Part shown: piece after piece, positions 1 through 64,000 of the stretch | Position numbering within the stretch: position 1 is the stretch's first letter | Layout of the letters: every line of letters starts with the position of its first letter | Assembly: GCA_949317995.1 (NCBI GenBank) | Contig: OX439041.1 | Span: 48,159,269 to 48,223,268, forward strand | Direction: 5' to 3' | DNA: 64,000 bases | Origin: Acholoe squamosa | Lineage: Eukaryota; Annelida; Polychaeta; Phyllodocida; Polynoidae | Translations under genes and position numbers: made by a program | Notes under the pieces: model-generated | Seen by the model: the letters and a program-made list of their open reading frames with translations, nothing else | Database searches by the model: none | Told to the model about the DNA's origin: nothing

Positions 1-1054
1 CAATCGCGGGCTCTAAATGATGTTTCCATTAAATGAAATTAGACAATTATTCTTCCCATGCCTATAACTTACATCCGTGAACTCATCATGGCACCAAGAA
101 AACCAGCAAGGTCCCATGTGATGGCCAGGTACAAATGTAGGCTGTGTGGTGTAGACAGGGGTGTAGGAGTGATATGTGTGTTAGGTGGGTAGTATGTATG
201 TAGAGGTAGGGTGCATGTAATGGGTTGGTGTTGCTGGTGAAATATGCTTCATTAACCTAACACATAAATGTGAGACTTGGGCACCAGAGGGCACCTAATG
301 GGTGACCTTGTAATGACCCCACAGGCACTAAGCATGCTAACGCCGTCACAGGTGGGCAAAGGGGATGATTAAAACACGTGTGGGTGGGAGGGAACTATGG
401 CGTGCGGCCACTAGGATACCTGGGGACCCGGTGGATATAAAATGGATTTCGAACAGGTATTTGTAGTTTGCCTCACGAAAAGAGGCAAGTGACAAACATG
501 GGGAACTTTAGGGGTTTGCTGATACATGTATCTCTTAAGTTTGTCAGGATGAGGGGGGATCAAGAATTTGGGCACTGTAGGCGGTCTGTCTAGGTTCTGG
601 GTCAGTTTCACTTATGATTTAACCAACTGAAGTCTACTGCATCGACTTTTCCTAATCAGAAACAGGCTCATAATCTTGAAAGGAGACACAGAAATCCCCG
701 GCATAAAACTCTTTTGAAGGAAACAAGGGTTGACGCTAGATCTAAAATAAGTTTTATAATTGCATGAATTAGCCAGAGATATGTATACCCATCCTATCTG
801 TGAAAATTCGACGCACATAGGTCTGCTGTATTTTCAGCACAGGGAATATTTAAAATTCTTCAAGTTTGACACAAAGAGAGGAATACGGGCTGAATGAGGT
901 GAGGCTTTAGCCCGGGGCTTTAGGTTGATATTTCAGTGTGTGAATACAGGAGGTAGTGGTTCACTCTATACTTACTCCTTCTATGAGGTAGCAGCGTGTA
1001 GTGATGTAGAATGTAGGTACCAGGTACCCTCATGATTAATGACTTTATTTTCAG
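1..1054. other. No confident feature
   Basis: I see no supported gene or transposon here, only G/T-rich intergenic sequence. A short open segment at about 43-127 (+) runs into a GT donor after position 127 and could be an exon, but its acceptor is weak and I do not call it. Confidence 0.5.
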
Positions 1055-1185
1055 CCTGTCAGACCTCCTCCCAGCTCATCTACTCTTACAGCACCACTTA
1101 TTCCAACTCATCCTACAGACAGTATTACCATAGACCCGCTTTGCATATTTACTACTAAAATCTTCCTCTCATTTGGCTCTAAACG
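1055..1185 (+). CDS. Candidate internal exon A1 of unknown host gene
   Basis: A 131-bp segment lies between a pyrimidine-rich acceptor (ttattttcag) and a good donor (gtaagc). Read in phase 0 it is open throughout and ends in phase 2, which fits the next candidate exon at 2336. In another frame the same segment is open until an in-frame TAG near 1134, so it could instead be a terminal exon. I do not recognise the peptide (proline/serine-rich start). Open segments of this length arise by chance, so this is a weak call resting on splice signals and phase agreement. Confidence 0.25.
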
Positions 1186-2335
1186 GTAAGCATTGATAAC
1201 AGCTAACAATTTCAAAACTGGGAACATGGTAAAGACTACACAACCAGTTCCCTGGAAATACCATTCTCTTCCAGATGTGATGGACTCTGAAGAAGGAACT
1301 AGGGAGAAAACAAAGCAATAAATCCAGAATTCAAAAATGAGAGGCAGAAGAAACGTACAAAAAATATACAGGTTGTACCCTGAGCAACCAAACTTCCTCC
1401 ATTCCCATTAAAATACTGGATGTACTTCACCATAACACGGCAAAAGAAAAATAAAGAATGAAATATATTGGGGAGGGGGGGAGTAAATGGTCCTGTGGAT
1501 ATTACAGTTTTCCCTCTTACTACCCAGTAGGTACCTCCAGGATGTGAGTACCTGGGTAAGAGGGGTACAGTTAGATGTGTTAATCACCGATAGGAAGGTT
1601 CACAGGTAAATGTCAGGTGAGAAGAGGCTGTATCCAGGTAGACCTATCCGGACAGGTATCCTGTCTAATGCAGCCAACACCTGTAAGCTATGAGTCACCA
1701 AGAGGCATAAAGCTGGGCCGACCAACTTCCCTCATAAAGGGCAACTTCCAAACCCCTGGAGCACAATAAAAGACCAGGTTGATTCTTATACATGTCAAAG
1801 ATATTAAATTTCTTTTTTTGTTTTAAATCTCTTTAAAACCTGGCTAGTGTACAAGTTGAGACATCGGTACAGCAAATAGGGAGAGAGGGGCTGTATTATA
1901 TTTTCTGGTGCTTCGGGAATGTCATTATATACCAGGAGATAGATGTCAGCTAAACGCTGAATCGTGCAAACCAGAACATGTTGGTGTCATGGTGCACCTT
2001 GCACATGTATACATTGATTCACAAAACCGACAAACTGGGCTTGAAAAGCCACTGGAGTATTCTAAGATCCGTCCCTCCATGGTGAGAGTTGCTAGCTGAG
2101 TTCCATCTTATAGTTCACCTGATGTCCACACCTCATACAGACCTGGTGACACCCACACCGTTAGACACCCCATTCACACCCCTCCCCACAACACACACAC
2201 CCTTACCAACCTACAAAACAGGCTCATATCAAGCCCCCCCCCTCCAAGGCCTCAACCTTCGGGGTCAGCCTGACAACATGTTAAAGTTTATACCTGGCTG
2301 ATGTATATGTGGATGATGTGCTAAATCACCTGCAG
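1186..2335. other. Intergenic or intronic stretch
   Basis: Nothing recognisable is present. If candidate exons A1 and A2 are real, this is the intron between them. It contains a G run near 1470 and AATAAA-like hexamers near 1317. Confidence 0.4.
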
Positions 2336-2407
2336 TAGAAGGACTGACACCTCGGAGAGCTGCTCGGAGCGCCTCACTGACTGGGTGAGTGAGCGGCTGT
2401 CTACCAG
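2336..2407 (+). CDS. Candidate internal exon A2 of unknown host gene
   Basis: A 72-bp segment follows an acceptor (cacctgcag) and precedes a donor (ag/gtacga). One frame, entered with one base and left in phase 2, is open and matches the phases of A1 and A3. It would encode a polar, helix-prone peptide (residues ERLTDWVSERLS). An alternative donor, gtgagt, lies at 2384. The product is not recognised. Phase consistency across four small exons is the main argument. Confidence 0.28.
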
Positions 2408-2594
2408 GTACGAAAAGGGTTTGGGGTTGGTAATAGCACATGTAGGGTTATAGGAGGCCACAGGGGTTTCTCTATTCCCTATGGAGGTTCACTTATCCAA
2501 ATAACCATGTAGAGCATCTAACGTGCTGTGTGACACTGAGGGTGTGGATGAGTGGACAAACATGGGTTTTCGGGTTTAGGATTGCTGAAATTAT

Positions 2595-2975
2595 AATGTA
2601 CCTTGGTAAATGGAATAATAACCACATGTAGAATAGTTTTTACCTTAGTAAATGGAATAATAACCACATATATGATAGTTTTACTTCTGTAAATGGAATA
2701 ATGGCCACATGTGTAATAGTTTTACCTTGGTAAATGGAATAATGACTACGTGTATGATAATTTTACCTTGGTAAATGGAATAATAACCACATGTAGAATA
2801 GTTTTACCTTGGTAAATGGAACAATAACCACATATGATAATTTTACTTCTGTAAATGGAGTAATGGCCACATGTGTAATAGTTTTACCTTGGTAAATGGA
2901 ATAATAACTACCGGTATGTGTATGATAATTTTAACTTGGTAAATGTAATAATGTCCACATGTATAATAGTGTTGC
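2595..2975. repeat. 41-bp minisatellite, about 9 copies
   Basis: The motif taaatggaataat recurs near 2607, 2649, 2690, 2731, 2772, 2813, 2854, 2895 and 2939, a period close to 41 bp. Units differ by scattered substitutions. The array is non-coding and lies between candidate exons A2 and A3. Confidence 0.9.
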
Positions 2976-3494
2976 CTGTATGACACACCATATCAGTGGT
3001 ATCAGTGTGGTACAGGTGGCAGCTGTGGGGGCCTGGCAATGAACCTCCACCCTCCTCCACACCCTACCTGTGTGTAGTCAGGTGTCACAATAAGGCAATG
3101 GTATGGGACATGTATATGACAAGGGTCAAGGTCTCACCTCTCACATTTCTTGAACCACCCATATGGAATATCTATAAAATAGACAAGAGGGTTTATGGTT
3201 ATTCAAGTTCTTAAGTACTCGTCCACCCTTGAAAATAAAGAAGAGATCAGCGGTGGACACATCATAATTGAGAATATTAGGTGAGAAGCTTGTAAATTAG
3301 GAATTTCAGAAGAATATATATTACATTAAATGAAAATCCAAATCCTTGTTTGAATTATGAAAGCTTCAACATACAATTTATTATTTACCCCCCTTTCTTC
3401 TGAGAAGGACCAAGAGTGATACATGCATCTATTAAACCTGATTTTCGCCTGTAGTGAGGTTGTGGTTTTAATACCCTGCCCCTCCTCTCTACAG

Positions 3495-3611
3495 CACCAC
3501 CCTCTCCAACTACGTCCAGCTAGGTATTGTGAAGAGTTGGTTAAGCAGGTACAGTGAAGGGTATAACGGACAGACAAGTGGAAAGCCTCACCAAAGGTCA
3601 CAGGTGTACAG
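3495..3611 (+). CDS. Candidate internal exon A3 of unknown host gene
   Basis: This 117-bp segment has the strongest acceptor of the group (cctcctctctacag) and a good donor (cag/gtaacc). Only one of three frames is open, and it is the one that continues in phase from A2; it leaves in phase 2, which fits A4. The peptide contains a hydrophobic-aromatic stretch (SNYVQLGIVKSWLSRYSEG) and is not a family I recognise. An earlier donor at 3604 would give phase 0. Confidence 0.33.
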
Positions 3612-5126
3612 GTAACCTTTGTCTCTCACCATGGTAGGTCAGTTGTCAGTCATAAGCAATCCTGACACGCCAGGGCCTCTTAATATCAGGCTGCGTTATT
3701 ACATGTGAATAATAATGCTGAAAATGTATTGTACCGGGGGGGGGGGCACTGAGGTGGGGTTTGGATAACAACTGCAGCCCAGGCCTCTGGTGCAGTGGGC
3801 AGTGGTCTGTCAATAAGACTAAAAAAGAGCGGTTAGCTCACTGTATCATTAAAAAAAAAACAAGGGCTTAATTATTTTAGGACAAAAAGCTGACACCTTA
3901 CACTGTGAAACCTGAAATACCAGAGCAGTGGGAAGAGGAGGGCACTTCATGATCAACTTATTCACAAAACATAGGGCGGTCAAACTTCAGCTCTTACAGA
4001 TAACATGAGTGGTAGGGCGGCTGTTGTTACCTACCCTCATAGTTTCAGTGCCTCTCTCAGGGTATTATACTACAATTCCGCTTGGACCTCTAACCGTCTT
4101 CCCTTACCATCATTCCTTACACACACTCCCCATCCCTTCTCCCTCTTTCCCTGTCCCCATCCGTTTCACTCTCCACTACCCACATAATTTTACCCTTTCC
4201 TATATCAATGACCTTCACCTCATAACGAGGTGAAGGTCAGTGTGGCAGGTCAGAGGGGAAGTAGGTGGGGGAGACTTGTAGTTGGTTCAGTGGCGTCTAG
4301 GTGGCGGGACTGTAGATTTCCTGGCAGGATGTGAGGTTCTTTAGGTACACTAAGGTGAAGAAGAAGGTAGGGCGGTGATAGGGGCAGGAAAGGAGGGGGC
4401 AGTTTCTCTCCCCACCTGTTGGGCTGTAGCAGGTAGGGACCACTGCCAGACTTACCTGTGTACATGTAGTTACTATGGCAACTGGTTGCTACGGTAACGG
4501 TCCATAAGATGGGGCCTTGCATAGCTTCTTTATTTTGTGGTAATAATGTCTTGGTTAATAACTTACAGACCAGTCCGAAACCTTGTCAGTTTTATCCAGA
4601 TGAACACTTCAATCTAACCCTCATTTTATCTCTGATAGACCTTCTGGCATTATGAAATCTTCATGATTATGGTGTAAAAATCTCCATACTGAAAACAGAC
4701 TTTAATATCTATCAATCAAGGCGTCAATAGTCAGGATCTAGAAATACTTTACCTCTTCCCATGTTAACTCCAAGTTTTGGGAGCCAAACTACTGGTTATA
4801 GATATGTATTGTATATTATACATATGAGATTGCCATAATTCTCGTATGGCATTATGTGATACAACCTATGTGATTTCTCGTCATCAAGGGGGGCAGATGC
4901 TAAGAACCTGTAAATTAGTTAGGTGACGAATGGGAAAATAGCCTTTGCCTGCCTCTTGTCTATTCATCAAGGCATCCTTTGTCAACACTTGAGAGACTTG
5001 ACATACCTAGTCCAACCAAAGTCACCCTGAACATCTATCAGACGGCTTACTTATAGACAGGGGTACATGACCAGTTTGTGCAGTAACTGGAGAGTATATT
5101 TCTTTCTATTTGTATGACCGTCTCAG
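3612..5126. other. Non-coding stretch
   Basis: This stretch holds homopolymer runs (G near 3736, A near 3850) and the inverted repeat at 4208. It would be intronic if exons A3 and A4 belong together. No other feature is supported. Confidence 0.4.
4208..4238. repeat. Short perfect inverted repeat
   Basis: A 13-bp stem (TGACCTTCACCTC and its reverse complement) is separated by a 5-base loop. No terminator role applies in a eukaryote; the function is unknown. Confidence 0.8.
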
Positions 5127-5250
5127 TGAAAAGAACCTATATCTCAGTATGTCAGTGGGGGTGGCCATTGGTTGGGGAGGGGCAAGGGAGGGGCATAGCA
5201 AGACCAGAAATCATATGTTGGGCTCCAACGTCATCAGCAGAGAGAAGTAG
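5127..5250 (+). CDS. Candidate 3' exon A4 of unknown host gene
   Basis: After a pyrimidine-rich stretch and the acceptor gtctcag, the frame matching A3 stays open for 41 codons and ends at TAG 5248-5250. A second in-frame acceptor at 5147 would give a shorter version. No strong poly(A) signal was seen immediately downstream. The peptide is glycine-rich and not recognised. Low confidence. Confidence 0.22.
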
Positions 5251-5463
5251 ACAATTGCCATCACCCACCACAAGTCATCAGACTGCAGACATCTCTTAAT
5301 GATTTCAAACAACTAATGAAGACATGACTATTGCTTATCATTGCCACATTCATTTTTGTTACGCATGCAGAAGCCATCCAACTTATCGTGGAAATAATAA
5401 GAGGACAGAAGTGTGGCAAATAAAATCATTCCCCAAGTAAATATGGGTAATTCTAAATGATAT

Positions 5464-5468
<5 letters not shown>

Positions 5469-5495
<27 letters not shown>
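5469..5495. repeat. A27 homopolymer
   Basis: A run of 27 adenines. It may be the tail of an old retroposon, but no body was recognised upstream. Confidence 0.9.
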
Positions 5496-5632
5496 CTGCC
5501 CCATCAAAAGAAGAGACATCAAGCCACAACGATATTTTAAAAAATGAATGCGCATGTTCAGACTTAACGCCATTATATATACTGCATGGACATTGCTATA
5601 TTCCTTGCACAAAATGTGACCTGTCATCATAC

Positions 5633-5690
5633 CTCGCGTATAAGGTGCTCCCTCACACATACGACGTACCCTCAGTTGGAGGGTAAGATA
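5633..5690. mobile_element. Fragment of the GCGTATAAGGYGC MITE family
   Basis: It contains the module cctcgcgtataaggtgct and a second degenerate module (acgacgtaccctcagttgg). The same modules occur in the elements at 11373-11594 and 43246-44227. The terminal CCGTAATCTCCC is missing, so this is a degraded remnant. Confidence 0.5.
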
Positions 5691-6106
5691 TAATGCATAG
5701 TTTGGGGTATGAGATTCTTAGTATTACATGTGTATATTTCCTGCATGCCAACCTTCGTGCTCCCAACTGCTGTCATAGAATGAGGGTTGGATCTAACATA
5801 ATTTATTCTATCAGTCCAGATTCTCTAGGGACCAGAGTCTTGTATTCCGCTATATATCGTGCCCAATACTGTAAAGGTGGTAGCAGAACAGTGGGAGTTT
5901 TAGTGCTCTACCTGCGGTACCCACTTTCATGCATCATGAAATCTTCTCCAGGTACCAGGTGTATTCCGACCTAGCGGGATAGGGGTGGCGCCATAGTGTC
6001 TAGCTGGAGCTGGTCACCAACATGTGCTTTACACTGGTTGTAGGGTACACTTATGTAATACCTGGTGAGAATCCACTCTGTCCCACCCTACACACAGAAG
6101 TTCTAA

Positions 6107-6289
6107 TTCTGGGCCTTAAGGTTTCCCATAATACATCGTGTTTCAGACAGGGTCCCTGTGGAGCAACACCTGTTAGGTGGTCACATGACTGCTATTATCC
6201 AATGAATGCATTTGTTTATGATTTTTAAGTTGCAACGGTGTGTGTAGAAGCACTGGGCATGAAGGCAAACTTAAATTTTCTCTCCTATA
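6107..6289. repeat. Segmental duplication, copy A left part
   Basis: About 183 bp is repeated at 8560-8743 with roughly three substitutions. The duplication continues at 7064-7283 in copy A, interrupted by about 770 bp absent from copy B. Confidence 0.9.
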
Positions 6290-7063
6290 CCCTGGGCTAT
6301 TGGAGCCAGGTTTTCAGTCAGATCCACAAATTTGTAATCACCAACTTTAGGGTGTAATCATTCAGTGATATACTGTTAGTTTACACATTTTTCAAAAGCC
6401 AAAGGAAAGTTTCAAATCTCATCTATCAGACAACATTTTATCCTTTATGGTGAGTGATGTCTTTCTCTCCGAAGAAAGCTGCTGTACTTACGTCATGTTT
6501 TTGGGAGCTATACTGACTACAAGTTCTTTAACCATTGGGTCTATGGGTCAGATAGATTTTAGCGATGAAATTAGCACATGCAGTCCTATGGGTAATCACC
6601 AAGTGAGACACTTTTTTTCAGCAGGCAATGTTTACAGTGTCCAAGCTATACACATAACACATTGGGGACTGAGCGATAAACTAAGCATGCTAAGGATAAA
6701 GTTTTCTGTGGGGGCTAGGTGTCCAGGGGGCCAGGTTTCCAGGGGTCCAGGGGCTAGGTCTCCAGGGGGCCAGGTGTCCGGGAGCCAAGTGTCCGGGGGC
6801 CAGGTGTCCAGGGGCCAGGTGTCCGGGGGGCCAGCACACCAGGGGGCCAGCGGTCCAAGGGGTTTAGTAAGAGAAGATTATGCCAGACTGGTGTCAGTAC
6901 ATGTATAGATAATAGTCTCTATTTGTAAGTAATTAGTCAATATTTCGCAAGTGCTGATTCCTGTGACCCTACAGGCCTTCTGTAATTCAATGCACAACAC
7001 CAAATTTTTATATTGGGGGGGGGGTAGTAGACCCTGGGCCATATGTGATATATATCACACGTT
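6290..7063. mobile_element. About 770-bp insertion in duplication copy A
   Basis: Copy B of the duplication lacks this segment, so it is an insertion in A or a deletion in B. Both edges carry a related ccctggg motif (ccctgggcta near 6290, ccctgggcca near 7032). No TIR or target duplication is clear. It includes the G-rich minisatellite at 6716-6862. The 153-codon ORF across it is an artefact of that array. Confidence 0.5.
6716..6862. repeat. G-rich minisatellite (GGCCAGGTGTCCGGGG-like)
   Basis: About eight imperfect copies of an 18-20-bp unit built from ccaggtgtccaggggg. It is strongly strand-asymmetric, with runs of G4-G6 that could form G-quadruplexes. Confidence 0.85.
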
Positions 7064-7283
7064 AAATCTTTCTCTATCTTAACCCACAAAAATGTTTTTA
7101 TGTAGGTATGTTCTATGTATTCAACCTTGTAGGGGTTGGATACATCAAAGATTGCGAGAAAAGGTTGAAAAATCGGAAATTCCAATCAGTAGCTGCGGTA
7201 ATTTGCAGCAGGTGTCAACTTTTGCCCACACACACAGGAAACTCGTTAATGGCAGTATAATCCTAACCTTAATATGGTGAATA
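7064..7283. repeat. Segmental duplication, copy A right part
   Basis: It matches 8750-8946 plus 9825-9853. It contains the uninterrupted sequence (tataatcctaacc) that is split by the transposon at 8945-9824 in copy B, so it is a natural empty-site reference. Confidence 0.88.
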
Positions 7284-8559
7284 AGACTCATTAATTAACA
7301 CAAAGTGGCTTAATAATATAAATACAAGTTCAAAGGTATGGATAATGTGGACTATCACTCATGACACCTCCAGGTGTGGAGTCTTCACACCTACAGGTAG
7401 GCACTTACCTAATATTTCAAGACTTTATCCCATTAAACCTATCTAATGATCAATGGATGGATCTTGAGAAAAGAAGTGGATTTGCTTTTTAAATGAAGTC
7501 TCTATGTCAATTTTAAGTGGAATTATGACCGGTCAAAGGTACCAAATCAGACCCAGAATTCTGCCATAGTTAAGAGTTTAATTTGGATCTAATTTTGTGA
7601 TCAAGCAAGATGAATCCAAGGTATACTAGATCACTAAAATGATTATTTTGGGCAATTTTCTTTTCAGATAAGCAAGATATACCCTCAAGAATGTAAATAA
7701 TGATACATTTTATCATAATCAAACAATGTAAAAGCAATTTTTTGATGTCATCTTTTCCCTTGAACTGTGCGCTCTGACAGAACCACGGCAGAATATCGTC
7801 TTTGACTCAGGACGTTTGAATGATCATAACTTCCATTTAAATTGACATAATAACTTCATCTAAAAAGCAAAACTACTTATTTTTATCATAGCTATCAATT
7901 TCCCACCATATAAAATACATACAATAAGGTCTTAATTGATAGGTAAGTGCCCAACATTGGGGAGGTTGGGATAAGTGTCCAGAGATAATCTTGCTCAAGA
8001 AGTTTGCAGGGTCTGTCAAACATACTGCAGCCCCTTAGAAAAAGAAAATGAAAACATTTTCTAGATCATTTTTAACCATAGAACAGGTGGGAACCATTTA
8101 TTTTTAGGTGCTCAATGATCTTCTCATAATAAAATGGTTCTAAACTTTTAGTTGAACTTTGATGGGGTCAAAGGCAAAATTCCCTGCATTCAACATTGTA
8201 CAAAAAATAATCATTTTAAAGGTCTAGCCAAGCCTGTTAAAATGAGCCCTTGTTTGTAAAGATCCTCCAGTAAATAGCTTCAGAATAAGCTTGCAAAGAA
8301 AGGAGAGTTTAACACTACCCAGTTTCAGCTTTATCACAGTTTCACACCTCTCCTGCAGCAGACTCACACAGTGGAGGTATTTCAGTGCCTACTACAGGTG
8401 TAGACACTCACCCATGTTTAGAGTGTCTTCTTACCCCTGAAGCTGCAAATCTTGTGAGAATGCATGTTAATTAGGCCTTAGCTGGTGGCTGCAGTGCAGT
8501 CACACCTGTATGCCCAGCCTGTATGGTACTAGCACCCACTGGTAAACATGCAAAGTCGG
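7284..8559. other. No recognised feature
   Basis: AT-rich non-coding sequence. A 39-bp segment at 8359-8397 lies between a good acceptor (ctcctgcag) and a weak donor (gtgtag) and might be a micro-exon, but this is too little to call. Confidence 0.45.
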
Positions 8560-8944
8560 AATTCTGGGCCTTAAGGTTTCCCATAATACATCGTGTTTCA
8601 GACAGGGTTCCTCTGGAGCAACACCTGTTAGGTGGTCACATGACTGCTATTATCCAATGAATGCATTTGTTTATGATTTTTAAGTTGCAACGGTGTGTGT
8701 AGAAGCACTGGGCATGAAGGCAAACTTAAATGTTCTCTCCTATACTTAATTCTCTTTCTTAACCCACAAAAATATGCTATTTGTGTAGGCATGTTCTATA
8801 TATTCAACCTTGTAGGGGTTGGATACATCAAAGATTGAGAGAAAAGGTTGAAAAATTGGAAATTCCAATCAGTAGCTGCGGTAATTTGCAGCAGGTGTCA
8901 ACTTTTGCCCAAACACACAGGAAACTCGTTAATGGCAGTATAAT
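8560..8944. repeat. Segmental duplication, copy B
   Basis: A close copy of 6107-6289 joined directly to the counterpart of 7064-7256. It continues beyond the inserted element at 9825-9853. Confidence 0.9.
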
Positions 8945-9824
8945 CAAAGACCGACGGATGAATATTGGGGGTAGTAAGATGGAGTACTCCCGCTGCCTCC
9001 CATAGGTTTAACGTTGTGACAGGGTTCTCGGTGCGCCAAGGAGTCCAGTGTGCCGTGAGGGTGTAGATTCCCGTAGCCCCATAGAGGGCAGTGTTAAACA
9101 ACACATTTTCCAAACCTATTTAAAAATACTAATCCTTGGAATATTGAAATGAAACCACCACTGACTGAAAGGGTAGGACTCGTAGATGCTTGTTCTTGAG
9201 ATCAAATAATATTTTGCTAAATCATCTCGTTATGGGAACCTTGGATAGCCTACGAAACTTGCCAATTTTGTGCATTTTCTCCGGAAACACGCGAAAAACA
9301 ACCCATGTTTACCCTATCAAAATAATCATTTCTCTTGCTTCCCCAGCTTCCATATGCAAGTAAATGACAAAGAAAGAGGTAAATATTGATCGTATATACT
9401 TTGATTTGTATTTAATTGTCCAGTTTGGCTACATTGACAGTGGAAAGTGAAGTTAGAAATCCATGCACTTTGCTCATCATGGGAGGAGAGACTGTGCGTG
9501 GACGAGTCAAATAGCCAAAAGTTTCTTTTGTCCCGGGAGTTCTCACAGTCACAATTCTGGATCTTTGTTAAAATCAACTAGGTGATGGGCTTTTTAAGTC
9601 AATACCTATCTGTACATGTTAGGTTCGTTCTAAAATTCCAAGGATTTCTATTTCAAAATTGCCGATCAAATTGCATTGTTTAACACTGCGCTCTCTGGGA
9701 GCCCTCGCGAGTACACCCTGGTGCAAGCTGGCCCTGCTCTTACCAGTAACGTGGTTACGGGACTCAATCTCTTGTTACCCAATATGGCGGAGTGGGATCT
9801 CTTATACTAGATTATGCCTCTTTG
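8945..9824. mobile_element. 880-bp non-autonomous TIR transposon (hAT-like or foldback)
   Basis: The element starts CAAAGACC and ends with the inverse of CAAAGAGG. It is flanked by the direct repeat gtataat (8938-8944 and 9825-9831), 8 bp with one mismatch if extended by a base. The empty site is preserved at 7255-7262. The inner arms, roughly 8945-9150 and 9620-9824, are imperfect inverted copies over about 200 bp; for example cagtgttaaacaa near 9092 is inverted near 9680. There is no transposase ORF. The target length and CA start suggest hAT, but the long arms also resemble foldback elements. Confidence 0.72.
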
Positions 9825-10084
9825 GTATAATCCTAACCTTAATATGGTGAATACGTCTACTGCAGCAGGTGGAGGTGGTTACCTGGGACAGACACTCCCC
9901 ATACCTCACCTATATGAGCAATACAGACCATCCTTGCTTCCTCAGATTTTGAAAATGCAAGGAAAATTGTCTGAGGAAGTAAATTATCCGAGGATTTAAG
10001 TCCAAATACAATAGAAAATATAGAGGGAGTTGTAGATCCTGTATCTGAGATATCTGGGGAATGAAGGGTTGAGGAAGCAACGGC

Positions 10085-10552
10085 TGACTGTATAGGTAGG
10101 ATGGAGGACTTAGGCTACAGGCGGATGCACATGTGGTGACTGTATAGGTAGGATGGAGGACTTAGGCTACAGGTGGATGCACATGTGGTGACTGTATAGG
10201 TAGGATGGAGGACTTAGGCTGCAGGTGGATGCACATGTGGTGACTGTATAGGTAGGATGGAGGACTTAGGCTGCAGGTGGATGCACATGTGGTGACTGTA
10301 TAGGTAGGATGGAGATCTTAGGCTGCAGGTGGATGCACATGTGGTGACTGTATAGGTAGGATGGAGGACTTAGGCTGCAGGTGGATGCACATGTGGTGAC
10401 TGTATAGGTAGGATGGAGGACTTAGGCTGCAGGTGGATGCACATGTGGTGACTGTATAGGTAGGATGGAGGACTTAGGCTGCAGGCGGATGCACATGTGG
10501 TGACTGTATAGGTAGGATGGAGGACTTAGGCTGCAGGTGGATGCACATGTGG
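10085..10552. repeat. 52-bp minisatellite, 9 copies
   Basis: Nine nearly identical units begin tgactgtataggtagg and end gcacatgtgg. They are over 95% alike by eye, suggesting recent expansion or homogenisation. 52 is not a multiple of 3 and no coding sense is apparent. Confidence 0.95.
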
Positions 10553-10632
10553 TGGCAAATTTCTGGATCTAACTTCCTCCCTTTCTGCCACGCCCCTGCC
10601 GGGAAATCTCTAGCAGAGGCCTTGAACTCTAG

Positions 10633-10743
10633 GAGACGATGGGTCACATGAAGAGGGCTTTCTGTCGGTATCTGCCAGTGTTGATAAGGCTAGCAGCAGG
10701 AATGTCGTATCAAAGATAACACCTGCCACACCTGGAACTACAG
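10633..10743 (+). CDS. Candidate internal exon B1 of unknown host gene
   Basis: A 111-bp segment lies between ctctag and a strong donor (acag/gtaggt). The frame entered with two bases is open and ends in phase 1, giving a serine-rich, probably disordered peptide (SVSASVDKASSRNVVSK). Its exit phase fits the candidate exon at 19449 and also an open segment beginning at 13223. Product unknown; weak evidence. Confidence 0.25.
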
Positions 10744-11372
10744 GTAGGTAGTGGCAGGAGCTGAAACACCGGAGGCCCTTGACAAGGGGAGGAGATGGCG
10801 GAGGAAGGAGAGGGAGGGCTTAGGGACGGAGAGGGGATCCAAGTGTGGTGCTGATATGAGTCGTTGGAGAATGCAATGAAACAAGTATTGGTATGGGGCA
10901 TGGAAGGCTACTACGGGATGGAGACTGCATGGGGCAGCAATGCTCACCAAAGAAGGAATAGGCCTATTCAAGTGATAAGTAAGAGGAAGAATTTCAGGGA
11001 ATGAGCATTCTAGTAAAGATGCGAACATACGATATATCGAGGTCGGCAATGCCTACAATACATAGCTCTAACCCTGTTAATGACTATAATCGTGTGGTCA
11101 GGAAACTGCCACAACCAATCGGTGGGTTACCTTTAAGTGAAAGGGCCTGTATTTCTGAAAGGTCACTTTGACGTCATAGTGAGGAACCTCTACCCCTATC
11201 CCTCTTCATAGGCATTGCTGTATTTATGGGCCGATCAGAGTTCTTTCATCAATTATGCCAGGTGAATAAAATCATTAAAAAAATGTTGTTAAACCCTTTG
11301 TGGCCTGCTATAGTGAAGAGTCGGCACTGTCTAAAGAAGCTAAGATACTCATCTCCATACAGGTCTGTACTA

Positions 11373-11594
11373 CTGTAATCTCCCGCGTATAAGGCGCACC
11401 TCACCTATAAGGCACACCCTGAGTTCAGGAGAATGCTATAAGATCCACCTGGGCTTGATGTTTGAGGGTTTAGTACTTTTCTATAGTAAACGTACCCTGC
11501 CTATAAGATGCAGCCTCTCTTTTGGAAAGCTCTATAATGTGCAGTAGGCTTTTGATTCACGTATAAGACGCGCCTTATAGGCGGGAGATTACGG
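11373..11594. mobile_element. 222-bp TA-flanked MITE with GCGTATAAGGCGC modules
   Basis: Starts CTGTAATCTCCCGCG and ends with the inverse of CCGTAATCTCCCGC, flanked by TA (11371-11372 and 11595-11596). TA target duplication suggests Tc1/mariner-type mobilisation. The interior consists of degenerate modules around cgtataaggcgcacc. It is related to the larger element at 43246-44227. No transposase is present. Confidence 0.8.
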
Positions 11595-12149
11595 TAAGAA
11601 GATGTCTGCACCTTGAAGAGACAAGAAAATAGGGAAGGGGATGCGCTGGGGGGCGGAGATGCAAAAAGAAAATGTAGTTCTTAAGTTTTCATGCCCACTG
11701 CTTTCTTAGAGAGTAGCAGGTATTTGTACTCGTCTCTATAGCAGTAAATGTGGAAGGAGTCTAGCCTCTTATCTGGTTGTTTTGCCAAAAACAATGTGAG
11801 TGACAGACAGGAGAGGAGCTGGTGGACTTGGCAGGCAATAGGTTACCTGTACCAGGGGCGCCATCCACCACGGGTAAACCTGCCTACTCATTTAGAAGAT
11901 CCCACTTAGAAGCTGCCTGATATATATTATAACCCAATGAAATGAGAAATATGACCAAGCTGATATCAGATTCCTGTAAAAATGGCAAAAAAATGTCCTG
12001 AGTGGCTACATCTAATGTCTGCAGCATGGGGAATTTGTCAGGTTTAATCTGTTGCACTGTAGACTAGCAGTTTGCCGTGGGCTAGTTTGAGCAGACTGAA
12101 TTCGGTGTTTTCTGGCACCTGTGCTACCATCGGCACCGGCGGGCGCCAT

Positions 12150-12745
12150 CCTCCTCCTGCCCTCCTCTAGCACAGCACCCCGTGTTGCTGCAGCCTCTTC
12201 CATAGGCAGTGCCCTGCTGCCCTCCCCTAGCACCACACCCTATTTTGCTGCCCTCCAGGGGCAATGCCCTGCTGCCCTCCCCTAGCACAGCACCCTGTGT
12301 TGCTGCAGCCTCCTCCAGGGGCAATGCCCTGCTGCCCTCCCCTAGCACAGCACCCTGTTTTGCTGCCCTCCAGGGGCAGTGCCCTGCTGCCCTCCACTAG
12401 CACGGCATCACGTGTTGCTGCCCTCCAGGGGCAGTGTCCTGCTATATACCCTGCTGTCCTCCCCTAGCACGGCATCCCGTGTTGCTCCAGCCTCCTCCAG
12501 GGGCAGTGCCCTGCTGTATACCCTGCTGTCCTCCCCTAGCACGGCATCCCGTGTTGCTCCAGCCTCCTCCAGGGGCAGTACCCTGCTGTATACCCTGCTG
12601 TCCTCCCCTAGCACGGCATCCCGTGTTGCTCCAGCCTCCTCCAGGGGTAGTGCCCTGCTGTATACCCTGCTCCCCCCCCCCCCCAGATATCGCGCTAGCA
12701 CTGCACCCTGTGTTGTTGCAGCCTCCTTCAGGGGCAATGCCCTGC
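12150..12745. repeat. Compound GC-rich minisatellite
   Basis: Units of about 61 and 75 bp contain cctcccctagcac and cctccaggggcagtgcc. The later, longer units insert ctgtataccctgctg. Overlapping ORFs on both strands (for example 12379-12828 and 12408-12809) follow from unit lengths divisible by 3 and are not considered genes. Confidence 0.92.
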
Positions 12746-14123
12746 TGGCCGACCTCAGCTGTTCATACCACGCCAACCAACTTCTCCGGCGACCTAGTTT
12801 GGTGGGCAAACTAAGCCTTCTCCCCTAGGTTACCATTTTGTTACCAAGTGTTATCAGTAGAACTCGCTGGTAACAAGCTCCAGCAATGGCCATGCCCATG
12901 GGACAACCTGCTACCTCGGAATATATATGGTATATCAGGGTATGGAGATTGGAGTGTGTGGGCATTAAACTAGGGATTGCACAGCATTCAGGTGATCTCT
13001 TTTTGAAGACTGATGAGACAAACCCTTGAAACATAACGTGGTGGTGTAGGGGTCAATTAGCTCATTGCTGAGACTGGACAGGACTGGCTTCTTACTTTGG
13101 GTGGCTCCTTTTGGCTCCTTTGATGGTCCAGGTGTTCATCCACCACCTACTCCTCCCTCTGAGCTAATCTTAACTACTCACTTGACCTCTGACCTGCTCA
13201 CATCTCACCTTTGACCTCACAGCTGATAACCAGCGGGTACGTCAGGCTACTTCACTGCTTCAAGGACATCCATATCACCTTGTTTTTATATACAGGGCCG
13301 GGAAATGTGGAACGAACCAAAATGATTAAAAAAATCTTGGGTAAACATCATCTTTTAAATGGACAGAAAAATATCCAAGCAAATAGCGCCTTACGTATTA
13401 AAGTAAGGCTATATTTCTTCATATTTCAGGGGCACATCCGATAGAGAAAGACCCTGATAATCCGGATGTCGTAATATCCAAATGCTTATGTAGCCCTATA
13501 TCCCAAGGCATAGTGTTATGTAGGCTTAATATGTGGAATTGCTGAAATTATTCTAAATATTCCTCTCTGCTTTGAAACTCATATCTTCCACCCCGTGTAT
13601 GCCCATCTGTGGGTTTAAAAGAACTGAGCTAGCAGCAGGAACAAGGATTCTGACCCCTGAGACCTGCCCCCCGCGTCACGTGATGGCCGCCGCAGAGGAT
13701 CTCGGGACGGGTCGTACTAAGGTGGCCTAGTGCACCCAGGTTGGCGTGCCCTTCACCTCAGCAGGCATCCTCTTCTGTCTAACTCTGCTAGATGCTGTCA
13801 ATGCTACTTGTCTTGTCTTCATATGACAAAGCTTTCCATTCCCCATGCTTGCCTTACCCACCCTTGTTTACTGCCTCCAAGACCAAGTCCCTTCCTTCTT
13901 TTCCATACCTCTCACCACTCAGCCTCACCATTCCTCGCTCGTTTCTAAACTCACTAGTATTTCCTTTCAGTTTCACATTGTCCAGTGGAATATAAGAAAT
14001 AGCAATACGAAAACCAAAACAGTTTTGACTGATAACATCATTCTTGCGTGCTGGCCGCTCATTTCGACCCGATATTCAAAGTATGATCCCTCTCTCTAGC
14101 TATAAAGTCTTGAACGTAGGCTA

Positions 14124-14720
14124 GGCCAAAAAAAAAAAAAAAGGTTTGTTTCCAGTTACCCGACTGACCCTAGCAAAACAGGGCAGATTCTTTTTTTCTT
14201 TTTTCTTTTGGACAGGGCCATTGTACAACACCAATAGAGGCACAGAAATGGCAGACCACTTTTTATTTGGCTTAGGCCATGTAATCATGTTTGTATAATA
14301 AAAACAAACAAATATGAAACAGGACGGAGGTGGAGGGGGGGGGCTGTACGCGGAAATCTTTTATGCTCCACTCTTAAATGTAGTAGCACAACATTTTTTT
14401 CACACCCCCAGGAGGAGTCCAAAATTTGTTTTGCCCCCCCCCCCTCAAACCCACCCCACCCTGTTGATAAATAACTACCATACCACTCCCTCATGTATTG
14501 ACAGACTATTGTGGCCACATATCCTCTCAGATTCACATTGAAATTATGTTTCTTTTGATATACAAACATGCCTATATTGGATAAGATAAGAGGAAGACTC
14601 CTCTCCCAGCCCCCCCCCCCCCGAAAAAAAAAATAAATAAAAAAATCAAAAAAGAAAATCCGACCTACCGACCCTAGCATTGCAGCTCATGTAACTGGAA
14701 ACACACCTTTTTTTTTGGCC
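14124..14720. mobile_element. 597-bp PIF/Harbinger-like MITE
   Basis: Terminal inverted repeats begin GGCCAAAAAAAAA and continue into gtttccagttac on both ends. A 3-bp duplication CTA flanks it (14121-14123 and 14721-14723). A second motif, accgaccctagc, follows each TIR. The interior is low-complexity (C and A runs). No transposase. The 3-bp target duplication and GG start fit Harbinger; the superfamily is inferred. Confidence 0.75.
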
Positions 14721-14724
14721 CTAG

Positions 14725-17700
14725 CTGTACTGCCCCCCCCCCCCCCCAACCATCACCACCCAACTATGTTTCTGCCTGGATAGTACTGTACATGTAGTAA
14801 TCAGGGCCTCAGTACAACAACGTGTGTCTTTCATGGTAGACTATGTGAGGTATATATCAAAATTTATCACCAAACCCAATAGGCCTATATCAGCCTATGA
14901 GCTAGCATGTGAGTAATGTTAGTACATTTGCTGTAAGAATAATATATACTATAGCAGTGCCATGGCTGTAGATATCTCAGTGTGTTGGCAGTGTTAGGGC
15001 TATAGGTTTCATCTGATTGTACCACCGTGTAGCGCCATCGCTACACACTTTAGATATTATTGGGATAGTACCTGCATGTTGTTGCTGTAATAGGCTTCTT
15101 GCAGAGCATATGGGAATCTTATATTGGAAAAAGATTTATCTGAGACTGGTGGATGGATTAAGGCACTTGAAAAGGGCCAACATTGAGAGGTCAATATTTT
15201 TAAATAACCATATAAAGGTATAAGTTGTTTTTAGCAAAAGATATGGGTTTTATGGAAGCTACATGAGATTAGAAAGATAGGTGATTCACCTCATCCTGTA
15301 TCCTCTGCTAAAATAGCGGCCACGAAACATGCACCAGTTGCCAGCAGACGGAAGAGTAGTCCCCAGTCATCAACTTTTACCGCCCATTTTACACTGTCCT
15401 CTACACTGAAGTGTGCCACTTTGCTTATATATCACAGGGAGAAGCTGCATGAACTATTTCTACCTGTACAGGGATGGGAGATGAGCAATGCGGAGCACTT
15501 TCGTCATGTTTTTATTAGATTTCAACTCGACATGGACGTCTTTCCGTCTTGTCAGCGATTTGTTTTATCCATATGTTTCTAGGTGGGTGGGGGGGGGGGG
15601 GTCATGTACCATAATAAATGAACCACTATATTAAATACCACAACGGAATATGAAGCCGAATATGAAGTTATTTCATAGACTGACACATTGCATTTGATTT
15701 TCTTGACAGATGCTACCTTTATCTCTTACAAGGGGCAATCGTACAGTATATAATATTATAAGATGATCCTAGCTCCCTGTTTCTAACTGTCATGCGGGAC
15801 TACTCTTGTGTTGCTCTGTGACCTCACATCACTAAACCTTGAAGGCTCTAAACCTGCATGCCCATCGACCCCCTACCCAGTCCCATTACGATAGGCATGT
15901 ACCACGTATACGTACACACACCTAAGACTAAACTGGCTCCAGTCCCCCAAACTTTCCACCAGAAGTGTTAATTTTTTCCCCTCTTTCATTAAAATCAATA
16001 GGCTTGAGCAAGTTTAATCCCAGGCTTCAAACCTTAGTCTCCACAGGCACCACGCTAGTCCCGCTATTCCTTTATACACAGACTGTGTGTTGGGATGTAT
16101 AGACCGTAGAATATGGATAGATAGGTGTTTTATCTTTTTTTGCAGGTTACTCTTTTTCTTGGGACCCTATCTATTCTATTTCACAGTAAGTAGAGGAAGA
16201 TTAGATCAAAGGTTTCCAGTCCTGAATGGATGATATTTTTCAGTGAGATAGCAGGATCATTGATAATCGACAATGTATGTTGGGAGATTCCATGGAATTT
16301 TGTGACGATATTAGTTTCTGATTAGCTGAATAATCTAATGTATAAACTTCGCAAAATAATATCATCTAGGGACATCTATCCTCATTCTATACTTAGTTCT
16401 AAAGGGAGAAATATGCTAAGTTATCATATTTTGACTATGGTCAAATAATGCATCAAAACTACAAAATGCTGCAATATGAATCAAAACATGGACCGTCAAA
16501 TATACAGCCTATGATGTATAGTCCGTCCAACACTATATGGCACACACACTGTAAGAAATAAAGTCCATTCATTACTAAATAACAGCAGGATTCTACAGTG
16601 TGCGGATATTTAAGTGCCAACATAGTGGTTTCAAAAATAGATTTTGCTAGGCATTAAATTCCCTTACACATACCTGTAAAGATGGTAAGATTTCTTTTTT
16701 AAATATCAGGTTGAGCCAGGCCGTTCATCCAGCAAAACCTATGGTCATCATCTCAGGTACATAATACATACGGTGCGAGTGTTTTGTGGAGAAGGGGGGC
16801 AATGACAAGGAGAGGACACTGTCTTTCACTATGGCTATCAATGTAATTGGGCCAATTATATCATGCACAGGGGCCCTCACAAAAAGGTTGTCATAAATGA
16901 CAACCTACAAGTGGCGGTGACACTTTTGTAATCCGGTCCCAAGGTGACATTGGTATATGGACACGGGGTAGATTGATTCCTTATCGCTCATCATAACAGG
17001 GGGTTGTTGTTAGGGAAGTCCCCAAGGACACTGGTACACCGTGTAATGATCGTACCTACGTGGTGTATATCAACCTGGCAAGTTTTATGTGATTATAGAT
17101 TCTCACTCCTACTTCAGCGAGTGTTCAGGACTGTACCATGAAACGAAATGAACACGGAGATTGTCATAAGAAGGTCACTTGCTTTTGGACATGATGATAG
17201 ACTAACCACGTCTATAAAAGTCAATACTGAGATGACATGATTGCTGTAGATAGCAATGTTCATAAGCTAAAAAGGTGCCATAAAAAGGATCACTGTCTAG
17301 ATCTATATCACTGTGCAGATGACCTTTTTTGTTGTGCTATTGGTATGACCATTTAGTTTAAATGGAAGTAAACAAAACTCCCAGGATAAAATTGTCTTTT
17401 AATATAGTCAGCCCATGACCTCTTCTTGTTGTTTGCTTCTTCAACATGGAGAAAGCCCAACTACCGTGAGAGCACGCATGTCCATACTGTTACATGACAT
17501 GGGGACCCCTAGACTATACAAGCTTTGGGTGAGCTGCTCCGTACCCTATTTATAACCATGTAATTAACGAACTGCTCACAGCCACCACGGTAAGGCAAGC
17601 AGTAATTACAGCAGTGTGGGTCTGTGTTAGTTGTGTTTCAATCTACTAGGAGTAGACTATGACTAAGGTCTGTATTGGTGTACCTGGGGGGTGATTTCTT

Positions 17701-18735
17701 AGAGGCTACTGGGAATCATTGATATCATTGATCATCGAATAAGTTTTTAAAAAAATGGAAATTTTATATATAAGAGGTAGAGTTACTTAATGAATTTGTA
17801 GTGCCATTAAAGGAGGAGATGTAGGGGTCTTGCAGTAAAAGGTATTTCAGTACCAACTATTGTAAATTTTGAGTAATTGTCTATATTCTACAGAGTCAGT
17901 TTGTTGGCAGCCATAAGACGCTTTTTGCCTGCAATGGTGAAGGTATATAATATTGATCCATGTATCAACTTTCCAGCCTTTTTTAGCAATGTGGTGCGAA
18001 TGTGGCAGTTTTGGCGAATAGTGGCTTGGTGGTGCCAATAACCTGGGTGAGGGAGTGCTGATGTCAGACCACAAGCTAGACTTGCTGAAGGCTATTGATT
18101 TATTTCTTTTTGAGTTATGAGCAATGCACATTGCTGCCCTATATTCTTTTAAACTGACGATTTTCCCCCATACATTTGCTATATAAAATTGGCGGGCTTA
18201 GGCAGAACATAGACCCGACCGACGCAGTGGAGTCAGCCATTATAGTTACCCCTGCAGCGGACTTTATCATTAAAACCAAATTTCATATATAGAGTCAAAA
18301 GAAAAGTTGACACATGTAGTTGGCTCAGGGCTCCCTGAGCCTATAGAACCGGGTTTCAATGCAGTTTTAAGATATTCAGTCTTGGTGGGAAAAGGAAGGA
18401 ACTTTCATTGAAATACTATTATAATCAATAATTTCAATGTAAAAGTATTTACAATATAGGTCTCCTCCATGTTCTGTCGTTAATTCCAGGAATTTACTTG
18501 AATAAATACCTTATAGGGTTCCTCAAAGATTGAGGCACTGTTTGGTGCTAAAATGCCTCCCAAAGGCTCCAGTGTTAAGAAAATCGTATGTCCACTTCAG
18601 ATTCCATAGGCTGTAATGCTTTATCTCCCCTTGAGACAACATTTTCATCACGCTTCTGGGAATTTGCATATCTCTTGTGGACAAAGCTTTTGTGTTGATA
18701 AGCATATTGCGCATGCTAATACACATATTGCACAT
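14725..18735. other. Long stretch without a supported gene
   Basis: Only homopolymer runs (C near 14733, G near 15586) and unique AT-rich sequence are seen. A 48-codon open segment at 15438-15582 (+) follows a reasonable acceptor but ends in TAG; it is not called. Confidence 0.45.
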
Positions 18736-18918
18736 GATAGACTCCAAGCCATAGTGGTTACTTCTTCAGGTCCTGACTGATGTAACACACTGCACATGGT
18801 AGACTCCAGCCATAGTGGTTACTTCTTCAGGTCCTGACTGATGTAACACACTGCACATGGTAGACTCCAGCCATAGTGGTTACTTCTTCAGGTCCTCATT
18901 GATGTAACATACTGCACA
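18736..18918. repeat. About 61-bp triplication
   Basis: Three consecutive units containing tagactccagccatagtgg and acttcttcaggtcctga, differing at a few positions. Confidence 0.85.
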
Positions 18919-19448
18919 TAATGACAGATTTATGCTGTCATGTTTATAACAAACAAACAAAAATCGTTATGCAGGCCCTGAGCCTGCTGTGACAGCGTCA
19001 CACTGAGAATTTTTGTCCAGATTCTTCATGAAGGGCCAACAGCACGTTGTACAATTCAGACTAAGTGTATTGCAAGATGTGAGGCTACATGTGTATTACA
19101 AATCTCCAGCAGCAGTATGCACTTTTCAAACACATGCACTACGGTGAAGAGAGACTTCCAGAGGCTGTCAGTAGGGTTCCCGTGTAACTTCAGACTACTG
19201 GGTACTTGGGCTGCAGAAAAAGTGCAAAAGGGGGGGGGGGGTGTTGCATTGAAATAGTGGATTTGTGAGATAAAAACATATTTCCAACCATTTCCGTAAA
19301 GATGAACTTTCCTTGAGATCTGGAAAAAAATGCTCCTCCTTGTAGAAATTCTTAAATTTGAGATGATTGCCAAATAGCTATACAACCTTTACATAAGCAT
19401 ACTATTGTCTTGACGGTTTGTAATGTTTCTCTCCTTTATATCTTCCAG

Positions 19449-19546
19449 ACACAACGCCATTTTTACGAACAGTACAGAAGACTCTGTCCGACCAGCTGTT
19501 AAAGTTACCAGAGAAGTACTCCGTCACTGCCCTTCTAGACACATGG
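19449..19546 (+). CDS. Candidate exon B2 of unknown host gene
   Basis: A 98-bp segment follows a long pyrimidine tract ending tatcttccag and precedes the donor gtaagg. The frame entered with two bases is open for 32 codons and exits in phase 0; it encodes an amphipathic helix-rich peptide (LRTVQKTLSDQLLKLPEKYS). Another frame is also open. The 42-bp minisatellite begins 26 bases into the presumed intron. The family is not recognised. It joins in phase to 21099-21149. Confidence 0.4.
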
Positions 19547-19572
19547 GTAAGGCATCTTTTCACACATACAGT

Positions 19573-19992
19573 TATAGTGAGGAAGTCAGTCCTCATCATC
19601 CAGGGTGTATGGATTATAGTGAGGAAGTCAGTCCTCATCATCCAGGGTGTATGGATTATAGTGAGGAAGTCAGTCCTCATCATCCAGGGTGTATGGATTA
19701 TAGTGAGGAAGTCAGTCCTCATCATCCAGGGTGTATGGATTATAGTGAGGAAGTCAGTCCTCATTGTCCAGGGTGTATGGAGTATAGTGAGGAAGTCAGT
19801 CCTCATCATCCAGGGTGTATGGATTATAGTGAGGAAGTCAGTCCTCATCATCCAGGCTGTATGGATTATAGTGAGGAAGTCAGTCCTCATCATCCAGGGT
19901 GTATGGATTATAGTGAGGAAGTCAGTCCTCATCATCCAGGGTGTATGGATTATAGTGAGGAAGTCAGTCCTCATCATCCAGGGTGTATGGAT
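19573..19992. repeat. 42-bp minisatellite, exactly 10 copies
   Basis: Ten 42-bp units (tatagtgaggaagtcag...) span 420 bp with very few differences. 42 is divisible by 3, so three frames stay open and produce 14-residue peptide repeats on both strands (ORFs up to 219 codons). The array starts just after a strong splice donor, so I interpret it as intronic, not as a repeat protein. Confidence 0.95.
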
Positions 19993-21098
19993 AATGGACA
20001 AACTGATTTTCCTAACGGTAATTCATGGGCATGGGTGAAGGGCCATAGAACTACGCAATGGCAGGACATGAACGTGAGTTAAGGGCCAAAACTAGTCAAT
20101 ACTAACCCATTGACATGGGTCAAGAGCCGCAGAACTATTCGACATTATGACATGTGCATGGGTGGAGAGACAAAGAAGTCAAGCTTAGTTGCTGGCCATT
20201 AAGAACACCTTAAATCTATATTTCCAGAGAGACTTAGGAAATATTCATTTTGTTATTCAGTAATCCCTCTAGCTCTACTAATAAAAGTGCTAATACACCT
20301 AAAGGTGGCGGTTGAGGTTTTAGTTGTTTTGTTGTTTTTTGTTGTTGTTTTTTTAAGTTACTACTGTCGTTCAGAATACTATGAATTCCTCTAAAGTTGG
20401 ACCAGAGTCAAACTATGGGTCGTTGGAGGCATACCTTCCAGTTTCCAAAGTCTCATTTAGAGATAAATGAACATAGTTCATAGTAAATTTCTCAGGTGAC
20501 CTCAGATCAAGGTACACTTGAATACTGAATACTAGTAAGAGATAGAATATGGGATCTAGAACCAATAAAACCTTTTAAAACAACTGCCGCCCCCATTCGT
20601 TAACACATCAGACATGTGTGGGCGTATTTTAAAACTAAGATATACCATCCAAGGCTGATAAAACTTGAGGAAGTTGAGTTGGCCGTTGTACAGAACTGGT
20701 TCAAAGACAGCAGTATGTCAGAGTTAACCAGGTGTATGGGGCACAGACGGCTGAGCTAACCTTTGTTAACTACTGAGGTCACTGTGCTTACTTACAACTC
20801 CCAACTACTGGAGGTACACTGGTGTCAAAATACACGTATGAGTTGCTCATTAAATAGCTCCTTGTGGCATACATATGTGGACTTATGGTGAAATACACAT
20901 CGTACATTACATCAATGTGGCAGCGGCATCACACAATGGGCACTATGGGCCCGGGGTTGAAATTGTTGTGAGAGATAGCAAGGAGCAGTTGGTTATATAA
21001 AGGCGTATTCCATAAATGTCCTTGAATAGGGGCGAAATTGCGAGTTGATATGGACTTTTCATCGATTTACTTCAATATATATATATTTTTTTTTTCAG

Positions 21099-21149
21099 GA
21101 AATGAGCGTCCGGCAGGCATGTGCACCTGTGTCCTCCACAACTAAATAA
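21099..21149 (+). CDS. Candidate terminal exon B3 with stop codon
   Basis: After a T-rich tract ending tttttttttcag, phase 0 reading from exon B2 gives 16 codons and TAA at 21147-21149. An AATAAA signal lies about 500 bp downstream, giving a plausible 3' UTR of about 510 bp. Too short to identify. Confidence 0.33.
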   Translation, partial: EMSVRQACAPVSSTTK

Positions 21150-21642
21150 GACGTCATTGACTCCAGCAGTATCTAAAACGTCAGACCGACGTCCCAGTCA
21201 CGTCATGAATCTGTGTGGCGGCAAACCCTATGGACTCATGGGACGTCACAATGGTCAAAGTACGGAACAAAACGGGACTGATTATGCAAATGCTAAAGCC
21301 ATGTTTACAGTATTACAGTTAGAAATGTCAAGTTAAAAATGCATTTTTACTTTTTTTTTGAGGGAAGATAGGGTAATCAGAAAGAGGGCTGGAGAAAGAA
21401 GTAAGGATTTAGATTTCACAGTGAGATTTTGCCTTGTATGGTTCTCAGTTATATATCTGGACATGTTCGTTGTGACTTCTTCCCATCTTATAGGGTTCAA
21501 ATTTTGCCACATATTTAACAGGACCATGCCAGAGGTTTTAATTTATATAATATATACATATATTTAAGAAAGAAGTGCTTATGATAATTAAGTCGATTGT
21601 GCGATACATATAGTATCTTTAGTCACGTTTGTTGTGTATGCA

Positions 21643-21648
21643 AATAAA
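21643..21648 (+). promoter_or_regulatory. AATAAA poly(A) signal
   Basis: A canonical hexamer in AT-rich sequence downstream of candidate exon B3. Hexamers of this kind are frequent by chance; position is the only support. Confidence 0.3.
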
Positions 21649-21664
21649 TTCTGTATCTATAATA

Positions 21665-23393
21665 TGGTTTAAAGTTTGTGCATGATAAGTTTTCGAGAAT
21701 CAATGAATATTGCCCGCAAAGCATTTGACATATGATATTGATATAATGTGACTCGGCGACATGCTTTATAATCAGCATTTAATAGTTCTACTCTAAATCT
21801 GTTTTCAATCCCTGTTCTATTATTAAAATTGAGTTTAAGTCACCTAAAATAACCAAGAGTAACATTTCATTGGCACTGCTTTACATAAAAATTTAAGTCA
21901 ATACAAAGGACTTGCTGACCCACATTATAACATTTATGCTCAGTGGTACAATTATATTGAAGCCATGATCAGTTCGATAGGTCTACATAGTTTGCTTCCA
22001 TGCATTTTTAGATCCCTTGACATATAATAAATTCAAGTTATGCTTTTGGATTTATCCATTTAGTTTATAAAATATGGAATCCACCGTGCAATGCACATTT
22101 CAACTTGAATACCCAGAGATATATCATAATCCAGAGTTATACAGACTATGACAGCTGAAAAGTATACCCAATGAAGTATATCTATGTTACTGTTTTCATA
22201 TCATTTCTAAATGACACGGGTTTGGAGAATGACAGTGGTGTTCAATAGTTTTGATTGTAAAGATTCAGATTTTGAATCTTGATTTTTTTTCTTCTTATTT
22301 TTGCAACTACATATTGGTTCTCGCCTTGTAGAATGCTGCGTTGTCCTACAAACAGAACCATAAAACTTGAAGTGGTTCACTTTGGATGCACGTCACCTTA
22401 AGATATCCCTGTGTTTTACACCACTGGTCATCTAACTGTAAAACAAGATTGTCAGTATGCAGGATGGGGATTTGGCGATGGCTTCTCGGATTTTAAAGAT
22501 GTCAATTTTATAACATGTAACCAGATTGGCCTATTTCGAAAACATCCCCAACTTTATGATTAATTTAGACGTCCTACTTAAACTGTTGTGTACGCCTGTT
22601 TGAAGAAAGGTGCCAAATAAATCCTCATTTTGGGGGATCAAAACCCTTAAAGAGTCCACGTGGGTAATATTCAACTCAGCACGATTGTCTAAAGGATTCT
22701 GTACGAAATGTGTCTCGTGTCAGTTGTCACTGAGTTCTTAGTTTTACACGAGTCCAGTTTTCAGTCTACAGTTAGTATACGTCTGTATCAGGGTAGTTTA
22801 TGTTTACTGAGTGTGTGTCAATACATGGGTGATATAAAATACAGCTAATATATGTGCATGTTTACAGGGTTTACGATATCAATATGACCCAAGGTGCTTT
22901 CTGTCAAAGTCTTGGTCACTTCACTTCCAATTAAATCTCATGGTTTGTATTACGTCAGAACCATATTTTAGTAGGCCCTATATCTAATAGTTGATACTTG
23001 ATATTTGTAACGGACCTTTAAGATCAATATAAATGATTCTTTTTATCAAAAAGTGTACCAGAAGATGTAATAGTGCTTATTGCTTCCATTTGGGGAAAAA
23101 GAGAATAGAAACTATACTGATTTGTTTATGTATAGGGGCTAATCAAAGTTTATTATTATGCAACTAGACAGGGAGTTGTTTTAATCTTCCTGCCACACAT
23201 TCTTCAGTCAAATGGGGATGTTATACAAGGGTATCAGTGATAGTTCTGGATAAGAAACATGTTTAAGACGCTGCCTGTGTGTTATATATGGTTACCTCTA
23301 TCCCCCATTATGTCCTGCCTCTATATTTTGTTAAAAGACCCCTTGTGGCAAAGTGGTGGTGGATTGAGGTAGTTCTATGCGTTTGTTTACTAG
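21665..23393. other. No recognised feature
   Basis: AT-rich unique sequence with no supported ORF, TIR or tandem repeat. Confidence 0.5.
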
Positions 23394-23704
23394 CATAACC
23401 CTGAGCACTGGCATGTTCTAGTTGGCATTGGTAAGAGTTACTGTTATGACGTCATCGGCTGCAGCAGCAGAGGTGCGCTGTTTGCCTCCCGCCAGCAGAT
23501 CCTTGCCATCCAGAAGGCAATTGTTATTTCAATGGGTGGTCTGCAGGTAGGGGCAGCCCCCCTGAACCTATTTTCGTCTGGATACATTTGGTTTGTATAT
23601 AGCTCTATGTGTAACATAGGTTTAGGTCTAGGTGCCCTAACAGCATCAACGAATGTCAAACTAGGACATGCTTCCAAAAAAAAACGAGCCCAAAAAGAAT
23701 TCTA
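23394..23704 (+). CDS. Candidate exon or coding remnant of unknown gene
   Basis: From an acceptor (gtttactag) a frame stays open for about 103 codons to TAA 23702-23704. A splice donor (ctgcag/gtaggg) at 23546 would close a tidy 153-bp, phase 0-0 exon of 51 codons. The peptide (for example HVLVGIGKSYCYDVIGCSSR, then RQQILAIQKAIVISMGGLQ) has protein-like composition but I cannot assign it. It lacks an early ATG. It could be a host exon or a decayed element ORF. Confidence 0.35.
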
Positions 23705-24134
23705 AACTGAACCGCTTTTAATACCCCAATAGACCGGGATATTTGTACTAGAGTGGAAGCCAATAGTTCCAGACATTCGTAGGGCATCATAGTGATAAAA
23801 GTGTAAAGATAAAATTGTAATTGCAATTACGAGAGGTCTCAATGATCACACTAGATGAATTCATCCTGCCTCTATCAGTGGTATCTATTTCGTATTTAAA
23901 AAAAAACACCAGAAATTGACGATCCCCAACACATCAACCCCAGCACATCATGACTTTTTAAAAGGGCTTGGTGTATTGGCACACTGAGTTGTTTATGCTG
24001 TTGCAATAATGTAAATATTATATAATAGATCTGAAATGGCATCGAAATGATTGGGGGGAAAATCAACAAAATTGCTTTCATGTGAAATTGCCTATATTAT
24101 TTAAAAAAAGTTTTAGACAGGCTCTCCTTAGATA

Positions 24135-24151
24135 ACACACACACACACACA
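24135..24151. repeat. (AC)n microsatellite
   Basis: A short perfect AC dinucleotide run. Confidence 0.85.
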
Positions 24152-25106
24152 TATGGTGACGGGGGCACTGACAGAGAAGGGAGCTGAACTTTGCCTCGGG
24201 TAGCTAAAAGTCCTTGCGTTTTAAATTTTGGGAACAGCACCACTAACAAAACGACGAAGTGGCTGTCTAAAGTTATGGGCCCATGATCAGATGGTGGACT
24301 CTCGACCAGTCACCACCCCTTAGGCCTAGTTCATATAGTCCAGAGTTGGTGCAGGCACCGGTGTTTTGCTGCTCCTGTCGGCTGTTCTTGTATGAACCCT
24401 ATATCCTGATGCGTACATTTTTATATTCCCTGGTCATGTTCCACCACTGCTTGTCACCACTGCATTGTAGCATTATGTTGATCCTTTGGGAACATATTAA
24501 ACGCTGCGTGACTTTAACTCCGGTTGTATTCATGCATCATGATGACCAATGGGCACGAGGCATTAAAGCACTATGCGGTTTTTAAAGGATTGAAGTGGTT
24601 TAACTGGGGCTATGCTGTTAGCAGTTATGTATCTTCTCCTTTTGTCTCATTCTGTGGATCTCCTCCGGTACGTGACTTGCTGTAAGAAGGTGCTGATGAC
24701 ACTGGTTCAGGTGATGATGTATTTGGTGTAGCACATCTAAGATGAGGATTTGTGTGGCATTTGTATCTAGTAAATAATGTGTTATCATGAGGTGGGTGAG
24801 AGACAAGCGGGATACCCATTTCTTGTATATGACAGATGAATAAAGAGAGATTGACAATAAACAAACTTACTTTTGTGTGATAGTATCCATATTATGCACG
24901 CCTGCAAACTCCTTAGTTTTTTTTTTCGAAGATCCATCTGATTCTGGGCCAATCTTGGGATTCGTCCAGATCCAATGAGATCTCATCTTATGAGGAGGGG
25001 TTTCTCTATAAGTTTGATATGTTCACACTTTGTGCTCTGGCTAAAACGCAGCACAACTGGGGGGGGGGGGGGGTAGAGGGGTGTTGGGTTGAAAAAAAGT
25101 CAATAA

Positions 25107-25571
25107 AGGGGTAGACACTAACTTTTTTTAGCCACTTGCCAACTGGCCCAACAGCCTCAGAAATCTATTGGCCCGCAGCTAAAGCTGTTGGCCCGGGTTT
25201 TGTAGGTTGAAAATCTCGTGTGACATAAAAAAAAGAAAAAGTCCAGAATTTCTAACTCAATCCCAGTCTATTCCCCATAATTATAGGCACCTGTTCTATA
25301 TTTAGATATACAATTTTTCCTTCCTTCCTACTGACACAAATGATATCGGAAAAGTAATGGTCACCTGAGGCATTTGTGATAGATATCACAACTATCGATC
25401 TTGATGAATAAACCAATATAGTTATGATGATTTTTTTTTGTCTGTATAAATGCAGTAGACTTTACTACGGTGAGGCCCCAGTGGGAAGCCACGCCAGCAA
25501 GGTTTTTGAAAAAAATCACTTGCCAAAACTCAAAACTACTGGCCCCCCGGCCAATGTTAGTGGTTACCCCT
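25107..25571. mobile_element. Possible 465-bp TIR element
   Basis: The ends AGGGGTAGACACTAAC and the inverse of AGGGGTAACCACTAAC form a 16-bp TIR with two mismatches. The interior holds two related cacttgcca segments and C/G-rich ggcccgg blocks. No target duplication is evident, so the boundaries are uncertain. Confidence 0.5.
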
Positions 25572-26008
25572 GCTCAGTCTTTATTGTCTGGAGTTTTCAA
25601 GTATAATTGGGGGGGGGGCGTGCTTTGCTGTGTAGCTATACCTATAGAACGACCCCCCCCCCCCCCCCACTCCATTCTTATATTGGGGTTTCAGGGTGGG
25701 GGGGGGGATAACGACTTTTCTCAAGCTGAATTGTGAACACACTAAGTGGAATACAAACCGAGAGTGTGGTGAGAAACTTGATAAGTCGGGACCAGATCAA
25801 ACATTGTTTTTGAATAGAATTTATCACCTGGTAGTTTCTATACAATCTGGGTGTGCTGAATCCAAATCTGCATGACATTTGGTATTTTCACTTTTCACCC
25901 CCGAAATAGCAAAAACAAAATGGCTGCTAATCTTTACTTAAAACTTTCAGATATGAGCAGATGTAAGGTAATGCAGACTGCTGCAAAAGGTGATATAAGC
26001 CTGAAAAA

Positions 26009-26011
<3 letters not shown>

Positions 26012-26093
<82 letters not shown>

Positions 26094-26118
26094 GATATAT
26101 ATATATAATATATATATA
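26012..26118. repeat. Long (TA)n microsatellite with GATA-like interruptions
   Basis: About 107 bp of TA dinucleotides interrupted twice by acg. It directly abuts the first readable codons of the YR retrotransposon ORF at 26120. The ORFs rich in Y and I on both strands are artefacts of this tract. Confidence 0.95.
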
Positions 26119-26119
26119 G

Positions 26120-26683
26120 GTTGACACTATTGACCCTCCCCTGCCCGAAATTGATGTACCCGGTGTCAATGAATGCGTTCCCGGTGTCAATGAATGCGTT
26201 CCCAGTGTCAATGAATACGTTCCTGGTGTCAATGTCCCCAATGTTGATGAATGTGCCCCATCTAAAACCAATGTTGATGAATGTGCCCCTTCTACAGCCA
26301 ATGTTGATGTTTGTACTCAAGCCACCACATTTGTACAAAATGTTGATGTATGTGCCCCTACTATCTATGCTAAAGGTTCAATGTGTGATGACAGTGTTAT
26401 GGATACGGGACTGTTGCCGGCGGGTGACAGCCATGAATTTGTTGATGCACAAAATGACTACTCTGACCCTGTATGCAGTGTTGATGTCAATATTGGTTTG
26501 TCACCCGTGGGTGAGAATGTGTCACCTGCCAGTGACGGCTACTATACCAGCAGTGTATGTGATCCTGATACTTGTGTTAGCAATGTTGTTGTCATGGATG
26601 TGGTAGATACTGTTCCAGTGAGTGGTAACACACCAGTATGCCTTGTATACATACCTAGTGTCACTGAACCAATAGTAGTTTAG
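26120..26683 (+). pseudogene. YR retrotransposon upstream ORF (gag-like), 5' truncated
   Basis: One frame is open for about 187 codons from the (TA)n edge to TAG. It begins with repeats of the type GVNECVP and NVDECAPS, then becomes acidic and valine-rich. No zinc knuckle is visible. Its position before the RT suggests a gag-like or N-terminal polyprotein segment. The start codon is not preserved. Confidence 0.5.
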
Positions 26684-27068
26684 AGACTGTGTCATCAGTA
26701 TATGTGCATGCGAGCACAAAATCGGGCCTGTCAGCTCAGTCCTTGTAGGTTAGCTGAAGAATTCATGTGTGTGTTCAAGATGATTTTGTATTAGCTGGTG
26801 TTAACAGTGGGTTCACTATGGTAGACAACACCCACACAGACTCCTATGATTGTAGTAACTACTCCAGTATACTTGATGATCAATTCAGTGTAGAAATGAA
26901 AGACACAATTGTCAGAGAGTTGAAGGAGGGCAAGGTCACCTTAGCTATTGACTCACCTAGGTGCTTTCATAGTCTTGGTGCAATCAAGAAAAACGATGGC
27001 ACCCTCAGACCAATCACTGTCTGTAAAAGACCTTTGAACAGATCCATAAATAACTTCATGGATCATAC

Positions 27069-27142
<74 letters not shown>

Positions 27143-27538
27143 TGTAATCCCTGTGACTACATTTGTTCTATTGACTTGTCCCAAGCCTATAGGAGTGTGA
27201 ACATTGATAAAGCCAATGCTTCTTACCAGTGCTTTAGATGGAACTTGGGAGAGGGTGAGCAAATATTTGAAGACAGAGTGCTTTCCTTTGGTCTCAAGTG
27301 TGCGCCATATCTATTTACACAAGTGGGAGATTACATTGTCAGGTGTATGCACCGCCGAGGATTTTACCAGGTTTCTAACTATATCGATGACCTGGCAGTT
27401 ATGGGACCCACTTATGATCAATGTGCCTATGCTCAAAGTGTCCTCATATCAGTGGTAGGAAGTATGGGGTTTTCATATAAAATGGCCCAAAGTCACTTGT
27501 CCATCCCAGCAAGCGGTCTGCCTCGGTATCATGATTGA
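26684..27538 (+). pseudogene. YR retrotransposon reverse transcriptase, interrupted
   Basis: The N-terminal part (in the 26767-27071 frame) has NYSSILDDQF, a charged VRELKEGKV segment and LGAIKKNDGTLRPITVCKRP, as in DIRS-type RTs. A (TA)n run at 27072-27140 replaces part of the palm and shifts the frame. The second part carries IDLSQAYRSV, a LSFGLKCAPYLFTQ motif and the catalytic NYIDDLAV box. The enzyme would copy element RNA to DNA. It is non-functional here because of the repeat expansion. Confidence 0.82.
27072..27140. repeat. (TA)n microsatellite inside the RT gene
   Basis: About 34 TA dinucleotides sit between two RT blocks. The residues normally between the fingers and palm motifs appear to be missing, so the tract replaced or expanded within coding sequence. 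Confidence 0.95.
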
Positions 27539-27540
27539 CA

Positions 27541-28106
27541 GCCAGTCAATGGAAATTAGTCTACCGGGTGAAAAGTCGTTTATACTTTACCAGACATTGT
27601 ATGACATTGCTTCAAAACAGACTGCCACTAAACGTTGACTCCAGAAGCTGGTGGGCATCCTTGGCCATTGTTCCACAGTGGTTTGGGGCGGCCGTACCTT
27701 CAGTCGCAGGGTGATGAACTTAACCAATAGTGTCAAGGAGGGGCCCTATTGAGTGAGACTAAATGATCAGTTCCGAGCAGACTTAAGGTGGTGGAAAGCC
27801 TTTGCGGGAGTCTTTAACGGCAAGGCCAGGATTTCATGCCCCAAAACTCCTTCAGCTGTTATTTCATGTGAATCATCATCCCGGTTGGGGGCTTACCACA
27901 TGGGAGACTGGCTCTATGGTGTCTGGTTCTACAAGTACATACCAACACTCCCACACTATCCTGACCATTTCTTCCCGGTCCCTACATTTGATGATTTGTC
28001 TCATGACATCAACATCCAGGAACTGTGGCCGGTACTGATGGCCGAAGTCAGGTGGGGGCCAGTGTATAGGGACTCTACTATCCTCATTCTGATTGATAAC
28101 ACGTAA
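27541..28106 (+). pseudogene. YR retrotransposon RT connection and RNase H
   Basis: After the RT, reading with frame changes gives a connection (QKLVGILGHCSTVVWGGR), a FRADLRWWKAF segment, and RNase H-like blocks (SSRLGAYHMGDWLYG, NIQELWPVLMAEVRWGP, ILILIDNT). In-frame TGA codons occur near 27639 and 27749 and TAA near 28103. Homology to the DIRS/Ngaro RNase H is by motif recognition. Confidence 0.65.
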
Positions 28107-28158
28107 GTGTGCAGGATGTTGAGCTCGTAACAATGTCAGCATGGACCTACTGTGAGAA

Positions 28159-28706
28159 TTGTACAGGTCAAGATGGAAAGACTATCATGAGTTTTGTGCT
28201 TTCTTTGACATTCAGCCACTTCCATGTACCCAAGAGAGTGTTTGTTTATATGTGGCATACCTAGCCCGGAGGCTTAAGTATTCCAGCATTGAACAGTATG
28301 TAAGTGCCTTGTCGTATCTGCAGCACCTGCATGGATATACTTCAGTCAATGCTACCAACTTCATGGTCAAACGGACCATGTTAGGAGCCAAACGTAAGCT
28401 GGGTTATTCACCTGTACAGACTATGCCTTTGGAGCCTACACATCTCCAATTCTACAAGCATCTGGACATGTCAGTGTCCTTTCAACTGTGTTGGTGGACT
28501 GCATCCATTACTGCCTTCCACAGCCTTTTACACAAGGCACATGTAACAAGTTCCTCTCAAGCTATATGTCTACAAGGTGTATCATTCAATGATTGGGGAC
28601 TACTCCTGACCTTGCCTAGCACAAAGACAATTCAATATGGTTAGCGGGTGCTTGAAATTCCATTCAGCATCAAACAGGATCACCATTATGTGTCACCTCC
28701 TATGTT
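28159..28706 (+). pseudogene. YR retrotransposon tyrosine recombinase, degenerate
   Basis: The core-binding domain is clear (WKDYHEFCAFFDIQPLP, YVAYLARRLKYSSIEQYVSA). The catalytic domain begins but the expected LLRKSN-type motif around the first catalytic arginine reads LLHKAH, and a TAG follows TKTIQYG. This enzyme would integrate the circular cDNA by site-specific recombination. The loss of the arginine motif and the stop show inactivity. The gene is then cut by the short retroposon at 28707-28882. Confidence 0.75.
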
Positions 28707-28882
28707 CCCTAGCCCACTTAAAAGGGTCTATTCTCCTCTTTCCTATCCACTCGGATGTGTATGGTGCACATATGCGCGGGCACCAACATATTCCTCTGTG
28801 AATTGTGTAATGTAGTTCTCGCCATGAATATGACCTTAGATGTCGAAATGGCGTTAAACATCTATTACTCACTCACTCACTC
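28707..28882 (+). mobile_element. Short retroposon copy 1, inserted in recombinase gene
   Basis: Begins ccctagcccacttaaaaggg and ends with a (CTCA)n tail. It is flanked by an 11-bp target duplication, cctcctatgtt (28696-28706 and 28883-28893). The family also occurs at 33853, 38423 and 61921. There is no A/B-box tRNA promoter and no ORF. Variable-length target duplications and a simple-repeat tail indicate target-primed retrotransposition by a LINE. Confidence 0.88.
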
Positions 28883-29272
28883 CCTCCTATGTTTGCCGTC
28901 TCAACGACCACACTGGGATATGGGCAGGTCAGGAAGTGTTTCAGTAGTAGGAGCGAGGCCGCTTATGACCAATGACAATGTCATATTCAGCCTTTGCCAC
29001 CTAACTCCATTGGCTGTCAGAATTGTGTGGTATTGTGGACAAAGTGTCCAGCTATTCCCTCTGCAGAGGTGGAGCATCGTACTTGTCCTCGATTGGTTAG
29101 AATCTTATAGACATTAAATCCCAAGGCGATTGGCAAAGTCTCACTGTATTATTATATCTTGTCGATAGCCTTGATCAGAAAGTGTTGAAGGACAAGGTTG
29201 CAACCTCCTTTCTTCGTGTTTGTGTTTAGTTTATATATTTTCCTTACACTAGGACAATTGAATTGAAGGTTT

Positions 29273-29356
29273 TCGGCGTTAAGAGCGCCAATTGTGAAAA
29301 ACTATATTTACTGTTTGGTTCTTTTTACTTAGTTAAGTAAAGCGGTTCATATGTGA
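29273..29356. repeat. Split direct repeat, first copy
   Basis: Contains gcgttaagagcgccaattgtg and tatttactgtttggttct, repeated at 29576-29656. This matches the B1-A2-B2 terminal layout of Ngaro/PAT elements. Confidence 0.8.
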
Positions 29357-29575
29357 GTGTTATAATTATCTCGGTACAAGTTATTATAACGGTATATATG
29401 TGTAGCGGTTCTGCTCCTAAATATGTGTGTGCTACCCTGGGACTCACACAGGGGGCAGGCCTGCATAGTCTCATCTAGGTCACCTGTCTCCCAGGTAGCC
29501 ACCACACACACAAGAAGGTTACCATATTGTTTGGTTGGTGCCCAATTTTTTCTTTTGTGTGTTTTCCTTAATAAA

Positions 29576-29649
29576 TTAAGAGCGTTAAGAGCACCAATTG
29601 TGACAAACTATATTTACTGTTTGGTTCTATTTCCTTAGTTATAGTGGTT

Positions 29650-29656
<7 letters not shown>
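29576..29656. repeat. Split direct repeat, second copy
   Basis: The second copy of the 29273-29356 sequence, with a few substitutions, running into the (TA)n tract at 29653. Confidence 0.8.

Positions 29657-29725
<69 letters not shown>
29653..29725. repeat. (TA)n microsatellite at the element 3' edge
   Basis: About 36 TA dinucleotides immediately after the second split repeat. Confidence 0.95.
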
Positions 29726-29728
<3 letters not shown>

Positions 29729-31325
29729 TGGTGGCTACCTTCATTAAAAGTCAAAACTTGGTTCTTCAGAAAAATCATGGGTCCTATTCTGAAATCACTG
29801 GTCATTGGCTGCTGGGCCAGTGTTATTCTCTACCCTTTAATAAGCATACACATCTTTTCCGCTGCTTAAGAATAGATATGATAGCTTCTCCTCATGTAAC
29901 ATAATATTTGTAGTCATGATATTCAAGGGTTCAAGAAGGTAGCCATTATCCAGGATGGCATTTCTCATCATTCTTCTAGAAAGACAGTAACATTGTTACT
30001 CCTATTCATCTGATGCTATAATTAATCAAGTCGTACCAGAAGTACCCTGCACGACTAAATCACGACCTTACTCAGCAACTGTAATGTCTCCTGTCATACC
30101 TCCATAGAGTTCAGTGCATTTCCCCCTCTCCTTTCACCTCTGAGGTGTAGTGGCTACTATAACATGTTGAGAAAAGCCCATGAGCATATAAGGAATTTGT
30201 ATGAAAGAAGTTATTCCCAGAAGGCAGAGATAAATAGCACAAATAGACTCAATTGTGAAGTTTTTTTTGGCAACACTTGCCAAATTGTCCAAGTCTTAAG
30301 AAAAGATTGACCTGTCTGTAAAGGTTTATATACCACTGAAGTAAATGCTGTCTGTTTGAAGCAAATACTCAACAATATCGAGTTTCTCTAAGCAATAAAA
30401 TAATCTGAATTCTGAGCCTCCAAAGGCCACAAAGCAAATAACATTGCTATTAAAACATGATGTGTTTATATACCGGCCTTTGTGAGGAGTGATTCATTGA
30501 AAAGGGTGGTTTGGCAAGCAGCCATCTTGCAAAAAGGCTGCCATCTTGGAAAACAGCTGCCATCGTGATTTTCTTAAATTTCATATGAACCTTGAAAGCA
30601 TCTACCATAACAATTCTAAAGCAGCAGAAAAGTTGCAACACATCACAAGCTTATGACAAAATCAGAAGTTTAGATCAGACTGTTTAGTAAATTATTATTT
30701 CAAACCCCTATTTGCACACTATTGAACTCCTCTAAAGTGATCATAAACTACATAATTCGCCTCAGCAGGCTTGGAAACACAAAAATTGACGCTAGAATCA
30801 TGTTAATTGAAGTTATTCATTGTTATACAACAACCATATTTTGACTTCTAATGAAGGCAGCCATCTTGAAACATGAGATATGAGAGATGATCGCTTGGGA
30901 CTTGTACAATTTCAGGCTGGGCATGTACATTTTTGCAGCAGTCTACATTATGTTATCTGTTCATATCTGAAAATTTTAAGTCAAATTGGCAGCCATTTTG
31001 CTTTTGAGATTTCAGGGGTAATAAATGAAAAAGATCAATGCCCTCTGGCAGATTTGGATTCAGCATACCCAAACTACCCTAATCCAACTCTCAGAATACC
31101 TTTTGAGATCTTGGCCCTGACCAAAAGCTCACTTTTAAAGGTATAATTTTTAGGGAGAGGTATCAATTCTATACATTCCTGTAGTAAATCGACCTTTTTT
31201 TTATTAATGGAGGTTAAGAGTTTTGCGTTTGACATAAGGAGTGACATGTTGGGTCCTCAATTACCCCCAAACCTGCTTCGTGCTGTATCAGGGTACACCT
31301 ATTCTGCCCCAGGTCCCTATGGCAT
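29726..31325. other. Non-coding stretch with GCCATCTTG motifs
   Basis: No gene is supported. Three closely spaced gctgccatc-type motifs occur at 30519-30567 and another at 30860. GCCATCTTG resembles the known YY1 site, but a local tandem triplication is an equally good explanation. Confidence 0.4.
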
Positions 31326-31329
31326 GTGT

Positions 31330-31592
31330 ACAGAAGAAGTGGCATGTGTACCTGGGGTACAGTAGGGGTGGCATGTGTACCTGATTGAGGTACAGTAGGG
31401 ATGGCATGTGTACCTGAGGTACAGTAGGGGCGAGATGTGTACCTGGGGTACAGTAGGGGTGGCATATGTACCTGACGTACAGAGGGGTGGCATGTTTACC
31501 TGGGGTACAGTAGGGGGAGATATACATACAGGTACCTGAGGTACAGTAGGGCTTAGATGTGTACCTTGGGTACAGTAGGGGTGATATGTGTA
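31330..31592. repeat. About 30-bp minisatellite
   Basis: Units of gtgtacctggggtacagtag and gggtggcat recur about nine times. Each unit holds the small palindrome ggtac. ORFs on the minus strand (31214-31619) are artefacts. Confidence 0.9.
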
Positions 31593-31596
31593 TATG

Positions 31597-31735
31597 CAAA
31601 AAAAACAACGTTTTCTCAACCTTTGAGAAACGTTTTTTTTAATGTTAAAAAAACATTAAAAAAAACGTGTTCTTTTTGTTGTTTGCAGGGACCCCTACTG
31701 TACCCCAGGTACACATCCTGTCCTTCTGTACCCCA
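31597..31735. repeat. Palindromic insert followed by inverted minisatellite units
   Basis: Contains cgttttctcaacctttgaga then aaacg (a hairpin) and ttaatgttaaaaaaacatta (a second hairpin). After it, the minisatellite unit reappears in inverse orientation (cccctactgtaccccagg). The whole 31330-31735 region is therefore a large imperfect inverted repeat. Confidence 0.7.
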
Positions 31736-32442
31736 GTGATAGTCATGTCTATGGTGTTAAACTCAAACCCCAGCCATTCCAGTGCCTGTGAGGGGGTTGG
31801 CATTTTTTATGGGATAGTTTTAGACCCAGATCTTCAGTGAGAGATAAGAAAGCTTGGCGCGTCTGCGTTGAACATTATGGTTATTAGGCTTACCATTTTA
31901 CCCCTGCTGTTGAATATTTTGTCGACTGGTTGCTAGCTTGAGTGTTGGATGCAGAGAAGGAGAAAGCCGCAGCTACACTTGTACTATTTTCATGTTTCAC
32001 GAGCAGCGTTTCCTTCCTCAGCTGCAGCGGCCACCAGCTGGCCACAGAACTTTCTTCCAGCTCGTACACGAGATACCTCGGATCAATCTGAGGGTCAGAC
32101 CAGGCTGGGCTGGCAGAGTTAGACCACTTGTACACGCCTGACAAAACCTCCTCCGACCAGTCTCTAACCTAGTCCCAGTCAAAGTCTTTAGCATCGAATA
32201 TGACTTGATTAAAATGCTCCACTATTTTAGGCCTATCCTGTACTGGAGTGCATCCACCAGCTTCCACACATATCACACCAACATTACATCGCACAACCAT
32301 CATGTAAGCTAAATAATCTAATTATTATTTTCAGGTGGTTACCACATGGTCATAGAGATAATGATATACATATATTAGGTATTAGTGTACAACCAAAAGA
32401 TGTTCCATGGTCAGAAATCACGTTTTCTAAACATGACATAGT

Positions 32443-32566
32443 GGTGCATCCACTGCGACGGATGGACCATTCTTCTTCCTTCATCCGCATTTTTCTCCAT
32501 AGAAATCAATAATAAATGATACGGATAAAACCGAAGGATGGTCCATCCGTCGGCAGTGGACGCACC
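32443..32566. mobile_element. 124-bp palindromic MITE, copy 1
   Basis: Ends GGTGCATCCACTGCGACGG and its near inverse. The same 124-bp element occurs at 42933-43056. The arms pair over more than 30 bp (ggatggaccatcc segments). No ORF. The target duplication is unclear. Confidence 0.82.
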
Positions 32567-32604
32567 CCTAATTGTTAATCACAACCGACCATCTATATCA
32601 AACA

Positions 32605-32608
<4 letters not shown>

Positions 32609-32660
<52 letters not shown>

Positions 32661-32674
32661 TCTCTCCCTCTCTC
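32609..32674. repeat. (CT)n microsatellite
   Basis: About 33 CT dinucleotides with two CCTCTC interruptions near the end. Confidence 0.95.
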
Positions 32675-32759
32675 AACTTCACGGAGTGCTCTTCTTGAAG
32701 TACTAGTAGTAGGGAGGTTTAACTCCACAGCTCCCAAATTCAATGTACGTGCGTAGGGG

Positions 32760-33786
32760 ATTTACACACGTCAATAATGTGAAAATCGTCCTTTTCATTG
32801 AAATGCATCATTCAGATGCATCACATGAACCTGCTGACCCTGCATTCCCATAAAATGAGTCATATATCAGTTAACATGTCAGAATATTTGTGTTTGACAT
32901 TAACAATAATGTTAATGACAATGTTAAGGCCATTAAACTATACTCCAACATGAAAATAGGGTCATGTTTATCTTTCTGTAAGCCCCACGTTATAAGACAG
33001 AGGGGGTGGTGGGGGATCATATTGTCACATCTTAAAAGAAAAGAACAATATGAAAGTAGATAATCAATTGAGTGGTCTTTCGAATCCTTAACCATGGACT
33101 CTCATGTTTTCAATATACACTGTACAAATAAGGGTTTTAAAATGCTAAACATTCAATTGACTTGGATTACGCCAGCGAATCGTTTGGCAAAATCAAATCT
33201 ACCTCTGGCTGCCGAGGTTTCTGGGACAAATAAAAAGATGAAAAAAGTCAATGGTTATAGCCAAACATCCAACAACTCTCGATCTTTCCTACATTTAATT
33301 CCCCAAAAGGTATACTTAATCACATCACCAAAAGATTCAGTTGGATGCATCCAAAGGTGCATATTTGGGATGTTCCAGGTGGATCTTTTTTGCCTCTGGC
33401 CACTGGGAAGTTTGTGTTCCAAAAAAATCCTACTTTTTGTTTCCCTCTGGCTGCCAAAAATATGATATTAGCTACAAAATCCCTTAATCCAAGTTAACTA
33501 AATTGCCTAACACACTTTATAACCGTGTTTATAATGTCGTGTTAGTCAACAGAATGAATGGAAGAATATATAAAGCTTTATCGATTCTTGGACTTCATAG
33601 TTCAGGTGTCTAGGTAGACCAATCTAACATACATTATAGATGTTATTATTTGGTGTTTATAAGATGGGATTCCTCAATGTTGATTAACAAAGGTTTTTAT
33701 CCTACTGTTGGCCCTCCCTGTGAAGTCAGAAAACCTTCCATCGGTCAAGGGGTTGACAAAAATTACCCTTCCTCAAACTCACCGTA
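32760..33786. other. No recognised feature
   Basis: The ORF at 33094-33465 (+, 123 codons) has no recognisable motif and no convincing composition, so I treat it as random. Confidence 0.4.
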
Positions 33787-34240
33787 CTACGGAGCCCCGG
33801 AAAGGACATCCGTTTTCAACATATTCTTTCTAGAGTTTTTTATGCAACTTTTCGGGCTTCCCTAGCCCACTTAAAAGGGTCTATTTCTCATCTTTCCTAT
33901 CCCCTCGGATGTGTGTGGTGCACATATGCACGGGCACTGACACATTCCTCTGTGAAATTGTGTAATGTAGCTCTTGCCATGAAAAGACCTTAGCTGTCGA
34001 AATGGCGTTAAACATCACTCACTATGCAACTTTTATTTTGGTTTCCTCAGCTTTATTTTCGTTTCAACAACTTTTATTTTCATTTCCGCAACTTTTATTC
34101 TCGTTTCCACAACTAGCTTTTTCATTTTCCCAAGTTACATTTTCGTTTTTGCAAATTAAATTTTCGTTTTCGCAAGTTCAATTTTTATTTTCGCAACTGT
34201 AATTTTCGTTTTCGCAACTTAAACTTTTGTCTCCACAACT
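33787..34240. mobile_element. CTACGGAGCC element with internal 20-22-bp minisatellite, one end lost
   Basis: Starts CTACGGAGCCCCGGAAAGGA, matching the TIR of the complete element at 41967. The interior is about ten units of the type attttcgttttcgcaactt. It is interrupted by the short retroposon at 33853-34022. A right-hand TIR was not found. Confidence 0.55.
33853..34022 (+). mobile_element. Short retroposon copy 2
   Basis: Starts cgggcttccctagcccac and ends catcactcac. A perfect 12-bp target duplication, tatgcaactttt, flanks it (33841-33852 and 34023-34034). The target lies inside the minisatellite of the CTACGGAGCC element. Confidence 0.92.
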
Positions 34241-35696
34241 TGATAGTTTTTTTTGTGTAATATCAATTAATTGTGTTTATTGCTTCTGACACGGCACTTT
34301 TGGTCACGGTACTTTAAATCCCAGGCACCTTGGACTCATAACCATTCAGTCACATGTTAAAAACAGAATGGACCAAACCGTTGGAGTCATGACACTGAGG
34401 ACACCTCCGAAGGGATAGAGCTCAAATGGCCTAATGACATTAAAACATAAATTCTAAAACAACTTGTGGAAGTCTTTATATACAATAATATGGGTCCCGA
34501 ACGTAGAAGGTACCATCATGAACTATAGCTCGATGCAGTAAGTTGGGAACCTAAATCTTAGTTTTTCCTGAATTTTCGCTAAGAAATGCTGTAGTTTAGC
34601 CAAAAATTATCCGATTTACACAATATTTGCAGTAAATGAAAGATAGGACCCATTGTTTTTAGGCCAGGGTAGATGGTATTACATTAATATAGTGCACAGT
34701 TTACCACTGAAGTAAAAATTATAAATTTAAAAATCATTAGTTTAAAAAAATTGCTGTTTTTCAGGGTTTGGCCCTGTATATTTTGTGAAAAAATATTCTA
34801 ATCATCAGTTTTTCATAGATAGTGCATAATACTGACCCATCAAGTTTATAAATGACTATGCTTTTCCTCCTACCTCTATGGTGGGTCATTGCACTATGGG
34901 AGACGTGATTTTTTTTGCAAAAACTGTGATTTTCGGCAAAATTTCTGCTTGTTTTTTTATTTGGGACCACATAGATCATCATATATGGACACGTGATCAC
35001 CCACTGATACCAGAAATATCCATTTTTATGTTCCACTTGATTATCTTTAAAGGCACATGAAATATCTAGTTGTGAGAAGAATTAGGCACATCTTATGATT
35101 CTAGTCTTTGGTGCTGACAACGCCTTTGTTGCTATTTACAGCTAAATAGCTCAATAGTACATCATAATAGGCCTCACATGCCTAATATGGGGTTTTAATA
35201 GCATTTCAATATGGTTTTCAATGAATCATCAGGTCAAAACAACAATTGATGATGGAATTTAATAGAAACAAAAGGGTTTTGCACCATGGATCTGTTCACA
35301 TTGTTCAGGTGTTCAGATATTCTTATCTTGAAAATGATGAAGACATTTACGAGCATGGTGCTTTTCCAGCCCGTATGGGACCTACAGAGGGCATTTTGTC
35401 TAGTCTGACATGTATTATGAGGGAATAATGCATAGCAAATGATTCTGTTTTCTGTCTTCTATTCTGTCCTTGCAGCATATGCAAAAATGTCCCTTGAATG
35501 AAGGCATTTTACATGCACAGCTGCCTCCAAAACTGGAAAACACTCAGGTTCTGAACTTGCTGCATCGAGCTTTATAAGCAAGGGTTCTAAGGGAGGGGGG
35601 TCGTGCGTCCACGCAAAAAAAATCATTTTTTTTATTTATTTGCCTCATTTGAGCCAAAACTTCTGCCCAACCCTCCAACCCACCATCCATCCACTT
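34241..35696. other. No recognised feature
   Basis: AT-rich unique sequence; no supported ORF or repeat. Confidence 0.45.
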
Positions 35697-35968
35697 AGGA
35701 AGTGATCATTTTTTCAACAACAGGGAGGGGCTGATGGGTCAACATTTTTTTTAAGCCCCCCAGAGAGCTGAAAAACGCATGCAAACATGCCCTTTTGACT
35801 TATAGTAAAGAGCGGGCTTTTTCGCTGAATGCAGGTGAAATTATTTTTACCCCCTCCCGGTCAAGGGCTGAAAAAATTCTGACCCCCTGGTCAAGGGGCT
35901 GAAAAAATGCTGACCCCCAAAACACACCAGCTCCCCCCTGTTGTTAAAAAAATGATCACTTCCTCAAA
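35697..35968. mobile_element. About 270-bp inverted-repeat MITE
   Basis: Ends AGGAAGTGATCATTTTTT and the inverse, followed by aacaacaggg on both arms, giving a stem of over 30 bp with few mismatches. Three internal copies of ggggctgaaaaaatgctgac-like sequence lie near the right arm. No ORF. Target duplication unclear. Confidence 0.7.
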
Positions 35969-36000
35969 AGACAAAAACAAATTTAGAGAAACAGAAGATA

Positions 36001-37890
36001 TACCGCAATCTAATCTATGTCTATAAGCTGTGCCTTATATGTGGGGTATAATGGTAATATATGTACACAGTCTAGGCTTTACATGTCAGCTTGATGGATG
36101 AATAGAGAACTAGTAGATAACTAGGTTGGAGTTGAGAAGGTGGGTGAGGAGCGGGTAGGAGGAGGGCAGAGGTCATGAGTACACAGTTAACAGCTCCTAC
36201 TTGCAGCTGAAGGTCACACAGGTACCCAAGCACCCGAGCCAGGTTCCCTTATTTGCAGCCTCGATCATCCAGTCGCTATAGTGGGACTGGACCATTCCTT
36301 ATTAAATCACTGAGTTTAAGTTTATTATCATTTATTCACACTTACCTACAGTGGTCTGCCAGTTGTTGTGAATACAGGTTAAACAAGCCTTCAAATAATA
36401 TATAGATCAGATACAAATAGAACTATAAATAAGTTATACCAACATATTATCATACTGTTGATACAGAATCACATGACATTATAAATAACTAATTGTGGAT
36501 GAAATGATTGAACACCTCTTGAATCAGATATGTTATAATAAGCTGCGGACTGCATACCCTTATAAGCAGTATATATAATAATAACTATACTCCTTTAGTC
36601 AAGTACAACTTGTAATATCACAATATTCTCATATACATATGGATTTCTGCATAGCAGCATTTCCAGAAGGATTTATTGCTCATACTTCAGCGTCTACAAC
36701 TAATGCCACACATATGCATCATGCCATGGGTCTAATCATTACAGACAATCATCCTTCCTCTTATGGACACTTATACAATTAAATGACTATAGCAATAAAC
36801 ATGTGTCATGTCTTATCAATCTAATTACAAGAGTACCCCGATTCCCTCAACAATATCCAATATTGCCAAAACCCAATATTGTGTCAATGTCTCGTATTGG
36901 TACAAACAGTTACTGCACAAAAGTTGCCTTATAATCAATGCTACTTAAATTAAGCACTCACTCAAGGAAAACCTGTCACTTCACAATAAATATCAGGTGT
37001 CTGAGAAACTGGTTGACATCTGGGCACTCTCTGGTCTTGATACTATTAGTGATGTTGGTCTGGGGTTCAAGTAAGGCTGGCCGCAGCTCTGGTATCAGAC
37101 AGTTAGACACTATTTCCATCCTTACCCAAATCCCAAGGAAGAATCACCTCAAGTTTGGTGGTTCCTCCCCAATTCCACCAATTCTAACTTTTTAATTTTA
37201 GATTTTAAAACCTCCAGGGATTTGGACCTTTGAATATCAGCATCAAGCTTATCCCTGCATACTGTGGTTCAGTTTCACGTCATATTGTACTATTTGTAGC
37301 TCAGTGTCAATGACAAATCGGCAAACTGTGGATCGTTTCATGACGCTTATGATGTTTCCTAGTTACGTTACGTTACCTAGTGACATGACGTTGCTTAGTG
37401 ACGTGATTCTGTGTCAAAAACTGCGATAGCAACATTATTCTCAAAGCAGATTCACTCGGAACTTGAGATTTAGTTAATTCCTCTGGAACTACTCATCAGA
37501 AATTAACATATGAGCTATCAAATTAAAGCTCTTGGAAAGCACAAACCAGATCTTTAATCATCGAGAGCATTTCTTTATTAACAACATCAGGGTGTGCGCC
37601 GATATATTTGAACCGAGATCCAAGATGGCGGACATTGCATAAAAAAGACTATGACGATTTTGAGGCTAGATTATTGTGTTAAATGCTATTCACTTTTATT
37701 TGTTCTTGAATCCTACGATTTAGTTGATAAGAAGAAGTCTTATTGTGTAAGTTATATTAAAATATTTGAAATCTAAGAGAAAAATCGAGTTAATTTGAAA
37801 GAGAGTACATACTTTTAGGTAGCCTCTTTTGGTTTGTTTTGTAAAGCCCGGTTTTGCATTTTCTTCAATTGTTTAACCATTTGTTGTGCA
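36001..37890. other. No confident feature; possible MITE remnant at left edge
   Basis: At 36001-36058 a small hairpin (taccgcaatct ... tataatggta with a central tataagctgtgccttata) may be a minimal relic of the CCGTAATC MITE family. The rest is AT-rich unique sequence. Confidence 0.3.
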
Positions 37891-38095
37891 GTGCATTCAA
37901 AAGATAGCATATTCAGCATATAGTATTACCATGGTTTTATAAATGGGTAAACTCTGTTCTTCATCTAAATATCTTCTAATATGTCCCAACAGATGAAACT
38001 TATGGTAAGTTAATTTTACTCCATCAAGATGTATATTGAGGGCAGGCAGTTGCACTCTGGCTCCTGGCCTGAGTATGCGCATTACTTTGGTCTTC

Positions 38096-38276
38096 TTTTT
38101 ATTACTTTATTCATATTTATGAATGGAGCTTGTTCCCCTATGACTGTACCAGTGGCAACTTCATCACTAGAACCAGCAGGCCCGATGCAACTAAAAAACC
38201 TGAGTTAAGGATGGGATTGAACCCACAACCATTGCATTTGAAAACCTATGCTCTCCTGACTGAGCTAACCAGGCAA
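38096..38276 (-). mobile_element. tRNA-headed SINE
   Basis: On the minus strand a tRNA-like head (38205-38275) has an A-box-like tagctcagtcagg and a B-box-like gggttcaatcc. A body containing ttctagtgatgaagttgcca follows, ending in an A/T-rich tail (aaagtaataaaaag). The cloverleaf is imperfect, so it is a SINE and not a functional tRNA. No clear target duplication. Confidence 0.7.
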
Positions 38277-38422
38277 TAAATTCACCAACAGCCAAGAGAA
38301 TGGTACCCTGTACAAAAATGATATGATGGCCTTTTAACAAAACAATCTACATCAGAATCTGTAGTACAGTGTTAGTACTTTTTTTGCTAATAATAACCAA
38401 ATGATTGAATGTCCACATACCA

Positions 38423-38613
38423 GTGAGTGAGTGAGTGAGTGAGTGATAGATGTTTAACGCCATTTCAACAGCTAAGGTCATATTCATGGTGAGAACTACA
38501 TTACACAATTTCACAGAGGAATGTGTTAGTGCATGCGCATATGTGCACCACACACATCCTGAGGGGATAGGAAAGATGAGAAGTAGACCCTTTTAAGTGG
38601 GCTAGGGAAGCCC
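38423..38613 (-). mobile_element. Short retroposon copy 3, full length
   Basis: On the + strand it begins with a (GTGA)n tail, then tgtttaacgccatttcaaca, and ends gggctagggaagccc. It is flanked by a perfect 12-bp duplication, gtccacatacca (38411-38422 and 38614-38625). About 190 bp, minus-strand orientation. Confidence 0.93.
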
Positions 38614-39003
38614 GTCCACATACCAAACAAATCTATATTACCACCTAAATTCTATGTAGATATATCTGTCTTCAACTTTCATATAGAAATAATATGTGTT
38701 TACTGGGGTTAGGATAAAGTACAGATGAGATTGTAACACCTGCTTCAACCTGTTGCAACGTCAGTGGTGTTGGAAATGTACAATCCTAATATTAGAGCGG
38801 GAAACCTCGCTGGTTAACATTGTACTTCCGGTCATGTGACTTGAATGAAGCACTCAGAACCAGTACCACGATGGAGCAAGATGTGTGGCTTCAGTTCCCT
38901 TCTTTTTTCACCTCTAACCAGCGGCTGCGCTGCTGGATAGTGGCGTGCGAAAGGTGACTCGGTCATGCCCCTACCCCCCTCCCTACAGTCAGTCCTATGT
39001 CAA

Positions 39004-39170
39004 TGTAATGTTCTATGGGCTATGACCTGAATAATCCATGAATTTAACTCCTGGAGATACACACACAACACTGAACCAAAATGGCTGCTGGACTCAAACT
39101 AATTATTTATTCACAAGAGGTCACATGACCTGAATACTGGTCTGTGATTGGCCGATGGCTCAACACTACA
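39004..39170 (-). repeat. 3' LTR of Gypsy element
   Basis: 167 bp, identical by eye to 41256-41422. On the minus strand it starts TGTAGTGTTGAGCC and ends CATTACA. Confidence 0.95.
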
Positions 39171-39184
39171 TCTCTCCCCTTTTA
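39171..39184 (-). other. Polypurine tract
   Basis: Minus strand reads aaaaggggagaga directly before the 3' LTR, the expected plus-strand primer for an LTR retrotransposon. Confidence 0.8.
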
Positions 39185-39504
39185 GAATAAACCTTGGGTT
39201 ATTCGTAATGTTGAAACACATATTTAGGATAAAGACACTATGAAAGTACTATTCAAATGTTCAGAATATGTACTGTCAGTTAAGAATGTTTATGGTAAAC
39301 CATGTCAGCATCTTCTCGTATATATCAGATATATCAGTCACTGTCCTTTTGCATATTGAATGCGCGTACTAGTTCTCAAATAAATGAAACTTATGTATCT
39401 ACCATAAAATTCTCAACCTATCTATAAGGAGAGGATAGACTGTCCTCATCCTTTATAAAGATCTTGGGGATTATTCTGCCCCGTGTGGAAGATCTTTATT
39501 TTCC

Positions 39505-39846
39505 CTAAACTACATAGTCTTTTAACCATGCTGGCTTTGATCTGTTACGTTTCTCTTCAACCTTACTTCTCAGATTGATGGGGATCCTTCTGTGTGGTTT
39601 TGCCACAGGTGGAATACTCTCATCTATATGCAGCTTGACAGTAAAGTCTTTCAACAGTCCCACTCCTTTGAACAGTGGATCTGAGTCATCAAAGCATATA
39701 GCAAGGAGGCATTCCATGTTTGCTTGTATGAGACCTAATGCCTCTCCAGTCTCATAAGTCAGCAAGCTTCCTTCGTTTTCTTCTGTGACAAAGAATAATG
39801 CATCTGTCTTCTTGTCATGAACCTGAATACAAGCTTTAAATCTACC
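39505..39846 (-). pseudogene. Truncated Pol remnant downstream of protease
   Basis: This continues the Gag-protease frame after one TGA (39847-39849, probably from CGA). It contains LLTYETGEALGLI and then the conserved pre-RT segment LKDFTVKLHIDESIPPVAKP and HRRIPINLRSKVE. The frame then passes straight to RNRSKPAWLKDYVV and a stop, which looks like the native C-terminus of Pol. All polymerase and integrase domains are deleted. Confidence 0.8.
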
Positions 39847-40986
39847 TCAGATGTTAATTGGTACTTTAGATGTATAGGCTTTCACAACAATATCTGCGGG
39901 TTGCAGCGTCGGCTTTATCTCCATACTCTTAAATGCAGCATTATCAATGATGTTTATACCTGCTCCCGTGTCAAGAATGAATGGGATCCTGGTACCATCA
40001 ACTTCTGCCATCACCTTCAGCATGTTGCTGTTCTTAGAAGTTGTAGGCTTCAGTGTGTAGATGTACTTTTCACCAGTATCATCATTTGTATCCTTCCTGA
40101 CCTCGTTCACACGTGCCTGTTTCTTCTTTTTCTTCTTCACTTCTGTCTTTGTCTTAGGCTTTTCTTCTTTAGAAGGTGAAGTACAGCATCGTGCAAAATG
40201 ATCAAGGTTACCACACTTTCTACAAGTCTTCCCTTTGGCAGGACACCATCGTTGATCATGCCGGAAATTGCAAGAACTACATCGTGTCAGTTGTCCCTTG
40301 TCTGCAGGTTTAGGTTTCTGAGACTCTCGTTGAGATGACTTCTGTTGCTGTTTAAACTTGAGCCTATGTACAGATGTCTCACCTCGCTCAATAGTACTAG
40401 ATTGTTGCTCAGACATCTCCATAGATCTACCTTTGTCTAAAATCTGGTCAAGTGTCCAGTTCTTGTTCTCCAGAGCGTCTTTCCTCAACTTGGAAGATCT
40501 ACAGTGTTGAATCAGTTCACGCTTTAAATCAGTGAATTCACAGTACTTGGCAAGCTTCCTCAATTCAGTGACATACATATCCAGAGTCTCACCTGGTTCC
40601 TGCTCTCTCATGCGGAACTCATAGATGCCAAACTCAGGATTCACTTGAGGTATGAAATAGTCATTGAGAGCATTACGCACTACTGTATAAGCATTCTGAT
40701 TGTTTGCAGCCACAGGATCTGGGATAGTCAGTGTATCACAAATGTCATCAACCTCCTCACCTGCATAGTGTAGCATTAGAGACTTCTTCCTTGCAGCATC
40801 TGTTATTGTCAGACCAACCATCAGCTGTTCAAAGCGTCGTACCCACTTTTTCCACCTGACCCCGACTGTGTCTCTGTCTGACAGATCAAAAGGTGGAAAG
40901 TGTGGCAGAGCCTCAGCCATGATTGCCTTCAAGCACAGATTCTCAGGGTTACTTACAGGATCAACAGTTAATGTCAGTAAAGTCAC
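39847..40986 (-). CDS. Gypsy Gag with protease, interrupted at its end by a stop
   Basis: 379 codons; the likely true start is the second methionine at 40920 (MAEALPHFPPFDLSD), which matches Gypsy Gag N-termini. Residues about 40-200 form a capsid-like helical region with PGETLDMYVTELRKLAKYC. Two zinc knuckles follow (CSSCNFRHDQRWC at about 236-248 and CRKCGNLDHFARCC at about 255-268), then a lysine-rich linker. The retropepsin active site FILDTGAGINIID lies at about 336-348 (catalytic D339). Gag would package element RNA. Because it is intact up to the protease, it could in principle support particle assembly. Confidence 0.88.
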   Translation of the reverse strand: MTLLTLTVDPVSNPENLCLKAIMAEALPHFPPFDLSDRDTVGVRWKKWVRRFEQLMVGLTITDAARKKSLMLHYAGEEVDDICDTLTIPDPVAANNQNAYTVVRNALNDYFIPQVNPEFGIYEFRMREQEPGETLDMYVTELRKLAKYCEFTDLKRELIQHCRSSKLRKDALENKNWTLDQILDKGRSMEMSEQQSSTIERGETSVHRLKFKQQQKSSQRESQKPKPADKGQLTRCSSCNFRHDQRWCPAKGKTCRKCGNLDHFARCCTSPSKEEKPKTKTEVKKKKKKQARVNEVRKDTNDDTGEKYIYTLKPTTSKNSNMLKVMAEVDGTRIPFILDTGAGINIIDNAAFKSMEIKPTLQPADIVVKAYTSKVPINI

Positions 40987-41238
40987 TCACCCTGTCTTGG
41001 AAGTCTTTATCAGTCCTACCTCAATACAGTGGTGGTGGTAGTAGTAGCACACTGTTGGCCTGCTCCTGGATCTTAGCGCACCTCAGCAATGGCAGGTGTA
41101 CACACAGAGCAGCAGCAGGTAAGCAGGGAGGGAAGCTCCAATCCAGCTTGAAAGTGAGCTATTTCTCCAAAATTCTCCTTATTCGGCCAATAACTCGTGT
41201 AAAATCCTATCTCTCCTGGATCACCGAGTTACTATATC

Positions 41239-41255
41239 CCATCCTCGTCGCCAAA
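41239..41255 (-). other. Primer-binding site
   Basis: Immediately inside the 5' LTR the minus strand reads tttggcgacgaggatggga. A TGG start two bases from the LTR is the usual complement of a tRNA 3' CCA end. I cannot assign the tRNA. Confidence 0.65.
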
Positions 41256-41422
41256 TGTAATGTTCTATGGGCTATGACCTGAATAATCCATGAATTTAAC
41301 TCCTGGAGATACACACACAACACTGAACCAAAATGGCTGCTGGACTCAAACTAATTATTTATTCACAAGAGGTCACATGACCTGAATACTGGTCTGTGAT
41401 TGGCCGATGGCTCAACACTACA
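41256..41422 (-). repeat. 5' LTR of Gypsy element
   Basis: 167 bp, identical to the 3' LTR. It would carry the promoter. Followed on the + strand side by the gtcaa duplication. Confidence 0.95.
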
Positions 41423-41966
41423 GTCAATACAAACTGGGCCAAAAAAATCAACAAAAACGCCAAACTGATTAAACTGATAGCTCTAAGAAACTGCTATGTT
41501 TGAATGGCCTGAGACTGAACAAACAGTGTCCCCAGGTTGAACAATTTAGCGCCACCTTACGCCCAAGGCACTGCGTTCAACAACAATGCAGTTTGTTACA
41601 GCTATTTGTCACTCAACAGCTCTCCCAGCATAGTCTATGCCATCCCTCTGTACGGCCAAACAGCGGAATGCCTATGAGAGTCTCTGCTGGGAGAGTGCTC
41701 CATGCAAGCCAGTCGAGGCCTGCCGTTTTGTATATATGGTGGAATCATCAAGACTTCAAGTGGATCCATGATAACTCTTCCAGACCGTATATGGCACAGT
41801 CTGGACACGTCCAGACGGTATCTATAAGGGTACAACAGACAAATGTGTGTGTTGGAGGATAAGCATTGTAATTAAACCCTATAAGCTAATTTCTGTAGGT
41901 TTTCGTTGTGGGCTACTATATCTTAGAGCGCCATTGATCAACTGTATTTGTTTTATTTACTGATTA

Positions 41967-42339
41967 CTACGGAGCCCCTAATAGGACATACCAAAAAGTT
42001 TTTATTCATGCAAAAAATATTCCTGCGGGTACAGGAACATTCCTGCGGAAACAGGAACATTCCTGCGGATTTAGTTCCCTCAAGAATTGTTCAGTATCCA
42101 CAAGAATTGTTTTTGTACATGCAGACATTGTTCAGTACCAGCGAGAATCCTTCAGTACCCGCAAGAATTCTTCAGTATCCACAAGAATTCCTCAGTACCT
42201 GCAAGAATTCTTCAGTACCTGCAAGAATTCTTCAGTACCTGCAAGAATTCTTCAGTACCCACAAGAATTCTTCAGTATCCGCAAGAATATTTTTTCAGGG
42301 GAAAAATTATTTATGGTATTCCTTTTAGAGGCTCCGTAG
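41967..42339. mobile_element. CTACGGAGCC TIR element with internal 20-bp minisatellite
   Basis: Ends CTACGGAGCCCCTAATAGGA and the inverse of CTACGGAGCCTCTAAAAGGA. The interior is dominated by about ten 20-bp units (gcaagaattcttcagtacct). It is related by its TIR to 33787-34240, which carries a different minisatellite. No transposase; the ORFs at 41948-42359 are array artefacts. Target duplication not clear. Confidence 0.78.
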
Positions 42340-42932
42340 ATTTCTGTGGTCAAGCATGAGCGTAAGATTTATTATAACAAGTAGAGTATCTTCCCGAAAT
42401 TTTTCTGGGGATATCGTCTGCTGTGGACACTTTGTAAAGGCCCTGAAGCATACCATTAGTGGGCATCATAATGTGCTTTGAGGCAGATGATGGTGTACTG
42501 ACGGCATGCCTCAGGCCCCTGACAATGCAGGGAAGTCATGTGACTATTCCTACTCTTTGTATACAAAAAAAGAATTTTTAGGGCTGACTGAGGCTTTCAG
42601 TCACTGACAGACGGCATAGGGAAAGTATCCAGAGAGCTCCCGGCTTTCTAGTGCTATTAATGGCTAGTCTATTAGCTTTGGTGAAATATGGAGACCTTCA
42701 GCATTCTAATGAGTGGTCTACCATTGCTGGGTCTTTCTTAGTTCATGTGTAGCTTCTATATTATCTGGCAAAAAAAAAAGAAAAAACCAAAAAAATCTAT
42801 AAAATGATGCGGGCGCTATCCATAGACAAAATATTATTCAGAAAAAAATAAAATTTGTATTATTTTCTTTTGTTGATATTCCAATTCTTAAGCTCTACAG
42901 AACAGCTCAAAGTTTTGGTAGTCCGATACAGG
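42340..42932. other. No recognised feature
   Basis: Unique sequence with A-rich runs between two MITEs. Confidence 0.45.
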
Positions 42933-43056
42933 GGTGCATCCACTGCGACGGATGGACCATCCGTCTCCCTTCATCCGTCATTTTCTCCATAGAAATCAAT
43001 GATAAATGATACGGATGAAACCGACGGATGGTCCATCCGTCGGCAGTGGACGCACC
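42933..43056. mobile_element. 124-bp palindromic MITE, copy 2
   Basis: Same length and ends as 32443-32566, with few differences. It lies directly 5' of the recombinase fragment. Confidence 0.85.
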
Positions 43057-43066
43057 CTTTACCTCA

Positions 43067-43243
43067 AGACAACAATGGCTGGTCTAAAGCTTATGATCCA
43101 GATCCAGTCAGGTCTACTTTAACAGTGCAAGACTTATTGTGTATGTTTTCATTAGTGGACTTAGTAGACATCAATGCCAGGACTATGTGGGCTGCTATTG
43201 CGCTAGGGTTCCATGCTCTCCTCAGAAAGAGCAATTTAGTTCT
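43067..43243 (+). pseudogene. Tyrosine-recombinase fragment (DIRS/Ngaro type)
   Basis: About 58 codons include STLTVQDLLCMFSLVDL and ALGFHALLRKSNLV, the segment around the first catalytic arginine of DIRS/Ngaro recombinases. It keeps the RKSN motif lost in the copy at 28159. It is cut off exactly by the MITE inserted at 43246 and on the left by another MITE at 43056. No continuation was found beyond 44229. Confidence 0.72.
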
Positions 43244-43245
43244 TA

Positions 43246-44227
43246 CCGTAATCTCCCGCGTAGAAGGTGCAGCTCGCGTAGAAGGCGCACCCCCAACTCA
43301 GAGAATGGCTTTTCACGTAGAAGGCGCACGTACCTCTTCTGGATCGATTCCTGGAAAAACCCGCGTATAAGGCGCCCCCCCAACTCACAGGGGGGCTGTT
43401 TCGCGTAGAAGGCGCCCCCCTCCCCACCCCCCCCCCACCCTCACTATTGTACACCTCCTGGTCTGCCGCGGTGCTGGCTCTATGAGTTCAAGCTGTCATC
43501 GGCACACGGTTGGCTTGAACCCGTCGAGCGCCCGTCGACACCTCCCGGTCTGCCGCGGTGCAGGCTCCATGAGTTCAAGCTGTCACCGGCACACGGTCGG
43601 CGTCAAACCCACCGAGCGCCCGTCGACACCTCCCGGTCTGCCGCGGTGCTGGCTCTATGAGTTCAAGCTGTCATCGGCACATGGTCGGCGTCAAACCCGC
43701 CGAGCGCCTGTACACCGACCGGGCTGCCGCGGTGCTGGCTCTATGAGTTCAAGCTGTCATCGGCACACGGTCGGCGTCAAACCCGCCGAGCAAATCTACA
43801 GCGACCGGGCTGCCGCGCTTGGCGCTATGAGTTCAAGCTGTCAGCGGCACACGGTCGGCGTCAAACCCGCCGAGCGCCTGTACACCTCCCGGTCTGCCGC
43901 GGTGCTGGCTATATGAGTTCAAGCTGTCATCGGCACATGGTCGGCGTCAAACCCGCCGAGCGCCTGTACACCGACCCGGCTGCCACGGTGCTGGCTATAT
44001 GAGTTCAAGCTGTCATCGGCACACGGTGGGCGTACACCGACCGGCAATAAAATCTGAATTTCTTTTTTTTTAATTGCCCTATTTTTGGGTTGTTTTCCCA
44101 ATTGAGATGTTGGAAAAACCCGCGTATAAGGCGCACCCCCAACTCAAGGCAATTACCCTCCCGCGTATAAGACCCAGCAGCATTTTGTTTGGCGTAGAAG
44201 ACGTGCCTTCTACGCGGGAGATTACGG
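43246..44227. mobile_element. 982-bp TA-flanked TIR element with internal minisatellite
   Basis: Starts CCGTAATCTCCCGCGTAGAA and ends with its inverse, flanked by TA (43244-43245 and 44228-44229). Both sides carry modules of cgcgtataaggcgcaccccc or the gtagaaggcgc variant. The centre is a seven-copy minisatellite (43455-44040). It is a long relative of 11373-11594 with no transposase ORF. The 144-codon ORF at 43482-43916 is an array artefact. Confidence 0.85.
43455..44040. repeat. 84-88-bp GC-rich minisatellite, 7 copies
   Basis: The anchor gagttcaagctgtc occurs at 43484, 43571, 43659, 43745, 43829, 43915 and 44001. Units contain ctgccgcggtgctggct and cggcgtcaaacccgccgagc. Far more GC- and CpG-rich than its surroundings. 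Confidence 0.93.
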
Positions 44228-44655
44228 TATATCTATTCTTAGAATTTTTTCTTTATTTTTGTATGTTTGTAATAAATGAGGCAGGAACAGTATGTCACAT
44301 TTGCCTGCCTCCAAACCCTCATGAATACTCTTGTCTGGTTCATATACTAATTAAATAGAATCCAAAAGGCAGTATTCTTGAGTCCTCAAAAAAACTTTTG
44401 AGTTTTTTTTGTGAAACCACTTATAATTTCTTTGAAAGACTTGATATGCTTAAAGTACACATCATTGCCATTTTGTGTCCTACCTGTGAATACTGTCTGA
44501 AAAAACAGTGCCACATAATTATTCTTGGAAATCTTTTCACCTTTTGGTAGCATTTCTCTTATGTTCATGGGCCTATAACTTAGCCAGAAATGCATCTGAC
44601 AGTTAGAAAGTAAGTTGAGTTGGAAGTCAATGAAATTCTCCATCAAATTGACACA

Positions 44656-45744
44656 AGCGGAAGAGTCGAACGCACCCAGCCCAGCAGTATCACTCCCAGC
44701 AGACAACTGTTTTTTGGAATTCTATAGCCCTATTAGGGAGCACAAACTTCGCTGAACAAACGGACAAGTACTAAGGAACCTGTATATGTGAAGTCCCTCT
44801 CAAATTCTTCAGTAAATTACACAGAAACAAACCATATTTAGGTCGCACATGGACAGAACTGAGCGATAATTGAAGCAAGTAGCAACAGGAAGTGCATGAC
44901 GAAAACCGTCTTCCCGCTCGGCCCATATAAACAATAACAACATGGCATAAGCGTAGCCTTACTCAATAGACTTTCACGATCATTTTGGCGTTTGTTGGGC
45001 CTCTCTATGACAATTTTGAGCTGTACAATATATTTAAGGAGTGACATGCCTGGGCAGATATAAATGCTGCTAAACAGGCAGTTGGTAGTCGAGATATCAT
45101 AGAGCCTTGCTGTGGTATCTGACTTGAGTGTGCTGGGTGTGTTCGAGACACTACTACTACAGTTAGTAACAGTAACTCTACAACTTTAAAGTATACAACT
45201 ACTCTTTAAGCAACTACACTGTGGGAAACCCCCATAAACTATATATTGTTAGAATCATGAGATCAAGCCTGATTCAATGCACTTGATAATTAGTGGGTCT
45301 GACGCACAGGGATTGGAACCGCTCTACGTGCTCAGCAACAAAACTGTCAGGCAGACAGTCAGATCGTGAAAATTCAAAGTTTGCCAGAAAGTAGACGCTC
45401 CAAGGGTTCTAGATCCAAAAGAATTTTTCAAATTGGGTGGTTCTAACTGGTCCATATTGAATGTCTAACTGAATGCACCCAAAGGTATGGAGGCAGGCTC
45501 TATGTAACATGTAGTGGCCATACATGGCTCCATGTCCATGTGTTCTCAATTGTCGGTGCTGTATCATCAACTTAACCACATATGAAATATGAGTATATAA
45601 CCCAGTGAACTATTGCACAGGTCGATTTCCTATTAGCTGTCCCTCCCCAGCCCTATTGTGACTAAATACCCAACACTGGTCAAGGTTTAGTCAGTTGGTA
45701 GGGGTCAGACCTTGTGCATCTTTAGACTTCGCCCAGGTTTTAAT
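44656..45744 (+). promoter_or_regulatory. Putative LINE 5' UTR
   Basis: About 1.1 kb of non-coding sequence between the proposed left target duplication and the ORF1 start. It would contain the internal promoter, but no specific motif was identified. If the duplication is wrong, the element starts elsewhere in this stretch. Confidence 0.4.
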
Positions 45745-47301
45745 ATGTCAACATCAAATGTCAGTGATCAATGTGGGGGTGCTGTATCTATTCCAACCGG
45801 TGCACCACTGGTCACAATGGAGAGCAACTCATCTGGGGAAGGGGAGGCCCCCATGGACTGTAAAAACACTGACAAAGCAGCAAAAAAAAGAATGCCTGAC
45901 GAAGCAGGACTGTCTGATGACGATACTGATAGAAAACTGAGGGTCACCGAAAAAGCCCACCAACACCAGTCTAACAGCGGGGTAGCTGGTACTGCTAGCA
46001 AACCTACACTAACCCAGAACATCAACCCTGAGGAGCTGAGTTTACTCACGCTGGCTAGAACTTTAGCAAGGATCGAGGAACGGCTTATCAGAGTCGACAA
46101 AACTGGTCAAACTACTGCAAACGACATCAAGGAATTCAACGATAACCTTTCAAGTGTGGCGGAGGATGTAGAAATCAACAAAGGCGACATCCAGGTCCTG
46201 AAGGAGCAAGTCGTTAAGCTCCAGAAGGATCTAACGGAAACAAAGAACGAACTATCAGAGACGAAAACCAAGTTGGAGGAAACTGAGATACAGGTTAAAG
46301 GAAATAAGGCTCACCTTGAGAGAAATGAGGACAACACCATCAAACAGGAAGCGTACTCAAGAAAATTGAACTTACTGCTGGATGGCCTCCCAGAGGGTGA
46401 AAACGAAACATCTGAAAGTTTGAGGGCAGAGTTGGGAAGAATCTTTTGGCGCCATGCAAAAATGGAGAGTAGCTGCATTGACGTGGCTCATCGCATTACG
46501 AGGAACCCTGGACAAGCTACAAGGCCTGTACTAATAAGGCTGAAATTCCTGGATGCAAGAAATAAATTGTGGGGGCGAAGAGCACAGTTTAGGGACTACA
46601 AAGTAAACGGTGCCCAACTCTGGCTCAGTGAGGATATCCCCACCAAACTGAAAGGGGAACTAGCTAGAGTTAAAAAGACGTATTGGGTGGCCAAGAACCA
46701 TGGCACTTACAGAGAGGTGAGAATGTCGGGCACATCCCTGTACCTCGATGGCAAGCTCTACAACAAAGAAAACTGGGACACTCTTCCTGAATATCTGGGA
46801 CCAGAAGCTCTGGCTACACTAGAGAATGAGAACACTGTAGTTTTCTTTACCAAGGCCTCCCCTTTTAGCAACCACTACCCTGCTACATTTAAGATTGGAG
46901 ACAAGACCTACACATCGATGGAGAAATACCTCGCCATACAAAGGTGCATTATCGCAAGGCGTGAAGACTTAGAGAGACAGGCATGGCGACTGGACGTGCC
47001 TGCCAAGCTAAAGGGCATACTACACAAGTGCAAGGAAGAGCACAAGGACGAATGGATCGCTAAATCCAAGTCCATTGCAATGGAAGGGATTAGGGCTAAG
47101 GTCCAACAAAATCCACTCATTCGCCAGCGTCTCCTTAGCACAGGAAATAAGGTTATTGGTGAAGCCTCAAAAGACGCTGTATGGGGCATAGGGATGAGAC
47201 TGACTGATAAGAACGCCTTAAACCAAGAGCTATGGTCTGGAAAAAACCTGCTTGGTAAAATTCTTCAAGAGGTGCGCCAAGAATTTGAGGATACTGCCTA
47301 A
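45745..47301 (+). CDS. LINE ORF1 protein: coiled coil, RRM-like, C-terminal NADAR domain
   Basis: The frame is open from 45712; I prefer the second ATG at 45745 (MSTSNVSDQ), giving 518 residues. Numbering here is from 45712. Residues 1-110 are polar and disordered. About 139-216 is a coiled coil with heptad leucines. About 217-355 matches the L1 ORF1 RRM-like and C-terminal region (RKLNLLLDGLPEG, DVAHRITRNPG, RPVLIRLKF), expected to bind element RNA as a trimer. About 374-525 is a NADAR domain: FFTKASPFSNHYPATFK, TSMEKYL, LLSTGNKVIGEASKDAVWGI and GKNLLGKILQEVRQEF. E404, D488, W491 and the GKNLLG motif are present, so catalysis looks possible. NADAR proteins (YbiA, DarT-associated NADAR) cleave N-glycosidic bonds or remove ADP-ribose from guanine. 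Ordinary L1 ORF1p lacks this domain. Confidence 0.88.
   Translation: MSTSNVSDQCGGAVSIPTGAPLVTMESNSSGEGEAPMDCKNTDKAAKKRMPDEAGLSDDDTDRKLRVTEKAHQHQSNSGVAGTASKPTLTQNINPEELSLLTLARTLARIEERLIRVDKTGQTTANDIKEFNDNLSSVAEDVEINKGDIQVLKEQVVKLQKDLTETKNELSETKTKLEETEIQVKGNKAHLERNEDNTIKQEAYSRKLNLLLDGLPEGENETSESLRAELGRIFWRHAKMESSCIDVAHRITRNPGQATRPVLIRLKFLDARNKLWGRRAQFRDYKVNGAQLWLSEDIPTKLKGELARVKKTYWVAKNHGTYREVRMSGTSLYLDGKLYNKENWDTLPEYLGPEALATLENENTVVFFTKASPFSNHYPATFKIGDKTYTSMEKYLAIQRCIIARREDLERQAWRLDVPAKLKGILHKCKEEHKDEWIAKSKSIAMEGIRAKVQQNPLIRQRLLSTGNKVIGEASKDAVWGIGMRLTDKNALNQELWSGKNLLGKILQEVRQEFEDTA
46831..47286 (+). other. NADAR domain segment of ORF1
   Basis: A C-terminal 152 residues uninterrupted by stops or frameshifts. 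The order of motifs (PFSN-YP, Y-S-E-Y, AKVQQNP, LL-TG, EAS-D-WGIG, GKNLLG) follows the family from end to end. The family is recognised from motif order; a profile search was not possible. Confidence 0.85.
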
Positions 47302-47797
47302 CTTACTCGGTCCCAAAATGTGTGCATGTATGTGTATATGTGTGTATTGATGGTAATGACTGCAACAACTGGGTATAACCATGTGGTGCTCAAGATTCAT
47401 TCAACTTAGGGATGGATCACAATAGTCTTAAATAAAATACCCAACAAAAATGAACATATTATCAAACAGCTCTCTCAGTTGCATGAGACGCATGGTCTAT
47501 GGAGCAACTAAATGTGGATGCTTTACTTTTCTCTTCTTGTGTGTTTATGTTTATCTGTTATTTGTGTGCGCAAGATTATGTACATCATTTTGGTAGTTGT
47601 GTTATTGTATTCTGTTTCTATGAGGTGCCAACAGAACATTAGCAAGGCGTATATGATGATATATGAGTATTGTACCCTTACAGCGTGGCTGTGGATGATT
47701 GTAAGACAACTGAACCTAAAAAGTAGAGTTATTGATACCCCACAAATTCTGTGTAAAACCAAACATAATATGACCCCTATTCTGAATCCAAAAGGCT
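47302..47797 (+). other. LINE inter-ORF spacer
   Basis: 496 bp between ORF1 and ORF2, longer than in mammalian L1. It contains short ORFs of no recognisable kind. How ORF2 would be translated is unknown; reinitiation or an internal start are possibilities. Confidence 0.7.
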
Positions 47798-50700
47798 ATG
47801 ACCAATAACACAAGAGTGATTAACCTATGCTCTTTTAATGTTAATGGCATAAGGGTGAGAGATAAGCGAAGAGCTATTTTCAAGAAGCTAAAGGATGAAA
47901 GTTATAATATTATCTTCCTTCAGGAAACCCACTGCACAGCAGAAGTAGAAAAGATTTGGAAGGCTGAGTGGGGTGGTGATATGATATGTGCAAATGGCAG
48001 CTCATCATCCAAAGGTGTAGCCATACTCTTCAATAGAAATTACCCTTACAAGTGCCTAGAAAAGACACTGGATGCCAATGGGAGGTATATTATATTACAC
48101 ATCGAGGTTCAGGGAGTGGATTATGTCTTATGCAATATTTATGCTCCAACACAAAACTATGAAGCAGACCAGATGGCTGTATTAGATGAAATATCAGATA
48201 GATTAAAAGGCTATGAAGTCGAAAACCTTCTCCTTGGAGGTGACTTTAATGAAACCCCGGACCCATATATAGACAGAAGGGCAACTAATAGTACAAGGGC
48301 AGCTAATAAGCAGTATAGGAAGCAAATATACAGTCTACAAGATACTCGCAGCTTAGTGGATATATGGAGAGTTAGACACCCTAATTTACATAGATATTCT
48401 TTTCATAGGCAAGAGCAAGCATCCAGGATAGATTTCTGGCTAGTGTCTGAGCATTTGACAGGCTTTGTTCATAAAACAGATATCGGTCCTGGAACGCTAT
48501 CTGACCACAGTAAGGTAACACTGGGAATCTCCAGTGCTGACCAGGACAGAGGCCCAAATGTGTGGAAGTTTAATAATACCCTTCTCTCAGATAAAGACTA
48601 TGTGAATCAACTTAAGACTATGCTTGGAAAATGTAAGATAGAATACCAGGATCTGGCACCCAATGCGAAGTGGGAGATTCTGAAGTATGAGATAAGGAAA
48701 TTTTCAATTAATTACAGCAAAAAGAAGGCAGAGTCTAAAAAGGTAGAGAGGGAGTTAACAAACAGTCTGGGCAAATTGACTGCAGCCTTTGATGAGGGCC
48801 ATGATGTAATTGATGAAATGGAAAGTGTTAAGAGAGACCTAAAAGATATTGAATTAAAGACAGCTAGAGCCATCATGTTTAGGTCAAAAGCGAATTGGTC
48901 CCAGGTAGGTGAACGACCAACCAAATACTTTTTGAATTTAGAAAAAAAGAATTTTATGGACAAACTTATTACTCAACTGAAAGATCAAAATGGGCATATA
49001 GTCACTGAATGCAAAGATATCCTTAGCGTACAGAAGCAATTCTACAGAAATCTATACTCAGATAGCTATAGAGAGTTAGATGATATTGATGACCGTTGTC
49101 CCTTCATAGATACAAACAACTTAGCTGTCTTGTCTGACAAGCAGAGAGAGATGATAGAGAGACCCTTATCAAAGTCAGATTTTCTCAACAGTCTTAAATC
49201 CTTAAAGAATGGGAAGTGCCCAGGCACTGATGGGCTAAGTGCGGAGTTTTATAAGTTCTTCTGGACTGATATTGGGGATGATGTTAGTCAAAGTCTACTC
49301 TATGCCACGGAAACGGGCAGCTTGAGCCAAGAACAGAAACGTGGCATTATAACCCTTATCCCTAAAAAGGAAAAAGATAGACTCCAGCTAGGAAACTGGA
49401 GGCCGATCAGCCTGCTGAATACAGACTATAAGATCTACACCAAGGCCCTGGCAGAAAGGATAAAACCCCACCTCCCTAATATTATAAGCTCAGATCAATC
49501 TGGATTTGTTAGGTCAAGGTATATAGGAACAAGTATTCGCACAGTTGAAGATATATTAGCATACACCACAAAGTTAAGTCGCCCTGGTATTCTGATGGCG
49601 GTTGATTTTGATAAAGCATTTGATAAGATAAGGTGGGAGTTTATCTTTAAGGCACTTGAAAGGTTTGGATTTGGGGAAAAATACATCTCATGGGTCAGGA
49701 TATTATATAAAGACATTGTTGCCTGTGTCATAAATAATGGGTACACAAGTGACTGGTTTGAACTTGCATGCGGAACCAGACAGGGATGCTGTCTATCGCC
49801 TTTTTTGTTTGTTATTGCTGTAAAACTGTTAGCTCATAATGTATGCATGAATGTAGATATTAAAGGTATAAGACTTGGTACTAGAGAAGTAAAGATATGT
49901 CAATATGCTGATGATACCACTTGTTTTATCGAATCAGCAGCAGCTCTACATCACCTGCTGGACTGTTTGAGAAGGTTTAGGAGGTACTCTGGTCTGAAGG
50001 TGAATAGATATAAGACACAATATCTTGCACTTGGTGGTATTGACACTAGTCAGACCAGATTGGAGGGTCTTGCATGGAGCGAAAGATTGATTGTCCTGGG
50101 CATCTCTGTAGCACCGAATAGGACAGAAGCCCAAAATTACTCGTGGAACTTTGAACCCCAGATACAGAAAATCACCAACATAAGTGATGATTGGAGGCAC
50201 CGCAACATCTCACTCAAAGGTAAAACTATCATCATAAACAGCCTAATGCTACCATGTGTGATGTTCCCGGCCTCAGTCACCACTACACCATCTAGAGCAA
50301 TAGATGAAGTCAATAGAATTGTTGACAAATTCCTATGGGGCTCCAACAGGAACAAGGTAGCCAGGGCACGTGTTCAGGCACAGACTAAGCATGGTGGACT
50401 TGCAGTAGGCAATTTTAAAACGAAAATCATTGTATCTAACATAAACTGGGTCAAAAGGTTCTGTTGGGATACCACCATGGTTCCATGTGATTTTATTAAG
50501 TTATTTCTCCATGAAGTGTCTGACTTGAAACTGTTCATTCATACAAAATCAGATATTAACATACCACGAGAAGCAAGCCCATTCTATTATCAGGTTCTCA
50601 AGGACTGGCATGAATTCCAAAATGTCTCACTAGTAAGAGAAACGGAGGTCCGTAATGAAGTATTGTGGAAAAATAAGTTTATTACTATCAATAATACACC

Positions 50701-51067
50701 AATATTTTGGAGGTCGTGGAAGAAGGCTGGTATTGTCAGGGTTAAAGATTTACTGGATAATGGAAGTTTTATGTCAGACACTCAAATTTCTCAAAGGTAT
50801 GGTGTTCAGTGTAACTTTCTTCAGGCTCTACAAATCCGAAAAAGTATACCAGGTAGCTGGAGAGCTAACATATCCAGTGACGAAATTCAAAGGCCAAATG
50901 ACTGTATTTGGGTCATTGATAATACCCCAGATGTAGTTAATCTCTTTTCAACATCAAGCAAGGAATTGTATTGGATAGTTCTATACCGTCACTCACAACA
51001 AATGCCAAGGAATGAAATGAAATGGGCAAAAGTCTTTCCTGAGGTCCAATTTACAAAGGTTCCATAG
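47798..51067 (+). CDS. LINE ORF2: AP-type endonuclease and reverse transcriptase
   Basis: 1089 codons before an amber stop. Endonuclease, residues about 7-243: SFNVNG (N14), LQETH (E43), YAPT, LLGGDFN (D149, N151), RIDFWLVS (D212) and SDH (D236, H237), so all catalytic positions are present. Linker about 250-460. RT about 465-740: GKCPGTDGLSAEF, NWRPISLLNTDYKI, ILMAVDFDKAFD, RQGCCLSPFLF and the catalytic CQYADDTT (YADD 703-706). It nicks the target and primes cDNA synthesis there. The start ATG overlaps no other ORF. Motifs place it in the L1/Tx1 group by eye. Confidence 0.93.
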   Translation: MTNNTRVINLCSFNVNGIRVRDKRRAIFKKLKDESYNIIFLQETHCTAEVEKIWKAEWGGDMICANGSSSSKGVAILFNRNYPYKCLEKTLDANGRYIILHIEVQGVDYVLCNIYAPTQNYEADQMAVLDEISDRLKGYEVENLLLGGDFNETPDPYIDRRATNSTRAANKQYRKQIYSLQDTRSLVDIWRVRHPNLHRYSFHRQEQASRIDFWLVSEHLTGFVHKTDIGPGTLSDHSKVTLGISSADQDRGPNVWKFNNTLLSDKDYVNQLKTMLGKCKIEYQDLAPNAKWEILKYEIRKFSINYSKKKAESKKVERELTNSLGKLTAAFDEGHDVIDEMESVKRDLKDIELKTARAIMFRSKANWSQVGERPTKYFLNLEKKNFMDKLITQLKDQNGHIVTECKDILSVQKQFYRNLYSDSYRELDDIDDRCPFIDTNNLAVLSDKQREMIERPLSKSDFLNSLKSLKNGKCPGTDGLSAEFYKFFWTDIGDDVSQSLLYATETGSLSQEQKRGIITLIPKKEKDRLQLGNWRPISLLNTDYKIYTKALAERIKPHLPNIISSDQSGFVRSRYIGTSIRTVEDILAYTTKLSRPGILMAVDFDKAFDKIRWEFIFKALERFGFGEKYISWVRILYKDIVACVINNGYTSDWFELACGTRQGCCLSPFLFVIAVKLLAHNVCMNVDIKGIRLGTREVKICQYADDTTCFIESAAALHHLLDCLRRFRRYSGLKVNRYKTQYLALGGIDTSQTRLEGLAWSERLIVLGISVAPNRTEAQNYSWNFEPQIQKITNISDDWRHRNISLKGKTIIINSLMLPCVMFPASVTTTPSRAIDEVNRIVDKFLWGSNRNKVARARVQAQTKHGGLAVGNFKTKIIVSNINWVKRFCWDTTMVPCDFIKLFLHEVSDLKLFIHTKSDINIPREASPFYYQVLKDWHEFQNVSLVRETEVRNEVLWKNKFITINNTPIFWRSWKKAGIVRVKDLLDNGSFMSDTQISQRYGVQCNFLQALQIRKSIPGSWRANISSDEIQRPNDCIWVIDNTPDVVNLFSTSSKELYWIVLYRHSQQMPRNEMKWAKVFPEVQFTKVP

Positions 51068-51571
51068 TATGACATATATATGTGTCCATACCAAGTGAGT
51101 AGGGAAACAAAGTTACAATCATTTCAATATAAGGTACTCCATAAAATACTAGCTTGTAACAAATACTTGTTCGATATACGTGCAAAGGAAAACCCAGAAT
51201 GTGTATATTGTGATGGTAAGACTGACACTCTTGATCACTTCCTTGTGAAATGCCCCCCAGTAGCCTACTTCTGGAAGTCAGTCATACGATGGATAAACAC
51301 TGTTGCTAAGATTGATACAGGGAATTTAGATGAGCATGAATTGATACTTGGATTATGTAGAAAAATTCCAAATGGTGATATCATCAACAATGTAATACTT
51401 AGAACCAGGTTTTACATTTATAGGCAGCGTTTGTATCACAAGTGCCATCTTGATCTGTTGCAATGGATAGGAGAGTTTAAACACTCTCTTCTCTCAGAAC
51501 AATTTATATGCGGTCTGGAGAACAAGCAAAAGAGGTTTAGGAAATGGGAGGCTATTTTGGACTCAATGTAA
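51065..51571 (+). pseudogene. LINE ORF2 C-terminal part after an in-frame amber codon
   Basis: TAG at 51065-51067 interrupts ORF2. The same frame is then open to TAA/stop at 51571 with no frameshift, beginning YDIYMCPYQVSRETKLQSFQ, which resembles the region preceding the zinc knuckle in L1-like ORF2. CVYCDGKTDTLDHFLVKC is a CX2C...HX4C-type knuckle (zf-RVT-like). A single point mutation therefore separates it from the rest; readthrough is possible but unproven. Confidence 0.85.
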
Positions 51572-51870
51572 CCGCTATGCATACACTGAAAGAACCCTAG
51601 TATCTCACTCATAGCATACTTCCTAGATAGGGGAACGGAGCTGCGAAAACTGTATCGATGTAGAGATATATCAGTATCTAGTCTCTATCGCTAGTCATAT
51701 AGAACACATCTATTGTCATACTCACTATAATAATGCGCTATGTATTGTCCTGTGGTGTCCTGTGGTGTTTATATAACAAAATATCAAAAAATGTAGCGAA
51801 GACCTGTATAGCTATAGACATTTTTTCTTTTTTAAATAAAAAATGAGCGCTGCTCTATATAAAAAAAAAA
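51572..51870 (+). other. LINE 3' UTR and A-rich tail
   Basis: About 290 bp, ending taaataaaaaatgagcgctg, a short TATA segment and A10-A11. The AATAAA near 51834 can serve as poly(A) signal. Confidence 0.75.
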
Positions 51871-51879
51871 ATTGACACA

Positions 51880-52518
51880 TGCAAATCGGACGAGGACTCA
51901 CGAATTGGCAGACGCAACAAAAATGCAATCTGATTGAGACACCTTGGGCGGTGGGAGATATGGGCCTGTTTTGATCGATGGCCTCTATACATCAAAAAGG
52001 GATATAGAAAAAGAAATTTACACCATTTCCCTCTGATGTTCCTCAGAAGTTATGTTCATGCCTTTAGTGTGTGGCTGTATAGAACTCATTCAACTTGCTA
52101 ATGTGCAGTAGAAAACATGCATAGGTGAAAATGTTGTAGTATGGGTGTGGGATCGATAGGGTTAAATTTCAATCCTATATAGTAAAAAAAGGTGGCACCT
52201 TTATGATGAAGTTTAGTGTAGGGTGGGCTAAGATGCCCTTAATTTACAAATGTGTCATTTCTAAGAAATTTATGGGTGGAGTCAATGAGTTATACGGGTT
52301 GACTCCTGTATTGATTGTCAGAGGGCACCACTCTCCACCACCTGACTGAGACACAAATGTACATACCTGAGCAGGCAGGCAGAACAGACTGTTGTTTTTT
52401 CTTTTTTTCTTTGTTCTTTATTAACCTTGTTTGTTTAAATAAATAGGCCGGCAGTCTCAGGCTGACAAGGCCCAAGTCCAACTACTCGCCTTGTCCCTCT
52501 ATCACATCAATTGCTATA
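51880..52518. other. No recognised feature
   Basis: Sequence flanking the LINE insertion; no ORF or repeat supported. Confidence 0.45.
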
Positions 52519-53060
52519 CTTACAGAATATTTTTACATTAATCAAATGATGGAATGATATTTTCTTAATGTGCAAAAGCTTGTCAGCTCTGCCTCATAGA
52601 ATGTTATGATAAAGCATGTATGGAAAAAAGAGAGCCTTTTACCCAATCCAAAGGATCCTGCGGTAAAAGGCCCTCCCGGGCAACGCCCACTATATGATTC
52701 TATGCCCACTAGTTTTTCTTGCCTGTCAGACAGCTTTTGTCTCATGATTGCTAGTATCTAGATCTGTTGCCTGTCAGAAATGATGATTACTTACAGAATA
52801 TTTTTACATTAATCAAATGATGGAATGATATTTTCTTAATGTGCAAAAGCTTGTCAGCTCTGCCTCATAGAATGTTATGATAAAGCATGTATGGAAAAAA
52901 GAGAGCCTTTTACCCAATCCAAAGGATCCTGCGGTAAAAGGCCCTCCCGGGCAACGCCCACTATATGATTCTATGCCCACTAGTTTTTCTTGCCTGTCAG
53001 ACAGCTTTTGTCTCATGATTGCTAGTATCTAGATCTGTTGCCCGTCAGAAATGATGATTA
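52519..53060. repeat. 271-bp tandem duplication
   Basis: 52519-52789 and 52790-53060 are nearly identical; identical 67-codon minus-strand ORFs at an offset of 271 confirm this. It is recent. It forms the left edge of the foldback-like array. Confidence 0.95.
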
Positions 53061-53179
53061 CATTCTGCTACCCGTCAGAGCGCAACTGTCTCATGCTCGC
53101 TAGATTCTATTTCCCATTGAATGATTCTACACCTGCTAGGTTTGTCTTCTGACTGCACTGAAAAAAGTCTTCCTGACAA

Positions 53180-54070
53180 AGTGACATGTATACCCATGTC
53201 AACTTGATTTGACACAGATAGCACACGTCATTGGGACATGTGCACATGTCACCATGACAACTGTAGCACACAGTAATCCTCATATGATTTGACATGCCTT
53301 AAAATTCCATGTCATCTGTGAGTTGACTAGGGTCACGGCCATGTCAAAGGCACTTGACATGTGATGGTTTGACATACATAATTGTTCTAGGATATTCCAC
53401 TAGATGGGGCAAACAACCATTTTGGTACCAGGATTAATCAGTACCAAGAAGTACTACCAACACTTGAGACATTTGATGTATCTGTGTCATTTTGTTTTCA
53501 TGAAAAATAGATCACTAAAGTCTATAAATACTATCAATGAATGGTAGTGAATTCTATGTCATTGTTAAATTTGCATTTGTTATTGAATATCAAAATAGAC
53601 ACCCACCATCCTGAATACTTCAACTGGAGAGGTTAGACACCATATGTGTGGGTCAGTGAAAATACCAAAGGACTGTATTCTAACCCACAATCTATAATCT
53701 CAGTATCTACAGTACAGGGAGACATATGGCATTGCCATGCACCTCCATGCCTTGTCTTATGGAGTGCATAGAGGTCCTCAGTCAAGTAGAAGTTCTGTAG
53801 ATAGGAAAAGGTGCCTTAGTGTTGCAGGCCTGTGGGACTATGATATCCCCTGCCTTCTATTGTAGGCCTGCCTTGATTGAACCATTGGTACATAGTTATT
53901 GACTGCTCTTGACCCTTACATAATTGTCTCACAGTATTACCTAGCACTCAGGTAAATGGATCAGAAATATGTGACGTGTCTTCATTACGCATGTCAAGTG
54001 GAGTTGACGAACCAAATATGAGAGGGTCAACCTCATTCGACATGCCTTCATGCATGTCATGTGGGAGACA
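53180..54070. mobile_element. Possible 890-bp TIR element inside the foldback array
   Basis: The array motif stops near 53175 and resumes near 54090. The ends show imperfect inverse similarity (TGACATGTATACCCATGTC versus TGACATGCATGAAGGCATGTC). Many tgacatg motifs occur within the first 250 bp. No target duplication was identified. Confidence 0.45.
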
Positions 54071-55557
54071 AATTGTGACCTGTGCAGTATCCGTCAAAGC
54101 GATCAGTGTTCTTCTCTCTGTGTGCTAGATTCATTACCGGCTATATATAATTCTATACTCACTAGTTTCTCTTGCCCACCAGACAGCTTTTTCCTCATGA
54201 CTGCTAGATTTTATCGCCTGCTAGTATGTGTTGCCCGTCAGAAATGATGAGCAATTGTTTCCCATTGACCGCTGGATATTATCGCCCGCTATATGATTCT
54301 ATGCCCACTAGGTTTTGTCTCATGACCAGGATTTATTGCCCACTATATGATTTGACGGATGTAAGAATCTAGTGTGTACAATACATCTAATATTTGAAAA
54401 GTTTGGAAATCTGACAGAGGTTATACATCTGATATTTTTGAAAAGTATGAAAAAACTGATGGACATTAGGTCGAAAATCATAGAAGGTTTGCATATGAAG
54501 AATTTGGAGGTATTCCAGCCCCTACTCTTCGAATTTTAGTTTCCCCCTCTATTTTTTTGGTTCAAAGTGTCAGGCTGGATGAGATCTTTGTGTTACATAG
54601 GGGTTTTGATGGTCCCATATGAATATTTTGGGCTCCAGGGGGGTAAAATGGGCCCAAAATTGTCTGGGCGAAATTGTGTCTGGGCGAATGACATTTAGGG
54701 GCCTAAGTTACAAGCCATATTGGGGGCTTCATTTCCTGCAGAAACAATCATCATACCTCCATGAAAATCTCAGGTCCAGACTATTTCGACCTGTAGATTA
54801 GGAAATCACATTATCATTTATGTCAGATGTGTCCTTGCTATCATAAAAGAAGCATACTTATAAGAACTATTTTTCATGATTCTGGGCACATGTCTGGGCG
54901 AATGACATGTGAGGCCCCATATGCACACTTTCTATGATTTGTGACCATTAGAATCTGGTGGGCGTAGGATGAAAATCAAAAAAATGTTAGAATCTTGCAG
55001 GCATAGAATGTAAAACCATCGGATGTTAGAATCTAGTGGGCATAGAATATATGTTATTTTTGAATAGTATGCAAATCTGACTAGGATATAATCTAGCGTG
55101 CACAGAATGAAAATCCAACAGGTGTTAGAATCTATTGGGCATAGAATAATCTAATATTTAAAAAGTTTAGAAATCTGCTGGATGTTTGAATTAAGCGGGT
55201 GCAGAATAAAATCTGTTGAAGGTTGGAACGGGTACATCTGATATTTTTGAAAAGTATAAAAAAACTGATGGACTAAATCTAGTGGCCGTAAGATGAAAAT
55301 CTAATGGACGTTAGAATCTAGTGGGCATAGAATTTATCTGATATTTGAAAAGTTCAGAAATCTGACGGCGGTTAGAATCAAGCAGGCGTACATCTGATAT
55401 TTTTTAAAAGTATAGATATCTAATAGAGGTTAGAATCTAGGTGGCGTAGGATGAAAATTTGATGGACGTAAGAATCCAGTGGATGTAGAATAAAATCCGA
55501 CAGACATTAGAATCGAGCGGGTGTAGAATACATCTAACATTTTTAAAAAGTAAAGAT

Positions 55558-56067
55558 ATCTCACTTTTTTCAATTGAAAACAATGTTTATTGAGCCTCTC
55601 ACAATTTACAGAATCGTGGTAATTGAAGCACAACTGGAATTATAGTCAAACAGCTATCAGTAAGTCAAACACAATCACACAATCAAGAAAAAAAGCTACA
55701 AATCATATTCATACGGTAAGTTAGATACCATATCAAATTGTACACCTTATCAATTATATAAAAATACAAACAATTGTAGACACAACAATGAATCATGAAA
55801 AATCTATGTAATAATGATCAATATTGATAGACAAAACAGACCCAGACAAACAAGGACAAAAGTAACACAAGCCAAGACAGAGAAATCTACAGGATTGTTG
55901 AAATTGCGACTCACAACATACACCAAGCACATAAGCTTCTATAGAGGAGGGTTACCATCGTACAAATTCTAAACAAAAATATATTATGCTCAAAACTAGT
56001 AGGATCAGGTAAGGATTAAGTAAGAAAAACAACACACTAACATTCACATTCATACGAGACATTGTTC

Positions 56068-56135
<68 letters not shown>

Positions 56136-56416
56136 GTAATACTAATACTGATATTGGTTATAATTTCTGATAATAATACCAGTAATCCAGATTATTGAAC
56201 GTGATTTAGAACTCCAGGGGGTTATTACCCGTGATCACAAAAGCTGTCTGTATTCTGTTTTAACCAATCAAAGCACCACTACAGCTAATGCAAGGCCAAA
56301 TAGTACAAGATACTCAGATACAACAACAATAAAAAGCTTGCTTAGCCTATTTCAGGATCAGAATCAGAGTCCAAACCGTCGTCACTTATCAATAACAAGC
56401 TCCCGACTTCATTAAT
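55558..56416. mobile_element. About 860-bp insertion in the foldback array
   Basis: It starts near ttttttcaattgaaaacaat and interrupts the units, which resume at 56418. Its start could be the inverse of an A tail with an AATAAA (tttatt on this strand), suggesting a minus-strand retrocopy. The content is not recognised. Confidence 0.4.
56068..56135. repeat. (AAT)n microsatellite
   Basis: About 22 AAT/TAA trinucleotides within the insertion at 55558-56416. Confidence 0.95.
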
Positions 56417-57014
56417 GGAGGTTAGAATCTAGCAGGCATAGAATGAAAATGTGATGGACGTTAGAACCCAGCTGGCATAGGATCAAAATCTGACAGATGT
56501 AAGAATCTATCAGGTGTACAAGACATCGGATATTTGAAAATTTTGGAAATCTGACAGTTTAGAATGTAGTGGGCATAGAATAAAATCCGTCGGACTTTAG
56601 AATCTAGCTTGCTATACAACAAACCATGCACACTTCAGGACCCTTTGATTTTTAATTATCTGAAATTGAACATGATGATCTTAAACGACACAAGAGACCA
56701 CATGCATCAGGTGCTGCATTGCTTTAGCATTGAGGGTGTTATAAAAATTTATTTTTAATGGGGAAAGTGAAGTTCTCAACGGCCTTATATCATGTATGGA
56801 AACTTAATGGGACAATCTAGTGTTAGTAATAAAAAGGAAGTATGGAAGCAGGGTCAAAGTACAGTTCCATTAAAGCACCATTTATTTGCAGTTCTAACAC
56901 TTGGCTGGTTCCCAGCCCCACCTCTCTTGGCCGGTATGGGGCAGGTAGCTATCAACTGACCTCATGACGTCTTTGCTGGTAGATCCCTGCATGAACATGA
57001 AAAGAATTATGCAG

Positions 57015-57260
57015 CCACCTAGAGGGAACTACTTGATGTAGTTTTTGGCAGAGAATATTTTAGGCATTACTTAGAAGGCAGACACTTAAGCTATACACTG
57101 ACCACCAAGCCCTCATTCAGATGCTGACAAAATCAGACAATAAAAACATGTGGGCGTGGTGGGCATTGAAAATTCAACAGTTCTCTTTCACAATAAAGCA
57201 TCTCAAGGGAAAATTAAATGTACAATCTGATGTATTATTATACTACCCCTTGGATAAGGA
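57015..57260 (+). pseudogene. Gypsy RNase H remnant
   Basis: Reading with one frameshift gives RELLDVVFGREYFRHYLEGR, then TDHQALIQMLTKSD and FSFTIKHLKGKLNVQSDVLL. These are the C-terminal RNase H blocks of Ty3/Gypsy Pol (HYL-G-F, TDH-AL, GK-N--D-L). The final catalytic motif is altered. The RT upstream is not recognisable. Confidence 0.75.
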
Positions 57261-58320
57261 GCTAGGTTAGCTTAGTTTTACAGGAAATACCCCTGGGATA
57301 AGGAGCCAATGACTGAGTTACCACCACCCCCTAAACCGATCAGAGTTCAATACAGAGTCATGTTTAATGATCAAATTAACACACAGTCTTATCATACAGA
57401 CTCGCCACCCAACACTCTATTTAAATTACAACTATCATCAATTCTAAAAGGGAAATCTACACACCATTTCTACTGTACATGCCCTTCGGAACCACCCCCC
57501 ACAGAAAACATGGCATCAGAAACAAGAGAATGCTTTTTAGGAATGTTAGAAACAACCCTGACATTCCACTTAACAATGCATATGTTAATGCAATTAATTA
57601 CAAGCAGGCTAGGTGTCCCATGCATAATAACAATGCCGTTACAAGCGCTCCAACAAAGGACACAGTCATTAATCCAATAGCCAACCAATTTCCATGTGTC
57701 AGCCATGTTAACACACCAACAGGTGACGCCCCCAGCTGTATGATACAACACGAAACAAAGCACTGTAATCAAGCCCCGACTGACACCAATGTTGTAATCA
57801 GACAACCTGTATTGCAATCAAAGGAGGGATTAACAGAGCGGACGGCGTGCCCTAGCTCAGGCTTGACCCAAATACCGTAGCCACCTGCTAATCCCCCACC
57901 TGATACAACAAACCAGGTGACGCCATGCCGAAACCCAGGCCACTCCCCAATGTGTCCCCCTCAGTCCCACTTGACACCTATACCTGAAACAAAGCTGACG
58001 CCACGCCATAACCCAGGCCACTCCCCAATGCGCTGGCCCAATCAGGACTTCAATAAAACGCCAATTCGCACCTCAACGGAAGACCCACCAGCATTCTTGA
58101 ACACAAAGTCAGCTGTGAGAATTTACAAGCATCCTAAGCGGCGTCATAGACATGCAATAAACCAGATTCACACTTCAGTCAAAAGCAATTCTACCTTCAA
58201 AGCATCCCACCTAGCGGAACAGACACAACATCTCATGGAATTCATGAATCAGCTAGCAGACCCATCAGTATGTTATCTGAATTTAAAGAAAGAACAGAGG
58301 GACTCAGAAACGTGACACCC
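57261..58320 (+). pseudogene. Gypsy Pol linker between RNase H and integrase
   Basis: Two overlapping open segments (57479-57880, 57917-58315) encode proline- and histidine-rich sequence with two copies of RNPGHSPM-like units. The position between RNase H and the HHCC domain suggests a variable Pol spacer, or an insertion there. No domain recognised. Confidence 0.45.
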
Positions 58321-58352
58321 AACAATTTGTAAATTCCACCAAGGATCACCTT

Positions 58353-58955
58353 ATGTTAGAGGGTATCCTATGTCACATCAATTCCACTCTATATAAAAAA
58401 CATCAGGAGGTGTATTTTCAACCAGTCATAGCGGAAGTTATGAGGATTCATGTGTTAAATTTATTTCATGACATCCCCCTTGCAGGTCATGCCGGCCCCC
58501 AAAAAATGCTCGCCACTGTGGTGCCAAAAGTATATTGGAAAAGCATGGCAGGAGACATTAAAAAATACACAGGCTCTTGCAATGTTTGTCTGAAATCAAA
58601 GAAAATGAACATCACAAACAAACTTCCTATGACAAAACATGAATAACCATCCTACTCGTTTCAGTTTGTGCATATAGATGCCATAGGGCCTCTCCCACCA
58701 ACCCCAGCCAAACATAAATACATCCAGGTAGTGGTGGACAGATCAAAATTGTGTATTGCTTATCCCACAACTTCATTGCATGCAGACACCACTACTGCAG
58801 AATTCACAGAGAATGTTGGCAGAAGGTGCGCCCACCAACTTACAAAGTGATAATGCGACATCTTACAAAAACGCGACTTTCAAGAAAATGTGTAGCACTC
58901 ACAACATCAAACACATATTCAGTTCTCCCTACAGACCCCACATTGAATGGGGCCT
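58353..58955 (+). pseudogene. Gypsy integrase remnant
   Basis: HHCC zinc-binding domain: HDIPLAGHAGPQKMLATVV, YWKSMAGDIKKYTGSCNVC. Core: VHIDAIGPLPPTPAKHKYI (first D), SDNATSY (second D), then SSPYRPHIEWG, where the family has PYRPQ-NG and then the catalytic glutamate. TAA/stop codons after TKHE and a frameshift near 58840 split it. It ends abruptly at 58955 where the 58957 repeat begins, so the catalytic E region is lost. Confidence 0.85.
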
Positions 58956-58956
58956 A

Positions 58957-59310
58957 GACATTATAATCATAGTTCTAATTAGAATACAATTTATACCAGA
59001 AATATGGAGGAATGTATATTACAGGTATTTGCTAAAAATTCATATATTATGGTCAATAAGTCATATATTTAAAGGGGAGCTAGCACTGCAAATTAACAAC
59101 ATGGGTACTGATTCAAAGAGTGATCATAAAATCGCGGGCACCAGCGGAAAAATTGTGGCACCCTGATTGGTCAAGGGATGATCATGTGACTTTTTAATGC
59201 GGGCATGCATTACGATGCCAGTGCCCCTTTAACATATTAATAACGATATTGCATCATATTATGTAACACTAATTATGGAAAACGTTGATGTGGGGAATCC
59301 ATGGATGACA
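58957..59310. repeat. Dispersed repeat, copy 1, containing a small MITE
   Basis: Begins agacattataatcatagttc and matches 62918-63112 closely. The copy is interrupted by 59070-59231, absent from the other copy. It abuts the integrase remnant exactly. Confidence 0.85.
59070..59231. mobile_element. About 160-bp MITE inside the dispersed repeat
   Basis: Ends tttaaaggggagctagcactg and the inverse of ttaaaggggcactggca. It is missing from the sister copy at 62918-63112, which acts as an empty site. The target appears to be TTA/TAA-like. Confidence 0.6.
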
Positions 59311-59464
59311 TATATCCCCTAATTAGTCCTGCACGTCCATTGTGCAGGTGATATAAGGTCATAATACATGATAATGCAATTGGTTTGAGCAGAATACTAT
59401 GTCAGTAAAGTTTTCATGTCAATTGTCAAGATTTCTTAATCATTGTATCTAGGGGTTATTGAAC

Positions 59465-59587
59465 AAGTAATCAATGGATAACTCATGACGCGTGTGTGTT
59501 AGTGAAGGATAATGACACGAGGCCGTAGGCCGAGTGTTATTAGCCTTTGCTAACACACACAAGTCATGAGTTATCCATTGACTACTT
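59465..59587. mobile_element. 123-bp palindromic MITE
   Basis: The arms aagtaatcaatggataactc and the inverse pair over most of the element, with gtgtgtgttag further in. The centre is gaggccgtaggccgag. No ORF. Confidence 0.8.
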
Positions 59588-59695
59588 ATTTTATACCACG
59601 AAACCAATAAATAAACAATAGAATACCAGTAAATTCAATTTGAAAACAAAAATTATTCCCCCTCCCCTGGACTCGATGCCAGCCATTGTGTGTGT

Positions 59696-60090
59696 ACACA
59701 GGTACATACACCTCGGTGCCCGGCAGCAGACAGCAACAGCCCCCATCTTGGCTAGGCTTGGCAGCAGCACACGGTGAAAAAAGATGCTTCTCGCGGTTAT
59801 GTTTGTGTATAATACACCTCATCACCCGGCAGCGGACAGCTAAAGCATTGAATGCGTCTCGCTGTTATGTTTGTGTAGAATACACCTCGTCGCCCGGCAG
59901 CGGACAGCGACAGCGCACACGGCGAAAAAAGATGCGTCCTGGCCGGGATTTGAACCGTGTACCTCACGCGGCTGAGCGCAAAGCACTAACCACTAGACCA
60001 CCGCGCCTTCTCCGTTCACTGCATCTCACGGTTATGTTTGTGTATAATACACCTCGTCGCCCAGCAGCGGACAGCGACAGCGCACACGGC
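59696..60090. repeat. Four partial copies of a CCCGGCAGCGGACAGC unit
   Basis: gttatgtttgtgtataatac and cacccggcagcggacagc recur near 59700, 59800, 59860 and 60035, with unit lengths from about 60 to 160 bp. One unit contains the tRNA-like sequence at 59938. Overlapping ORFs (59686-60102, 59964-60239) are artefacts. Confidence 0.75.
59938..60012 (-). tRNA. tRNA-like sequence (pseudogene or SINE head)
   Basis: On the minus strand, tggtctagtggtta matches an A box and ggttcaaatcccgg a B box, at tRNA-like spacing. The acceptor and T stems pair poorly, so it is not a functional tRNA; it is probably part of a repeat family. Confidence 0.5.
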
Positions 60091-60135
60091 TTTGTATCAT
60101 AGCAAGACGTGGTTCGAACCGAGCGTATCTCGTCA

Positions 60136-60205
60136 GTCCCTGTGGCGCAATGCATAGGGGGTTGGACTAGGAATCTTAGGTTGCAGGTTCGAGCCCTACC
60201 ATGGC
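60136..60205 (+). tRNA. tRNA-like sequence (pseudogene or SINE head)
   Basis: tggcgcaatgcatagg resembles an A box and ggttcgagccc is a perfect B box. The anticodon and acceptor stems do not pair well. Most likely a tRNA-derived repeat. Confidence 0.5.
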
Positions 60206-60260
60206 AATGAAATAGTCTGTTGGTTTTAACATGTAACATATGACATGGGAGGACATGAGA

Positions 60261-60291
60261 GGCGTGCGGTTATCCTGGATAACCGCACGCC
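60261..60291. repeat. 31-nt near-perfect inverted repeat
   Basis: GGCGTGCGGTTATCC, a single T, then its exact inverse. A third, slightly mutated arm (ggataactgcacgcc) follows at 60298. Such a perfect, spacer-free palindrome is unstable and stands out. Confidence 0.9.
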
Positions 60292-60319
60292 TTACATGGA
60301 TAACTGCACGCCTTACAAA

Positions 60320-61910
60320 ATTGATGTTACAGCCTATAGGGTGTGCAATATCGACAGATATGTGGATGGGAATAGCCACCAAAAAGCACTGGGTAAGCCA
60401 GAAATCGTGGTATAAAGGTTGGATATAGGAGGCTTTGTTCAGTGTATGTTCTGTTAGGTCGACCTATTCCTTCACCTATTTGTAATTGGTCCAAAAATGG
60501 TACTGTCACATGCAGTGATTGATGTCCTACATGTATGGTTGAAAATGTTCCAGGTCAATGTTCATAAAACATGTTATTTAAGTGGTAGCAGGGTGTTTAT
60601 CTGACCTTGGTTATGGCAATAGGTATAGTAAGTTCTAATTGATATTTGAGGGGTAAGTGGAGGGTCATTTGAAGTAACAAGGTCTATGCAATTTGTGAAT
60701 GTCCTGTATTTTCCTTTTGCGATTAATAGACATATGAGTGATTTAGGTACGGCCTATTTTAGGTACGCCCTGTGTTTTATGTACGTCCTATTTTAGGTAT
60801 GCCATGGGTATTTTATATTCACTTCAGGTGTTTTTGGACTTCACTTGGCATTGAGAGTGTTACTGATTTGTAGGTCAATTGTAAGTCATTTGTAAGTCAT
60901 AGTAATTCTGTCAGTAATTACTGATAATATTAGCAGCCTAGGGGAGTGGCCACGGATTGGTCGTGCTGCTGTATATGTTAATGGGTTTTGGGGATAATTT
61001 TGTAATTGCCATTTAACCTTGGTTATATAAAACAGTTTGCTAACCTTTATCCATGTGTAGGCTTGAAAAAATTGTAATAAGAGCTCATTGTAATAATGAT
61101 TGGATCCATTTAGTTGTTGCTGTGGGGATGTAGAATTGCTTGACTAGTATAAGAGTTGATGGTGGACACTCTGGATCGGTGGTGAGCGTCCTGAATGGGT
61201 GGTGGGCGTCCTGGGGGCAATTGCCGCGTCGCTGGTCCTTTGTGTGCTCCTGAGGGCATCCTAGAGGCGTCTCTGTGACGTCTGGGCGTGCCCACGGCCG
61301 TCCTGGGGCCGTGTAGAAGTCCAAAAGTCATGCTGGGATGTCATGGGTGGTGGTAGGGTAAAGTCCCGTGGTGGTACATGCATAGTTCTCCATTTCCTGT
61401 AGTTTGGTTGATATTTGTAGGTTGTAGTGTTAGGTACTGGGTTCTTGAGGGTTCTCACACCATATTTAGTACTAGAATGTACTATCAATTAATCAGGAGT
61501 ACCAACCAGGATTGGAGAATATGAATGTGGTGTTTATTCCATAAGATGTACATAATAATATACAGAACTTTATGGAGAACCACCTGGACTACCTGACCAC
61601 TGGCCTTGAAGGTCTGGATACAAGTGATTGCTGTTACATGGGTCCAGTGGTGGTAGACAGGTGTCCCCTTCTATGATCGGATAATTAGAACATGGCATTA
61701 ATTAATGACATGATACCGGCTATTCTATTGGCTGGTGAGGACAGGAAGTACCCTGCCCCCTACCACACTACAGGTATGATGGGATGCCACCTGGAGGGAG
61801 AGCAGGGAGTGGTGTACCCCTATCTCCTCCAGGTGTGCTTTGTACAGATGTTAAAGTTTTATCAATAGAGGGGACTAATCCCTGAATGGGTATTAATCCT
61901 TCAAAGGATA
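60320..61910. other. No recognised feature
   Basis: Short local repeats (gggcgtcctgg near 61200; ggtacgccctgtgttttatg near 60770) but no supported gene. Confidence 0.4.
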
Positions 61911-61920
61911 ATGGTTGGAG

Positions 61921-62050
61921 TGAGTGAGTGAGTAATAGATGTTTAACGCCATTTCGACAGCTAAGGTCATATTCATGGTGAGAACTACTTACACAATTTC
62001 ACAGGGGAATGTGTTGGTGCCCGTGCATATGTGCACCACACACATATAGA
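61921..62050 (-). mobile_element. Short retroposon copy 4, 5'-truncated
   Basis: Starts with the (GTGA)n tail and tgtttaacgcc, ending at gcaccacacacatat, so about 60 bp of the 5' part is missing. The sequence gttggagtg at both borders (about 61914 and 62052) is a plausible 9-bp target duplication. 5' truncation is typical of LINE-driven retroposition. Confidence 0.8.
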
Positions 62051-62069
62051 TGTTGGAGTGTGTCTAGAC

Positions 62070-62917
62070 ATTGAATGGGTCCTACACACAAAAAAATATT
62101 CTGAATATCTTAGGCCTTTCGCCTAACATTTGTTGGACTTGCTAACCCAAGTTGGGAGTTTGCACGTCCCCAAACCACCGAAGTTTTCTTGGGAGTTTAC
62201 GCCTAACCATTAGGAAAAATGCCCGACTTGCCTGATTTCTCCTAACTTGCCTTAGACTTTTCCACTAACTACATAGACTTTCAAGCAATATAGCAACTCT
62301 TTTAATTCTGAAATTCTGAAATGGAAAGTGTAAACTCCACATAGGTTAAGACATCCAGAATAGAGCCTCTCCATTTGAGAAGCAAGTCCAATACCTCACA
62401 TCATTTTCTTTGCAACCCGTGAACTTAGTTGCTCTGGGTTTATCATAATGCCAAAGATGTGGATATATGAGTAAATTAGATTTTCACAAAAAAAGGTGTT
62501 TCCATTCTTCTTCATTGCTCCTTCAATAACAAATATATATTTATTAAGTGTATTCTGTTAAATCACATGCCAGGTTGAATTGTAGAGGATTTTTTATGTC
62601 GATAGTCATTGAAAGCACCATTATTCTGACATTCATAGGCTTTTCCATGATATGCACTTTAATACCATAAAAATCCTCATGCAAACCACACTGCCACCTG
62701 GTGTGAAAAAAATCTACTACCCCTTAGACAAAACTGCTACCCCTTAGACAAAACTACTACCCCTTAGACATGGCTAAGTCAAGTCAGCTTGCCTTAATAG
62801 GTTAGTTAATACTACTAACACATTAGTAAGATGTTACTAACATGTTGGGTATTTTGCCTAATGGGTGATTTTGTCTAAGTTAGATTAGTATTTACTAACT
62901 TGGATTATTTTCTGTGT
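62070..62917. mobile_element. Possible 850-bp TIR element
   Basis: Ends CTACACACAAAAAAATATTC and the inverse of CTACACAGAAAATAATCC. Related subterminal sequences (taggcctttcgcctaac; attaggcaaaatacccaac inverted) extend inward. No transposase. It directly borders the dispersed repeat at 62918. Target duplication not identified. Confidence 0.55.
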
Positions 62918-63112
62918 AGACATTATAATCATAGTTCTAATTAGAATACAATTTATACCAGAAATATGGAGGAATGTATATTACAGGTATTTGCTAATAA
63001 TTCATATATTATGGTCAATAAGTCATATATTTATCATATTAATATAGATATTGCATCAAATTATGTAACACTTAAGGGAAAACGTTGATGTGGGGAATCC
63101 ATGGATGACAAT
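62918..63112. repeat. Dispersed repeat, copy 2 (uninterrupted)
   Basis: Matches 58957-59310 without the inner MITE. It ends around ccatggatgaca. Confidence 0.85.
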
Positions 63113-63690
63113 ACTCGATTGTCACGCGCGACACAGGAGGTTGTAAAGATCGACACACGCGACACGGCACTTTTAAGAATCGACGGACACAGGAGTAGAC
63201 AGCAGAATGTAGTACTGAGGGTATTAGATAAAAATAGCCATGTGACATACGGCACTCTGCTAAAATTTGACACGCCAAAACAGCGTTTTTTCTCGGCACC
63301 CATGTATAGGCACCATTATGCCCTTCCCACCCTAGATCACAACTATAGAACTATAAATGAGCTTTACTTATTCTGAGACAAATCCACTAGATAGAGGACT
63401 GGGTGAATTTTCTTTTGCAAGGAATGTTCTTTTCTGCCCCCACCCCACCTATAAAGTAAAGTAATTGTGATTGCTCTCAATAGACAATTGCCTGGGAATC
63501 ATTTTTACCTCACTAGGCCCAACAAAATGCCACCAAACCCTTATATATCCAATTTTCATTAAGCCTCTCTCCCAATACCCATTTAGTTCATTTTGTGGTA
63601 TTCTCAATAGGAGATGCGTAATAGTGGGGATATTTGTATGATTGAGGAGATACATGTAATTCTGTTGTTATCTCCAGGGGGGGGTTGGGG
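63113..63690. other. No confident feature
   Basis: An open frame of 91 codons (63101-63376, +) contains repeated cgcgacac motifs. No family is recognised and an equally long antisense frame exists, so I do not call a gene. Confidence 0.35.
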
Positions 63691-63754
63691 CATTCATGCA
63701 TTTGCCACACCCACCACATTACATTAAGATTAAGAGTGCCAATACTGTTCGGAC

Positions 63755-63915
63755 AAACCTCCCAGCAAACACGCCTGTACTGGACTGGTACTGGGCCAAT
63801 GATGGCAACGGTATCGGGCCACTACTGGCAATACAGTACTGGCCCAGTAAAAAAGTGCAATATGGATTTCTTCTGGGCCACAAATGACAAACATTACTGG
63901 CCCAGTACTGGGCCA
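63755..63915. repeat. Degenerate TACTGGCCCAGTACTGGGCC repeats
   Basis: Several partly palindromic copies of tactgggccagt-like sequence occur in both orientations. ORFs through it are artefacts. Confidence 0.65.
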
Positions 63916-64000
63916 TTCAAGGGCCATTTACCTTACAGTTTGTTGGTTTATCTGATCTGTTTCAGACACACATGTGTTTTGAATGACATGCTTTTTATTC

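Follow-up and report, generated by a model that had tools for sequence, protein, structure and literature searches.

The window analysed here is a stretch of 64,000 nucleotides of the genome of the polychaete Acholoe squamosa (positions 48159269-48223268 of contig OX439041.1, part of a 1.48-Gb genome), and it holds a whole LINE insertion whose first open reading frame ends in a NADAR domain. The features of this insertion, numbered from the first letter of the window, are the following:

44646..44655, plus strand: 5' target-site duplication, AATTGACACA
44656..51869, plus strand: whole LINE insertion of about 7.2 kb between the target-site duplications, delimited by shared start, poly-A and flanks
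44666..45744, plus strand: 5' untranslated region, first bases TCGAACGCACCC
45745..47301, plus strand: ORF1, encoding the 518-aa ORF1p with C-terminal NADAR
46027..46359, plus strand: coiled coil, residues 95-205 (AlphaFold model)
46369..46632, plus strand: RRM, residues 209-296 (AlphaFold model and fold matches)
46642..46800, plus strand: L1 ORF1p-type C-terminal domain (CTD), residues 300-352 (AlphaFold model and fold match)
46810..47298, plus strand: NADAR domain, residues 356-518 (Pfam, AlphaFold model and fold matches)
46921..46923, plus strand: codon of E393, equivalent to E43 of 8bau (alignment to 8bau)
47161..47163, plus strand: codon of E473, equivalent to E125 of 8bau (alignment to 8bau)
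47798..51571, plus strand: ORF2, with APE endonuclease, reverse transcriptase and zf-RVT (profile and frame evidence)
51572..51869, plus strand: 3' untranslated region and poly-A
51870..51879, plus strand: 3' target-site duplication, AATTGACACA, abutting the poly-A

Elsewhere in the window, a gag-like ORF on the minus strand (39847-40986) gave weak matches to aspartyl protease and zinc-knuckle models, all below the curated cut-offs, and is perhaps the remnant of an LTR retroelement. The ORF at 28159-28644 (plus strand) has a weak, below-cut-off match to the N-terminal domain of phage-type integrases and perhaps derives from a tyrosine-recombinase element. At 19402-20082 repetitive frames are open on both strands, and this stretch is by eye a minisatellite.

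The element is a recently mobile LINE of the L1 superfamily. It has an L1-type ORF2, an ORF1p built of coiled coil, RRM and CTD, a poly-A and target-site duplications, and residues 1-875 of ORF2 align to human L1 ORF2p with an E-value of 8.9e-104. The window ORF2 is split by an in-frame TAG (51065-51067); several other copies have an open ORF2 frame of 1262 aa. BLAST matches start at base 44679 in 22 of 29 other copies, the start motif TCGAACG lies 13 bases before this base (TCGAACGCACCC at 44666 in the window copy), and a pattern search recovered this common 5' start in 21 of 30 copies. The fixed start is separated from the duplication by a largely purine stretch of about 6-10 bases, variable among copies (44656-44665 in the window). 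About 215 bases within the 5' untranslated region of the window copy (L001:1012-1226) are missing from six of the 29 other copies (L004, L005, L006, L008, L012 and L018), and their absence is possibly the mark of a subfamily. Thirteen 3' ends were fetched or lie in the window, seven of them readable; judged by eye, a clear target-site duplication of about 10-15 bases follows the poly-A in five of the seven (the window among them), L006 has a shorter one and for L003 none was seen. No fixed target sequence was seen by eye in the 5' flanks (50 bases each) of 21 copies. Many Tx1 families, not all, insert into a fixed target sequence.

ORF1p is a LINE RNA-binding protein in which a NADAR enzyme domain follows the RRM and CTD; an earlier, sequence-only reading of this DNA had proposed from motifs a LINE ORF1 protein with a C-terminal NADAR. 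The Pfam NADAR model (PF08719) matches residues 370-514 with 94.1 bits against a curated cut-off of 35.1, which gives the NADAR part a significant profile match. The AlphaFold model and its structure matches place a NADAR fold in the C-terminal part of the protein; fold matches were obtained to both NADAR and L1 ORF1p, and the one to the NADAR structure 8bau lies on residues outside the stretch matched to L1 ORF1p. Human LINE-1 ORF1p is not known to have a NADAR domain, and in this it differs from the ORF1p of the window.

Other copies of this LINE carry the domain as well. With this and the profile match, both outcomes that the sequence-only reading had named as refuting it were found not to apply. 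Compared with its own genome, ORF1 gave at least 86 matches, many of them full-length with 96-99% identity and without stops (83 of 3310 candidates scored). To avoid a bias towards the NADAR domain, copies were also picked through the ORF2 endonuclease, which gave at least 151 matches (150 of 246 candidates scored). The 88 ORF2 rows kept start at or before residue 6 and extend as far as residue 229, with an identity of 89% or more, and the NADAR domain was sought on the same strand within 3.5 kb upstream of each. A NADAR family match was found in 59 of them; in four further copies the ORF1 match runs up to residue 518, and in seven it stops inside the domain, at residue 456-507. When the DNA of the remaining 18 was compared, four had the whole domain, ten had a part of it, and in four the 551 bases retrieved contained nothing of the element. 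This amounts to 67 whole domains (matched over their length, stops allowed), 17 partial and 4 none, and no copy with an intact RRM-CTD and a cleanly absent NADAR was seen among the 88.

The NADAR domain was under purifying selection while the LINE family was copying. Thirty ORF1s were fetched, of which 29 are in register and 25 have no stop. Variants present in at least two copies were called shared and those of a single copy private; the shared ones have mostly arisen in source elements. As variant numbers are small and copies non-independent, the following ratios are evidence and not a measured rate: in NADAR the shared variants are 2N:12S (p=7e-7 against the number of sites) and the private ones 33N:16S (p=0.08), a difference between the two classes (Fisher p=0.0006) which has no counterpart in the rest of ORF1 pooled (shared 14:16 vs private 61:56, p=0.68). 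In the RRM (2:5, p=0.007) and the N-terminus (4:6, p=0.014), too, shared variants fall under the neutral level, and therefore the constraint is not special to NADAR; in the coil they do not (8:5, p=0.17). Pairwise pN/pS is lowest in NADAR (0.167), followed by the RRM (0.201), the N-terminus (0.324) and the coil (0.449).

NADAR-bearing ORF1s are present in unlike LINE families of this one genome. The Pfam NADAR model returned 3224 first-look candidates, a loose count, and all of the 150 that were scored pass the cut-off, many being copies of the window's family. The top two matches among these 150 (L043 and L044) are apparently stand-alone host NADAR ORFs; among the hits of L044 that bear an organism name, the best is from Ridgeia piscesae (66% identity). 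Coil-RRM-NADAR ORF1s of unlike families were found at L048, L050, L055, L056 and L079-L081. The ORF2s that were read were grouped by pairwise similarity, which yielded, beside the window's L1 type, a second group (L074 and L075 with L082, L077, L078, L083 and L084) whose members are 25-45% similar to each other and reach at most 82 bits to the window ORF2. L073, which scores 44-125 bits against the second group and 72 against the window, is probably a third group. The scores against human L1 ORF2p are 352 bits for the window, 95 for L073 and, at best, 37 for L084. The RRM-CTD parts of the L1-type and second-group ORF1s are homologous when aligned alone (hhalign probability 99.07), and so are their NADAR parts (99.78).

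Some of these relatives have additional coding sequences. L067:301-2529 (plus strand) encodes a 743-aa ORF1 with a central NADAR followed by C-terminal SGNH-like motifs, recognized by eye and without a Pfam match, and beside it L073 is a 1167-aa EN-RT ORF2 unlike L1. One or two extra ORFs lie between ORF1 and ORF2 in the second-group loci L074 (375-1124, plus strand), L076 (515-1312 and 1434-2162, plus strand) and L077 (1868-2629 and 2619-3260, minus strand). For one of these five the model (pLDDT 85) gave structural matches to GDSL/SGNH esterases (E=2.1e-06 for the best, TM of about 0.5-0.6, 10% identity), and a sub-threshold GDSL match was obtained for the extra ORF of L074. Their alignment does not clearly show the usual nucleophile serine, so that esterase activity is doubtful.

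Concerning the origin of the domain, the tree separates the LINE NADARs from 17 of the 18 stand-alone ones, with a support of 85/98 that is below the tree's mark for a firm branch, and the 18th, YbiA, is placed on a long branch among the LINE domains. The possibility that the LINE NADAR is a copy of a present-day host NADAR gene was rejected on account of this separate grouping. Topology tests allow both the 15 LINE domains held as one clade (p-AU 0.425) and the five L1-type domains placed with the stand-alone NADARs (p-AU 0.405); a single capture followed by ORF1 swaps, or several captures, may thus each explain the distribution. Such swapping between LINE lineages has been proposed for CR1 and L2 (PMC4120745). 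A wider protein search with a 12-sequence alignment returned only three relatives, all already known (7993 candidates scored).

The sequence-only reading had left open whether a LINE family of this kind was already described. It was, in one sentence: several Tx1 LINE ORF1s of Crassostrea gigas appear to hold a NADAR of the YbiA family, for which RNA processing was suggested (PMC12477816). These ORF1s join a LINE ORF1 protein to a NADAR like the element of the window, a likeness drawn from the description; that sentence rests on Repbase hits, and the accessible text reports neither their copy number nor any analysis of selection, fold or ORF2, and does not mention NADAR in other LINE lineages. 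The LTR retroelement of a brown alga with a NADAR is likewise retroelement-borne, but differs in being an LTR element with the NADAR in another position. The SGNH-esterase ORF1s of CR1 and L2 are also LINE proteins with a hydrolase-fold domain and a reportedly reticulate ORF1 evolution (PMC4120745, PMC3905857); they carry an esterase instead of a NADAR, and SGNH-fold ORFs occur in some of the NADAR-bearing relatives described above as well. In a literature search that covered few subscription papers, no further report of NADAR in transposons was found besides PMC12477816. The finding of a NADAR-bearing LINE is real and striking but partly known. What we did not find in print is the occurrence of NADAR over unlike ORF2 groups in one genome, its selection, its changed contacts and the adjoining SGNH-fold ORFs.

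The changed contacts were recognized by comparing 15 LINE NADARs with 18 comparison NADARs, 13 of which were gathered by a single search that used a host NADAR as query, at the 8bau positions named in section 12 of PMC11543638. E43, E125, K75 and W89 are kept in all 15 LINE NADARs. D130 is kept in 12 of 15 and W133 in 9 of 15, the six losses of W133 being all outside the window's L1-type group. At the K50 position 14 of the 15 have K or R, and P0003 has Q. R79, which contacts the pyrophosphate, is found in 0/15 LINE NADARs vs 18/18 comparison NADARs, and an aromatic residue at position 84, involved in adenine stacking, in 0/15 vs 17/18, the alignment around 79-84 being gappy. The NADARs of Phytophthora nicotianae (8bau) and E. 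coli YbiA (2b3w), which are outside transposon proteins, keep R79. In the window NADAR, R400 replaces K50, H427 replaces R79 and E432 replaces Y84, and hence it lacks the ADP-ribose contact set of 8bau (K50, R79, aromatic 84), although these contacts do not define the superfamily; R93 is missing too, as in most comparison NADARs. Among intact copies of the family E393, R400, E473 and W480 are invariant (25/25) and D477 varies once. With the catalytic side kept and the ligand side changed, these residues speak for an enzyme and weaken ADP-ribose as its substrate.

L1 ORF1p binds its RNA. By coating the RNA of the element, ORF1p would place the NADAR active site on this RNA or on the first-strand cDNA, where it would strip bases of ribosyl adducts; the likeliest of these is ADP-ribose on the amino group of guanine, set there by a host ADP-ribosyltransferase. 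Their removal would unblock reverse transcription, so that the element would carry its own counter-defence or template repair. To the reading that the NADAR of ORF1p clears such adducts, most likely guanine ADP-ribose, from element RNA or cDNA we give a probability of about 0.35.

Removal of ADP-ribose from DNA guanines by NADARs has been reported (PMC11543638) and, among the hydrolase families tested, they alone are reported to reverse ADP-ribosylation of the guanosine base on RNA, the strongest eraser being the E. coli C7 NADAR, whose strength the authors link to nucleic-acid binding (PMC11833690). Guanine-N2 ADP-ribosylating activity has been reported in six edible clams (PMC11209040), and positive-strand RNA viruses of invertebrates carry a NADAR (PMC9503650). 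The K95R mutant of the C7 NADAR, equivalent to a K-to-R change at K50, still hydrolyses guanine-ADPr in vitro but does not rescue cells from DarT1 (PMC11543638), and the window family has Arg at the position equivalent to K95. The loss of the aromatic contact and the failure of this mutant in cells lower the ADP-ribose counter-defence reading slightly. Searches of the genome with the Scabin-like model PF22596 (0 matches, no control detected either) and the DarT model PF14487 (0 matches, 1 of 14 controls detected) do not show the absence of such transferases. The counter-defence suggested by the sequence-only reading fits the reported NADAR activities and the selection on the domain; against it speak the loss of R79 and aromatic 84 and the fact that no guanine ADP-ribosyltransferase was found.

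Only slightly less probable is that the domain is an N-glycosidase with a changed pocket for another substrate, be it a nucleotide or ribosyl metabolite, as for YbiA, or another base adduct. The catalytic glutamates are still kept while R79 and the aromatic 84 are lost in every LINE NADAR compared, and YbiA cleaves riboflavin intermediates (cited in PMC11543638). A free metabolite is nevertheless hard to square with the fusion to an RNA-coating protein, and E. coli YbiA itself is reported to deADP-ribosylate guanosine RNA in vitro, if more weakly (PMC11833690). Rather improbable is a domain that binds without catalysis, either reading ADP-ribosylated or otherwise modified nucleic acid or protein or serving RNP assembly or nuclear targeting: the ligand contacts are changed, W133 is lost in some LINE NADARs and an extra C-terminal domain could merely add nucleic-acid contacts, but the invariance of E43 and E125 in all LINE NADARs compared and in the intact copies argues against it. 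A role in processing the element RNA, for instance at its 5' end or in spliced-leader trans-splicing, is quite improbable; RNA processing was proposed for retrotransposon NADARs in the Ectocarpus paper (PMC12477816), and SL1 trans-splicing depends on SNA-3, a protein that has three NADAR domains and requires its NADAR residues, yet it is reported as nematode-specific (PMC9303266). Finally, a chance one-copy fusion or decaying passenger, to which only the near-neutral private variants would point and these are expected after insertion, is hardly credible, being ruled against by the whole or partial domain in most ORF2-picked copies, by the strongly purified shared variants and by the homologous ORF1-NADARs of divergent families.

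Removal of ribosyl base adducts from element nucleic acid, the reading that we prefer, may have a wider form. Erasers of ADP-ribose are found in viruses and phages, presumably as a counter to ADP-ribosylation by the host. NADAR could be a module shared by unlike LINE lineages of one genome, selected since the host base-ADP-ribosylates retroelement RNA or cDNA or sets a related ribosyl adduct on it, a generalization that we regard as speculative and doubtful. If it is true, the eraser on the side of the element would reveal an animal defence against transposons that modifies nucleic acid, of which we found no description. A retrotransposon delivering an eraser with its RNA-coating protein, in unlike LINE lineages and under selection, would point to ADP-ribosylation of nucleic acid, or a like modification, as a pressure on transposons. 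The changed ligand pocket may moreover reveal a new NADAR substrate, and a defined domain with defined residues is now available for testing.
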